From assembly GCA_033220425.1 (NCBI GenBank), contig CM065650.1, positions 4,588,001 through 4,652,000 on the forward strand: a DNA stretch of 64,000 nucleotides, in the 5' to 3' direction. Of the stretch, positions 1-64,000 are shown piece by piece (the first letter of the stretch is position 1; each line of letters opens with the position of its first letter). A program made the position numbers and the translations under genes. The stretch is from Lepraria neglecta (lineage: Eukaryota; Ascomycota; Lecanoromycetes; Lecanorales; Stereocaulaceae). The notes under the pieces are model-generated. The model saw nothing but the letters and a program-made list of their open reading frames with translations, was not told where the DNA came from and searched no databases.

Positions 1-550
1 GAATAAATCGGCGGGCTCACTACTATTATCCTCCCCTTCCACCCCTGTGCTTCAAAATGCGGTAAACAAGCCTGCACACATCCGTACAACCCCTCAGGAT
101 TAATTTTCTGCATCAACTGAAACCGTTTCATAGGCGTCTTCTCCACGCTCGCCCACCAGATTGCCCCCGAATTATACACCAGCACGTCTATACGTCCATG
201 GATCTTTATTGTCTCGTCAACTAAGCGCTGGATGCTCGAGGGGTCTCGGGTATCGACTGCAATGGGCGTGGCTTCGCGGCCGGAGTCGGTGATTTCGCGG
301 GCTACGGTGTTGATTGTTGAGGAGGGGGAGTTGGGGTCCGGGGGGAAGGGAGTACAGAGGGTGGCGTCGGAGGTGGTTTTGGCGGAGACGATGACTGCGG
401 TGGATGGTCAGATATTGGGAGATGTAGGGATCAGTTGGGGAAAAATGGGAGGGCACCTATATAGTTGTTATTTGCTAGGTCGATTGCTATCTGGCGGCCA
501 ATTCCTCGGGATGCTCCTACGACTAGGGCTACCTGCTTTTGGGGAGTCAT
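1..550 (-). CDS. SDR-family oxidoreductase (HSDL2-like), C-terminus beyond window
   Basis: Short-chain dehydrogenase/reductase, NAD(P)-dependent. Exon 1 (457-550) begins MTPQKQVALVVGASRGIG, giving the Rossmann glycine motif GASRGIG. A 62-bp intron (395-456, GT...AG) joins phase-correctly to exon 2 (394 to the edge), which reads VIVSAKTT after the junction. Exon 2 then shows RIDVLVYNSGA, the SDR NNAG-position motif with Tyr-Asn-Ser-Gly instead of NNAG, followed by TPMKRFQLMQKINPEGLYG and RIIVVSPP. The phrase pattern (TPMKRFxLMxxIN...C-x-P-x-F...SPP) matches the peroxisomal HSDL2-like branch of fungal SDRs. The catalytic YxxxK lies to the left of the window and cannot be seen. The start is the only Met directly before the Rossmann fold. 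Substrate unknown. Confidence 0.8.
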
Positions 551-1291
551 GTTTGATGTCCGAGAGGCTTGTGAGGGAGTTGGTAGAGCTCAATTGGTCA
601 CGTTTGATATGGTCGTGAGGATTCTATTATCGAACATGAGCTGCACTGGAAGCTTGCTGGTCGCGCGAATCTCTTAAGGCGGCTGTCATAGTATGTTTCT
701 GTATCTTGAGAGGCTTCTCATCAGGTGAGGCAGCCTCGAGGTGCTCAAATGCGAAGGAGCAGTTCATCCTCGGTCGTGGTGCAGCTTGATTACTCTTCCC
801 GAGGCAGAGGCATGGGATGCGGGGAGCTTGCGGGGAGCTTGGGCGCCTCCATAGGCTAGCTTGACCTAGTGTCCGGCCGATAGAAGGGTTCACCCCTCAA
901 GTAAGCAACCCCCCAAAGTAAGCAGGACCCTAAAGAGTGCCCTAGCGCTGGTCGTCGAGGCGACACGGATCAGCCCCAAAACTTGCCATTGTGGTCATTT
1001 TAGGGACCAATCCAGCCTGCCTAATCTACCCGCTCTAGGGCGCTTCTTAGGGCGGTGCTTACTCGGGGGGTCTGCTTACTTAAAGGGTGAACCCTTCTAG
1101 TTGAGGCTGGTCTGACCCCGATGTCTAGGCAACGTTGGAGGCGTTAATAATGGAGTTAGGAGATGCCACTGTGGGCAGTCATCAATTTACTATTCCTCAC
1201 CTATAAATGCATGAAAATGCTATGAGGATCTGCAGCGTAGCAAGAATCCGACTTTTGTAAAGCAGTTAGCACCATTTTGAAGTTCATGCGT
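551..1291. other. intergenic region containing one MITE
   Basis: Apart from the MITE at 883-1097 I see no coding or RNA signal. It lies between the 5' end of the SDR gene and the 3' end of the amino-acid oxidase gene, so it should hold the SDR promoter and the oxidase terminator. No specific motif is recognisable. Confidence 0.5.
883..1097. mobile_element. MITE, 215 bp, TA target duplication (Tc1/mariner type)
   Basis: The ends are inverted repeats: GAAGGGTTCACCC on the left and GGGTGAACCCTTC on the right match perfectly for 13 bp. The similarity continues inward for roughly 40 bp with a few mismatches (AAGTAAGCA...CCCCCC against its complement). The element is bounded by TA at 881-882 and TA at 1098-1099, as expected of a Tc1/mariner-superfamily insertion. 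The 215-bp length and absence of an open frame indicate a non-autonomous element. No transposase with matching ends was seen in the window. Confidence 0.8.
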
Positions 1292-4217
1292 CTACTTCCC
1301 CCCGTCCGCAACTGCATCAGCATTCTTCCCATTCTCAATGTCAACCCTGGCCTCCATGCGCCTCTTCGGAAGTACTTGTCCAAGAATGACCTGCTTAACC
1401 GCTGTCTCCTTATCAAGCTCATCAGGCGGATTACCCAGCCAGTCGATCTTCGCTAGCCTGTCCTCGGCATCCTTTAAGTTGAAGCGTCTCAAGAAATTGA
1501 TGACGGCTCTGTGAGCGCTGTCGAGCGCTCCTACGATCCAGCCGTGGTGGGCACTCACGGCTTCGCCGACGAAGTGGAAGCGACTGTCTGCTGTGGGGCA
1601 GATGAGAGCGCTGTAAAGGTTGGAGAATTGGCCGGGGCCGAATTTCCCATATGCGCCTGTGGTGTATTAGAGAATATCAAAGGGATTGGTGAGCTGTCCT
1701 TACCTGAGGAGTATTCGTGATTGTGCCAATCAAAGGCCTAGAGAGCATTGTGAGCGATGATAGCGACGAATTGGTCAAAGCTACTCACATGGTGCTTGAT
1801 ATAAGATTGCTCGATCTCTTGATGCAATTTGTCAAAGGTCATGTCTTTGTCGAAGACTTTAGCGTTTTCCAGATGCAGCCAAGTGAGGTTGTTGAGAAGC
1901 ATCTGCCTCAACTCAGTTTCTTTCTTCCAATCTCCCTTGATCAATGAACCCATGCGAGCGGCATCTTGCGCCCACTATTTTAGTTAGCTTGATACGTGTG
2001 GAAAAATAACGTGCTTCACGTACCGAATATGAGCAAAGCAATACCGCAGGCCCGCCACTTCCATCTGGATTGGCGATATTTTTGTCGTGGATATTGTATG
2101 ATGGATATACGCTATTTTCTTTAGCGAATGCATGAGACTTGTGATAAGGGCGCCTACCATGTCCGCAATGGCATGTCTGTCTTCCCCAAACCACCCTTGA
2201 TTCCATACTTGATCCACCTGGACAATCTTGCAGTCAGTATTACTGCTCAACGATAATGTGCTCCATGACAAGCCTAAAGATCACCTTCTCTCAAGGTTCT
2301 CATGACCGAGACTGCGGCGCCAAAGGGTAGGGATCACGATGAAAAAGGACACTTACCACGCGTACTCGAATTGCATACCAACTTTCGTAGCAGTGTCGTA
2401 ATGAAGCGAACGAATGGCGTCCTTCTGCTCGTATAGCAGCTCAAGCCCGGTGAGATCTATACGTTGAAGACAAGCCAGTGTTGGCGTAGCGAAAACAGTC
2501 ATGTACTTGCGCTCCTCTTTCTCGCTGTCAACCTTCACTGTCATGTAGACATCATCCTCAGGGGTCTTCGGGTCATCCCGTATCAGCGAGATCTTCGTGA
2601 CTCGTTTCCCTAGGTCCTCCGTCTTCAAAGGCATCTTAAGCTTTTTGTTCATTTCTATTGGAAGGAGCTCGGTGCCACCGTCAATGCAGTACCAGTCGAC
2701 CTTTTGGGCTCCTGTATAGTAGTCAAAGTCGAGATCGTCGATGACGCCCTCAGCAAAGGCTTGGTCGTACAATCCACTCCCACTTCATATGATATCCATG
2801 TTAGTTGAGCTTTACGAAATGGAAGTCATGACTTACTCGGTGAGCGTCTCGAGCCATTGGATCGAATAGTAATCGTCCCTGTCGTACACCAGTTACTGCT
2901 AATAGTTTGTCATGCGGTGGGGTACAACATACAGAGGGGTGATGCCGTGAGACATCATGTATCCACGCACGGAGAACTGGTCGTATTTCATCAAGGCCTG
3001 GAAGCCTTTCATCCAATTTGCGCGCAGTCTAGCCTTGAATGGCTCGAACGCTTCGGTGACATACTTGTCTGGTGCGGCCACAAGTCTACGGATGCGTCAG
3101 AGATGACATCTCTTTGTGTCCCGTATGTGGATCGAAGGGACTGACTCCGACATAATTCTCCCCCCATGCTGCTCGGAGACTTTGAAATTATCTGTTGTTC
3201 CCAGCTGTCCATTGCCAATGATGGTTATGTCGTTGTATCTGGAGGGCTGGTTGACGGGGTCTTGGTTCATGGGGCTCTTCATGTAGTAAGGGATCTTAGG
3301 AACCTTATCCGTTCCCAAATAGTCCCACAGTTTGAAGGTCCTGACACTGTCAGCAACCGGAATTCGGGTTTTCATAAAACTGATGTCGAAAATCATTACT
3401 TGTTCATGATTGGTATGTCTGGGAAGCGCATTGCCCCGACCTGGATTGAGACAGATCAGCCACGGATTATGTCTCGATGCCTATGATACTTACATCGTAG
3501 TAGTCGTGCTTTCTCTTCTCTAAAGGAGAGAAACGATGGGTGTAGACTCTGCCACCAATTCGATCAGAACCCTCGAGGATGTCGTAGGAAAGGTTCTCTA
3601 TGTCGAGTGCGTCAAGTATCATGGCGATATAAAGCCCTATCCTCATGTCAGATGGTGCAGAGCCATGTGCCGGTCATGTTATGGGAGTCATTTCATATGG
3701 TGAGATATGTGAAATATGGATTATAGCAGCGTTGATGAGCAGACGTCTTGGTGTCTGCATGCTCTGATGTAGCTATTCGCATACAGAACTTGTCATTCTA
3801 TCCGGGATCATGGATATGTTCATATCCGACTTGAAACACGTTCTGCAATGCAACTGCCACAATATTGACAACGGATTTGTAATAGAGGAAAGAATCATTG
3901 AAGAGATACGTACCAGCCATCCCTGCTCCCACAATGCAGACTTTGGATTCCTTTGGCAACTTGTCCATCTGCTTTTTATCATCCAGGAGGTCACTCGCCT
4001 TCCCCGCAGCAGAGGCATGCTCCAGACCATACACAACAGCATCAGTGGGCGACCAGCCATCTTTGGTCAGTTTGTCGTAGATCCTCGCAAAGTATTCGAA
4101 CTCTTCGGAAATCTTCTTCGATGACACCCGCTGTGCAAATGCAGACTTCCATGAGCTCATGCCATTAGGAGGCTGCACCTGAGGCTGAGCCTCTGTAGTT
4201 TCAAGAAGGGTACTCAT
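1292..4217 (-). CDS. L-amino-acid oxidase / flavin amine oxidase, 678 aa, 12 exons
   Basis: FAD-dependent oxidative deaminase giving a keto acid, ammonia and H2O2. Twelve exons can be followed: 3914-4217, 3494-3636, 3400-3440, 3146-3340, 2933-3085, 2837-2878, 2357-2782, 2158-2217, 2024-2111, 1789-1974, 1704-1737, 1292-1656; they sum to 679 codons including the stop. The dinucleotide-binding motif KVCIVGAGMAGLYIAMIL is at about residues 90-107, split by intron 1. Next come LEGSDRIGGRVYTHRF (the GG-arginine FAD motif) and VGAMRFP (substrate-site arginine region of LAOs). Near the C-terminus is FVGEAVSAHHGWIVGALDSAHRA, the second FAD-contact motif of the family. The start gives an Asp/Lys-rich N-terminal region before the FAD domain and no signal peptide, so the enzyme is probably intracellular. 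Typical LAO length. Substrate preference cannot be read from sequence. Confidence 0.9.
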
Positions 4218-5505
4218 GATTGCTTAAGCAAATTTAGGCAGCGTAATGTTAGAGGTTTTCGAAGGTGCAAGGCTTTCGTGTAGGCTTTGGCTGGCTGGGA
4301 TGCGGGCCGATTGTCGAGAGCAGACAATCAGACAAAAGGCGGAAAATTTCGTAACAGAAGTCTTGATCGTAGGCTTCAGATGGCTAGGAACGAGACTGTT
4401 TGCAGAAGAAAACTTTCAGAAAAAAGAGCTCATATATCAGTATACCTTCACCAAATCCCCCGCATCCCCCGCATCCCCAAAGAGACCGTCCCGACCCACC
4501 CACCTATCTAAACGCCTGCAAGTTGCATCAATAGTTGATCTCGATCAGTCCAGAGCGAGCGTCTCGTCTCCATCTGTCACAGTGGCTGGCTGAAGATCTA
4601 CATTCCGACTGACAGACTCGGCAACATGCATTTGAGTCTCTGAGACGAGACATTGAAATATCCAAACTGAGCATGGTGGGCAGCTACCAATGACAGTGGC
4701 TGGCTGAGCCTCGGCGTCGAGACCGTTGTTGGCCGCAATTGAGACTGGCTCATCAGGCCGCGGAACGCTCTGTGGATGTCCAACCGTCCTCGCCAGACGT
4801 TGTTCAGACCCTTGAAATACTATTGCGAGTCCACGCGTCGCAGTATCAATGCCGTCAATCAATGGAGCCTCTCTCGCTTCTCATCGAGATCTCCCACAGC
4901 CAGAGAAGCTCGTGCTGAGGAGGACACAGACCCACGGGCCTGACAGAAGTCAAGTAAGTCGTGGAACCACTCAAGAGTCCGGTCGTTAGATTTGCGTTAG
5001 CTGCATAAACCCTACTCAAACCCTTGTGCTCGGTTAACGGGGATTAAAATTGTCGGTGTGGATACCAAATCATGCACCAGATGCATGATGCATGGGCTGT
5101 CACACCGAAACAGGAAAGTGGCGCGTTTGAGGCTGGCTGAAAGTGGGGTCCAGACGCTGCCCTGCTGCGTGGTTGAAGAACCTCGGGGGAAAGTGCCGTT
5201 GACCATGAGCCCCCACCTTGGTCCCACCAGACCCCGCCAAAGCGAGCCTGGTCCAGGTCCCCAAGATTGTTGGGTGCATGGTTAGTTGACTAAGACCTTT
5301 GTAGAGCTTCACACAAGTCCTTCGTTACATCGTCATGGGTACATAGATTGGAATCAGTTATGATTAAGCTAGATAGATGGAATAGATGGCATCGCTATGT
5401 GGGATATCAAACGCAAAGAGATCAGAAGGCAGCCCAGGCCCGTAGAAATCGACGAAATTCAACCCTCATTAGATCCTCCCAAACAGTGTTCAAACAAAGG
5501 AAATC
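4218..5505. other. intergenic, about 1.3 kb, nothing recognised
   Basis: This stretch separates the 5' end of the oxidase gene from the 3' end of the next minus-strand gene. Short open frames on both strands look non-coding. A 14-base phrase (agtggctggctgaa/g) occurs twice, near 4580 and 4694, without a larger repeat around it. The first few hundred bases should carry the oxidase promoter. Confidence 0.5.
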
Positions 5506-7902
5506 TCAAGAAAGAATGTAGTCATCCACCTCTGGGTTGACACTCCCAGGGCGGAAGCTTCCCACCGAGTTCCTCTTCGAGTTGGGTGCTTTGAGCGTCT
5601 TCTCTGAAGTGTGCGGCCCCTCATCGTCCTCATCGTCTCCATAGTTGCTTGCGTCACTGCCATTGATGCTGGCGTGCTCCATGTCAACCTCGCTGGAGCT
5701 TGCACTCCAGCCACCACTTGCTGTTCCGGCCTCGCTTGTAGATGGTGTAGTGGGATCTGATGGTGCGTGCTGACTGAGCGGACTGACGTTCTTGTGCTCG
5801 ATTGGGCTGACGCTGGGGGGCGAGGCGGGACTGCCACTATCGTAGTCAATAGGACTGACATCACCGTAGCCCTGGCTGAGCATCTCCCACGACGATGGTC
5901 TGATGGGTTGCGGAGACTTGACGTATAGATTGCTGTTGATAGAGATTTTCCGGGGTAGGGACGCCCTTTTCGCACCCTTCGGCACCACTACTAAGGGACC
6001 TGGTTTGGCGGACAGGATATCCATGTCAGGTCCAAGCTGAAGAATCGTTTCCCCAAGCGAAGCTCTCTTAAATGGTTGCTGTGGCTTGATCTTCTTGGGC
6101 TTCTCGCCAATCTGCCAAGGAGGCGTACCAGCGATTTGACAGCATAGTGGGTATGTCACTCCTTCTGTGTCTCTCACTTCTTGTGGTGCACGAGTGACAG
6201 AGATGAGGGTTTGTAGAATTGCGTAGACAAGGATCCAGCGGACTTTTCGGGCATCTGCGCAGGATACTGTGGTTTCTTCCTTCATAGTCCATTGTTTCTC
6301 GAACCGTAGATATTCGCGAACGAGCCCACAACTCATCACGGCCTCGTCGGTTGGATTTGTAGCCGCACAAAGAGCGGCAGAAGCTGCAACACGCCTATCA
6401 AGTCTGGCTTGCCTGTTGCCAAAGATTCTGGCGAACGATTTTCGATGGGCCAGTTGATCGGGAACCTTGGGTACAAGGGGAAGCGGGTGTGGAAGCGAAG
6501 GATATTTGTGTCTCTGATCGTAGGCCAGAATATTCTGGTAGACGCAGATGCCACCGTCCACAGGCTTGTTGTCTTGAAGGGCGACTCCAGAACTCTTGTC
6601 AACCAAGTATTCGTATAGATTGCGGAACTCGAAGTACATCGAGCGGTAAACAGTTTTCGGAAGAGCGCTGCTGCTTCGGTCCAGCGGCGTGGGTGGCCAG
6701 TACCCATGTTTCCCGACATAGAAGGTATGTAGAAATGACCTGAATCGCTCAAGGTGCATCTGAGCCTCCTTGCCCAAGCCGAGGTATGCGCCAGACAGAT
6801 CATCTTCCAAGAAGTTGCCAAGTGACCCTCCGGCACGTTCTAACCGAACGTCCATATCTAGATGGGCTCTTGACATGAGAGCGCGTGAAGTCCGTGAAAT
6901 ATACTGAATCAGGTATTAGAGACCGTCCTCGCGGATGCTAGCGTCATCAGTGACTTACCTCGAACTCTGCACTTTTATCCAGTAGATCCCACATGCCTGC
7001 ACAATGTACGAAGGCGTCAGTCCACGTTTCGCGGTCTCGAAGTTTCTCGGCGAATTGGAGGACTGCCAGGGCGTGATCCGGGCAGTCACGGAAGTCTGTG
7101 TAGCCTTGCTCGTCGAGGTATGCAAGCATGTCGTCTTGATTGACTTCTTGGTTAGGTCTGAATTCGTCCATCCTGTTGAGAAGGGCGATGAGAGCATCGC
7201 CAAGACACTCGCCGACTAGTGGCTTCTCAAACATCCAGGCAAAGAAATTTCGTGTCGTCAGATGGTATCGGAAAGCTTCTTCCCGGCTCAAATGTTCAGG
7301 AGCAGGAACGTACATTTCGTATTTTGCAGGCGGCGCAGGAGCGTTGAAGAATCCAGGAGACTCGGCATATTTGTCCAAGTCTGAGGAAGACAAAGGGGTC
7401 TCTGGGGCATCGTAAATGAGAAAGCGGTCCAAGAAAGGTCCACAGTTACTGAACTCAATGTCTGCAAGAGAAACTCGAATGGATGCTCCTCGCCTGGATT
7501 GGCCTCGCTCGTAAAAATGAATTAGACAATCACCACTTGCAAACCAAAGCTCGGGATCCTGATAGAACGTCATTAGATTTCCGCAACTATTGAACTGGAA
7601 ATGCTGGAGTATGAGCTTACTCTGCGCATGGAATCCCATTTGATAGTCACTCTTTGATTGCCATCCCATCGTTTGATATCAGTGTTTCGGAGTACATTGG
7701 GAGCTACATCGGTGGTGTTTGAGTGGAGCTGGTCGGAAGAATTTTGACGAGATTTTTGCAGGTAAAGATTCAATTTCGCAACGCGTCGATTTGCATTGCA
7801 TGGAGAAGAGTTTCTGCCGGTTGGATTGGTCTTGGTGAGCTTGCTGACACGGTCTGATGAGCGTTGCCTTATGGCTGAGTTGGATCGAGATCTGGTAGAC
7901 AT
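5506..7902 (-). CDS. conserved ascomycete protein of unknown function (possibly DUF8004), 759 aa
   Basis: Three exons: 7621-7902, 6959-7558 and 5506-6903, with phase-0 introns carrying GTAAGC/GTAAGT donors; the first intron has a good branch site (CTAATGAC). The joined frame reads WDSMRRDPELWFASGDCL across intron 1. This Arg-rich N-terminus followed by RRDPELW, GDC-x-hydrophobic-H and GQSRRG is what I recall from a large uncharacterised fungal family, probably Pfam DUF8004; that name is from memory and not verified. The middle (LTTRNFFAWMFEKPLVGECLG; GYWPP near residue 350) is globular. The last 150 residues are Ser/Pro/Asp-rich low-complexity tail, likely disordered. No membrane segment or catalytic motif is visible. 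Confidence 0.75.
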
Positions 7903-9649
7903 GTTGAGTCGGCCCCTGGCTCAACGGGCGGTTGATTCAAGGTTTTAGGGGTGGGAGAAAACGAAAGTCTTCAAAGCTGCAAGAACATGTGGGGAAGGCA
8001 AAAATCCATCCAAAAGTTGGCATCGGTCATAGTTTATGAAGGTATGAGGGGCTAATGGGAAACGGTGAAGGTCGCTCAGCAGTGCAGTGTTCTCCTCGGT
8101 CTGGGCGACAACCGAGCTTTGTTTGCAAAATTGTAAACGCTTGTGGCGTTATCTAGCGTGGTTCCAGGCAATGATCGACTCGTTCTGTTGATCATTAGGA
8201 TCTCGGAATGATGAAATGCGCGTGCTTCTAGCCAGAATCGTCACATGGCTTGGAGCGCCAAAGCAATCGTTCGTCTTTCTTTACCACGTTAGGACGAGTA
8301 CGTGCTGCAAGGAGGCTCAACCTGCCGGGGTGAGCTCTCTGATTCGCTGTTTCAGATTAGCTTATCATCCTGCGTCTTCCTGATTCGACTCTTGGGTATC
8401 GATGTGCAGCGGGATCCCTCGGTGGTATCGCAATCCGCCATGCAGCCAAGCGGACCCAAAGCCTGACCCCTCAGCGTACCGCGCTTCGTTGAACGAAGCC
8501 ATCGACACTCATCGAGTTGGTGCATTCTTTCGGAAAGATTCTGACCCTCAGAACATCTACGGTCTGAGGGAGCCTTGGGAGGGGCTTTCTCTAAGTCAAA
8601 AGGTAATCGGTTGACGATTAGATCCCGTCGGCCACCGAATTGTGGTGATTGACGGCATGGAGTTGTGCAAGGGCCATGGCAGGGGTCCTTGCGCATGCAT
8701 CGGTGATTTAATGTGCCCCCACTTCCTCATTCGGACTGTTTGAAGCCGGGGACTGTTGAGCTATCGAAAGCCTTCCGTAGTCCAGAACCGCAGAGTCGTA
8801 CAAAAGGGCCATCTATCCCTCCATGGTGCCTTGCATGGGTCGTGACTAGGGTTAGGGCAGCTACTGAGCCTACTGTTGGTGTAATCGCTATCTCGTGGTT
8901 CTTGTGGACGGTGTGTTGGCAGTGGGGCTCTAAGCTCGGGCGCTGTGTTGGCGGCCTTTTGCCAAGCTGGTCCCTACAGGCGAGGCAGGGAGCGTTAGCC
9001 TACTGGCAACCGTTCTGGCACCTTGCGCACTTATCGGTGTATTAGCTCATGCAAGCCATGGAATGAAAGCCATAGCTGTCTCAACCAAAATTCAGTCAAT
9101 CGTGCATCAGGTTGCGTTGCAGGTCAACGGCGTGGATTGTGGAGAACTTATTCGCACCCCGGCCAATTACCTGGCCGGTTGCGAATAGTCAAGTTTGATG
9201 TCGCCAGTGAATCACTTTCATCGCGTTGTGAGCTATGGGCAGGACTCAAAAGATAATGTTCAAACAAAGAGGACGTCACTCTCACCAAAAATGGGTTCGA
9301 TTTTTGGATATTTGATTCTAATTCCATTGACATTTGGTCGTCTATAACATATTCCCAGCGTTCTTGTCCAATAAACCCCGATATGGCTCATTTCTACATC
9401 GAGTTAATTGATTCGGCGAGAGCGACCCACAGCTTACAGCTTGTGTATAGCATCATGTTGACCATTCCTTTTCGCGTGTGCACTGTACACCATTCTGGAC
9501 TACCCCTTGCATACCTAGCTGAGACATGTCTCTTCCGACTGCACCATCGTGCGAAGGCATCTTCTCTCCTACCATTCAAGCTCTTTGCTCACTATCCTTT
9601 CCGATTTCGAGGAAGGTGCACCATTCAGACCCGCTAAGGGTATTCACCG
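7903..9649. other. intergenic, about 1.75 kb, nothing recognised
   Basis: The region lies between the 5' ends of two divergent genes (unknown protein on the left, GT34 on the right), so it is expected to contain both promoters. Open frames at 8352-9256 on both strands have no recognisable protein pattern or convincing splice partners. No repeat with clear ends was found. Confidence 0.5.
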
Positions 9650-11033
9650 ATGCTCCTCAGCATTGGAGCCCTCACTTTTGGCGGCAAGCCCATCTTCAGA
9701 TTGCTAGCCACCATGATTGCTTGCGTCGTGGCCTTTCTACTTTTGCGTGACGTTACATCGGCCATACCTGCGATCCCAACAGTCATCGAAGTAGGAGGTC
9801 AAATCGGCAAAGCCTTTTCTTTCAATACGTTCTATCACCAATACGAATCGCCTCACGACATCATAATACCTGAAGCTCATGGCAGGGAACTGGCCACTGA
9901 GTCCTTGATTGGTAAAGTGTCCTTGCTACAACATGAGGATTCGACAAATGTGCGAGCACTTCAGACCCATCAGCTTCATAATCAACGCTATGGATATCCG
10001 ATGTTTCTCCTTCGGCACTCCATACTCGAGAACACCTGGAGCAAGCCCGCCTATATTCTGGCGGTGATGCTGGAAGAGATGAGGAAGCCAGAGGGACACC
10101 GGTTGAAATGGCTATTGTGGGCCCATCCAATGGCTTTAGTACACTACATGACTGACGGGGTACAGCTGGGTCGATGCAGCAGCTATCGTGATGAACCCGA
10201 AGATCTCACTAGACGTCTTTCTACCTCCAGCGGAGTTCCCCCATATCCACCTCCTCGCAACAGAAGGTGAACACGGCTTGAACACTGGCGTCTTCTTCAT
10301 TAAAGTCCACCCTTGGTCCATCGAGCTCTTGTCCGCCATCATTGCCTTTCCAGGCTACCGGTCAGACGTCCAACTTGCAGAAAGTGATCAATCAGCAATG
10401 TCGGAGCTATTGAAGGAGACCTACTTCCAAGAGAACTATCTCTTGATACCACGGAATTGGTTCAACTCGTACCAAATCGAGCACGATGACGACGACCCAA
10501 ACCACCCTTGGCAGATTAATCTCGGCGATCTACTCGTCCATTTTCCTAAGGGGCAACACCAGGATGAGAGAATGAGAAAGTACATGGATCGCGCAGAAAG
10601 GCATTTACCAGAGTGCGAGGTCGACTTTGAAAACACAACCTACCCTGGGGAAATCCAAAGCTTCTGGGCCGGCCTACACTTCGAAATCATGCCCGAGAAA
10701 GATGAAACTATTGTAAATCCTGACGAGGTAGAGGAGCTCTTGAGTACGACAAAGCAACAGCTTGAGGATCATCATGATGAAATGGACAACGATGATGTAA
10801 AGAAGGTAGAGGAGGAAATGGACGCTCTCAAGAAGAGCCTCGAAGATCATGACGATAATGAGGCTTTGTTGACAGCGTCTGACAAGCTAAGAGAGGTCTG
10901 TCGTATAGATCCTTCAAGTGTCTAGCACTGACTCATCCGACAGGTCATTGGACCACTCATCGAGCTTGCAAAGCTCAAGCTAACCCTTGTCGAGCGGGCC
11001 AATGCCACCCTTGAGTCGGTCGAACACAAATAG
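9650..11033 (+). CDS. GT34 (GMA12/MNN10-type) glycosyltransferase, 428 aa, altered DXD
   Basis: Golgi type-II galactosyl/mannosyltransferase family. Exons 9650-10116, 10166-10895 and 10944-11033 (introns of 49 and 48 bp) join to 429 codons. Residues about 14-33 form a signal anchor (LLATMIACVVAFLLLR). The family core follows: RYGYPMFLLRH, then after intron 1 KWLFWVDAAAIVMNPKISL, then GLNTGVFFIKVHPWSIELL, LIPRNWFNSY and DLLVHFPKG. In GT34 enzymes the metal/nucleotide-sugar motif at this spot is normally DAD; here it reads DAA, so activity is doubtful. The C-terminal 90 residues are an unusual acidic coiled coil (repeated Glu/Asp/Lys, EEMDALKKSLEDHDD). If intron 2 is not spliced the protein ends earlier, at 10925. 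A further in-phase-looking coil (11039-11188) lies in another frame after the stop. Confidence 0.8.
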
Positions 11034-11329
11034 CTAAACTGGACGACGCGAAAGAGAAGGACCAGAAGGAGGCACTTACCTCGAAGATGGGGCCTTTACG
11101 TCAGATGCTAAAGGAATCACCAGATGACAAGGAGAAGGTGGAGAACGCTATGGAAGAGCTCGAAACGGCAGGTGCTCCGCAATCTTAGAACAAGATAGCC
11201 ACGCTAATGTCAGCATTGGATGGCCGCGAAGATCAGCGTTGAGATCAGAGAAAGGGATACAGTCATTGTCAGAGAAGAAGACGCAGTCGAGTGCGGAGAA
11301 AAGGATGGTCGAACATAGAGATCGGTGAC

Positions 11330-12223
11330 TTAGTCTCTCAAAAACTCCTTGATATGCTTCAGCAATACCTCCGGAACCTCCTCCGGGATATAATGCCCGC
11401 AATCCACAGTCTCCCCATCCACCACCCCTTCGCTCACCTTCCTCCACTCCGCTAATGCATCAAACTGTTTCTCAATCACCCCCGACTTCCCCCACAGCAC
11501 CCTCAACGGACACTTTATCTTCCTTCCCTGTTCCACATCCTTCTTCTGCTCCTCCAAATCAATCGACGCAGCGGCCCTATAATCCTCACACATCCCATGC
11601 ACCGTCTCCTCATCCCCCATCTGCTCCACATAACTCTGCAAAGCCTCTTTATCAAATACTTCAATTCCAACCCCATACCTCCCTCCCATCGTATTCTCAA
11701 TCCAACTCCGCGGACTCGTAACCATCAAAATCTCCGGCAATGGCGCCTTCTGAATCAGAAAAAACCAATGCCAATAAGCGCTCGCGAACGCAAAGTCCGT
11801 CTTGTTATACATAGCCAACGTGGGACATGTATCCAAAAACATCGCTTTCATCACCCGCTCGGGGTACTCAACGCACAATTTATGCGCAACCCTAGCACCC
11901 CTATCATGCGCACAGATATAGAACTTCTCATACCCCAAGTGCGTCATTACTGCCACGCAATCAGCCGCCATGGCGCTCTTGCTATACTCTTTATGTCCTT
12001 CCCCGCCTTCAGGTTTCGATGATTTTCCATAGCCACGGAGGTCGAGGAGGATCACGGTGTATTGGGATGTTAGGGAGGGCGTGACGAGGTGCCAGATATT
12101 GAGGCTTTGAGGGAAACCGTGGAGGAGGAGGAGGGGTGGGCCAGTGCCCGCGCTCAGGGTGTGGATTTTTACGGTGGGGGAGGTGGATGTGGAGATTGTT
12201 TGGGGGGTGAAGGTGGGGAACAT
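11330..12223 (-). CDS. alpha/beta hydrolase, haloacetate dehalogenase/epoxide hydrolase-like, 297 aa
   Basis: Single-exon alpha/beta hydrolase. After a short N-terminus come the oxyanion-hole motif LLLLHGFPQS, LLDLRGYGKS and the nucleophile elbow YICAHDRGARVAHKL. Asp in the HDRG elbow is the nucleophile in fluoroacetate dehalogenases and epoxide hydrolases. YWHWFFLIQ carries the His-Trp pair that binds halide in fluoroacetate dehalogenases, and the C-terminal CGHYIPEE provides the catalytic His. The chosen Met is the first one close to the domain; an upstream in-frame Met at 12430 would add 69 proline-rich residues with no family counterpart. It could hydrolyse haloacids or epoxides; the substrate is not determinable here. 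The gene is convergent with the GT34 gene. Confidence 0.82.
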   Translation of the reverse strand: MFPTFTPQTISTSTSPTVKIHTLSAGTGPPLLLLHGFPQSLNIWHLVTPSLTSQYTVILLDLRGYGKSSKPEGGEGHKEYSKSAMAADCVAVMTHLGYEKFYICAHDRGARVAHKLCVEYPERVMKAMFLDTCPTLAMYNKTDFAFASAYWHWFFLIQKAPLPEILMVTSPRSWIENTMGGRYGVGIEVFDKEALQSYVEQMGDEETVHGMCEDYRAAASIDLEEQKKDVEQGRKIKCPLRVLWGKSGVIEKQFDALAEWRKVSEGVVDGETVDCGHYIPEEVPEVLLKHIKEFLRD

Positions 12224-12678
12224 TGTGGATGGTGGGAAGAGATTCAATGGTTCTGCTGGAGCTGGCGGAGGTGGTTTGATTCTTGGGGTGCGCAATTGCT
12301 CATGAATGAATAATTTAGATATGACGCCTCGCACAGAAGGCAGGAAGCTGATCAATGTGACGCCCTCATGACATCGAAAATGACGCGCATCGGAGATAAT
12401 ACGGATGTAACAGAGCCCGCAATTTGACAAGTTCGAAACTCCACTTCGCTGTTAAGATATATTCCATATCTCCAACTCCTTGCAATTCGAAAACAGTGTG
12501 CATCTAACTCAGGCTGTCAGTACAAACACCCTATAATTTTGATACCCGAACTTTCGACCGAGAGTATCTGCTTGCAAGAAGCCCCAATTCCGACTTATCT
12601 ATTCAGTCACCCACGAGCTACTTTCTAATACGGACAAAGAGACGGTGGACCTACGAGATACTTTACTTGCGAGGTACG

Positions 12679-13410
12679 ATGACGCTGACAAGTCCCTCGC
12701 CAACCAGACTCGATCATCTCCCGACAGAGCTTGTGACCTTGATCTCCCAATGTCTACCACCCAGCAGCCTCCTCTCCCTCCGCTACACCTGCCGCCGCTT
12801 CAATCTCCATTTCTCCATCACCGTCAAAACGCTGTTCTCACGCTCCTATACTCCGCAGTCCGACCAATGGCTGCTTTTCCTTTGCATGTTAGAAAGAGAC
12901 CATCGAATCCGCCAGCTCGTTTGCTGTAAATGCTACAAACCCCACCATGTCTCACAGTTCTCAGATGAAGAACGGCTACAGTGTCCCAACGTCCGGAAAT
13001 GCCTGGGGTTTGAGGGTAAGCTCTGGGTATGTCCTCACAAGCGATGGACCTTTGCCGAAGTGCAGGAGCTGCGGAAGGGTGATCAACTGAAAGTCTTTCA
13101 CCCAAGTCTTTGGCCCGTGGAGCCTTGTCAGTGTCTAAAGGATGGGATGTTCCTGCATTTTATGTTTATGCATGTCGAGGCTTCGAAGGCTGGTGTGGTT
13201 GAAAAGAGGGTGAAGAAGGCGTTGGGGCTGCAGAGGAGTAGGAAGTGCGAGCATATGCGTTTGAGAGAGCCGGCGAGGAAGTGTTTCCAGCATGACGACT
13301 GTGCGAACTTGGGCTGTGGTAACACGGAGTTCAGGTGCCGGTTGTGCGTTGAGCCTGGTGCATTTGTTGATAAGAGAGTTGTGGGTAGCATTGATTACTG
13401 GGACATGTGA
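12679..13410 (+). CDS. F-box protein with Cys-rich C-terminus, 243 aa
   Basis: The N-terminal LDHLPTELVTLISQCLPPSSLLSLRYTCRRF is a textbook F-box (Skp1-binding) pattern, so the protein is probably a substrate adaptor of an SCF ubiquitin ligase. The rest has paired cysteines (LVCCKCYKPHH; CPNVRKCLGF; CPHKRW; PCQCLKDG; KCEHMR; FQHDDCANLGCG; CRLCVEPG) suggesting zinc-binding loops, a layout common in small fungal F-box proteins. A second in-frame Met at 12667 (MRGT) is also possible; the chosen one leaves the F-box within the first 20 residues. Intronless. The target is unknown. Confidence 0.75.
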   Translation: MTLTSPSPTRLDHLPTELVTLISQCLPPSSLLSLRYTCRRFNLHFSITVKTLFSRSYTPQSDQWLLFLCMLERDHRIRQLVCCKCYKPHHVSQFSDEERLQCPNVRKCLGFEGKLWVCPHKRWTFAEVQELRKGDQLKVFHPSLWPVEPCQCLKDGMFLHFMFMHVEASKAGVVEKRVKKALGLQRSRKCEHMRLREPARKCFQHDDCANLGCGNTEFRCRLCVEPGAFVDKRVVGSIDYWDM

Positions 13411-13609
13411 GGTCTTTCAGAGATCCGAAGCTTATGAATCAAAGTAGGAAGATAGTGGCGCCCAAGCTAAACATCCGAACAATGCTTGGATATACGCGAA
13501 GGCCGACAACGCCGCACTAGAGGCTCAAACACAAAACCAAAAACGCCCTATCACCGCTCATCACGCACCCATATGAATAAATGGCGCCCAAATCAACGGC
13601 TCATCAATA

Positions 13610-14520
13610 TACAGTACTAAGACATTAAAATTTACCTATTCGGTTACCCCTGACTACCCGCAAAATCGGCCCCATAACAAATGCTCCAGGGCCAAAACAT
13701 AGGCTTCTATCCCCAAAAGAACACCGCTATTATATCAAAATGGGGTTATTAAGACACCTACACCCCCAGACCCGGCATGAAATTGTCCGGGCCCATAAGA
13801 ATCGCGTCCCCCTGACCCAAATCGCCGAGAATATGCCCTTAAACTACGACACGGTACGCTATACCTGGAAATTACGCTATTTTAGGGCTGATTCAGGGAA
13901 GGATATACCCTACGGTAGGCCCCGAAAGATTACCGAAGCCTAAGATCGAGACCTATGTAAGAAAACACGCCAAAACCCTTGGGCGACCCTTCGAATACTC
14001 GAAGCCCAAAGCCCCCTAGAACGCAGGACTATTTCAAGGCGATTATCCGAGTTTGGCGGGGACTTTAAGAAGCACCGGGCGGTATACCGGCCCCTACTTA
14101 AAGCTATTCATATCTCTAAGAGGTGGTGTTTCTCGCAGGCAAATTCAGAGGAGCCGGAGGAGCAATAGGGGCGTGTTTAGTGGACCGATGAGTGTACGGT
14201 AGGACTAGGCCCTGGGCACTCCGAGCTGCTACTCATAGGGGGAAGCGCTGAGGCCCGGAAGGCAGCCCTAAAGCAGGCAATCATTGAGGCATTAGAGACG
14301 TTGCCAGAGCGTAAACCATACCTGATCCTAGCGCTATGTGAGTCCTTCCGGGAGCGACTCCAGGCCGGAGAAAAGGCCCAAGGAGGTAAAACGAAGTATT
14401 AGCAGCCTATAATAGGGCCTATAGATAGCTGGTTCTAGGGTAGTAAGTCCCCATAAGGGCAATAAATCGATTTTCTGCCTGCCAAGCCGGGATCGGTAAA
14501 TTTTAATTTCACCCGATTTT
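13610..14520 (+). mobile_element. Tc1/mariner-type transposon remnant, N-terminal half of transposase
   Basis: An open frame starting at 13740 reads MGLLRHLHPQTRHEIVRAHK and continues PLTQIAENMPLNYDTVRYTW, the tandem helix-turn-helix of fungal Tc1-type transposases, then GRPRKITEA. The same frame runs on after a TAA as NPWATLRILEAQSPLERRTI...KRWCFSQANSEE and, past a TAG, VWTDEC, which carries the first catalytic Asp. The C-terminal DDE half is missing. A 13-bp inverted pair, ATTAAAATTTACC at 13624-13636 and its complement at 14495-14507, may mark decayed terminal repeats, but outer ends are not exact. The stops are of the TAA/TAG type expected from C-to-T decay (RIP-like). It abuts the truncated end of the NRPS fossil. 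Confidence 0.65.
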
Positions 14521-14789
14521 TGTACGACTTGGAATCACTCGTTTGTACTTACAGTCTCACGATGTCAAAATACAGGTTCTTCAACAAGCCTTCCCACTCA
14601 TTGTAGACTGGTGCGGGGTCCAAGACGCCTTTTAATTGGACGCAAGAGCATAGCATAGCCGGTTGTCTGGGCTGGGGTAATGAATTACCCCGGATTTTGT
14701 CAAGACGCGCTACAGTACCTAGCTCTAGGCTGTCTCGTTTGGCTACTGGTTCCGTCGGCCCTATAAGAATTCAGACAGTAGTCGTTAAG

Positions 14790-17700
14790 TTAGAAAGGTT
14801 TCTTACCATAGGAATTTACTACATGGATCCTAGACGCCCATGTCTGGAACAGTGTTCTCGTTGCAGGTTCTCCTGTTAAGACAAGGTTTTGGAGATGTGG
14901 CAGCTTATCCGGATCTAACATTGACGCCACCGAGGACGTGAGGTTCACGTGCGTAGACCTGGATGCAAGGAGCAATCCGGGAAGGTCATTCATGGTCGAT
15001 TCCTGATTTGATAAGCACAAAACAACTCCGGCGGAAAGGCCCCCTAAAATATCAGTAATGATAACATCGAAAGAGTAGTTGGCGAAAGAAAAGATGCGAC
15101 TCTTCCGATCGTATCGATACGCCTTCACCATTGCGTCTGCGTATCCTGCGACTTGGCGATGCGGCATGATCACGCCTTTCGGGACTCCAGTCATCCCGCT
15201 AGTGAATAGGATCATGGCAGGGTCATCGGGCTGACAGGAGAACTCTGGCAGAGAAACACAATCCGAGCACAGCCAGCTCAGAATGTCCTCCATGTATAGA
15301 AGACGCCCGGTCGGAGAGAAATGTCCCCCATATGCCTCGAACAGAATTACAAGCTGTGGGATTGCTTCCTGCATAAGAAGTTCAATGCGCTCATCTGGGC
15401 TGCCAAAACGGAGGGGGATACATATTGCCCCAAGCCTGAGCAGGGATAGCATGATGGCGATTGTGGCTGGAGACTTATCCATGTACAAGGCGACTCTGTC
15501 TCCACCTCGAATCCCTTTCATGTGAAGATACCGAGCTCCATGTTCTGCTCTTCCGAGGAGGTCCCCGTAGCTTAGGGTCTCGTGGCGCTCATCCGTGTAG
15601 AATTCGATGGCAGTTTTTTCGGATCTCTGGCGCTCTTGGCAAGCGAAAAGCTGCCATACTGTAACGTTTGGCTGCTGAGGTGTCGGTCCGCGACTAAAAT
15701 CTTCCACTTGTCGCTGGGCATTTGGGTTCAACATGGCCAGATCTCCGATCCTGATGCCGCTAGCGCCATCTTTACTATATACCCATCCCAAGGCTGCGGC
15801 AAAGGCCGCAAAGATATTTTCCAAAATTTCCCGTGAGAGATGCTCGCCATGTAACATAGCAGACACGTGTAGTCGTCCTGAGTCGTTGTTGCTCACCATG
15901 ACATTAAGGGGTATATCTGTCGTCTCCTTAGCTTCCACCATTTTGGTCTGGAGCCCGGCTAGAAGACGGACTGCAGTTGGTTGGAGAGTGAGAGAGCTTC
16001 TCTTTGACGATTTTGGCAATGCTCCGTAAGTTGGGGTTGCGGAAGACTTGGCCTAGGGTAAGTGAGATGCCGAGAGTTGTCTGTATATCTTTGATAAAAC
16101 CCATGAAATCAAGAGACGTTAGGCCGTAATATCTTAGGTCGTCCGTGATGGATGGTTTGTTACCGAAAAATCGAGCTGCCACAATTGTGGCAAGCACATT
16201 GTCAAGACCCATGGCCGTACTGATAGCACTGCCAATAGGGTGTGTCACACCGTCGGGATTAGAGTGAAGAGAAGCTTCAACGATTTTGGAAAGCCCTCGC
16301 TCGTCGACTTTCCCGCTTGGATTTAGCGGTATAGGCGATATCACGACGAATTTCGGGATCATGTACGACGGCAGCATTGCTCGGCAAGCGGAATATAGAT
16401 CCTTGACTAGCGTAGGATCGTCGACTAGCGCTGCTGTCAACCTGCTATAGCTCTTCTCCTTGCTCACGAAGCCATATATTCTCATCTGACCTGCTGAGTC
16501 CCCGATTGGAAGCACGAAAAACTGAATGGGAAACTCGGCTAGCACTGTGCGTGTTTACCCGCTGGCCATTGATTTTGACTACAGAGTCTCGACGGCCGTG
16601 GAAGATGAGCTCGCCAGGTTCGGTAAGTTTACCGTAGTCCCCGGTAGCGTACATGAAATCCCCTTTAAGGTTGAGCTCTGAGTTAAATGATGCTGCTAGG
16701 TGAAAGAACCTGCTTGTGCCGGTCTTGTTGTTCAGATAACCCAAAGCTACACTATCGCCCGAGGCGTAAATCTCGCCCTCGATGCCTGTAGCCACAGAAT
16801 GCCCTGAGCCATCCAATACATGAATTGACGTATGAGGTGATGCTCTTCCTAGAAGGCTCGGCTCCGAATCGGGGTGCAGGACTGTTGCGATGATAGATGA
16901 TGCCTCACAGGGACCTGCTACCGCGTCACTACCTCAAGAGTATGAGAATTGTGCCGTGAACTATACCATAGAGATTGATCAGAACGACTTTGCTGCTCCA
17001 GTCTCTGATTATGGCTTTAGTCACCGGCTCTCCGCAAGTTACCATATACCTCAAAGGGGTTGTTACATCGCAGTCAAGAAAAGAAATGATACTTGGGGTA
17101 AGATGAACCACGTTCGCTGCCATTTTGTCAATCCATTCAGGCAGATTCGAGGTTAACTTATCATTCGATACCTGGCAAAGCACGGCACCGTTAAACACAG
17201 CACACAAAATGTCTAGCAAGTGGAAATCGAACGTGCACCGCGCAAATTGAAGTATCCGAGACGTGGGACTGGTATTCTCCATTCACGATAGTAGTCGCAC
17301 GGGCTCGATCAGATTTCGATGTGAGAGCATGACACCCTTGGGTCGTCCAGTGCTCCCAGAAGTGAAGAGAACTGCGGCTAGATCGCATGGATGCATCGTT
17401 TCCGTGGCTGGAACTAGCAGGCTTGCCCGTTGTTCTAACGGCTCTCCAAGGCAAGCAAATGGATCGAAGTACTCGAGCTTTGCGTCGTTCACCTCCCTGA
17501 ATCGGTGCTTGGATTCGTTTTCAGTAACAACTAGCCCTCCCTCAACAAAAGAAACAATGCTGCAAAGTCCAGTATCCGGGATCCCAGCATCTAGTGGGAC
17601 ATATACGGCTCCAAGTTTAACAATTGCAAGGATGACGCAGATTTGCTAGATGGATCGTGGGAGAAGTACAGGCACCAGTTGGCCGCGCTGAACGGTACCA

Positions 17701-17945
17701 TGGAGTTTCAACACCATAAAGTCCACCATCCCTCCAAGGTCTTGATAGCTCACCCTTCTGGAGCATTCAAACTGGATCGCCGTCCCCTCTGGACAGCTTA
17801 GGATACAATCTTCGAACAGCCCCGAGACAGTTTCCACGGACGAAGCTGACTTAGGATAGGGGAATCCATTCTGCGCCAAAGACGCCATGGTGCGCTTGAT
17901 TTGCTCCTCGGTTCCAAGGAAATCATGGGATCGATATCTGGCCAA
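14790..17945 (-). pseudogene. NRPS-like gene fossil (A-T-[C remnant]-A fragment)
   Basis: Remnant of a non-ribosomal peptide synthetase. Reading on the minus strand from 17945: an adenylation domain (AVLFTSGSTGRPKGVMLSHR core A3 near 17380; YATGDYGKL core A7 near 16630; GKVDERGL near 16310), then a thiolation domain (LRYYGLTSLDFMGF near 16120, with the Ser that carries phosphopantetheine). About 60 residues follow that look like the tail of a condensation domain, then a second adenylation domain (MILFTSGMTGVPKGVIMPHR near 15200) that ends at the NSYG motif near 14800. The gene is broken: about four interruptions of the frame, most of the condensation domain gone, and the second module cut off at its 3' end next to the Tc1-like remnant. 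The lost product cannot be inferred. Treated as a fossil. Confidence 0.8.
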
Positions 17946-18114
17946 GGATGCTGATAGTGTAAAGAAGAACCATAAAGAACCAGAAAGAACAGCAGCCTCG
18001 GCAGCTCTTTATCCCAGATCCTGTCATGACCCTTCCGGGCTTGGCATAGGGCTGAATATTGGATATCAACACCATTGTACCAGCGCCATTAGGAATCGAA
18101 CCTAATACCATTAA

Positions 18115-19522
18115 GTATCAACCTGGAACCAACCGGCAAAAAGTCGCACCCCCCTGCCACTAAACCCGATCAAGCATTGGCAAGTGTATAAATACCGATC
18201 TCCGGCACTAGTCCTCGATTTTTGGCGCCAAATCTAGAAATAAACATTGGTTGCAACATGCATAGGTATATCAATTTTGCAGCGGTTCCCACCAAATTTC
18301 ATGTATATAGCCATTGATATCTTAATTTGTCTCCGTCGGATCACCTAGCTGAATGAATAAGGTCTGCACCGGGGGCAAAGCCTCCAAATCAGACGCTTTT
18401 CGCCCTGAAAGTCGATATCTCAGTGCCAATTGGCTTATACTCCTTCCTCATCGCTATTCAGCATATATAGCTACTCCCAGCACTGTCTATTACGTCGACA
18501 GTAAGGTATTTTACTCTTACCATACTGCTACTTGACCTTAGAGACACATAGCTTCTGCTTTTTAGCAATATTGCCAGATATCTCCTCTATAGCCTTGCGT
18601 TTATAAGAAGGTCTCGCAGCCTTGCGATCTTTGCAGGGCTTGAATCGTTGTTTGACTGGAAGCTTCTCCCAGTAGTACTCAGGGCGCCAGACCGCCTAAT
18701 CAACTAGCTAAGACACTGGTTCTGTGCGTCTATAAGTGCGAGATCTTTAAATAAACTTAATAGCAATAGATCGCTGAAAGTCTGTATACTTCATCTGTCT
18801 AAATTTCTCAGCCCGGTAACAAATATAGTAGATTCTGAATATATTAACTATAGAGGTAGATATAATGAAGATAAAAAGAGCAACCTAATAGCGTAGATTA
18901 CGTCGTTTATCTTCATATTCATGGATCATTTACGCCATTCGGTCAATATATATATTGTACTCGTGGACGATCCACGGCACTGGAAGAGCTTCGTTCCATT
19001 TGATTCGGGGGTCTTATTTATCTTCTTCTGGGATTGTTTCCCACGATTTCGGTGGGATACCGTGCCTTTTTTTTGTCTTTTTCTTGGAAGGGTCTCTCTA
19101 CCACCGATCCGCCTTGATATTGGTAAACAGTGTGACCTGATCAAGCATATAGGATGTAATGAAGATGCTGAATAGCTCGTAGGGCGTAGGATCCTCCCAG
19201 GGAAGCTCAGTAGCTGGTTCTCGGTACTCAATAGGGATCCGATTGTGTGTTGATACATGCTTGTTTTCCACCTCTTCCAAAATATTTGCTAAGGAGCGCT
19301 TCCTATAGGCCGCTTTTTCTTTTCCGCTCTAGGGAGCTCGTCTGAGGGACCCTCTATCTTAAATTCGTCGACGCGTATTGTTTAAATAAATGGGAGTAGA
19401 TATTTAGTAAATTAATTGACTATGTAGTCGCAACTGCATGCAGAAAACTCCTTAGGAGCATGCACAGCCTTATAGGGCTTAGTGCCCGAAGGGGTGCGAC
19501 TTTCTGCCGGTCAACGGGATAC
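18115..19522 (-). mobile_element. piggyBac-type DNA transposon remnant, 1408 bp, TTAA flanks
   Basis: TTAA stands immediately outside both ends (18111-18114 and 19523-19526), and the ends begin GTATC...GATAC. The inverted similarity extends about 40 bp (both sides share ACCGGCA-AAAGTCGCACCCC or its complement). On the minus strand the frame at 19280-19098 reads ELPWEDPTPYELFSIFITSY then MLDQVTLFTNIKAD, the N-terminal start of the piggyBac transposase domain (DDE_Tnp_1_7). Further on, WNEALPVPWIVHEYNIYIDR (near 18950) and a basic C-terminus RPEYYWEKLPVKQRFKPCK (near 18660) are the later parts. The catalytic centre is deleted and the frames are interrupted by stops, so it is dead but its ends are clean. 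Confidence 0.8.
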
Positions 19523-19526
19523 TTAA

Positions 19527-20002
19527 GACCTTGTGCACGGGCCAAGGCCGCCAAAGATCACAGCCGAGACAGCGTGAAGGGGCTAAATTCTCGTCTGGTT
19601 GATCGACGATAGCGGCCTTGAGATCACGTGTTGTTCTATTGGCTTGGCACTGGTAATAGAGCTATAGAGCTACAGAGCCATATTAGCACGCGCCTTCCAG
19701 GTAGATAGGAGAATTGAACAAGTCAAGAGGATCAATGTAGCACCGGTATTGGAACATTGTGTCCACTTCGTGTGGTGACCAAAATCCATAAAGTGTCCCA
19801 GCGGGGTTTCAGCGGTGGCGGCCTCTTGCGCGATTGCGCGGGTTAATCAAAAGCCGCTATGCGTGCCTATTTCCGGAGCCTGCTAACCGTCAATAGTCGT
19901 CCAACCCCATATTCAACAACCATCTATCTCTATTTCATCCCCACTCACCTTTCTGCTAAACCGCCCACATAGCCCGTGATTTTTCCAGCTCCCACAACTG
20001 CT
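19527..20002. other. intergenic, promoter side of the REI1-like gene
   Basis: Between the piggyBac right flank and the REI1-like start codon. The last 120 bases are pyrimidine-rich with several CATC/TCACC motifs, as is common in fungal 5' leaders. No gene or repeat is recognised. Confidence 0.45.
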
Positions 20003-21045
20003 ATGGACGTCGATACCGTTCCGGGGTCCGCTGCAGCAGGAGCCCCTTCTTGGGCTCGACCTGTCGAGGCTGGTGATATCAATTCCAAAGGTATCGATTC
20101 AACATCTCCGGCAGCTGACCAGGTCCGGTAAGTGCAAATGAATCGCTAGTCTAAGGTTACGCTTCTCATATCCTTGCCAGTGTTCCCGACGAAGAGCGAG
20201 GCGAGATTGAGAGCGACACCTGCGAAGTATCACTTGAGCAGCCTTTTCAGGCGACATGGTGTCTGTTCTGCAATCAGGTCAATTCCGACCTCGACGACAC
20301 TCTCTCCCACATGCTCAAGGTACATGGGCTTTTCATCCCAGATAAGGACCTCCAAGTAGGCATGGAAACTCTCTTATCTTACTGCCATCTCGTCATCTTC
20401 GGCTACTTCGAGTGTCTTTCTTGTGGCACACAACGAAGCAGCGTCAAAGCAGTACAGCAACACATGATAGACAAGGGACACTGCAAAATCGACATCGCGG
20501 AAGGCTCGGAATTCCACGACTTTTTCGGCCCTGAGCTGGGCCGCGAGGACAGTGAGGACGACGCAGCAACCCCAGCAGAACCATCTACTCCCGTTTTCGT
20601 CCAGCCGGACGACACCACTCTCCGTCTATTTTCAGGGAAACTCGTAACCCACCGCTCCGTTGGCAAACCTCGTCCCCAGCGACCCAAACGCCCTGACAAA
20701 GACGGCCTTGATTCCCAGCCCGCCATGTTGGATACACCACTACCGTCATCTCCGCCCACTCCAGCGAGCGCCCTCGACCACTCTACCTCACGCGCGTTAA
20801 CGAGGAGAGCGGAGAGGCGCGCATCCGCCTTCACCAACCAGCTTGTCCACTTGCGCGCAGGCGACCGCTGCAGTCTTGTGCACCTCCCAGCCTCGCATCA
20901 GCGAGCACTACTTGCCACCCAGAAAAAGCAGATGGATAGGTCCAGAAAAGCAGAGAGGAGGATGCAGAGCCGGGTGGAGTCGATGGGGAACAAGACGCTC
21001 ATGAAGCATTTTGTCATGGATGTGCCAGGGCCACCGAACGGCTAG
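20003..21045 (+). CDS. REI1-like C2H2 zinc-finger protein, 329 aa
   Basis: Exons 20003-20127 and 20181-21045 (53-bp intron, GTAAGT donor) give 330 codons including the stop. The core resembles REI1/ZNF622, cytoplasmic pre-60S factors: WCLFCNQ...LSHMLKVHGLFIPD is one C2H2 finger, and FECLSCGTQR...VQQHMIDKGHCKID is the second, including the family signature HGLFIPD and the GHCKI ending. True REI1 proteins also carry N-terminal fingers and are longer. Here the N-terminus is only about 60 acidic residues, so this looks like a divergent paralogue. The C-terminal half is basic/Ser-Pro-rich, ending LMKHFVMDVPGPPNG. A 12-base G run (21154-21165) lies in the 3' flank. Confidence 0.78.
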
Positions 21046-21309
21046 GGTGTGTGCGTCCTTCATTCTTACTGGGCGTGTCTGCGGGAATGCAACCCGGGCA
21101 TGAGCTAATGCGGTCTTGTTGATTTGTTATGAGCAGGTACATCATACTGGGTCGGGGGGGGGGGGAGGGTGAGTCTGCGAGGAACGTCTGACGATCATTG
21201 TTGAGAGTCGTTAACGAACGAGGATTGACTTATTGGGTCGGTGATGCTTTTGATAACTTCAAATGAGAAATGTAGAATACAATTAATTGGTTGGGGAAGT
21301 AAAATAAAG

Positions 21310-22458
21310 CTAAACACCAAGGCGAGCCATATTCTCCAACGCTGTAGCCCTCCAGCTCGGCACAAGGTCCCTGCGCTGATCCCTTGGCGATACCTCCACA
21401 ATAGCACGCACAAAATCCGCCACATTCTGCATCGCCTCCTGCAGCTGAGAAGCGAACGCCGCGTCATCCAGCAGCACGACGCCCCTCTCTTTGCAACGCT
21501 CGGTGAACACCTGTTGGAGCCGCGTCTTCTCCCGCGCGCCCGCATCGCCCGCCTGCCCGGTCCAGAGAAAGGCCCGCCGCGGATTCCACTGCTGGAACGG
21601 CACGACGTCTGAGAACTCCCAGTCCAGAACCGCGGTGATCCTGCTCGACGTCTTGTCGTAGAGCACGTTGGCCCAGTGGAGGTCCTTGTGCGCTAGCCGC
21701 AGCTTCGTGGCGTTGAGCTCGGCGGCGTGCTGGGGTAAAGCGGCTAGGAAGGCCTCGAGGCGGGGGATGTCGGAGCGCATGAAGGCGAGCTTGTCGTGGA
21801 TCGAGATCAGGCGGATGTATTGGCGGATCTGCGCGGACACGTAGTCGACGTAGTTTTGGTAAGGACCGGCGATGTTGAGGCTGGCCACCGTCTCCGTCTT
21901 AGGCCAGAGCTTGAGGTCGGGGACTTGCCAGAATGTCTCGTCCACAATTGGTCCGACCACAATTTTGCCTTGTGCGTTGATGTTGAGACCGCCTATGGCA
22001 TCCCATTCGTAGGCGTGCAGTTGGCCAAGGATGTCGATCAGCTGGTCTAGAATGCCACTGATCTGCTCTTCGTTCAAGGTCGGATAGATGTCGCTCAGAG
22101 TCTCTCCCTCGACGCGAGAGAGTAGCGTATACTCGTGGGCAATGGGGTTGTCGACTGAGGCATCGTACGCTATCACATCTGGGACAGGTATCGTAGTATT
22201 CTTCGAGATCCAGGACATGATGCCAACCTCGTTGGCCGTCTTGATCTGCGGCAGATGATGGCCAGACACTCGAAGGACCAGGTCCGTGTGACTTGCCTTG
22301 TTGTTGAGGGGGAGTGTAATGATGTAGATGGAGTGGTATTCTGCCGTCACGTTGGCGGAGACGATCTTGGAGGCTCTCGGCAGGCCGACAAAAGCCAGCA
22401 GCTCGTTAATTGCATCGTCGGAGATGGGCCCGGGCAGGTGCTCGGCTGGAGTGCCCAT
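21310..22458 (-). CDS. APH-family (aminoglycoside phosphotransferase-like) kinase, 382 aa
   Basis: Single-exon small-molecule kinase of the APH/choline-kinase fold. The catalytic loop reads LRLAHKDLHWANVLYD (His-x-Asp...Asn pattern) at about residues 250-265, and the metal-binding motif is AVLDWEFSDVVPF at about 274-286. The N-lobe shows LVLRVSG with the nucleotide-binding strand and EYTLLSRVEGETLSDIYP as hinge. Fungi have many such proteins with unknown substrates; antibiotic resistance should not be assumed. It is convergent with the REI1-like gene (264-bp gap). Confidence 0.85.
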   Translation of the reverse strand: MGTPAEHLPGPISDDAINELLAFVGLPRASKIVSANVTAEYHSIYIITLPLNNKASHTDLVLRVSGHHLPQIKTANEVGIMSWISKNTTIPVPDVIAYDASVDNPIAHEYTLLSRVEGETLSDIYPTLNEEQISGILDQLIDILGQLHAYEWDAIGGLNINAQGKIVVGPIVDETFWQVPDLKLWPKTETVASLNIAGPYQNYVDYVSAQIRQYIRLISIHDKLAFMRSDIPRLEAFLAALPQHAAELNATKLRLAHKDLHWANVLYDKTSSRITAVLDWEFSDVVPFQQWNPRRAFLWTGQAGDAGAREKTRLQQVFTERCKERGVVLLDDAAFASQLQEAMQNVADFVRAIVEVSPRDQRRDLVPSWRATALENMARLGV

Positions 22459-22522
22459 GGTTGGAAGGATGAGGGATTGGTAAGGGATTGCACGAGATAC
22501 GAGTCGTAGCCTCGAAGTTCAC

Positions 22523-22857
22523 CTAATGATTCCGTAAACCCTGGAGAGCTGACGCGTGCAATGGAAAGAGATTCAGTGCAAATACGATCCTACGCCCCCG
22601 TCTATCGGCCAAGCGCCCAAAAGGAAGCCCAAGCAGGATACCTTGAGTTCAAGTCAGCCAGAGGCTACGGAGACAACATGCGACTGCACATGAATTCTCT
22701 CGGTTTGTCCTAGGATGACTCACCAGGCACAGTCTCGAAAAACCACAACCAGCCACTGACAAAAGCAAGTTCGGCCTGCACCTCGTCGGCCTCGCACAGC
22801 TCTTCTTCCACGTTGCCGTGGGCGTCGACGAGGCCAGGGTCATGTTTGTAGTAGTAT
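22523..22857 (-). pseudogene. MFS transporter remnant, distal part (cut by Ty3 insertion)
   Basis: Continues the reading begun at 30361-30154 across the retrotransposon. After the duplicated AGTAT it reads YYYKHDPGLVDAHGNVEEEL then CEADEVQAELAFVSGWLWFF. An 82-bp intron (22642-22723) is followed by GILLGLPFGRLADRRGRRIV, the MFS loop 2-3 signature (G-x-x-x-D-R-x-G-R-R). The frame ends at 22523, shortly before the neighbouring kinase gene, so at least nine of the expected twelve membrane segments are missing. Two lesions are therefore visible: loss of the 3' end and the Ty3 insertion. Confidence 0.8.
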
Positions 22858-23007
22858 TGCTAAGGCCATTAGCTGTATTATAGTAGTGCAGGCCTCATTA
22901 GAGCCTAAGACAGATTAGGCTTAGCTCGCTCACCGAGAGCCATTTAGAGAGCAAGTCTCGCAACTCAATCAAGCATCTTTCTACCACAATACTTTGCTAC
23001 CGCAACA
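22858..23007 (+). repeat. 5' LTR of the Ty3/gypsy element
   Basis: 150 bp, begins TG and ends CA. Identical to the 3' LTR except for one base (A against C in TTTAG[A/C]GAGC). The probable primer-binding region follows directly (TGGTAGCAACGGC, from 23010); the tRNA was not identified. Confidence 0.93.
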
Positions 23008-26000
23008 AATGGTAGCAACGGCATCTGACGAGTACTACGAGCACCACTTGAATGCCTAGTAACGTCACGATCCAACCAGCTCCTTAGAGCAACCAGCCTA
23101 CGCAAGCACCTCAACGTCCCAGGACCACTTGAGCCCACGCTTCACCAAGTCCTCCACCAAGTCCAAAAGCTTCCGCACCAACGCACTCATCTAGCCCAGT
23201 GCTAGCTACGTCAATACTACACTACAAATCGGCTCACCTCCAACGAGCCCATCATACCACTCTACACCTCACCAGCCCACACTGGCTCAGGCTCTGACTC
23301 ATACCATTCCGTCGAAGTACCTTCCTACCTCAGGGCGAATTTGGGCACCACACCTTCCTAAACAAGGCCCTTGTTACTACCGTTCAGGACCCAGGATACG
23401 CATTACCCCGACAACGCCTTTGTCAGGTCCCTTTAGGCAGTTATAGCCCACTTTTACCTTCTTTATCTCCAAATCTCCGTTGAAGTCTTTTATAACCATC
23501 AACTTGCCTGAAGAGCCTTTGACACCCATCCATGAATGCTATTAAGCCAAGCCACGACATTATCGTCCTAGCCTTCCAGCTAGACGAGTTCCTCAAGACC
23601 AAACACGCCTTTGTACGGGAAGTGGATGATGAGGTCGTCAAGTTAATCAAGCTTATTACACATCGTCGATTCCGTCCTTCTGAGCTCACACAAGCCCAAC
23701 CATTGACCAATCGAGGCCATCGGGCTAGAGCACGGTCTTCTTCAGCAGAGCCCCACGACCTAGCTCAGGTCTGGGCAGTGGACAAGCCAGCATTACGGGC
23801 TTCCATAAGGAAGCTCATCAAAGAGACGGCAGACTTCCAGCGCCAATGTAACGAGCAGCTGGAGCGATATCGTCAAGCGTCTCAGTCCAATACCCCTCCT
23901 GAAGGCCCTTCATCGACACCTCCCTTGCCGCCCTCAACACGAGATACGTCAGCGGACGAAGCTATCTACGATAGCCCTATTGGCCCCCAGCTAGCACATC
24001 AAGTACCACAACAGCCCGAGCTTCAGATCGATATGGATCCGCAGCAACTACAACAGCTCATCACTAACGCGGTCAACCAAGCACTTCCCAATGCCGTTAA
24101 TGCGGCAATACAGAATCTCAATCTACCCCAGGGTCCCCCAGGGCCTCCAGGCCCAATGGGACTGGCAGGCCCCCCTGGACCTATCGGGACTGGATCTGGC
24201 GGATCTGGCATACCGCAATTCCGTCCGAAGGACATAGGATACTTCGATCCTAATCCTGATGTGATGCCGGTGGACGTCAAGGACACCCATAATATCTATC
24301 ACAATGTCTTCAGCTTCACCAATAGGCTTCGAGTAAAGGAGACCATAATGGACCCAGCCTTGCTCCGTCAGCACCTCGACACCTGCCTACTAGGTACCGC
24401 TGACACTTGGTATACCAATGAGCTCAGCCATATCAGCCGTGTTGGCCTACAGAATGATCCAAACGGCGTCAAAGAATGGTGTGACGTGTTGGAAGAAAGA
24501 TTCCGGGATTCCCCTGGTAAGTCATTAGCCCTATTAGAATCAGTCAGGTATACCATCAAGGACGCTCGAAATCGTCGGGACCCAGCAGACTACCTGGCTA
24601 CCATTGTGCTGAACAGTAAAAATGCTGGTATCGCACCTACCGAGACATCTCAGGTCCTGTTAGCCTACGAGCATATCGACGTTCAGCTCAGACAGCACTT
24701 GCCACGACCTACAGACAAGTCGATAGTTGCCAGTCTAATGGAAGAATTACGGCATCAAAAGGACATATGGTTCGACCTCTATGCCAGCAATGCCGTTACG
24801 ACAGCATCGATCCAGCCAGTAAGGACAGACAGGAACAAGCAAGGTCAGTATACCCCTCGTCCTAATTTCAACAACTTTCGCCCTTTCGGCAATAGTCTGG
24901 GCTATGGTAGGGATCAATCCTATAATAGGCCGTATGGAGGCAGCATGAACCCTTATGGGAGCAATGTTACCAACCCATACTATGTCAATAATACGAGAGG
25001 CTTTAACAGCGGCTATCAGAGTAATAATAACACCTAACAGGGCCCGACGCTTCAGATTAATCCAGGAAGACAACCCTTACAGATTACAAGCGGAAACGCG
25101 TCAGCTGGGCCAAATCTGTTATCGAACCAGCTATCACAAAACGCCGTCGCAAACGCCCAAAACCATGGTAACAGCAAGAACCCTTTCCGGCCCAATGGGT
25201 TCCAACGCCGTCTATTCCAGCTACGTGCCTACCAGTACGATGTCGACAATACGGGAGAACAAAATATCCTTGCCGACGATCAGGCGGAATACGACGCCTA
25301 TGAGGACGCATTCTATCAAGGCGTTAACTGGGCAGAGTCGGGCTACGACGCTGCCTACGATAAGAATATTACACCTAATAAGGACCTTGATGAGCCTTCC
25401 GAGGACACTGTCGAGTCATACTTTGTTGAGACTCCTCTACCGAAGCCTTCAAATCCTAAGTGCCGAAAATGCAATACATCCTTCCAGTCCAACAATATCC
25501 TATATAATCACCTCCGATCAGGCTACTATAAGTCCTCCCCGCCGAAGTCGTCGGTGGGCTCCGAGGTCAATGAGTCACTGGATACAATAGAGGCTATCGC
25601 GGGCTCCCAACCTGAACTGGTGAAGTCGGAGCCCTCGATGGTCTACTCAGACGCCACAGACGTCACAGTCGATGGATATGGCTTTCGAGGCTATCGCTAC
25701 GTCATAGTAGCCGCGTCGTTGTCAGCCAATAGCCCATCGCAGGATCTGTGTGCTGACACAGGCTGTACGATGAGTCTGATTAACCGCAATTTCCTCCAGA
25801 AGCATATGCCAAAGGCCGCTATTACCAAGATGCCTATAGCTATTGAAGTCAAAGGCATCGGAGAGAGGAAGTATGACGCAAGCGAATATATTAAGACGCA
25901 AATCTTCTTCCCTGGCGAATCCCGGACGGCAGTTATTGAGCGAGAATTTCACATCGTTGACAATCTTACAGCTAAGGCCCTGATAGGCGTCGATATTCTG

Positions 26001-29000
26001 AAACCGGAGAAGATGACTATTGATATGGATAAGGATATCATGAAAATCGGCTCATGTCAGGGTATAGAGATCCCTATCTCAATCACTAAACGCCAAGGCA
26101 ACGAGATCAGTAAGAGGATCTTTACGAAAAGGAACACTATCGTGCGGTCACACTCAAGCATGCCTATATCGATCTCAGGACCGCGTCGTCGCAGGCTTAT
26201 GCTACCAGCTGACAGAGACTTCATGTTTGAGCCAACAGCCCTAGACATATCGTTGTCAGTCTATGCCTACATCATTGATTATACCGTCTCGGAAGTCTTC
26301 GTCCGTAACGATACCGACCAAGACATTGTCCTGCCCAAATACCTTAATATTGGCAACGTCTCCGAGTATGATGCTGCTGGATGCTTTGCAATCAACCCAG
26401 ATACCTATGATTTGGCCGCTAGGGGCCCCAAGAGGTCTCAGGGTTAGATTAAGACCGCAACAAGGACCTTGATGGCTACAGCAGCGGCCTTCTCGGCCAT
26501 CACAGCCCCAGAGCAGTCTGAGACAATCCATCATACTGGCGTCACCATACACGGTACCCAGGAGTCCACAATAGCCTCCATCGCGGCTATTGTTGACGAG
26601 TTCCCAAATCTCTGGAGGGATACGGGAAACGTCCGCAATGTGCCTGAATCAGAGTATATGGATATCCCTCTGATCGATAATTGGCGTAAGGTGTATAAGC
26701 CTGGCTAAGCCAAGGTATACCCCGTCGGAAGAGCTGATAAAGACGTCATCGATACAGCCTTCGACAAACTTTATAAGCAGGGTAGGATGGAATGGACTAC
26801 GACGGCGACACCCTTCTTATTCCCATGCTTCGTTGTATAGAAGGAGGGCAAGGGACGAGTAGTAGTGGACATCAGAGCCCTCAATCAAATAACCATGCCT
26901 GATGCCTATCCAGTCCTATTGCAGTCTGAGATATTGGTATTACTACGGAATGCCACCCATATTTCGACCGTCGATGCGGCGTCCTTCTTTTACCAGTGGT
27001 GGGTAAATCGCTACCACCGCTATCGACTTACCGTTGCCTCCTACAGAGGCCAAGAGACCTTTTTGGTGCCTGTTATGGGCTACCGTAACTCACCCGCCTA
27101 TGTGCAAAGGATGATTGATAGGATCCTACGATCCTTCAGATAGTTTTGTCGGGCCTACGTCGACGATATCGTGATCTTCTCTACATCCCTCGAAGAACAC
27201 CAAAGTTATCTACGTCAGGTCTTTGCAGCCCTAGATAAGATGAATATCCATTTGTCGCCACGTAAATCATTTCTGGCATACCCATCAGTCCGCCTACTAG
27301 GCTAAAGAGTTAACGCGTTGGGCCTTGCTACAGCCGATGAGAAGCTGGCAGCTATCTCGGCTCTACGTTTCCCTAAGACATTGTCACAGCTCGAGAGATA
27401 TCTGGGTATGACAGGCTACTTGCGCCAGTATATCCCACATTATGCTGCCGTCGTCAAACCCCTACAGGAGCGCAAAACCTATCTGTCGAAGAGCATCAAG
27501 GGTGTTGGGGGCAACGCTAGGAAAAAAGCGGCTGGCAGAGCCCTGCTCACGGTCCCTACACCAGGGGAGCTCAACGCCTTCCATCAACTCCAGAAGCTAT
27601 TTGCGTCACCTACTCTACTGTATCATTTCGATGAGAAGCGGCAGCTATTTATCGACCTTGATGCTAGTAAGGAGTTCGGATTCGGCGCGCATATCTATTA
27701 CTGTATGGCAGACAGTCTACAAAAGCCTTCACAGGCGCTAGATATACTACCTACCAAAGGCTTCAAGAAGCCTAATGCACTATCGAAGCCTTCCGCAACC
27801 TACGATGAGCTGAATCCCTCCACGATCAACGTCGTCGATGACCCACCTAAGCAGAAGTCCCAACAGCCTATCTTGTTCCTGAGTCGTCTGCTCACAGATG
27901 CGGAGACACGATACTGGCCAACAGAAATGGAGATAGCTGGCATCGTATGGGTAGTTAAAAAAGTAAGGCATATGGTGGAGGCAGCCCAAAAGGCTACGAT
28001 TATTTATACAGACCACTCCGCAGCTGTATCTATTGTACGCCAAACAAGCCTGACTACTATATCTGTTGAGAAACTTAACCTACGACTGATCCGAGCGTCT
28101 GAATACCTCCAACGATTTCGACTCGACGTACGCTACAAACCCGGAAAAGCTAATATCATCCCAGACGCGTTGTCTCGGCTCGCGAGCCGCGAATACGTCC
28201 CGACTGATACTGTCGAATCTAGCCTAGATGCGTTGACAGTCAAGGTCTTTCCAGTCAGCCTAGTGGAGATGAGCGACGACTTCCGTCAACGCCTCATCAA
28301 GGGCCTTATTGAGCCCCGATGGGCCCGAATAATGACTATGGTTGAGGACAATGAGGCTTTAGGCAGCAACGCGGCCAAGTTGCCATATTGCGTTGTCAAT
28401 AAACTACTCTATTTCGACGACGATGAGAAGGGTCTGAGACTATGCATCCCGTCAGTCCTGGAGCAAGAGATCTTTCAACTTGCGCATGATGAGATGGGCC
28501 ATCCTGGGTATGCCAGAACTCATGAACGCTTGACACAGGGCGTCTATATCTACAATATGGCAACAAAGCTACACGAATTCATCCGTCACTGCCCTCACTG
28601 TCAACTCAACCAAATACCTCGGCACAGACCTTATGGCTCATTACAGCCGATCCTGACGCCTGCTCGGCCATTTCATACCCTCACAATTGACTTTATCTTA
28701 GCCCTGCCAGAGTCAGTCCCAGACCACTACGAGAGTATTATGTCGGTGACCGATAAGTTCTCGAAGGCAGTAACTTTTATCCCAGGAATGAATACATGGT
28801 CTGGCAAGGACTGGGCCATAAGACTAATAGACCGCCTGGCCCAACTGAATTGGGGTGTGCCTAGATCCATTGTATCTGACCGAGACAGGAAATTCATCGG
28901 CCAAATCTGGAAGCAAGTCTTCACGGCATTGAAGGTCAGCCTATTGTATTCAACAGCATATCATCCCCAATCCGATGGGATGTCTGAGAGGTCCAATCAA

Positions 29001-30003
29001 ACTGCTGAGATAGCGTTACGCTACTATATTGCAACCTTGAAGGATCCTCGTCAGTGGCCAACAGTCCTCAGTAGGATGTCGGCCGCGTTGAATAATTCTA
29101 CGAATTACTCGTCGACCAACAAGACGCCTACGCAAGTCATGTTTGGCTTCAGGACTCGGGAGGCGTTAGATCTACTACGCCTCAACGACCCTGATGAGCC
29201 TACAGAGGACTTCGGACTACTTCATACTGATCTGAAAGCTGACAGCGTTAAAGCCTCTCGCAAAACCATTCCAGTATACCCTGTTACCCCATATTCTGAT
29301 GCCGTCGGCATGGATGAGTATCGTCCATCCCACATTGACGCCAAAGACGCTATCGCCTTCGCGGCTATGCGCATGAAGGACTACTACGATGCGCAGCACA
29401 AGCCGATGTACTTCGACGTTGGAGACATGGTACATATCCGTCTCCATAAGGGGTATAAGATGCCTGGCGTCCAGTCGAAGAAGACAGGACCACAACTCGT
29501 TGGGCCCTTTAAGGTCACAAAGCGTGTCGGCCGCCTCGCCTACCAACTCGCTCTCCCAGACGCAATACGCATACACAATGTACTGTCGATAGCTCACCTT
29601 GAGCCCGCTACACACCCATCCGATGACCCCTATCGACGCCGTCGCCCCGCAATACCTATTGTGGTCGAAAACCAAGATGAGCCGGAGTTTGAGATCGAGA
29701 GACTAATCAACAAGAGGAGGATACGTCGCGGCCGAGGGTGGTCTACATAATACCTTGTCAGATGGAAAGACAGTGGGCCTGAAGAGGATATGTGGCTACT
29801 CGATCGTGAGCTATTGCGAAATGCTGCAGAGCTCGTCAAGGACTACGAAGAGATGTATGGGACGCAATCGGCGCTGTTGGGGTAGGGATCAAGGACCTTG
29901 TTACGTCAGTGGCTGACAGACGCCTGCGTTGAGGCAGCACTACTACTGCATTGAGGCTATCGGGCGCAATCGGGTCGATTGCATTTTTTCGTTTTCTGGC
30001 ATT

Positions 30004-30153
30004 TGCTAAGGCCATTAGCTGTATTATAGTAGTGCAGGCCTCATTAGAGCCTAAGACAGATTAGGCTTAGCTCGCTCACCGAGAGCCATTTAGCGAGCAA
30101 GTCTCGCAACTCAATCAAGCATCTTTCTACCACAATACTTTGCTACCGCAACA
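30004..30153 (+). repeat. 3' LTR of the Ty3/gypsy element
   Basis: 150 bp, TG...CA, followed by the second copy of the AGTAT target duplication at 30154-30158. It differs from the 5' LTR at a single position. Confidence 0.93.
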
Positions 30154-30361
30154 AGTATGCGCGGCAGATGGAAAGCTCTTCCATCCGCACGAACATGGGC
30201 ACCATACCAACCATGACAACAGATATGAGGACATAGAGCACGACGGTAAACGAAATGATTTTGCGGGCCTGGATTTCTACTGTTTTGTCCCGAGGCAGCG
30301 ATGCTGGCGGGCTCCCTGGCTCGGCCCCGGCCTCAGCCTCAGCATCGGACATAGAGGACAT
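30154..30361 (-). pseudogene. MFS transporter remnant, proximal part
   Basis: Start codon at 30361: MSSMSDAEAEAGAEPGSPPA then SLPRDKTVEIQARKIISFTV, followed by a first membrane segment FTVVLYVLISVVMVGMVPMF and the motif EELSICRAYY, where the retrotransposon entered. An in-frame stop lies upstream of the Met. With the part at 22857-22523 it forms the first roughly 130 residues of a proton-coupled/MFS-type transporter. The arrangement (TM1, charged loop with YYYKHDP, TM2, loop 2-3 GRLADRRGRR) is normal for the family. Confidence 0.8.
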
Positions 30362-30529
30362 AGAGGACAGCTTATCGATGCTGCGTTACTCGAACCCAGG
30401 ATTCGACGCAAAGGCAGACACGTAAATAAGATTATCCAACACGCATTTATGTCTATATTTTTATACAGTTCTTTTTAATACTTACGATACCTAGGAACAC
30501 CCGTTAACCTTCTACCGATCCTGATAATA

Positions 30530-30830
30530 TCGAACTACCGAAAGCAGAGCGTATAGACCTCGCCTATACTACCTGGAAGGATATAGATAGTATTATCTCA
30601 GGGAGAAAAATTACTAAACGTTATAGGATTCCTAAATCTATACTATACGATTATATTAATAGAGGAGACTCAGCTCAGTAGTATAATAAGCGGCGCTAAA
30701 GACTTTATCCTAAGGAAGAAATAGAGCTAGAATTATATATTTAATGCCTGTAAGCTTAGGGGTAGCTATTACGTATTAAGCACTTTTATTAAATAGTAAT
30801 AGAATTACTTAAGGCTAACCAACACAATCT
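30530..30830 (+). mobile_element. pogo/Fot1-like transposase scrap (psq-type HTH)
   Basis: A+T-rich stretch in which one frame reads LAYTTWKDIDSIISGRKITK then RYRIPKSILYDYINRGDSAQ. Continuing past several TAG/TAA codons come RLYPKEEIELELYI and IVIELLKANQ. This matches the N-terminal psq helix-turn-helix plus the start of the CENP-B-like domain of fungal pogo/Fot1 transposases (I-x-x-G-x-x-I...YGIPRSTL-type motif, then LSPEEE). Only about 100 residues survive and no terminal repeats were found. The A+T bias and the many TAG/TAA codons fit RIP. Confidence 0.6.
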
Positions 30831-30850
30831 AGGATGCTGGGTCAAAAGAA

Positions 30851-31602
30851 GTGGAAACTGTGCTGACCGATTACTTCTGGACATCTGTTAATTGGGGAAA
30901 ATCGAAGACATTAGAGCTTTCATCCGCCAAAGCAGCAACCTATCTGATAAAAAATTCCAGTAACTGGTTCGAACAGGTCTGCGGACTCACCAAGACAAGG
31001 CTATGGTTTGAGAAATGGATAGGTCGAGGTTGCAAGATCTACCTTCTCGTCCGGGCTTCGAACAATCTTTGATGGCCGTATCAAAATCGACCACAGTACG
31101 ACGACCAGTACAGGTGGCCACGCACAGCTACCCGCCGACGTACTGGCTGGGCTACCACCAATGGGGCTCAACGTTGGTGGCGGAGGAAAAAGTCTCAAAA
31201 GACCAAGGCGTTAGTAGTGAGTTCTCAGCGGCCGGTGAACGCATATGGGCGTTGCAGTATCGGCAGATCAAGTTCAAGTGGTATTCGAGTAGGAAGTTGG
31301 AAAATGCGGCTTTGGAGCCCGGGGTTAGGTGGTTGACTTTTGACAGCGGAGGCGACAAGGCTTATGGGGAAGGGATTGAGGCAGGGACTGGGGCAGGGGT
31401 TGGGGCAGAGTTTGGTGGAGTGGAGATCGAGTTTGTGATTGAGGCGGTCATGGATGATGATCTCGAATTGGGGGATCAATTCGACGTGCAGGGTACTGAT
31501 GGAGAAGTGTTTTTGGTTCCTAAGCAGCCCGAAAGGAATATGCCGGAGATATTTCGCGGTCCTAAGTTGGGTATCCTGGAGGATTCAGACAATGATGAAT
31601 GA
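30851..31602 (+). pseudogene. unrecognised fungal accessory protein, probably decayed
   Basis: Two overlapping open frames look protein-like. The first (30851-31072) reads DYFWTSVNWGKSKTLELSSA then a W/C-rich stretch and GRGCKIYLLV. A third frame then continues as RTIFDGRIKIDHSTTTS and ends soon after. The third piece (31015-31602) reads GERIWALQYRQIKFKWYSSR with an acidic Gly-rich tail ending LEDSDNDE. The order (V-Y-L-V-like strand, Ser/Thr-Gly-rich linker, then A-x-Q-Y-R-x-I-x-F/Y-x-W) resembles a large family of fungal hypothetical proteins with no known role. The frame changes suggest a pseudogene; an intron could explain one of them. If intact, the best coding part is 31015-31602 (195 aa). 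Confidence 0.4.
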
Positions 31603-32007
31603 TTGAAAAGATGAAGATCAGGCAGATGGGCGGCAATTGTGACATTGATCTTGAGGAAGTCGCGACACTTTGCCTTTGGGCTGACAAATTCAAAGTCAGC
31701 AGGAGCGACGGATGACTAAAATCGTTGGGTGCGATCTTTAAGTGTGGAATGTCCAAGTCGCCAAGGAGACGGAGAGTGTAAAGGTCTTTGAAGGCATTTT
31801 TCAAAAGGTCTTTATGTCTTTTGCAAGAATGATGTCATGTGCGCTGCATAATATGCCGGATGTATATAACAGCTGCAAGGGAGCAGAAGGACTGAACATC
31901 TTGTGATCATGAAAAGGTTCTCCCGCTATTTGCCCTGTGAAAGCGTCGTAGTATACAGAACCGAACTTGCTATCAAAACCCAAACTCCCAACTCCTATGA
32001 TCACAAA
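31603..32007. other. intergenic, shared 3' flank
   Basis: Lies between the 3' ends of the preceding decayed gene and the convergent GT90 gene. No gene, repeat or RNA was recognised. Confidence 0.45.
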
Positions 32008-35000
32008 TCATCCCATAAATCCGATTTCATCCCTCTTGTCATCGGTTAATCTTCCCCACTCCAGCAATAATCTAAACATGTAAATCTCCATATCCTCCTT
32101 CCTAAGCACCTTCTCAGCCCACAACCTCCCAGCTTCTGCAATCTCCTCACCCGCCGCCAAATGCTCCTTCATAATACCCTCTATCGTACCTGCCGGCGTA
32201 GCTGCTCCCATGAAGTAAGATAACGTGCTGAATAATCCATGCAATCTCACATCAACGGGCACAAAATGCTGCCATGCTGTAAGTCGGCCGTCCCACCACG
32301 CTCTAAAGATACCGCTGCGGAAAGGTAGACTTCTCGACTGGAGAAAAGCCAGGAAGCGGCCGCTGTAGCCGGCACCGTCTACGTCGAGAAGAAAGCGATA
32401 ACGCCAATGGTCTTGGAAGTCTGTTTGGGGGGCGAACCCGAACTCGGCGTCTTGAGCTGCGCCGTCATTGTCCCAAGCTCGGGCTATACCGTTGACGATT
32501 GAAATATTGAGGGAGAGGTTGAGGGCAGATATCGGATCGGAAGGAAGGTTTTGGTAGGCGTATTTTCCTGGAAGGGAGGGGTGGGGAAGAAGGATTAGAA
32601 GAGCGGGGGAGCGAGAGTCGATGGTGAGGTTGTTGGCTAGATGGACGGCGCGTTGACGGCTCATGCCTTTCCAGCTGCCACGACGGGAGACTCCTTCAGA
32701 GGTGGCACCCCGCCAGAAAAGAGTGTTTTCTTTCTCGGCGAAGGGAGGATCTGGATGGTTGTTCGAGGTGTTGGCGTCGTATTTCACTTTGTCTATGTAG
32801 TTCCAGGGGGAAGGGTAGAGGATATCAGCGTAGCCTTCGACTTTGCTTTGGGAGAATATCGGGAGGAGCTCGTGAGAGGGCTTGAAGGCCGCAGGGCTGA
32901 GGTAGAAGCCGTGGAGATTACGAAGGTCCGGTTGGTGGCAGGGTGAGCCGGATAGCGTCCAGTTGCTTAGGAAGACACCATTGGAATGTGGAGCTGCGCA
33001 TGACGTGCAGAGCCTGCTAGCATCCCATGCATGGACTCGCTGGGCGTAGGAGGTCGGTGGACAGGCAATGGAGCCGATGGAGAATGAATTGGTGCGGGAA
33101 TGATCCTTGAAAAATGTTGTAGGCTCGACATCCTCTGGTTTGAGCCAAGTCTTCGCTCGATCTTTGCCCCAATTGTGGCTCACGCTGCTCTTGATGTGGT
33201 TTCCCGAGCCAGCATCTCGGAGTTCTTGAAGTCTTCGGTATGGAACGGCCACGCGTGGCTCATCGTTCAAATTGAATGCAAGGTCCATGTCTGGTAAATA
33301 CTGCGTAAAATTCTTAATTAGATCCAAAACTCCGTCAAGCATCCATCGATGAGTAGGCAGGAAATTAGGGCCCAGCGTTGCACTCCCGTTCCTTACGACT
33401 AGCTCTGAAACTTCATTGAAAGGATCGGAGACGACTTGTCGGCTCAGAAGACGTATCTGAGCGGGCGAAAGGCCCCAAAAAGGTCTCAAGTCTTCGATAA
33501 TAGTGTCATAGTCGTCCATCACAACTGACAATCTCGACTTGGCATAATTGTACCATGCATCGAATCCAGGGGGCGGGTTGCGCTGGTAACGCCGACGGTA
33601 CTCCTCCACACCTTCGGTAAGTGTCTGGCTTTTCGAAGCTTGCTCAAGCCAAGCGTTGGATTGCACCGAAGCATTCTTCGCAAGCAAATCGATGGGATGG
33701 GAGTTGAGCACTTTTGTTGTTTGAGAGGTCTGAGACCAGCCAAGGAAAATGACCAGTAGCACTAACGTTGCGTACACGTAAGAGGGGGCACGCGAGGCTG
33801 GACGCTGTGATGATCCGACTCCTAAGTTTGCTTGAACCCGCATGTAAAACACGGCACCTATGAAGAGGAAGCCGAGGTAGATGGCCATTGGTATTTGAGC
33901 AGGGGGAAGTAAGACTTCCCGATCCGCCCAGGATAAAGCTAGACCACTGGAGTATGTGCAGATGCACAGTACGAAGAGTGCCAAGTGTAACAACCCATGG
34001 CGTGCTGAAATGTGAAGCGCAGCGATCACTACTGCTGTGAAGACAATCGAGTACCAAGCTACGGTGCTGGCATACGACCAACCAGGATCAAAGAGCTCAC
34101 TCCAATAGACTGTATTAGTGATGACCGCAAGGATCCCGCCAATGGATGAGATGATTGAGGAAAGCAGGAAAAGGGAGCCAAGAACGGCCGGCGAGAACGC
34201 CATGGCCGATGATGGATCCATAGTAGGTGTCAGTACAAGACTTTCAATACTGATAAGGATGCAGAAGTCAAGAAAAGCACCAAGTATCTGTAGCATCGGT
34301 ATTGTCATGCGCGCGTTGGAGGAAAGTGGGCAGATATAAGTAGATCTTGGACTGTCCATGGCCAATGATTGGAAAGTGTTGGAGATGCTAAGAAAGGCAG
34401 CTGGCAACATGTAATTAACACCACCATAGATAGCCGTTGGTTGGAAGCTGGGTTCGGAACCATGGGCCATCTTTCCCCGTCGACGGTAGGTGTACCAGTA
34501 ATCGAAGATAGCCAAAAGTAACGGCACAAAGCCCTATGGATAGTTTCAGCAGGTACTACGGGACTGTTAGAAGTTGAAAGCCCTACCTCGGCACTCAAGA
34601 TAGTACATTGTCTGTTATTGAGTATCAAGTGAAGAAACCCGACCCGCAAGGAGATCGCCATAGCTACAGAGAATATAAGTAGCCGCCTCAGGCGAGGCGG
34701 CAGAGAACGAGCAGAGCTCCATTGCTCCGGTGACGAATAACTCGAATCTTTGAGTGCGTTGAATGGACGTCTATCTTGCAGTGGGAGAACTGAACCTTGA
34801 ACGGAATCAGATGAAGAAAGGAGCTGGAGTATCAAATTGCGGAAAAAGACGAGGCTAAGTCCAGAAATGAAGAGAATAAAAATCGATGACTGGTTTGGGC
34901 GCCCTGAACACAATTAGCTAAGCTAGTAAATCCCAAGAAAGCTTTTACCTATGATCGAGGAACTCTCATAAGATATAGATGTGAAAGATGTGGCAAGGAG

Positions 35001-35072
35001 AAGAGCGCTAGAAGCTGAATCAGCTCCTCTGAAACCACGCATGCTGGAACGAATACACCGCGACCTACCCAT
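32008..35072 (-). CDS. GT90-family (CAP10/CAP64-type) glycosyltransferase, multi-pass, 988 aa
   Basis: Exons 34949-35072, 34587-34903 and 32008-34533 sum to 989 codons. The N-terminal 450 residues contain about eight to ten hydrophobic segments (for example LILFSVAMAI-like and ILGAFLDFCILISIESLVL), then a lumenal linker. The C-terminal CAP10 domain follows: YLSPAAFKPSHELLPIFSQS, FPSPWNY-like DILYPSPWNYIDKVKYD, ENTLFWRGATSEGVSRRGSW, then LDVDGAGYSGRFLAFLQSRS and LHGLFSTLSYFMG. The W-R-G-x-T, LDVDGxGxSGR and RFL phrases are diagnostic of GT90, which includes cryptococcal capsule xylosyltransferases and O-glucosyltransferases. A secretory-pathway location is expected. The start at 35072 is chosen because it is the Met in frame with the first splice junction; the open frame extends further upstream. 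Confidence 0.85.
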
Positions 35073-35402
35073 GAGAGAGCAATGAAGCCCAGCCCAGCAT
35101 TGAGCTGGCTTGTGGGCAGCTGTCAGCGATGAAACGCTGTCAAAATTGTGATACACTTGGATTTTTGATGACCTCGACTGCCAATGCTTCGCTCTCGAAA
35201 TGGGGCTGCTGCAAATAAAATCATCGTAGGGCTGAGGGATCGCGTAAAATTGCCGGACAAAATTCAGGCTTTCTGAGCAGCTTTTCTGACTGGGTCTTTG
35301 CCGCCATTCCAGGACAAAGCCGGGGTAATGTTTTGCATATTCCGTGTATGGACTTGTTCTTTCACTACTGGTCGGTGGCGGACGCGTAGTATATAGGACA
35401 AT
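35073..35402. promoter_or_regulatory. divergent promoter region, GT90 (-) / KRE33 (+)
   Basis: 330 bp separate the two start codons of divergently transcribed genes, so both promoters must be here. I see no confident TATA box or named factor site; the assignment rests on gene orientation alone. Confidence 0.5.
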
Positions 35403-38400
35403 ATGCCTAGAAAAGCAGTGTATGTCTCCATGCTGCCATTGCAAATTTGACGCATGCTAAATTATTGCAGTGACTCGCGGATCCCCGCTTTGATTCGCAA
35501 CGCGGTCCAGGTACGTTGGACTCCCAGCGGTTCTGAAGTATAGCACATACTGATACAGCGTTACGCAGGAGAAGAAGCGCAGCTTCATCGTGGTCGTGGG
35601 GGACCGCGCCAAAGATGTTATCGTCCACTTGCACTATATCATGTCCAGCGTGGACATCAAGCAAAACAAGTCGGTATTATGGGCGTACAAGAAAGATCTT
35701 CTAGGCTTCACGAGTCATCGAAAGAAGCGAGAGAATAAGATTCGGAAAGAGATCAAGCGTGGCATTCGCGAACCCAATACCGAGGATCCGTTCGAGCTCT
35801 TCCTCACACTTCATAATATAAGATATGTCTACTATAAGGAGACGGAAAAGATTCTGGGCAACACGTTTGGAATGTGTATTTTACAGGATTTCGAGGCCAT
35901 AACCCCAAACCTGCTTGCGAGGACGATTGAGGTTGTTGAAGGTGGAGGAATGGTCCTTTTGCTGCTCAAAAGCATAAACAGCCTAAAGCAATTATACACT
36001 CTGTCCATGGACGTGCATTCCAGATATCGAACTGAGGCACACGATGATGTGGTTGCCCGCTTCAATGAACGCTTCGTGCTCTCCCTGGGCAGCTGCGATT
36101 CTTGTCTGTTTGTGGATGATGAGCTAAATGTTCTACCAATATCTGGCGGGAAGAACGTGAAACCACTGCCTCCTCCAGATCCTGAAGACGAAGGAAAAAC
36201 AAAGGCAAGGAAGGAGCTTGATGGTATCAAGCAGAGCCTGGCTGATTCACAGCCAGTGGGCTCTCTAGTCCAGATTGCCAAGACCGTGGACCAGGCAAAA
36301 GCTCTTCTTACCTTTGTTGATGCCATTGCGGAAAAGACCTTACGGAGTACAGTCACTCTTACCGCTGCAAGGGGGAGAGGAAAGTCTGCAGCTCTTGGAG
36401 TAGCGATCGCAGCTGCTATAGCCCATGGATATAGCAACATCTTCATTACTTCTCCCAGTCCAGAAAATTTGAAAACGCTGTTCGAGTTTGTCTTCAAGGG
36501 TTTCGACGCGCTCAACTATCTGGATCATATTGATTATACAATCATTCAATCAACTAATCCAGACTTCAACAAGGCAATAGTACGCGTGAATGTACACCGC
36601 CAACACAGACAAACAATACAGTATATCCAACCTCAAGATGCCTATACCCTAGGTCAAGCAGAGCTGGTTGTCATTGATGAGGCTGCAGCGATACCGCTAC
36701 CCCTTGTCAGAAAGCTGATGGGCCCGTACCTTGTTTTTATGGCCTCGACTATCAATGGCTACGAAGGCACTGGCAGATCATTATCGCTCAAATTGATACA
36801 ACAATTGCGGGAACAGTCTCGAGGAAGTGCTAAACTGAATGGTGCCGGCGATGCAGAAGTAGCTGATCGTTCAAGTGGCAAAGCTAGAACGAACGGAGAC
36901 AGCGCTTCCGGAAGAGGTCGATCGCTGCGAGAGATCACGCTTACGGAGCCTATCAGATATGCTGAAGGAGACTCAGTCGAGAAATGGCTGAACAAGGTCC
37001 TTTGCCTTGATGCTACTCTCCCCACTTCGAAGCTTAATATCCAAGGCTGTCCGCATCCTTCCAAGTGCGAGCTACTGCATGTTAATCGAGATACGCTTTT
37101 CTCATTCCATCCTGTCTCTGAAAAGTTCCTCCAACAGATGATTGCATTGTACGTTGCCAGCCATTACAAGAACTCGCCGAATGACCTGCAACTGATGAGC
37201 GATGCCCCTGCTCATCAACTTTTTGTCCTCGTTCCACCAGTCGACGATGACAGCTCTCGACTACCAGAGCCTCTCTGCGTGATTCAAGTTGCGTTAGAAG
37301 GCCAGATTAGCAAGCAGAGTGTACTCAGCAGCTTAAGCCGCGGTCAAAGAGCGGGTGGCGACATGATCCCATGGCTCGTCAGCCAGCAATTCCAGGACGA
37401 AGAGTTCGCAGGTCTCTCTGGAGCGCGAGTAGTCCGAATAGCTACGAATCCAGAGTACACTAGTATGGGCTACGGCAGCCGCGCTATCACACTCCTCACA
37501 GATTTCTATGATGGTAAATTTGCCAACCTCTCAGAGACCGAGCCTACTCAAAACGACTCTATCATCCGTGTCACAGACGTGGACCTCGAATCATCCACTC
37601 TGCAATCCGATAACATCAAAGTCCGCGACATAAATAGCATGCCTCCTCTCTTCTCTCGCCTCTCGGAGCGCCGTCCCCAGTCTTTGGACTACCTAGGCGT
37701 CTCATTTGGCCTCACACCACCTCTTCATAAATTCTGGAAGCGTGCTTCGTTCGCTCCAGTCTACCTGCGGCAAACACCCAACGAGCTCACGGGGGAGCAC
37801 TCCTGCGTAATGATACGTACGCTCTCTGGCAATAGCGGCAACACGGACAATGCCTGGCTTGGAGCCTTTGCTCGAGATTTCCACAAACGCTTCCTGTCCC
37901 TCTTATCGTACCAATTCCGTGCTTTTCCCTCAGTGCTGGCACTCTCCATCATCGAGTCTGCCAATACTGGCGCAAAACTCGATACCTTGTACACCCCAGA
38001 GCCCCTTACAAAATCCGAACTTGACGCCTCTTTCTCTCCTTTCGATCTCAAGCGCCTAGACAGCTATGCGAATAACATGCTTGACTACCATGTCATCCTG
38101 GATATGATACCGCCGATTGCACATCTTTACTTCACAGGTAGACTGAAGCCAGCAGTGAGTATGACGGGCGTGCAGTCGAGTATCTTACTGGCAATTGGCT
38201 TGCAGCGGAAGGTGCTTGAGGATGTCGAGAAGGAATTGGGCTTGCCGGCTAGCCAGTTGCTGGCTATGTTTGTGAAGATTGTGAGGAAGGTATCGGCTCA
38301 TTTCAGGAGGATCCTGGAAGGTGCTGTTGAGGAAACCATTCCTCAATCGAATATCACCGTTGAGGAGGACGGCATGGATGTGGAGCAGACGAAGAAATAC

Positions 38401-38727
38401 GACCCGCTGCAAAGTAATCTCGACGAGGAGTTAAGAGAAGGCGGAGAAGAAGTCGACAAGGAGTTGAAAGAGAAGCAAAGAGCCTTGATCGATGCCTTGC
38501 CGCTGGACAAATACGAGGTCGAGACTGGGTCAGCAGGTTGGGATGAGGCAGAAAAGCAGGTCAAGCGTGCACATGCGAAAGGTGGAGAAAAAGATCTGAC
38601 CGTAAGTGTGAAGTCTTCCAAGTCCGATAAAAAGCGAAAAGGAGAGTTGGCCGAGGATATCTACCGGGAGGAAATTGGGGACAAAGAGGCTAAGAGGCTG
38701 AAGAAGGCGATGAAGAAAGCTAGATAG
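35403..38727 (+). CDS. KRE33: RNA cytidine acetyltransferase (NAT10/Kre33), 1071 aa
   Basis: Nucleolar ATP-dependent enzyme that makes N4-acetylcytidine in 18S rRNA and, with Tan1, in tRNA-Ser/Leu; needed for small-subunit assembly. Exons: 35403-35419 (17-nt microexon, MPRKAV), 35471-35510, 35569-38727; the joined N-terminus reads MPRKAVDSRIPALIRNAVQE then KKRSFIVVVGDRAKDVIVHL, exactly the family start. RNA helicase-like domain: Walker A TAARGRGKSAALG (about residue 285), Walker B VVIDEAAAIPLPLV (about 380), motif STINGYEGTGRSLSLKL. GNAT domain around 600-740 (VVRIATNPEYTSMGYGSRAI). C-terminal tRNA-binding region and a Lys-rich tail for nucleolar targeting. Length matches yeast Kre33 (about 1056 aa). 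The three-exon start is strongly supported by family conservation. Confidence 0.95.
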
Positions 38728-38864
38728 CCTCTATCACGGATCCTCTAGGGTACTGGCTTCTACGATTAGCTAAATGCATTCATGCCACTCTATATACCCT
38801 GCCCAATGACACCAAAGTCCTTCAAACTTGAATTAATTGAAAGCCTGTCTTGATAAAACTGTCT

Positions 38865-39704
38865 TCACAGATAACTTCCCCCCGAAAACCGACTCCCAAA
38901 ATCCTTCGCCTTATTCAACAACTCCCTCTTCTGCGCATGCCCAATCTTCTGCCCCAACCCAATATCCTTCTCCCGATCAAAAGCCCTAGCACTAGGATCA
39001 TCCTCCTTCTCCTTGGGCCCCGCCTTCTTATGCTCACTGTACAAACTCCCTCCCCGATTCTTCTCATTATACTCCCTTATCCTCCTCTCCGTCTCTCGCG
39101 CCTCTTCCTCCTGTCTTGTATCCCTCTTCTCCTCAGGCCCTAATTGCGCAGGCTTCTTCAGGCCCATGACTTCGTCTTCTAGCCGCTGTCGTTTTTGCTC
39201 GGGTGTTTCGCTCCAGAGGGAGGTTTCGGAGGAACCGCCTTGGCTGGGCGCCTTTGCGCCTTTGCCACTGTTGAATTTGCGGTTGCGGAGTTTGGTGGGG
39301 TCAACTTTTGAGGTCCAGTCTCCTTGTTTTGGGGGAACAAGCATCCATTCTTCGCGCTGGGGTTTTTTGGCTGCCTCTTTGGTCGCAAAATCTTCGTCGA
39401 GAGTCTGTTGGCGTTTTCTTTCGGCTTCGTGCTTCATTGAGCCTGGGGCTGGTGGTGGAGAGGGGCCGAAGTCGTCGTCTGAGGAGCTGTCTTCTGCGTC
39501 TGGCACTGGCGCTGTGGGTGGAAGTTCTAAGAGGTCGGCTGGTGGAGGGGCTGGGCCTATGACTCGGCGGGGTTCAGTATCGTTGGAGCTGCTTAAGGAG
39601 CTGCGCCGTCGCTTTGGGGGGGTCAATGCGGTGTCGTGTGCTTCGTCTTCCCGCTTGCGCTTTGTCTGGAGATGAGGAGGGAGTTCGGGGCCGACTGTAG
39701 GCAT
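38865..39704 (-). CDS. GPALPP-motif / DUF3752 protein, 279 aa
   Basis: Begins MPTVGPELPPHL and contains the repeated short motif of the GPALPP1 family (VGPELPP; VIGPAPPPADL; FGPSPPPAP). The conserved DUF3752 C-terminal half follows: REEWMLVPP, DPTKLRNRKFNSGKGAKAPS, SLWSETPEQKRQRLEDEVMG, then SLYSEHKKAGPKEKEDDPSA and FDREKDIGLGQKI. Nuclear, highly charged, probably unstructured. The family is associated with splicing or transcription complexes but its role is not firmly known. An in-frame Met 27 codons upstream precedes a segment with no family similarity, so the MPTVGP start is preferred. Tail-to-tail with KRE33 (137-bp gap). Confidence 0.88.
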   Translation of the reverse strand: MPTVGPELPPHLQTKRKREDEAHDTALTPPKRRRSSLSSSNDTEPRRVIGPAPPPADLLELPPTAPVPDAEDSSSDDDFGPSPPPAPGSMKHEAERKRQQTLDEDFATKEAAKKPQREEWMLVPPKQGDWTSKVDPTKLRNRKFNSGKGAKAPSQGGSSETSLWSETPEQKRQRLEDEVMGLKKPAQLGPEEKRDTRQEEEARETERRIREYNEKNRGGSLYSEHKKAGPKEKEDDPSARAFDREKDIGLGQKIGHAQKRELLNKAKDFGSRFSGGSYL

Positions 39705-40880
39705 GGTGTACGTGCAGTGGAATCCAGACCGTGTATGCGAGAAGCTAGGTGATTGTTGTGGAGGTTGGATGTTAGTGGAGCGCAAGCTTCAGATGCATGG
39801 ACGTTGAAATACGAGGCTTGGCATCACAAGGCAGTATCCTAATACGCTAGGGAGTATAAATAATCTGGTATTAGCACCGAGCCACTGAGCCTCACGTTAT
39901 GCTATACTAAATGCCAAATATTCGAAAAAAGGATCACCGTTTCGATTCCTTAAATATATATTCCGTCGATAAAGGCTTCGCGAACGGAAGCAGCGCGCTA
40001 TGTGGGATTTCTATTAAATGTTTAATGAATGCTAAGGAGCCGATAATGGGTAGAAGTCTGTATGGGAAAGCCACCGGGAACGGCGACAAGAAAAATATGC
40101 CTTTACTGGGATCTACAAGGAAATGGATTCCGTGTGCCGTTGAGGGAAAGTCTGCGTCGAAGCGTCGCGTTAAATGTTTCCGCCATTCGTTACCTAATCG
40201 AGATGAAGCTGTTGGCGGTCAAGGTGGGGGTGGAATGCATATGTGTACTTCGGAAAGCCAATAGCCCGTCTGACATCCACGGATAACACATTCGCGGTCT
40301 GGGATCAGGGTATCGACACCTAGGCCGTCGACACCTCACCTGAGTTGAAGGTTGTCAAGCCCGAAATCCGTAATGCAACCATCCCCCGCAACCCTGCCAG
40401 CGGTACTGCCCCCAGCCCACATGTTGAACAAACTCAGGGACAAGGTGATCTAGCCCAAGTCAAGGAGCCGGAGTTAGAAATCATAAAAGATACTTGATAC
40501 AAGAGAGACGGTGTCGGGAACGGAATACATGGCACGGTGGAAAAATACACGGCTGCTCAAAGGTGAACTGGGAAACGCACGGAGGTTGCTGCGGGAGTTT
40601 GAGACAAAAGGCCGAGCACAGCACAGATGAGAACGGGGCAGACCGGCTCACCCAGACAGAGGTTGGTGATCATTGGCCATTTTTTCGCAGAAGGATCACA
40701 CATAGTTCACTCTATCAAAGAATGGCAAGGGAAACACCAGCGATGGTACGGTATCCCTCCGTCCCAAGCCCTCTCCCAGCCTTGAGTGGTCGGCACGTGG
40801 CTAGTGTACAGTTGCATGAAATAGTCTGCCATATAATGTGTCCTAAAACGCTATCACCTACCTCAAAATATCGGATATTG
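39705..40880. other. about 1.2 kb of decayed sequence, nothing recognised
   Basis: Several open frames of 70-160 codons occur on the plus strand (39911-40264; 40494-40982), but no frame shows a family pattern. Some stretches read like charged protein (LKGELGNARRLLREFETKG near 40570), and the region may contain the eroded N-terminus of the AAA-ATPase pseudogene downstream. I cannot support a gene here. Confidence 0.35.
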
Positions 40881-41790
40881 TCTAGAATCCATCTTCTTTC
40901 GACAATCTCGCGATTCCCGCCACGAAGAAGGTCATCACTGCCCTCGCGAAGGCTCACATATCCCGCGCATCCGATGATGTGATCGACGACTTTGTGGAGA
41001 GAAAGGGCCAAGGGTTGATAACACTTCTGCAGTACAAATCCCGGCGCTTAGTCCTCTACCATAGGCTGACACATATTTCCAGTGGACCCCTGGAGTAGGC
41101 AAGACCTTGACCGTAGGCAAGACCTTGACCGTAGAAGGCCTGTCCGAATCTCTTGAGAGGCCACTCTACGCGGTAAGTCTTGCTCCTCTCCGTTTATCTG
41201 GTCCTTCTGACTTTTCAGATATCTGCCGGGGAACTTGGCCAGGACGCGAAGGTGCTTGAAGAGCATCTGTCGACTATCTTTCGCCTTGCCCATTATTGGA
41301 AGGCCATCCTCCTCCTTAATAAAGCCGACGTGTTTGTGCAGTCACGCTCTTTCGTCAACCCACATAACGCTCTCGTGTCGGTGTTCTGCGTACACTTGAG
41401 TACTATTGAGGGATCATGGTCCTTACGACCAACCGCGTTAAGGATTTTGACGATGCGATTCAGAGCAGAGTCTCAGTGGCATTGCATTACGGGCCCTTGG
41501 GGTTGGACACGAGAAAGACGATTTGGGAAAGATCCTTGAAGAAGGCGGCGACAGCCAAGGGCCGAGCCGAATACACATCCGTTGATCTCGACTGGCTGTC
41601 CAGGAAAGAAGTGAATGGCCGACAGGTTTGTTGTTGAACCAATATGCGTGACGTTGCGCTGACCGATCCTCAATATATATCAAGAACATGGTAAGTACTG
41701 CTTATACCCTCACTATAAACGAGACGGCGCCATTGTAGCGATCGCACTTGGAAATCGTCATCGCCCTCCTTGATCTTCTTATCTATCGCA
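40881..41790 (+). pseudogene. AAA-type ATPase pseudogene
   Basis: Follows the core of a large fungal AAA-ATPase family. The reading begins NPSSFDNLAIPATKKVITAL (40889), preceded in frame by a TAG where the family has Trp, then VERKGQGLITLLQ. The Walker A region is displaced by a one-base frame change in GGACCCC-TGGAGTAGGCAAG and by an 18-bp tandem duplication. Later parts are ISAGELGQDAKVLEEHLSTI, then KAILLLNKADVFVQSR where the Walker B Asp-Glu is Asn-Lys. After another frame change and a TGA come MVLTTNRVKDFDDAIQSRVS, LGLDTRKTIWERSL and, after an intron, IKNMVSTAYTLTINETAPL ending at TAG. At least five lesions plus a lost Walker B acid make function implausible. Confidence 0.75.
41095..41130 (+). 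repeat. 18-bp tandem duplication in the Walker A region
   Basis: GTAGGCAAGACCTTGACC occurs twice in immediate succession (41095-41112 and 41113-41130). It encodes VGKTLT, the heart of the P-loop, so the duplication would insert six residues into the ATP-binding loop. Confidence 0.9.
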
Positions 41791-41799
41791 AGAGCCCAG

Positions 41800-42940
41800 C
41801 AACAGAGACGATTCGATGGTTCGCCTGCCAGCCCTTCCCCACTGCCTCCTTCCATCTCTTCAATACCCGCCGACGTCTCCCGTCCACAAACTCTACGTCA
41901 GGCGCGCCTGTATTTCCGGCATCGATCCACTTCTTTTGCGCAAAATTTATAATGGTTTCCTGGCGATCAATCCAGGCAGGGTGGTTTGCCGACTGATCGT
42001 ATCACCCAGTCTGAATCACGTCCAAACCCGTAACGGCGACCGTGGCATACAGGTCTCGCTCACACCCTACATACATCTGAGCCTTACAGATAACAAAGGT
42101 TTGCTTCCAGTACCCGTTACGGTCATAGCCGACAAAGCCAGCGGCGACTTCATCAGGCTGAGTGTGGTTAATAAGGATACGACCGAGGGAGGGAGAGAGA
42201 AAGGTCTGATATTGCTGTAAGGTAGCAGTATGAGTGGCAGGTAAGGTGGCTTGATACCCTCATCATACGACCGACCCATGTACTGCCGAAGGACGTGAAC
42301 CGAATATGAACCACCATAAGCGCCCTATTCGAGCTAATCACATTGATGTTGTTGGTGTTGAGAGGCGGAGGGGCCTAGCGAATGACAGGTTTGCCCGGAT
42401 TATTGAACACTTTCTCTCGACGGGCGTAATCTGAGCGCTCGAAATCGGTAAAGTATCGTAGGTTGGTTGGCAAAAACAGCCAGCCGGGCTTGGACGCCTC
42501 GTTCATGGCGTCGTTAGATGTACCACAAGGAGGTACGGCATTTTCGAAATGATCAGGGTTGTCGATATTAAGGCGAGTCTTAGATCGTAGACTTTGGAAC
42601 AGCTGCGGCACAAGAGTATTTAGCCATGGCTCTCGTCTCCTCCTACCGGCGGAGATTTTGGCCAATGACATGGCAGATCACGGGGATCTGGTAGCTCTGC
42701 AATGCCAACAATGAAAGCCTCTATTGGCTTGTTCCGCTCGAGCTTTGATAGGTTGTGTGAAGCCATTCCAAGTAGATAGAGTTGAGGAATGGTGGGAGCC
42801 GATGAAAGACCCTTCGCATCTCTTTCGCTCGCCTAGGGAAGGAATGGGGAGTGAGGGCTGACTCAGGCCGCGAGTGCAATCGCGTCCTAAGGGGCTTGGC
42901 CTGCCATGGCCGCCGATATGTAGTATTGGGTGCAAGTCAG
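41800..42940 (-). pseudogene. unrecognised gene, frame-disrupted
   Basis: On the minus strand, protein-like segments appear in shifting frames. MSLAKISAGRRRREPWLNTL (start 42671) continues with WLFLPTNLRYFTDFERSDYA. Then, near 42180-42000, come NHTQPDEVAAGFVGYDRNGY, WKQTFVICKAQMYVGCERDL and YATVAVTGLDVIQTG. After a stop follow YDQSANHPAWIDRQETIINF, AQKKWIDAGNTGAPDVEFVD and a basic end. The residue composition is natural, but I do not recognise the family and the pieces are not joined by good splice sites. It probably was a gene and is now decayed; it lies head-to-head with the NLR upstream region. Confidence 0.35.
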
Positions 42941-43238
42941 ATAAGTAGAAAGCTGGCTTCGTGATGGTGACGGCCGGAAGACGGGAATTATGAAACGTGG
43001 CTGAGTACAGCCTCTAGAATATGGCCGAAGCGCCAAACTCGAAGAAGCCTGTGCTGAAGCCATCTCGTTCTTGCTACAACTTCGCCTCCTCAGAAACCAG
43101 TCGCGTCTGGGGCATCTTACTCTCGTGAGTTGAATTGACTTCCTTTTTACCAGAGCAGCCTCCGCTGTCACCGGTGCCTAAGGTCTTTAGCTACTGGGCT
43201 AAGACCTCTACAGCCAATGAGCCTCAGGCGCAGGAATA

Positions 43239-46200
43239 ATGCCACCTCCGCAAACCGAGATAGCCCAAGGAGGTTCCCAATTTGGCAACATCGACGCCTC
43301 TCAGAGCCAGCTTTTTCTAGGGAACTTCGTCGGACTCACTATCAGTCAGCACGCCTTATAATCCGGTGATACTTCTAATTAATAAACCTCTTCCCTCCAG
43401 ATTCGAAAGCTGCGGCTCGAGATGACTATGTGGGTCAGTATTCCAAGTCGTCGCTGCGACCGGTTCCAAACTACGTCTCGCGGCCGAAGCTCCATCAGAA
43501 GATCAAGGAACGATTACATGACTCGACAGGCGACGGAGCGCAAGTTGGACAGATACTGGTGGTTTGGGGGCTCGGTGGAGCCGGCAAATCGCAGCTGGTG
43601 CTCAACTATGTCCGGGAGTGTCGTCAAGACTACACCGCCGTCTTTTGGATCGAAGCCGGATCGAACGAGTCGATCGAGCGGGACTATGTACAGATCTACC
43701 GGCTACTGTACGATCGCCAGATCGCGGCGGGCCAAGAGATGTTGAAGGCGGAAGATGCGGTGCCGGCAGTCAAAAGCTGGTTCCAGGGCCGGAAGGGGCG
43801 ATGGCTGGTCGTCCTGGACAGTGCGGACACCATCGACGACAATCAAGACCGGTCGTACGTCGATCTGGACCACTTTATGCCGGACGCACCGGGTGTGGAT
43901 ATCATCATCACGTCGCGGAGCGCAACGGCGAGGGACATCACAGCGCTAGAAGCCGTCGAGGTGGGGGATATGGAGCCAGCAGAAGCGGCCGAGCTGTTCC
44001 AACGATACGCAAAGTTCAAGGGGAAGGGGCGGGACGTCGAGGCAGAAGTAGTTCGAATCGTGAACGAGCTTGGGCATTTTGCGTTGGCAATCACGCTGGC
44101 CGGTTCATATGTGTCCGCAACGCCTCGGTTGTCGTCTGATATCCGGAGATATCTCCCCGAGTATCGTCAGCGGCGGACAGAGCTGCTTCGTCAGCGACCC
44201 AAGCAGCATATCCACCGGTACGGCGAGAGCGTATTGAGCACGTGGGAAGCATCCTTCGACGCAGTTGTGAATCAAAGTCCGGCGGCAGCCCGACTGTTGA
44301 ACATACTGGCATTTATGAACTTCGACGATATCTTTCTCCGTCTGTTTGATCAGAGCGCAGACTCGGTCAGTCCACAGCCAGAGACTGCACCGTCAACTGT
44401 TCGGACGTGGTGGTCGTTCCTCTTCCCCAAAGTCGACTGGAACTTGTATGAGTTGGAGTTGGCATTTAAGACACTGCAAATGTATTCCCTAATCCAGTGG
44501 AGATCGGATCAAGAGAGCTACGCAATGCACAAGCTTGTGCACGCGTGGGGACAGGATCGACTGGATATGGAAACGCAGTGGCGATCAAGTGGTGTGGCTC
44601 TGGAGGTTTTGGCGGATGCTACCCAGGATAATCGGCTCAATCCAAGCTATAAGCTACGATTGGTGCCGCATTTGATGGCAAACTTTAGCACGTTTTTCGA
44701 AAAACATCACTCGAAGCGTGAAGTCGTAAGGGACAGACTTGCTCTGGTGGACAGAATCGAGCGGTTCCTATACGCGATAGGGCGATGGTCCGAGGCGTAC
44801 GAGATGCGGGTGTTCCATTTTAGGAATACAGAGAAGACGCTAGGCAAGAAGCATCCCTCTACGCTGACGAGCATGAACAATCTGGCATTGGTGTTGACAC
44901 GTCAAGGCAAACACGAAGAGGCCGAGCAGATACATCGACAGACACTGGCGTTAAAGGAAACGGTGCTGGGCAAAGAGCATCCCGATACGCTGACGAGCAT
45001 GAACAATCTGGCATTGGTGCTGAGCAGTCAAGGCAAACACGAAGAAGCCGAGCAGACACATCGACAGACACTGGCGTTGACGGAAACGGTGCTGGGCAAA
45101 GAGCATCCCTCTACGCTAACGAGCATGAACAACCTGGCATCGGTGCTGAGCAGTCAAGGCAAACACGAAGAAGCCGAGCGGATACATCGACAGGTATTGG
45201 CATTATGCGAAAAGGTGCTGGGCAAAGAGCATCCCGATACGCTAACGAGCATAAACAATCTGGCATTGGTGCTGAGCAGTCAAGGCAAATACGAAGAGGC
45301 CGAGCAGATACATCGACAGACACTGGCGTTGATGGAAACGGTGCTGGGCAAAGAGCATCCCGATACGCTGACGAGCATGAACAATCTGGCATCGGTGCTG
45401 AGCAGTCAAGGCAAACACGAAGAGGCCGAGCAGACATATCGACAGACACTGGCGTTGACGGAAACGGTGCTGGGCAAAGAGCATCCCGATACGCTGACGA
45501 GCATGAACAATCTGGCCGAGGTGCTGAGCAGTCAAGGCAAACACGAAGAGGCCGAGCAGATACATCGACAGACACTGGCGTTGACGGAAACGGTGCTGGG
45601 CAAAGAGCATCCCGATACGCTGACGAGCATGAACAATCTGGCCGAGGTGCTGAGCAGTCAAGGCAAACACGAAGAGGCCGAGCAGACATATCGACAGACA
45701 CTGGCGTTGACGGAAACGGTGCTGGGCAAAGAGCATCCCGATACGCTGACGAGCATGAACAATCTGGCCGAGGTGCTGAGCAGTCAAGGCAAACACGAAG
45801 AGGCCGAGCAGATACATCGACAGACACTGGCGTTGACGGAAACGGTGCTGGGCAAAGAGCATCCCGATACGCTGACGAGCATGAACAATCTGGCATCGGT
45901 GCTGAGCAGTCAAGGCAAACACGAAAAGGCCGAGCAGATACATCGACAGACACTGGCGTTGAAGGAAACGGTGCTGGGCAAAGAGCATCCCGATACGCTG
46001 ACGAGCATGAACAATCTAGCATCGGTGTTAAGACGTCAAGGCAAATACGAAGAGGCCGAGCAGACACATCGACAGACACTGGCGTTGAGGGAAACGGTGC
46101 TGGGCAAAGAGCATCCCGATACGCTGACGAGCATGAACAATCTGGCCGAGGTACTGAGCAGTCAAGGCAAACACGAAGAGGCCGAGCAGATACATCGACA

Positions 46201-47095
46201 GACACTGGCGTTGATGGAAACGGTGCTGGGCAAAGAGCATCCCTCTACGCTAACGAGCATGAACAATCTGGCATCGGTGCTGAGCAGTCAAGGCAAACAC
46301 GAAGAGGCCGAGCAGATACATCGACAGACACTGGCGTTGAAGGAAACGGTACTAGGCAAAGAGCATCCCTCTACGCTAACGAGCATGAACAATCTGGCCG
46401 AGGTACTGAGCAGTCAAGGCAAATACGAAGAGGCCGAGCAGACACATCGACAGACACTGGCGTTGACGGAAACGGTGCTGGGCAAAGAGCATCCCGATAC
46501 GCTGACGAGCATGAACAATCTGGCATCGGTGCTGAGCAGTCAAGGCAAACACGAAGAGGCCGAGCAGACATATCGACAGACACTGGCGTTGACGGAAACG
46601 GTGCTGGGCAAAGAGCATCCCGATACGCTGACGAGCATGAACAATCTGGCCGAGGTGCTGAGCAGTCAAGGCAAACACGAAGAGGCCGAGCAGATACATC
46701 GACAGACACTGGCGTTGACGGAAACGGTGCTGGGCAAAGAGCATCCCGATACGCTGACGAGCATGAACAATCTGGCCGAGGTGCTGAGCAGTCAAGGCAA
46801 ACACGAAAAGGCCGAGCAGATACATCGACAGACACTGGCGTTGAAGGAAACGGTGCTGGGCAAAGAGCATCCCGATACGCTGACGAGCATGAACAATCTG
46901 GCCGAGGTGCTGAGCAGTCAAGGCAAACACGAAAAGGCCGAGCAGACATATCGACAGACACTGGCGTTGATAGAAACGGTGCTGGGCAAAGAGCATCCCG
47001 AGACGCTGACGAGTATAAACAATCTGGCATCGGTGCTGAGCAGTCAAGGCAAAGACAAAGAGGCCGAGCGGATACGTCGACAAACCTTGGCATAA
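43239..47095 (+). CDS. NLR-type receptor: short N-terminal motif, NB-ARC, 18 TPRs; 1266 aa
   Basis: STAND NTPase of the fungal NLR group, a presumed cytosolic sensor. Exon 1 (43239-43344) encodes 35 residues containing QFGNIDASQSQLFLGNFVG. A 56-bp intron (43345-43400) leads to exon 2 (43401-47095); the total is 1267 codons. NB-ARC: Walker A VVWGLGGAGKSQLV (residues about 89-102), Walker B WLVVLDSAD (about 169-177), sensor strand VDIIITSRS, and GHFALAITLAGSYV in place of the GLPL motif. A winged-helix region ends with MHKLVHAW. The TPR domain has 18 units of 42 residues, almost identical. The frame is uninterrupted, unlike every NLR piece downstream. The first ATG in phase with the splice was chosen; a second ATG-less exon-2-only start would lose the N-terminal motif. 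No large N-terminal effector domain is present, so signalling may go through the short motif (inference). Confidence 0.9.
44846..47092 (+). repeat. tandem array, 18 x 126 bp (42-residue TPR unit)
   Basis: Unit at protein level starts KEHPDTLTSMNNLA and ends ALTETVLG. Units 2-17 keep the same length and most of their bases; the last stops after 35 residues. Variation is confined to a few columns: S/D/E after HP, L/S/E after NNLA, SS/RR/TR before QGK, H/Y after QGK, E/K in HEEAE, I/T then H/Y before RQ, and K/T/M/R/I before ETVLG. The 126-bp unit is a multiple of three, so several frames stay open on both strands through the array. Confidence 0.95.
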
Positions 47096-47329
47096 AAACA
47101 AATGCGACTTTTCAGATCAGCCGACTCATACTGGTCAGCTTGGTATATTTGGTTGGCTGACAGGGAAATTGCGGATCTGTGTGATTTATATTTCACCTAG
47201 GTTGTGTTTCTGTTGCGGATTTCTCAACGTGGATGACTTTTCGTAAGCCGTGTGGTTGAGATAGTGGGGTATTCTGATGGACCGCCTTGCTGTAGGACAC
47301 GATGACTTCCCAGTATAGTCCTGTCTCAT

Positions 47330-48430
47330 CGGTCTACCGGTCTCTGAGAAATTCGTCAATCGAGATACAGAGATGGAGCAGATGGAGCGTTTCCTGCTAC
47401 CCTCAAATCTACAGGACGGGCGGAAGATACACGTACCACATGGCCTCGGTGGCATAGGTAAAACGTAATTAGCCATCGCGTATGCCAGGAAACAACAAGA
47501 GATACATAGTGCAAAAAAATAGCTCAACGGCAAGGGCAAGGATACCCTTTTACAGAGCCTTGCAGGGTTTACGAAGTATGCGAGTATCGATGGTGTACGG
47601 GAACCAATCATCAAGGTCACCGGGGTTGGTCAAGAAGTACCAGAGAAGGCAAACGCGTTTCTACGATGGTTGGCCCTTGAAGGAAACCCTCCATGGCTTG
47701 TTATCCTTAACAACCTCGATCGAGACTACCGTGGGGAAAGAGAAGACTCTCAAGCTTACGATATGGAATCCTTCCTCCCAGCTACCGACCACGGATCTCT
47801 ACTTGTCACTACACGCCTTCCTCATCTCGGAGGATTCGGGAACGGGACAAAAGTTTGAGAGGTCGATCCCGAGCACGCTCTTCATATTCTCATGTACAAA
47901 TCACTCCTGCCTCATCTACCCCAGGTATTACCGCGTTCCGATATTTGTCCTCAAGACGTTAGAATTGGCTGACTGATGGCTAGAAATCGACAGGCTTGTG
48001 ACGAGGTGAGGAGGTCTTCCATTAGCCATCATGCAGCCCGGTCGATCCATGCGTGAGAGGGGGACCAGTTCTCAGAAGTACCTACGTCTATATAATACCT
48101 CGAGGTCAAAACTTCAAGCAGATACACCTTGACTGCGTGAATGTTAGACTGGGAGCGTTCAGAACACTTGGCGCATCTCTTACGAATGTGTTGAGCAATT
48201 CGATTTAACAGCAGCAAAGCTTCTTCAGCTATGCACGTACCTGGACAACCAAGACCTCTGGTTTGAGTTACTGAAATGTGGCAGCCAAGGTTACAAAGAC
48301 CCGGCCTGGTTCCACGATCTCCTGCTAAGTGAGATAGGCTTTCAAAGGACTATCAGGATGTTGCCCGCTTATTCACTGGTCAATTCATACCAGCGGCTTC
48401 ACAAACGATCTTCTTTCAGTCCTCTGCTGA
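47330..48430 (+). pseudogene. NLR remnant: NB-ARC and winged-helix region
   Basis: In one main frame: FVNRDTEMEQMERFLLPSNL, then HVPHGLGGIGKT (P-loop, followed directly by a TAA), KVTGVGQEVPEKANAFLRWL, PPWLVILNNLDRDYRGERED, then FLPATDHGSLLVTTRLPHLG (Walker B and sensor region). After a frame change, TYLDNQDLWFELLKCGSQGY, then KDPAWFHDLLLSEIGFQRTI and RMLPAYSLV, the winged-helix part that precedes repeats in fungal NB-ARC proteins. Several stops and frame changes make it dead. It starts about 230 bp after the intact NLR but is a different, divergent NLR: the LNNLD Walker B and GLGGIGKT P-loop differ. Confidence 0.75.
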
Positions 48431-48619
48431 GATCCGCGTGTCCGGTCGAATCTTTGGACCCTCGTTACTGACGAGTTCCTGGGACAATATGAGAGAGCAA
48501 TGAGTCACACACACTTTTTACTCTGTACAAAGCATAAAGGTACCCCACTTACCACCAGCCATTACTTCAACGATAATCTACGAAAAGCTCGAGTCGAGAA
48601 GCTGAAAATTGTCCTGAAG

Positions 48620-49190
48620 GGTCAAGCTATCGAGGATGTGCAGCAAAGATACTATCAAAGCCATAGGTCTCATTGTTTGGATCAATGGTAAGCACAGCCA
48701 TGGCGGATCCGAAGTAGAATAAGACAGGCTATCCTTCATGAATCACAAACAGCATTATCGACAAGCGTCCAAGCGTTATCGCTGTCCAAGGTCTGGGTGC
48801 CGATTTATACTACGTACGGGTTAGGAGGCCCAGATCTACCAAAGAGGCCAAATCTAGAAGTCGTCGCCGATTCAAATTTCTACGATGCCGCCAGAAGAAT
48901 GCCAGGGCTGACGAGCCCCCTGATGTCGCTAAAACGGTATCCGGCATTGTGGAAGTCATGTGGCTTCGAGACTTCCTGCCAAACCTGATTCCAAATGCTC
49001 GGATTGCGACGTAAAGTTACAAGTCTGACTGGCGCAGAGCGGACATCAAAAGAAGTCTACGCAAATGTGGAGAGCGATTGCTCAATGTCCTTCATCAGAA
49101 TCGGTCAAGCGAGATTGTCAGTAGAATTGTTCCGGGCATAGTTGGATTATCGTTACTAAGGATCACCTTGTATCCCTTAGCAGCGCATCT
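48620..49190 (+). pseudogene. SesB-like alpha/beta-hydrolase domain remnant
   Basis: After an apparent intron the frame reads IIDKRPSVIAVQGLGADLYY then VRVRRPRSTKEAKSRSRRRF, then EPPDVAKTVSGIVEVMWLRD, FLPNLIPNARIAT, a stop, SYKSDWRRADIKRSLRKCGE and RLLNVLHQNRSSEIV. The pattern V-x-A-V-H/Q-GLGAD...WLRDFLP...ARI-x-T-Y-x-Y is the start of the SesB/lipase-like effector domain found at the N-terminus of many fungal NLRs. The GHSxGG nucleophile part is not recognisable. It probably belonged to a second NLR. Its position downstream of an NB-ARC remnant shows rearrangement. Confidence 0.7.
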
Positions 49191-49224
49191 CCTCAGCTAG
49201 GAAATCTGTGCTCGGATTAAGGCA

Positions 49225-49470
49225 AGATAAAAGAAGCTGACTATATGTACCTGCGGGCGTTGGCAGGGTATGAAAAAGCCTAGGGTCTTGAGCATTAGCA
49301 GCCCTTAAGAGACAAGATACAAGCTGGGCTCTTGTACAAGCAATGGTCCACCTCTAGGAATGCGGTACAGCAGTTCGAACTTATTGTACAGGGCTACACA
49401 AAAATACTAGGTCTAGAACATAGGGAGAGGATTGAGGCCGCAAATCAACTGGAACATCGAGAAGTTGATT
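49225..49470 (+). pseudogene. TPR-repeat scrap of a second NLR
   Basis: Reads ADYMYLRALAGYEKA, then stop, GLEH, then LLYKQWSTSRNAVQQFELIV, QGYTKILGLEHRERIEAANQ. The motifs MYLRALAGYEKALG-LEH and LLYKxQG...A...F...GY-x-K-x-LG-x-EH are those of the 42-residue TPRs of fungal NLRs, of a different repeat subfamily from the intact array. About two units remain, with stops. Confidence 0.65.
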
Positions 49471-50038
49471 AGAGAAAAATATTTTCTACGATAGAAGACG
49501 TTCAACATGTGGTCAACAAAGATAGGAGGGCCCTTCAAACTTCCTTTGACGGGCTTGGTCTCTGGCTTGGACGTTTGGACCGGAAAATTTTCTACATTTT
49601 GAGCATTCTGATCTGTGCAGTCCTAGCTAACCTTTTTTCATTCCCAACGATATGTAAAGAGACGTTAGGGACAAAATAGCAACACATCTTCGCTCAATGA
49701 TGCAGAGCGAGATAAACGCCAACAGCAGACCCACTATGGCATTTTCAGAGGACAAGGCCAACAGCAAGACAGCAATTGTTATTCGGACTCAAGCACTTTT
49801 TAGGCTTGAACGACAGTTTTGGTGGAAAGCGGTTATTGTACTCCTTACGAATAGTGCTAAATGCGTCTTGCAGGTACACCGATAGGTCGTGCTGGATCGT
49901 GTTCTGGGGAACTGCACCCTGAAGGATAATGGCATGATAAGCGTTGACGGACATTGTTTGGAATCCCAGCCGAACAGGAAGATCAGGTCAACTAGTCAAG
50001 AAAAGTTGGAGACATACCGTCGTGATCTGTTATATTCT
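49471..50038. other. intergenic, nothing firmly recognised
   Basis: A plus-strand stretch near 49500-49640 could encode a hydrophobic segment (IFYILSILICAVLANLFSF) after a polar helix, but it lacks a start, is short and ends in stops. It may be the tail of the decayed NLR. No other signal was seen. Confidence 0.35.
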
Positions 50039-50628
50039 TTAGATGTCGAGGATATTGAACTCATCGTTGTAGCTCTTGCTGAATATCCCTAAGCCAACCG
50101 AGACGCTGTATTGTCCTTTGAGCTCATTGCCTTTCTTGAAAATACCAACGCTCCCGTTGGCTAGCCCAATGTTGAGTCCAACGTTGATGCCGCTATCGAT
50201 GCCTGCGGTGTACTTGGAGCCAACCTGTGTACCTGCTGCAGTGAAAGACCGATTTCTTTGTCGTCAACATCATAGTAGCCCATAACCTAGCATGAAGGTT
50301 AGTTCTTGATGACTCCATCATTTATGCCAGCAGATCTTACGGCCATGGTAGGGATTGGCAAAGGAAACTCGATCTGTTTGCGACTTCCACTGTGCAGGTC
50401 TGGAAAGCTGGCTTCATCAGACTTGACTTCCTTGATCTCGAATTTGCCATCGCCGTAGTCGCTTATCTGGAGGACTGTGGTGACGGTGGAGTAAGTCACA
50501 GGGAGGCCATTATGCTGTTTGAAACTATTGAGTAGATGATTGGATTGCTGTCGATGGTGCTTCGTTTCGAGGAGCTTCTGCTGTGTTTTGGATTTGACTG
50601 AGGCAGATTCGGCAGGAGGGAAGCTCAT
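50039..50628 (-). pseudogene. small Gly-rich beta-type protein, broken; partner-like to the protease
   Basis: First exon from 50628: MSFPPAESASVKSKTQQKLL, then a Gln/His-rich helix, then beta-type sequence (LPVTYSTVTTVLQISDYGDG) ending before a good intron (GTAAGA donor, CTAAC branch, CTAG acceptor). The 3' part reads SKYTAGIDSGINVGLNIGLA then NGSVGIFKKGNELKGQYSVS and ends FNILDI. Alternating Gly/hydrophobic strands suggest a membrane-active or beta-sandwich small protein of about 190 residues. I do not recognise the family. A gasdermin-like or other pore-forming effector is possible only because of its protease neighbour. The frame appears broken about once. Treated as a fossil. Confidence 0.4.
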
Positions 50629-51279
50629 ACTTATGTTTATTATCAAGCTGAGCAGATACCTATCCTCAACTTCAGGGCTAAATGTCTACTATAGGCACTA
50701 AGCATGAGAATGAGCTCTAGCGAGCTCTAGCCGTAGCACTATATCTAATCACAGTTGTAGATACTTCGAGACAAGCGCCACCAGGCTCGATGTATGCAAG
50801 ACGACATGCAATTAGGAGCTGAAATATTCCAGCTCCTCTCGATATGCCGCTAAGGAGGCATCCGTTCTGCATAGGAAAGGTCTAGCCTTCCTCATGGAGG
50901 CACACCGCCTTTTGGTTGGATCGAAAACATTTCCCTCCTCTTTTTTTCAGCTGCTTAAAGCCACCGGCGATTTAGACTATAACTTTCAAGTGATATGAAA
51001 GTGCGATAACCTGGCCACAGCTTTTGTCCAGCAAACTCACTGCCGTTAGATCCTGGCCTAGAAGCTGAGCTGAATCAGAGTCTTTACTGCGAGTGTTGAT
51101 CAAGAGCACAATAGTATCGATACGTCAAATTTCAGATCTTCTCAACTTTGGCACATACTCCAGGGAAGCTGTCCTCGTGATCACTACCGAAAGCAAGAGA
51201 CGCAATAGCAATAGGAAAATTGATACTCTATTCCGCGTTGCAGTGTTTACAGCTTGGCTCCAACATCACCGCTATCAAT
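50629..51279. promoter_or_regulatory. divergent promoter region between small protein (-) and peptidase (+)
   Basis: 651 bp between two divergent start codons. It should hold both promoters. A pyrimidine-rich run (near 50930-50950) is visible but no specific site can be named. Confidence 0.4.
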
Positions 51280-53357
51280 ATGTCTAATGCTGAACCGCCA
51301 GCTGACGCCAAACCTATCGAGGTCAATGGGCAGGTAGTTGATCCTAGCGAGCATCACGCCCGAGATGCGCAAAACACAGACCACATCATTGTGACTGTAA
51401 GAGATGTACTTGACAATGACCAAAGAGCCGAGTTGCAAAAGCTTCAGGTGGAGTTCTTGGAGGACCTTGGCAACCACAACATTCTCTGTCGCTACAAACG
51501 CTCAGACCTCAAGCCACTCCGAGATCTGAGCTTCGTCGAGCAAGTTGATGTGTATCGAAACCTGTACAAGATTCCGGCAGTGCTGTTAGCATTCATTGAA
51601 GAGCTTAAGGGAACACCAGAGTTCGAAACCAAGATTTACCCGATCGATGTGATGGTGCATCAAGAGGTCAAAGACCTGGAAGCACTGGTTGACCACATTT
51701 CCAATGTGGCACAAGTTGACCGGAGTCAGATGGAAATTACTCCAGATAAAATTCGTCTGGAAGTAAATCTTGGAGAGCTGAAGGCAATTGCAGCCGATGA
51801 CCACGTCCGCATACTCGAGGAAGTAGTGACTCCAGTCTTGTTCGACGATCAAGCAAAGCGGCTCGTGTTTGCGCCCTTACCGATTCAAGGGGATTCTGAG
51901 TTCTGTGGCAAGGAACAGACCATCGCAGTCGTTGATTCTGGCTTTGATATTGGCAGCGTAGAAGATTGCCATCCAGCTTTCACAGGTCAGATGCACAAGC
52001 TGATCCCTGTCGGTCGCGCTCTAGACAAGGACAAGACAGAAAGACAAAGAGTTGATGATCCAAATGGCCACGGAACGCATGTCTGTGGGACCATCGTTGG
52101 TAAGGAGATCGAGACCTCACAAGGGATGGTCGGAGGTGTGGCTCAAGATGCGAAAGTGGTCCTTTCGTCTTTAGCAAAGGCTGATGGTGATCTTATCGCG
52201 GTCACACAGATCAAGACGTTGTACGAGGTGCCATACAAAACCTATGACGCTCACGTGCATTCAAAATCGTGGGGCGACGATCTCGGCATGGGAAAGAAAT
52301 AGGATATATATGGCAAAGGTGACTGCGATATCGACGACTTTGTGCGGGCCAACCCCAATGCTCTGATCTGCTTTTCTGCCGGGAATAAAAATCTGTACAT
52401 GAATGAGAAGGAGCCTTCTGGCACACAAAAGCCTTCTATCGGGTCTCAGGCTGCAGCTAAGAATTGTTTGACAGTTGGTGCTTCTGGATCAACAAGGGTA
52501 GGTAGTACTCGTTCCTAAGACTGGTAAGATCGACAAGCTTGATCCAGATCAGATCTGCCCAGATAGCAGCAGAGGGCCAACAGCAGAGAAGCGTATTAAG
52601 CCTGATGTGGTTGCGCCAGGCTTCAACATCGTTTCCGCTCATTCAAGACATCCGAGAGCTGTGACGTTCTCGGCAGCAGAGGCCACCGGCGAGTCATACA
52701 CTGAGGTTGTGTGGAAGGTTCGAAGCGGGACCAGCCATGCAACACCACTGGTGTCGGGCTGTGCCGCAATCTTACGTCAAATCCTGCAAAGCAAAGGATT
52801 CCAAAGCCCCCCAGCTGCGCTTTCTCAAAGCTGTTATCATCAACGGTGCCCACAAGCTTCCTGGCGTTGACATCGCAGCTCAGGGCTTTGGCTGAATAAA
52901 CCTGCAGTCTTCTGTGGCCATGTTGCAGTCGCTTCCAGTCATGTCCAAAGAGATCTTCGACTCTTCGCTATCTCCGTTGGGAGGCAGCTTGATCGGAGCG
53001 CCTCTCAAACAAGGCGACAAGTTAGAATTTACGCTAGCATCGGCTCAAAGGTCTGATGAGTTTGAATTGAAGATCACAATGGTCTACAACGATCTACCTG
53101 CTGGCGCAATCCAGAATAACCTAAACCTCGCTGTCAGTAACAGTGTGACTGGCGTTACCAAACATGGTGGCATCTCTGAGGAAGAGATTGACAAGCAGAA
53201 TAATGTTGAGCAAGTCATCTGGTATCCTGCACCAAAAGTGCCAATCACTATTTGTGTCACGGCTCAGAAGATCTTCTTCTATGGCGACGAACAGGATTTT
53301 GCGCTCGCATGGTCAGCATCTGCACCATTTAGAGGCGTCAACAAGGATTTCGTGTAG
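51280..53357 (+). pseudogene. subtilisin-family (S8) serine peptidase, broken
   Basis: Subtilase fold with all four active-site blocks visible in order: IAVVDSGFDIGS (Asp), DPNGHGTHVCGTIVG (His), ALICFSAGN (oxyanion Asn), SGTSHATPLVSGCAAIL (Ser). A 200-residue N-terminal region precedes them without a signal peptide, so the product was probably intracellular. A beta-rich C-terminal domain (KLEFTLASAQRSDEFELKIT; VYNDLP) follows, as in Kp43-like subtilases. The coding sequence is broken in about four places, so I call it a pseudogene. It is head-to-head with the small Gly-rich gene at 50039-50628. Subtilase genes beside small effector genes are known from fungal cell-death loci (het-Q1/het-Q2 type); belonging to that type is inference. 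Confidence 0.72.
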
Positions 53358-53824
53358 ACCTCTCTTATGCTGGCAGCATCACAATTCTGCCAAATGGCAT
53401 CGACCCTTGCAAGTTGTAGGCACGACTTGAGAAGTAGTCTTCCAATCCACTTGCTGTTGATCCGCAATACTCCATGAAGCGGGAGCCTCGACGCCGTCAC
53501 TACATTGTCACAATCAATTATCTCGACAAAAATTTCCCTCCAAATTTTCAAGCAAGTTTAACATTCGTCGGAATAAATGGTGTTTTGTGCTTAAGTAGCT
53601 TAGTTCCCAACAACTCTTGCAACTTTCTGGCTGAATCCTTATCCTCTGACGAGAGCCATTGCTGGAGCTGTCGTAACTCCGCTTGCCGGCCGATAAATGC
53701 ATCAGGTTCGATCTGAGAGGCTGCTGCTAAGCATAGAAGAATTCAACCCCCAACCGGCTGAACTGCCCTGCCGGCTAGCCCTATAGGGCTGAATTTCAAA
53801 CGACTGAGTAGAATCGAATAAGAC
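53358..53824. other. intergenic, nothing recognised
   Basis: Contains the 3' flank of the peptidase remnant and a short pair of related GCCGGC-containing phrases near 53750-53800. No gene is supported; short open frames on both strands look like noise. Confidence 0.4.
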
Positions 53825-54308
53825 TGTCTAAAACGTTCGCACCCATACGCCCCTATACGAACCTGCAAGAATATATATAAGAATAATATCCCCAAGTCGC
53901 ATGAAGTCTGCCTTTATTCAGGCGCTCGCTTAGTTAGAATTGTATAAACTAATCAAAACCGCAAGACATATCTACTCCAACACAGTGCCTGGGGCAAGGC
54001 TTGGTGTTCTAGGTTCCTGAGGCAAGCTCTTTCCAGCAGTAGCGGTCTGACGGTTGTAGGCTTTTTGGTATAAAGGTTCTCGAAGGAGAGGAATAGATTG
54101 GTGTGCTTGTCTTAGGTATAGATGTTGCAGAGCTCTTAGTGTAGTCCTGGCGGACCTAGTGGTGTCTCTAGATATTAACACCTCTTGCTGCCGGCCAAAT
54201 AGCAGCTGGTTGAATGTATACGAGTATACATCCGGTGGCTTGTATTAGCTTTAGTATTATATCAGTAAGTATCCTACTGTGCCTCCTATCCTAGGTCAGG
54301 TCGTGACA
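53825..54308 (-). mobile_element. possible solo LTR (484 bp)
   Basis: On the minus strand it starts TGTCACGACC, a start common in fungal Ty3/gypsy LTRs, and ends TTTTAGACA, giving TG...CA limits. An AATAAA lies in the last quarter (GAATAAAGGC near 53916). No internal coding sequence and no 5-bp target duplication were found, so the call is tentative. It directly adjoins the Tc1/mariner half at 54309. Confidence 0.35.
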
Positions 54309-54650
54309 GGGGGGACGACTTTGTGCTAGAAGAGGACGGTGATTCGGGGCACGGTAGGGGCCCAACAGCCTGAAAGAATAACCCTGTAGCGTACTGGAAG
54401 AGGAAGTATAGCCTGGAGACATATTTTAACTGCGCTGAGTCGCCCGATTTTGCCCCCTATAGAGAATTACTGGCAGGCGCCTAAAGCGTACGTCCAGAAG
54501 CGCCCCTATTTCGACGAGCAGTCCCTAAGGGAGCTACTTATAGAGGGCTGGGAGAAGGTTTCTATTCCATTTATTAATGAGCAGGTCTATAGTATACCCC
54601 AGAGACTATTTGACTGTATAGAGGGTAAGGGGGCGCGTACGGTCTGGTAA
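54309..54650 (+). mobile_element. Tc1/mariner-type transposase, C-terminal half only
   Basis: Reads DDFVLEEDGDSGHGRGP, then stop and a frame change, YWKRKYSLETYFNCAESPDF, then PIENYWQAPKAYVQKRPYFD, EQSLRELLIEGWEKVSIPFI, NEQVYSIPQRLFDCIEGKGA. This is the DDE half of fungal Tc1-type transposases: EDGDSGHG carries the second acid, PIEN(YW) the third. The N-terminal helix-turn-helix half is absent; the break coincides with the edge of the possible solo LTR. It complements the N-terminal half found at 13610-14520, possibly the same family. Confidence 0.7.
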
Positions 54651-54922
54651 ATTATGTAAATAGCGTATTTAGCGCCTAATTAATGGGGGATCTCCGGGCG
54701 GCTCCCGGGGCCGCGTTCCGGGACCCTTCCGGGTTAGTGTGAAATCTTTTTTGGCGTTTGACGTTGATGGAGAAACGACCAAAAGCCGTCGGATAAACTT
54801 CGGACGGATTTAGATGGGGCTAACCGGAGCCGAGTCGATATCCAGCTGCTATCAACCCCACCTCACTACCTCTCTCCCTTGTTCTCCTGTCAGCTCTCTA
54901 CTGCTAGCACGAGCGCGCAACA

Positions 54923-56861
54923 ATGGCGTTGCACCTCTTAGACCTGCCTCATGAGGTCTTGCACGGCATACTCGTCAATACAACCCCTCAAGATCTCGCA
55001 CGGCTCTGCTGCTGCCGGGCTCTCAATGACTTCATCAAGAACGATCGCCTGTTACACAAGGAGCTATATCTCAAATACTTTGTAAGCTTCCCCAGTGTCT
55101 GCAGTTTCTGAGTTGTGGCATATCTGACGCATTGAGATTGGCTAGGATGAGCCACCAAAGAACCCGGACAGTAACGAACTATCCTGGAATGCTGAATTGA
55201 AAAGGCTTGTCAACTTTCAGAAGGTACTCGAGTCGAAGGATACTAATTTGAAGGTGTGCTGATTGCTTCCAACATACCTTGGGCGCTACTCACATTCTGG
55301 CAGATTGCTCAATTGCAGAACGTGACTGAATGTATACAAGACCTGCTGACGACCGCTGCCGTGGGCTCGGAGCCTTCTCTTAACATCTCGTTCTTGACGC
55401 AGCTGTTCGAAAGTCAACAGAACGTCGACAGCTTCCTTTGCGGCTCCTTCCTTTTCGATTGGGCCAAATCAGAAGCTTGGGGGGATTTGGCTACGGCCAG
55501 GGTGCGGAGGGATATTCAATCAACGATCACAAATCTGGAATTAAATCGTTCCTCAGTCGAACCTTCGGATTTAGAGGCTGCTAGCTCTGCGATTGTGGTT
55601 CCCCATGAGCTCAGGAGAACGCCATTGGCTCATGTACAAATCGATGACTCCGAGGCTCCAACAAGAACCTTCAGATGCCAACTCAACATTCCAGTAGAGG
55701 CTGCATCGGCTTATGTCTCTCGCAGTCGCTCGACAGAGAGACAGCTTAGTGCAAAGCTTCATTGTCTATACGGTGCATCCATTGACAGAATACGCAAAGA
55801 CGCTGTGACTTCCTCCCGTTATTCCCTACGCAGTGACACTGCTCTCATTCATCCATACGCTCGCTCTCTGGTCTACGACCTCCGCCAGCACACAGACAAT
55901 ACCTTGTGGGGTCCGTTCCTTGATGATAGTTCCTGTGATGTTGATTGGGAGAAGATGGAAGCAATCATGATAGTATTAGACCACAGTGTCAAATTCTCCA
56001 CGGGGGAGCATCACGAATTCTATGGCATGATGGAGGTCCAGGACAAACCATTCTCGGGGGCCACTCCCAATAGCTTCGTATCTCCTCCCCAAACTTTGCC
56101 GATGCAACCTGCGCTGCCACTGGAGGCGCAGGATCCATATAGTGTGACTGGGATTTGGAGGCGTGTGGTCTGCTTCCTCGACTACGCCGAGCTGTACGAT
56201 TTTAACTTCAACGACGAGGAGCCTGAAGACGACCAGCCACGCAAGCCGATCGATACACAAGAAGCCATACGGTTGATCACGATGAAAATCCACATCACCA
56301 AAATCGAGCCTCCTGGTGAGGAGGATGGTCAGGCACTCCCAGTCGTTCACTTCCACGGCAGTTCGCACTCCCTACGGCCGCATTGGGATTCAAGTGCCAA
56401 ATCCAAAACGAAAGGTAAGTAGATCACTCTAAAACACCTGCATGACAGAATCTCACGCCGTTCATGCCAGGCACTGTCAGGTTGACACCGCAAGGCGAAG
56501 TGAGATGGACGACCTTCTCAGTCTACCACGGGTAAGCTCTCAATCAGAGCGAGTCCAAGTCGTAACTCTTGGAGCGTGATGCTAATGCCAGTATTATTAG
56601 CCAGGAGCGATGGCGAAGCGAAGGTATCCAAGTTGGAGGCGTCAGATCTGCTCGCGGCGTTCTAGGCTATTGGTTTGACAAGTGCGCATCGTCATCGTCT
56701 CGTCCTGTTCCTTATACTGACTTTGAACGAGCAGGAATCACGACGAGCATGGCCCTGCTGGACCCACAAGCTTCTGGAAGTACCACGATGGAATTGAGGA
56801 GAAGCGGCTAGCAGCGAGAGACCATCCTCCAATGTCTCAATTCACATATTCTCTATATTAG
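54923..56861 (+). CDS. F-box protein of a conserved fungal family, 548 aa, 6 exons
   Basis: Exons 54923-55081, 55146-55253, 55304-56414, 56471-56531, 56601-56681, 56735-56861 sum to 549 codons. The N-terminus LLDLPHEVLHGILVNTTPQD then LARLCCCRALNDFI is an F-box. The middle has EPPKNPDSNELSWNAELKRL and HCLYGASIDRIR...IHPYARSLVYDLR. The end, spliced from small exons, reads TVRLTPQGEVRWTTFSVYHG, QERWRSEGIQVGGVRSARGV and LGYWFDKNHDEHGPAGPTSF. This R-W-T-T-F...RW-x-SEGIQ-x-GG-x-x-S-x-RGVLG-x-WFDK ending is a strong, conserved signature of a fungal F-box family whose substrates are unknown. Likely SCF adaptor. All introns have good GT/AG sites. Confidence 0.88.
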
Positions 56862-57225
56862 AGCAACCCTCAAGCAGTATCTGTCATTTCAACATGTAGT
56901 TGCTTTGTAGGATAGTAATAGCACAGAAATTCTTCACATCAGCCAAGCACATAAATGGTTTGAGTGACTTTTGTCGTCGAGAAGATTGGCCTCAAGCCTT
57001 TCACGCCTCTAGGCCGAGGAGCCCGAACCTATATTGTCCATCAAAGATGTCCAGCCGAGCTTTTTCTATGTCACATCACTTTTCCCATCACTTGCAGATT
57101 CGCCCTCGAGGATGTTGTTCCCAATATCTGATGTCTTGAGTCTCATTTACGTTTTCTCATCTTGTCAAACGTGTTATAACTCATTTTCGTCTCATGAATC
57201 ATTCCTGAATCCTTGGTAATAAGAA
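56862..57225. other. intergenic, shared 3' flank of convergent genes
   Basis: Lies between the stop of the F-box gene (+) and the stop of the RWD gene (-). T-rich patches near 57060-57120 and 57140-57200 may serve as transcription-end signals. No gene is seen. Confidence 0.45.
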
Positions 57226-58038
57226 TCACTCTCCAACTTTCAATCTCTCAACACCCATCAACGCATGGCTCTCCTCCTCCCCACCCTCCTCCTCCTCCTC
57301 AACCTTCCCAACCAGCCCCTGGTCCCACAACTGCTTCCCCGTAAGCTTAACCTCCTTACTCCTCGCAATCTCCTTCTTCCCCATCCCCTCCTCCTCAACT
57401 CTCTTACTCTCCTCTTCCAATCTCTCCTGCTCTTCCCGAAACCTCATCCTCCATTCCAAAAACCTCTCCCTCGTAACAGCTTCCCCGTGAAACTTCACAT
57501 TCTCCGCCTCCTCGGCTTTCGCTCTTTCTTTGTCTTCTTCCGCCTGTACGGCGGATAGTCGTTCGGTGATTAGGGTTTCGGTGTTTTCTTTTAGGGTCGA
57601 TATGAGCGTGAAGATCATGGCTTGCCCGAGGGATTCGGATATGCTGTCTGAGAGGGTGGAGAGGAGGTACGGGGCGTCGTCTGGGAGGGTGAGGTAGGGG
57701 TACTTGGGTGCATTTTGGGGGGAGGTTATTGTGAGGTCTGGGGGGATGTCGGGGTAGGTGGGGGGGTAGGTGACTGTGAGGATGATGGTTGCTGTAGGAC
57801 ATGAGCATCATAGACTTTGTAGACAATGTTATAGGAATGCATACGAGCTTCGGCTTCTTCATCTTGCCCAGGCACATCCATTGCTATCGAAACCCTATAG
57901 GATATCTCCGAGACATCTAAAGCAAGGGCTCGTTAGCTCAGGCGACATCGCCGAAGGTGAGGCTTTCTCACCTGTAATTTCGTCCGGGAATATAGAGTCG
58001 AGGACCTCTCGCTCCTCGATCTGCTCCTCACGGCCCAT
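57226..58038 (-). CDS. GIR2: RWD-domain protein (Gir2/RWDD1-like), 234 aa
   Basis: Exons 57972-58038, 57845-57916 and 57226-57791 sum to 235 codons. The N-terminus MGREEQIEEREVLDSIFPDE then ITDVSEISYRVSIAMDVPGQ is the start of an RWD domain, and TIILTVTYPPTYPDIPPDLT contains its YPxxxPxxxP core. The second half is a long charged helix (RERFLEWRMRFREEQERLEE) ending in KLTGKQLWDQGLVGK, a C-terminal motif of Gir2/DFRP2 proteins. In yeast Gir2 binds the GTPase Rbg2 and Gcn1 on ribosomes and dampens Gcn2 activation. The orthology is judged from domain order and the LTGKQLWxxGL motif. Acidic low-complexity stretch of Glu near the end. Confidence 0.85.
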
Positions 58039-58180
58039 CTTTCCATTTCGCAAGGACAGTAATAAGTTTCTGAGCCAGTAGTTAACATCTCCAGCCCGCA
58101 ACAGATACACCCATAGGGCTAAGCGAGCCGTCGAAAAGAGTTCCGCTCTGTCAACCTTTTTACTCTCCCATTCCTCCACA

Positions 58181-58399
58181 ATGCCTCCCCCCAAACCCAA
58201 AGTCAAGTGGCTGAGCCTTGGTAATCCTACCGTCTTCTTCTTCACCACTGCCTTTCTCGGCTATCTTTATATCACCGGTCTGGGTGGCGATCCACCGGCA
58301 GTGCAGGATGCTTTGATGCAGCGACGTAGACAAGATCGATTGGAACAGGAGAGAGTGGCTAAAGAGAAGGGAATAGACTTGGGAGACGAGGACGATTAG
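58181..58399 (+). CDS. small single-pass membrane protein, 72 aa
   Basis: Reads MPPPKPKVKWLSLGNPTVFF then FTTAFLGYLYITGLGGDPPA, then a basic/acidic tail RRRQDRLEQERVAKEKGIDL. One membrane segment (about residues 17-33) follows a short basic N-terminus, with a charged helical C-terminus: a layout typical of small mitochondrial inner-membrane or ER proteins. I do not recognise a named family. The gene is head-to-head with the GIR2-like gene (142 bp between starts), and the context (clean ATG, pyrimidine-rich leader) supports it being real. Confidence 0.6.
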   Translation: MPPPKPKVKWLSLGNPTVFFFTTAFLGYLYITGLGGDPPAVQDALMQRRRQDRLEQERVAKEKGIDLGDEDD

Positions 58400-58591
58400 T
58401 GATTGGTTGGTTGTTTGTTTGGGTCATCATCCCAAGAAAGCTGTCCGTTTGGAGTTCGGAGACCCTTTTGCCGTGCTACATCTCTGGGACTGGAGCTCGC
58501 AATCCACGACTTTGAGGGGTTCCTACCCGAAATTCTTTGCTATACATGGGATTGAGTCCAATATATTGACACAGAGACACAGAGATTGGGG

Positions 58592-59842
58592 ATGGGGCCC
58601 GCAGAGCTGTTGGCGCAGGCAGAGGAACTCCTCAGGACTGGCAGGGCGGATGAGGCTTTACCCATTGCCACAAAAGCTTTGGCAGGATTACAACCGGATG
58701 GAAGTCGTGTTGCGAGGGGCTCATTACCGGCGCTCAACCTTCTAGGAGAGATAAATCTCGAAATCGGAGACGCAGATACAGCCAGGCAGTACTTCCTAAC
58801 CGCCGTGAATCTCGACTCAGATGGTTCAATACCCGAATCACAAGGTGGTGGGGCGGAAAAGTTCCTATGGCTTGCGCAATTGAGCGAGGAAGGTGGCCAC
58901 GATAGTGTCAATTGGTTTCGACGGGGAGCCACCGTTTTAAGAAATGATATTGCTGCTATGGGAGATGTGGAGGCGGGGAAGGAAAAGAGGAAAAAGCTTT
59001 CTGAAACTTTGTGTGGAATCATTGAGGTATGTATCCCTAATTTGTATCACAACCGGAGTGTTTACACCGGTGGTTTGGGAGCAAATGTTGGGGTCTTTGC
59101 CTTCTGTTTGCTCTTGAGACCTGGCTCATAACCTATCGGCGGACCTGAAAATGAGTTTCTGACCCGGAAATGTTTGCAGGTCTACATGACAGATCTCTCC
59201 TGGGAAAGCGACGCCGAATCAAATTGCGAATCCCTAATCGCCGAAGCCCTACTGGTTGCACCGCATTCACCCGAACCATTACAAACGCTGGCATCGATAC
59301 GCATATCCCAAACCCGAATGCCAGAGGCAAAAAAGGCCCTGGCAGATAGCATAGCGCTGTGGAAAGATCTACCTCCTGAAGATACCGGAGTGCCCGACTT
59401 CCCTACCCGCATCAGCTTAGCGCGTCTACTGATGGAAGTGGAAATGGGAGAAGAAGCGCTAGAAGTTGTTGAGAGGCTGGTCACTGAAGATGATCAAAGC
59501 GTCGAAGCGTGGTATCTTGGGGGCTGGTGCCTTTACCTGCTCGGAGAGAAGCGGAAAGATACCCAAGACATAGGCGCAGATGCGGTTATGCATGATGAAA
59601 AGCAGAGGGAAGATAGCCTTCACATCGCATCGTTGGTTTCTAGCAGGGAGTGGTTAAGGCAGAGTTTGCAGCTTTATGAGGTCCTGGACTATGAGGATGA
59701 AAGGTTGCGAGACCATGCGAAGGAGCTTGTTGATGGGCTAGATACCGAGCTGATTGAAGAGAATGGGGTGCTAAATGGGGAGGGAGACAGCCAAGAAGAT
59801 GACGAGGATGGGGAAGAAACCGATGGGATGGATGAATCATGA
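58592..59842 (+). CDS. ACL4: TPR protein, Acl4-like ribosomal-protein chaperone, 365 aa
   Basis: Exons 58592-59026 and 59180-59842 (153-bp intron, phase 0, GTATGT donor) sum to 366 codons. TPR helices run throughout: LLAQAEELLRTGRADEALPI, ALNLLGEINLEIGDADTARQ, LQTLASIRISQTRMPEAKKA, ISLARLLMEVEMGEEALEVV and AWYLGGWCLYLLGEKRK. The second exon opens VYMTDLSWESDAESNCESLI, and the C-terminus is strongly acidic (EEDDEDGEE-type). This superhelical TPR with an acidic tail matches fungal Acl4, the dedicated chaperone that captures nascent Rpl4 and escorts it to pre-60S particles. The assignment is from architecture and the conserved MTDLSWExDAExxCExLIxEA segment. Confidence 0.78.
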
Positions 59843-60671
59843 GGGTAATGAACCAATACAGTATACAGTAGATCATGGCTTGTAACCTTGCTGCAATACT
59901 AGTCTATAGGGTTCTTCCCCCGATTATCGAACACTGCGGACTCTCATGCAGCAAAATTGAGGGCTGTTCTCGGAGATTCTCGATCCGCATGTCACAGCTT
60001 TGGAGTTGCTTGCCCTTCAAAAATCCTTTCATCAAGCTCATTCTGCCCTGACTTGACAAGCTATCCGGGCTTACTCGCCTATAATGATGCCGCTTTCTCA
60101 CTCGACCTTCCCTCAGAGGCCGGGTTCCTGAGGCTGTTTACACTTCAAACACAATATCAGAAGGTTCATGCCCTTTAATTAACGAGCCGTCTAGACTTAT
60201 TCACCTGGTCAATATGTAACTTTCATACCTGGGATGACCATGAAATGGACGAATCATGAGGATGATGACAAATTCATGAGAGACACCATGACCTGTAACA
60301 GGCTTTGTTATGTTATAGACTCCATGGTATATCATAAGGTGCATCGTTCGAGCTGGTGAGAGGCATGACCGTTGCAAATCATAAATGCTATCATAAATAT
60401 CATTGCCTCTAGTAGAGTCTTCCATGAATCGCTCGCCAATATCGCATCAAATCGCCCAAAGCCTAAGTACGCCGTACGCTATAAGACCAGTGTGAGAAAA
60501 AAGAAATCCAATGTCATTGCCATGTCGTCGTTCATCATCGTGGATCTCCTGCAATCCGGGACGCATGACACAATTGACGTTCGAAACAAAAATGTGACAT
60601 TTAAGAAGCATAGGAGTCGAAAAAGAACGCTAAGTGGCATTGGACGAACAGCGAAATTTGGAGAAGAAATC
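59843..60671. other. intergenic, about 0.8 kb, nothing recognised
   Basis: Between the stops of two convergent genes. A 110-codon frame (60372-60704) is rich in Lys/Arg and overlaps the 3' end of the next gene; it has no family pattern and is judged non-coding. No repeat was found. Confidence 0.45.
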
Positions 60672-63548
60672 TCAAGAGACTGGGGTGGGCCGTGCAATAA
60701 CTGACAGGCATTCGAATCGTTCCGTTATTGTCTTAACGGATACACCCAAAGATCGGCGCCAGCGGCGTGCTAGTGGATAGGAGGCTGGTCGAGCTGAGTT
60801 GATGACGACCAAGCCTTCGCCGATGTCCTGAGGGGTCGTTGGCTTGCTTTGGGTTCCAGCGTGATCCTTGCCTCGATTCATTTGGAGTACCCGGCTCGTG
60901 TTTAGAGTGTGATAGATTGGGATTGGATCCAAGTCCTCGGCGTCTAATTTTTCGCCTTGATCGACGGGGTCCTGATCTTGGTGAAGAATGGGAGGTGCGT
61001 TAGATTTTCTGCCTAGGGAGAGGGAGGCTCGCTTTCGCTTCGGTGGGGTTGTAACGTCCAAATGCTTGCTTGAGCGTTTCGATATGGAAGGCTCGCGGGA
61101 CTGTGACGCTGGAGCTGCGCCAGATACCATTTCGGGCTGAATGATGACGACAGGGTTGGGGGCATCCAAATCGTGAGATGTAAACTCCATTGGGTCTCCG
61201 AGACCTAATTCATCCTCATGTTCCACCAGTGTTGTTTTCCCAGAGCCAGACGGAGACTTCGAATCTCTAACTCCATGGTACCCGCTTCTTTCCGACATAG
61301 GTAGGGTGGATTCGTGAATGGTTTCCATCGTTGTAAAGGAAGGTTGAATAGGAGCGCCCTTAGTCTCGGAGCCCAGCCATGCTTCGATCGTCACCTGTAA
61401 GTCGGCTTTTTTGCTTTGGTGCTTCTGAATAGCGGCCTGGTGCTTCTGAATTGCGAAGTCCAGTTGCTCCTGTTCTCCTTTTAGCCTGCGTATCTCGCTT
61501 CGAGTTCGTTCGTCGATTTCAGATTGTCGCTGTCGGGGACTAGAAATGGTTTCCTCAGTGTCGCTATCCATACTACAGTCCGGTTGGGCTAGTTCATCGT
61601 TGGCCTCGATTGCGAATTGCTCGTCGATGAATTCTGGCATCGACATTGGGGCACGCGGGTGATTATGAGGATCGTCGTGCCGCTCTGTGGGCGGTAGCAA
61701 AGGGCTTGAACCTTCCACGACGGAGCCTAGTTGCTGAGTATTACTGTGAGGAACGGGTGATGCTCGGTTCAGGCCCCGTTCCATGTTTCCCTGAGTCACG
61801 GGACTAGAATTCCGCGACACACCAGCCTCAAGGATATTTATGAATGAGTATCTGTGATTGCTGCAGGGCAGTATTAGCATGCGATTGAGCAGTAGTTGGT
61901 ATGGGACAAGTTTTACCTGAGATCAACCATAGTTCTTTCGCTCTGTGAGCAAGGGAAGCTGATGCGTAAACCCATCAACACTAAGGGAGCATGTTTAGAC
62001 ACTTCAGAAAAGCGCCTGTAATTGAAGCCTTTAGCCAAACACTGGATCTCTTCTAATATTGTTGGTGTAACGTTATAGAGACTTTCACGTGTGAGTCGCT
62101 AAGAAGTCTTAGCGTCGAGCCTATATATATGTAATGAGAAATTTACCGATTGTGCCCAGTGTTCCTTCCCAGAGGCAAAGGACTCAATACTCCAATGGAT
62201 CAGGCCAAGGTTCAATGCAATTAAGCCTTTCTCTCTGTTGAAAGTGATCTTATTTCGTGGTGTCGAATTGGCAAATTTGTCGGCCTCAGCGAATATTTGC
62301 TTAAGGAGATAGCAAGCTTCGTGGCTGAGCTGGCGTAAGAACTCAAGCACAATGTAAGGCGCTGCAGCATGTCCCCATAATTTTGTATCCACCGTACACG
62401 AAGCCGGAGCTCCAAGGAGCATCATGCAGGCGACGAAGCGGCGTGTAAAAGTCTACATTGCTCAGTGAAACTTCTCAAAGAGTATTCTAAACACAAGCCC
62501 CTAAGGAGGCTCACGTACCTCAAGCGGCTCAAGAGGAACATGCGCCAGATCGAGTTGTGGCGCTGGGCTTGCTGTATTCAATGCCGCCTTTTGATTCGTG
62601 GAGAAGACCATATCCAGCACTTTTTCAAGGCCGGTGGAGTCGTTTGCAAGTGGGAGGTTATCATCCAGACCCTTCAAGTCGACGTCAAATTTTCCCGATT
62701 CATATCTCTCCCAAGTCTTTTTCACGTGTACAAGAAGGCTGAACACCGATTTGTCTTTCACAATTTCATCGAGTGAGATGCGCCGGAAATGTGGGAAGGC
62801 CATTGCAGTCTTGTGCCAGGATACTATACACACAGTTAGGGACGGATACCATATAAAGCTATTCCTGACGGAACGTACGATTGTCAAGCAGTGCGGGAGC
62901 TTGGATCGTGCCTCGACAGTACATATTCCTGTCATTGCAGTACTCGCAACGGTGATGATCGGGACCTGGATTACACTGCAGGAGACGTTAGCCTATAGCA
63001 CAGCCCATAGATTTTAGTGAACTCACTGGTCCTCGATTGTAGCAAGACATGCATCTTTGCCCACGATTGCTCGTAATTCGTTTCTCAGCTGGGGGCCCGC
63101 TATGATTGATGAAATTGTCGCGTAGAGGATTTTCTGCTGGTCTCTTGTGCGTAAAACCCCCATCAGCTGGTGCTGGAGTGGGAGGAGCGTGGGCGTCGAG
63201 GTGGTTGGTTCTGGTTGGTGGATTGGGCATCGCGTAAAGCTGTGGAAGAGCTGTGTTAGTACCGCAAGCTGGACAAGGAAGGGTCACCAGATTGTTTGAT
63301 ACCGAAGTATACGCAGTATAATCGTCGAGTATCTGGTCTGGGTTGCTAAAAGCCGGAGTAAGGGGGCCTTGGCCCTGGATTGGGTCGGCATGTTGAGGTG
63401 ATAGTCCAACGCCGCCGTTAATCGGTTGAGGTTGCGAATAAGACAGTGTCGTGGGTGGGAATGTACTGAGACATGATGAACAAAGATAGAAGTTGAGATT
63501 AGGTTGAAAATAGTTCGTGCAAGAGGCATTGAGGCATTGCCCCTCCAT
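60672..63548 (-). CDS. Cys-rich, multi-exon protein of unknown function, 863 aa
   Basis: Six exons, 63027-63548, 62879-62975, 62519-62823, 62147-62452, 61917-62098 and 60672-61851, sum to 864 codons. The N-terminal 200 residues hold paired-Cys motifs: MEGQCLNASCTNYFQPNLNF with YLCSSC, then LPCPACGTNT, then RCMSCYNRGPCNPGPDHHRC and EYCNDRNMYC; these look like small zinc ribbons. The middle is helical (FPHFRRISLDEIVKDKSVFS; LEFLRQLSHEACYLLKQIFA; NVTPTILEEIQCLAKGFNYR). The last 400 residues are Ser/Pro-rich and disordered, with a short coil (QLDFAIQKHQAAIQKHQSKK) and a basic PPKRKRASLSLGRK that could be a nuclear signal. I recognise no family. Zinc-binding plus NLS suggests a nuclear regulator, which is inference only. 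Confidence 0.7.
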
Positions 63549-64000
63549 AACAGCATAGAGGGAGGGAGTGGTTCGAAGTGGACAGTATTAAAGAATGTGA
63601 ATGCTCGTATATAAGCAAGCGATGCTCGAAAGTGAATGACAGAGCCGCAGAATGTAATGAACGTGTTGCCAAAATAGCAAAAGGAGCGTGAGCAGTCAGT
63701 AGATAACAAGAGAATGGAGGAAAGGTGGGGGAGGGGTTTTTTTGTAGAAGAAGTGTGAGATTCGCGTCATCTCTCACAGAACAGTAATCATATAGGACAA
63801 TTACGGTAAAATAACGAGTACGAGGGCCTTCGAAATGTCTTTCGCCCAATAGTTGCACAACATATCTTTTATTGGACCCCAAAACGGTGTATCTCCGCAA
63901 ATTTACAGCCTGTAAGAATTACAAGACTGCCACCAATAGCCTGTTAAGGCGTCGCCAAGACTTATCATAATCCCTGCAACCGCCATCCCGCTCTGCGATC
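63549..64000. other. 5' flank of the Cys-rich gene, nothing else seen
   Basis: Upstream of the Cys-rich gene's start codon, to the window edge. Minus-strand open frames here (to 63900) lack family patterns. A T/C-rich leader lies on the minus strand just before the start codon. No other feature is visible before the edge. Confidence 0.4.

What the first reader, a model, noticed from the sequence alone, without database searches (positions are those of the whole stretch)
44846..47092. NLR sensor array of 18 near-identical TPR units
The 18 units of 126 bp differ only at a handful of columns (after HP, after NNLA, before and after QGK, in EAEQ[I/T][H/Y], before ETVLG) while the backbone is invariant. 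High internal conservation with hypervariable columns is known for fungal NLRs that evolve by repeat reshuffling and diversifying selection (HET-E/HET-D WD40, and TPR/ANK homologues). Here the variation pattern is visible inside one allele. Alternation such as units 5-8 (T-Y / I-H) hints at block duplication of two-unit segments.
Basis: partly seen in the sequence, partly recalled or inferred. Interest (0 to 1): 0.75.

Follow-up and report, generated by a model that had tools for sequence, protein, structure and literature searches.

The report
Fungal immune receptor with repeat sensor
This is a gene for a fungal intracellular immune receptor (an NLR) whose sensor is built from 18 nearly identical repeats in which a few positions vary, many of them facing the predicted binding groove, while the rest is held constant; it is a further example of a receptor type that is already published.

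Summary
A fungal gene (exons 43239-43344 and 43401-47095, splice predicted) carries 17 full 42-residue TPR units plus an 18th cut by the stop; 14 of 42 amino-acid columns vary. It is an NB-ARC/TPR NLR with eight close paralogues in its genome. At seven columns chosen from the paralogues alone, replacement differences in this array exceed synonymous ones 2.4-fold; at the other columns they are four-fold rarer. The unit matches kinesin light chain TPR: the two asparagine columns that hold the peptide backbone there are invariant here, and peptide-contact columns include five of the seven most variable columns in the paralogues, but three of seven in this gene. Exact 249- and 340-bp duplications show block copying inside the array; no identical unit is shared between genes. 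Architecture and mode of evolution are published (Dyrka 2014): a new member of a known kind. In addition, exon 1 encodes a short G/N/Q-rich motif shared by most paralogues and by two loci where it lies between a SesB-like hydrolase exon and an NB exon; it fits no published amyloid-motif pattern that I tested. Strain polymorphism could not be tested.

The parts
43239..43344 (+). Predicted exon 1: ATG plus G/N/Q-rich motif (AQGGSQFGNIDASQSQLFLGNFVGLTI), candidate amyloid-signalling motif
   Evidence: A paralogue's motif peptide finds it and nine other places in the genome; donor at the same place in seven of nine family loci; no RNA data
43345..43400 (+). Predicted intron, 56 nt, phase 1, CTAAT branch-like site, CAG acceptor
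   Evidence: The joined frame has no internal stop and gives 1266 aa
43401..47095 (+). Predicted exon 2: NB-ARC, DUF7779 region, TPR array, stop
   Evidence: (NB-ARC 32.8 bits, DUF7779 29.3 bits with cut-off 27)
43568..43591 (+). P-loop GLGGAGKS of the NB-ARC domain
   Evidence: Sequence
44852..47095 (+). TPR sensor array: 17 full units of 42 aa and an 18th of 33 aa with the stop
   Evidence: five-unit model pLDDT 90.5 with Foldseek matches to KLC1 TPR and 4y6c
45334..45673 (+). 340-bp block exactly repeated at 46468-46807 (lag nine units)
45394..45642 (+).
47424..48273 (+). Remnant of a second, decayed NLR directly downstream (two tblastn pieces, 27 and 31% identity); not part of this gene
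   Evidence: stop codon just after a P-loop-like stretch

Best explanation
The gene encodes a headless fungal NLR: a short N-terminal signalling motif, an NB-ARC switch and a 42-residue-TPR superhelix as sensor. SHOWN from sequence: array, domains, column pattern, paralogues, exact duplications. PREDICTED: splice, fold of a five-unit segment. INFERRED: the superhelix binds an extended peptide or protein segment in its concave groove as kinesin light chain does. Asparagines at columns 9 and 10 would hold the ligand backbone, and variable columns (3, 6, 13, 16, 17, 31, 35 across the family) would set specificity, most of them in the groove. Specificity changes by copying blocks of units inside the gene and by selection on these columns. 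Ligand binding would release the NB-ARC to oligomerise, bringing the N-terminal motifs together; these would template the related motif in a separate partner carrying a SesB-like hydrolase and so trigger a cell-death or incompatibility response.
For: NB-ARC and TPR matches. Unit copying: exact 249- and 340-bp duplications. Homogenisation: within-array nt identity 0.934 against 0.799-0.824 to the other eight arrays, while NB regions are 0.704-0.739 identical. Selection: pN at paralogue-chosen columns 0.224, pS over all columns 0.094, pN elsewhere 0.023; 0 of 2000 random 7-column sets reach the observed value. Groove: KLC1 residues named as peptide contacts in passages of PMC6214655 fall on columns 6, 9, 10, 13, 14, 16, 17, 21, 35; five of the seven most variable paralogue columns are among them (hypergeometric p 0.0026, or 0.0005 without the two asparagine columns), and columns 9 and 10 do not vary in the 17 full window units. 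Fold: TM-score 0.87 to KLC1 TPR 5oj8 and to 4y6c. Related motif exon at two loci where it follows a SesB-like hydrolase exon.
Against: In the window array only three of its own top seven variable columns are KLC contacts (p 0.16 or 0.077), though contact columns are on average more variable (p 0.021 or 0.0027); columns 9 and 10 vary a little in the paralogues (mean entropy 0.34 and 0.16). Columns 3 and 31 vary but are not KLC contacts. Over all columns pN/pS is 0.61, and at five variable columns it is 5.23 here but 0.76-3.91 in the seven paralogues, two of them below 1. Helical-face clustering of variability is not significant for this gene (p 0.21 and 0.17) and in paralogues only for helix A (p 0.023; helix B 0.33). 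Units are not independent, so the bootstrap overstates certainty. Only one of five models of the segment was confident. No ligand, expression or strain data. The motif fits no published pattern tested and no Pfam model. The hydrolase has no significant match in this window (best E 0.15).
Confidence: 0.6

Rival explanations
1. The column pattern is a by-product of mutation bias (RIP-like C-to-T at CpA) plus purifying selection on the TPR fold, without diversifying selection.
For: Synonymous C-to-T variants in the arrays prefer CpA (50 of 87 sites against 7 of 78 CpT and 17 of 51 CpG, eight arrays pooled); the H/Y and T/I columns differ by one transition. A family copy at C2:2019079-2019894 is heavily RIP-like (CA/TA 0.03, GC 0.365).
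Against: The same CpA bias is present in the NB region of one clade (34 of 61 against 14 of 105 CpT) and weakly in the other (17 of 58 against 13 of 96), so it is not particular to the arrays; among replacement changes CpA is not preferred (20 of 62, CpT 24 of 62). The most variable columns (35, 13, 3) include multi-base codon changes and transversions. CA/TA of the array is 4.15.
Confidence: 0.15
2. The array is a recent tandem expansion of one founder unit and the differences are neutral drift tolerated at surface positions.
For: All 17 full units form one clade; pS inside the array is 0.094, the lowest of the eight arrays analysed; in two of seven paralogues pN/pS at the variable columns is below 1.
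Against: Replacement differences exceed synonymous ones at columns chosen from other genes, which drift alone is not expected to give.
Confidence: 0.17
3. The gene is a non-immune scaffold or kinesin-light-chain-like transport protein.
For: Best solved relatives by sequence are kinesin light chains.
Against: NB-ARC domain with P-loop upstream; 4y6c, also titled putative kinesin light chain, comes from Podospora anserina, which has published NLRs of this class; a multi-copy family with decayed and RIP-like members.
Confidence: 0.05
4. Repeat number is an assembly artefact.
For: Such arrays are misassembled from short reads in Podospora (abstract of PMC12222747).
Against: The genome is 42.0 Mb in 11 contigs, which suggests long reads; most units carry distinguishing differences. 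Not directly tested.
Confidence: 0.05

Closest known systems
NB-ARC/TPR NLRs with highly conserved repeats, e.g. P. [quoted passage not shown] Dyrka et al. 2014, PMC4986451 (passages and section 17 seen)
   Same: Domain order, TPR units with over 85% internal conservation, variable positions on the concave face of a KLC2-based model; a P. chrysogenum protein with 21 such units is described there
   Different: 18 units here; strain polymorphism not tested; the column-by-column comparison with KLC1-peptide contacts is added here (I saw no such comparison in the passages read)
P. anserina nearly identical 42-residue TPR-like repeats, PDB 4y6c/4y6w
   Same: Same unit length and fold, TM-score 0.87 and 0.85
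   Different: 30% identity over about 206 columns; that the structure has five repeats and no ligand is recalled, not from a call
Kinesin light chain 1/2 TPR domain (6fuz, 6fv0, 3zfw)
   Same: Unit length, asparagine pair, groove; TM-score 0.81-0.86 normalised by the model
   Different: Six diverged repeats (passage), cargo adaptor function; no NB-ARC (recalled)
HET-D/HET-E (HNWD) family, Paoletti et al. 2007 PMC1805685 (passages seen)
   Same: Near-identical repeats, few selected positions, RIP-hit family members
   Different: NACHT and WD40; repeats exchanged between genes there, no identical units shared here
NLR/effector pairs using amyloid motifs: HRAM, PP, sigma, PUASM (PMC3321046, PMC4518210, PMC5485727 passages; PMC9815663 sections 19, 24, 46 and passages)
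   Same: Short G/N/Q-rich N-terminal motif on a headless NLR, related motif beside a SesB-like hydrolase elsewhere in the genome
   Different: Motif matches none of the PP, sigma or PUASM patterns (regex) nor HRAM (by eye); amyloid formation untested

Membership tests
Fungal NLR (STAND) of NB-ARC/TPR type | NB-ARC domain with P-loop | tested here: met
   PF00931 32.8 bits, cut-off 23.5; NACHT 23.8, below its cut-off of 26.7; GLGGAGKS
Fungal NLR (STAND) of NB-ARC/TPR type | C-terminal superstructure-forming TPR repeats | tested here: met
   PF13424, PF13374; fold of a five-unit segment
Fungal NLR (STAND) of NB-ARC/TPR type | N-terminal effector domain or signalling motif | tested here: inconclusive
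   No Pfam match for the joined N-terminus; a conserved short motif exon upstream
NLRs with high internal repeat conservation (Dyrka 2014) | At least 85% identity between repeats over at least 100 aa | tested here: met
   Twelve five-unit windows of the array are 88-96% identical to the first, mean column identity 94%; nt identity between units 0.934
NLRs with high internal repeat conservation (Dyrka 2014) | Repeat-number polymorphism between strains | not testable with these tools
   One genome only. Proxy: paralogues L012 and L014 with 96.5% identical NB regions have 21 and 11 detected units, L009 and L010 (93.5%) 11 and 17
NLRs with high internal repeat conservation (Dyrka 2014) | Positive selection at a few concave-face codons | tested here: inconclusive
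   pN exceeds pS at paralogue-chosen columns here, less clearly in paralogues; no codon model over strains; concave mapping by analogy to KLC1
HNWD (HET-D/HET-E) family | NACHT plus WD40 repeats | tested here: not met
   NB-ARC plus TPR
HNWD-type concerted evolution between genes | Repeat units exchanged between family members | tested here: not met
   No identical nt unit shared between any two of nine genes; 17 of 17 full window units nearest to their own array. In the L012-L016 clade many units are nearest to another gene (22 of 58 'other', 6 ties), so exchange or shared ancestry there is open; L011 is a recombinant in its NB region
Sigma, PP, PUASM amyloid motifs | Published consensus patterns | tested here: not met
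   Regex on nine motif instances including the window's, none matched; GGSQFGN of exon 1 resembles one sigma submotif by eye. Pattern text; the logos themselves were not seen
HRAM | Hydrophobic positions 5, 8, 10, 16, 18 and G at 19 | tested here: not met
   By eye: the window motif does not fit in register, whereas the N-terminal peptide of paralogues L009 and L010 fits the positions given in PMC4518210

The most novel reading that the evidence does not exclude
The family works as a sensor-to-helper network built on a shared exon. Five headless TPR NLR loci (window gene, L011, L012, L014, L016; L011 with a broken frame in its array) start with a phase-1 motif exon. Two other loci (L015 and C4:3150 kb) carry a related exon between a SesB-like hydrolase exon and their own NB exon, where by eye its inclusion keeps the frame, while a third hydrolase-NLR locus (C7:1474 kb) shows no such motif. 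Many rapidly diversifying sensors could thus recruit a few hydrolase-bearing NLRs by a possibly new amyloid motif, as plant sensor NLRs use helper NLRs. Intron retention after the motif would instead release a free hydrolase-motif effector.
Probability: 0.18. Interest if true: 0.7.

Novelty: new member of a known kind. Interest (0 to 1): 0.38.

Why it matters
It gives a complete, long array in one genome with eight close paralogues, so columns can be chosen in one gene set and tested in another. The overlap between fungal variable columns and kinesin-light-chain peptide contacts makes a concrete prediction: these NLRs read extended peptides with an asparagine clamp. What activates fungal NLRs is largely unidentified (passage of PMC10197012), and this narrows what to look for. 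The shared motif exon would, if real, connect several sensors to a few effectors.

Tried and rejected
Array-specific RIP as the source of variation: rejected as specific, because NB controls show the same context bias (strongly in one clade, weakly in the other) and replacement changes do not prefer CpA. Alternative-frame and antisense ORFs of 191-651 aa across the gene: considered mostly stop-free echoes of a repeated 126-bp unit; not tested further. An effector gene in the window: the hydrolase has no significant match (best E 0.15), and Pfam on ten of the 23 ORFs of at least 190 aa listed for 22-64 kb gave no hydrolase, HeLo or PNP domain; short exons and the first 22 kb were not scanned with Pfam. 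PNP_UDP in the genome: six matches, not followed. Relatives in prokaryote genome contigs: 18 pattern matches, none confirmed. Structure of the whole array without an alignment: poor, pLDDT 57.8. The five-unit model has pLDDT 90.5 but the other four of its five models reached only 41-54. The pdb_via library was not available. Unit counts use a threshold of 22 of 42 identities; a stricter motif gave 12 units for L009, 15 for L010, 20 for L012, 12 for L016, 8 for L011 and 3 for L013. Units containing a stop (unit 18 here and one each in L011, L012, L015) were dropped before identity, pN/pS, entropy and tree counts; L013 (two units) was dropped from pN/pS and entropy. Paper searches: for TPR NLR variability since 2018, five papers, all five listed and none on this array type beyond those cited; for KLC-like NLR sensors 28 papers, eight listed; for SesB, amyloid motif and helper 207 papers, eight listed. 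In these listings I saw no title that claims the KLC contact match or a fungal helper network by amyloid motif; passages of two papers mention plant sensor-helper pairs and head-to-head NLR pairs in Sordariales. This is not proof of absence from print.
Full report
What is there. The window lies in a 42.0-Mb, 11-contig genome at C5:4588001-4652000. Tandem Repeats Finder gives a 126-bp unit in 17.8 copies at 44839-47082 with 93% matches. The plus-strand frame from 43430 to 47095 is open for 1221 aa. There are 17 full units of 42 residues and an 18th of 33 residues ended by the stop, with constant spacing. Pfam finds TPR_12 and TPR_10 over the array and, before it, NB-ARC at 32.8 bits and DUF7779 at 29.3 bits, both above their cut-offs; NACHT stays below its cut-off.

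Gene model. An ATG at 43239 opens a short exon that ends in a phase-1 donor; a 56-nt intron with a CAG acceptor at 43400 joins it in frame, giving 1266 residues without an internal stop. Donor and acceptor recur at the same place in seven of nine family loci (window, L011-L016; GTTAG in L013 and L016), with weaker candidates in L009 and L010. This is a prediction without RNA data.

Family. A protein search of the same genome with the NB region gives 77 matches; eight besides the window are 66-68% identical over nearly the whole query and have no stop, and several more are shorter or carry stops. TPR arrays of the same 42-residue kind follow in all eight, with 2 to 21 detected units; the reading frames of L011 and L013 end within their arrays. 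NB identities form two clades, L009-L011 and L012-L016, with the window gene apart at 0.70-0.74. L011 is a recombinant: its first 450 or so aligned bases resemble the second clade (0.92-0.96 to L013) and the rest the first (0.87-0.96 to L009 and L010).

Column pattern. In the window array columns 35, 13, 27, 3 and 28 have the highest amino-acid entropy; averaged over seven paralogue arrays the order is 35, 13, 3, 17, 31, 6, 16. The per-column entropies correlate (Spearman 0.62, p 1.5e-5). Using only the paralogue-chosen columns, pN in the window array is 0.224, pS over all columns 0.094, ratio 2.39 (500 bootstraps over units: 2.02-3.13), and pN at the other 35 columns 0.023; none of 2000 random 7-column sets reached it. 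These are uncorrected Nei-Gojobori proportions and the units are not independent. Over all 42 columns pN/pS is 0.61 here and 0.33-1.01 in the seven others; at a fixed set of five variable columns it is 5.23 here and 0.76-3.91 in the others, two of them below 1. So the excess is clear in this array and mixed in its relatives.

How the array changes. Exact blocks of 340 bp (lag nine units) and 249 bp (lags two and seven units) are repeated. The synonymous third base of column 12 is fully linked to the codon of column 13 (GCC with GAG in 8 of 8, GCA with TCG or TTG in 10 of 10), as expected if short tracts move together. All 17 full units form one clade in a tree of 111 units from nine genes, each nearest to its own array; no identical nucleotide unit is shared between genes. 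In the L012-L016 clade the picture is mixed: 22 of 58 units are nearest to another gene. In similar pairs the arrays differ in number while the NB region changed little: L012 and L014, NB 0.965, 21 and 11 units; L009 and L010, NB 0.935, 11 and 17 units.

Mutation context. Synonymous C-to-T variants, polarised by the majority base, prefer CpA in the eight arrays (50 of 87 against 7 of 78 at CpT; in the window array alone 7 of 13 against 3 of 11), but the NB region of L012-L016 shows the same (34 of 61 against 14 of 105) and that of L009-L011 a weaker bias (17 of 58 against 13 of 96); replacement changes do not prefer CpA (20 of 62, CpT 24 of 62). One family copy, C2:2019079-2019894, is heavily RIP-like (CA/TA 0.03, GC 0.365), while the window array is not (CA/TA 4.15). 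RIP appears to have acted on this family, but it does not by itself explain the variable columns.

Structure and ligand groove. A five-unit segment aligned with 12 other five-unit segments of the same array gives one confident model (pLDDT 90.5, pTM 0.80; the other four models 41-54). Helices span columns 2-17 and 21-39. Foldseek's best matches are kinesin light chain TPR structures and the P. anserina repeats 4y6c/4y6w. Passages of PMC6214655 name KLC1 residues that touch bound peptides; by their letters they fall on columns 9 and 10 (asparagine pairs on the peptide backbone), 6, 13, 14, 16, 17, 21 and 35 (14 of 14 letters checked agreed). Columns 9 and 10 do not vary in the window array; in the paralogues they vary a little (mean entropy 0.34 and 0.16). 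Five of the seven most variable paralogue columns are contact columns (p 0.0026 with all nine contacts, 0.0005 without the two asparagine columns). For the window array alone the overlap is three of seven (p 0.16, 0.077), although contact columns are more variable on average (p 0.021, 0.0027). Helical-face clustering is significant only for helix A of the paralogues. The groove reading is therefore well supported for the family and moderately for this gene.

N-terminal motif. A peptide of the L012 motif exon finds 11 matches at ten places, the weakest at E 0.0024: six family loci (window, L011, L012, L013, L014, L016), a partial one by another NLR on C3, a solo copy on C4, and two places with a hydrolase exon upstream (L015, C4:3150 kb). 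The hydrolase (DUF676, 33.5 bits) has two close relatives elsewhere in the genome at 86 and 83%. At L015 and C4:3150 kb the motif exon lies between hydrolase and NB exons with, by eye, compatible phase; read without splicing it ends at a stop a few codons on. At C7:1474 kb the hydrolase is followed by an NB exon and no motif is seen. The motif matches none of the PP, sigma or PUASM patterns and no Pfam model. The peptide in L009 and L010 instead fits, by eye, the HRAM positions given in PMC4518210. Headless NLRs paired with hydrolase effectors are a published theme (PMC3321046; PMC5485727). Motifs lying between an effector domain and the NB domain are reported too, in a basidiomycete and in a few ascomycete HeLo-like NLRs (PMC9815663).

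Verdict. Dyrka et al. 2014 already describe this architecture, high repeat identity, number polymorphism and concave-face selection in P. anserina, and a 21-unit P. chrysogenum example. The gene is a new member of that kind; the contact-column comparison and the shared motif exon are the additions.

Noticed in passing
window 47380-48500 (+): Remains of another NLR directly downstream, with a P-loop-like stretch followed by a stop codon; tblastn pieces at 47424-47891 and 47983-48273.
   Followed up: partly
window 51220-52302 (+) and 59174-59842 (+): Subtilase (Peptidase_S8) ORF and a weak TPR_19 match on the same strand; possibly parts of one further NLR with a protease head, since S8 peptidases are listed among fungal NLR effectors (passage of PMC10197012).
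   Followed up: no
G000 C2:2019079-2019894 (L042): A copy of part of the NB region with an extreme RIP-like signature (14 TAG, 9 TAA, no TGA; CA/TA 0.03), so RIP has probably acted strongly in this lineage.
   Followed up: partly
L011 (C6:2605200-2614700): Recombinant NLR: motif exon and first part of NB from one clade, rest and array from the other.
   Followed up: partly
L030 / C4:2336943-2337047 (-): Solo motif exon with a donor-like site and no NB match nearer than paralogue L013, about 9 kb away on the other strand.
   Followed up: partly
window 45111-46205 (-), 45205-47160 (+), 46371-47101 (-): Long alternative-frame and antisense ORFs through the array, read here as an echo of the repeated unit.
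   Followed up: partly
window 27318-29750 (+): Retrotransposon-like ORF (RT RNase H, integrase zinc-binding, Tf2-1-like SH3).
   Followed up: no
window 35590-39785: Neighbours upstream: NAT10-type RNA cytidine acetyltransferase and a DUF3752 protein.
   Followed up: no
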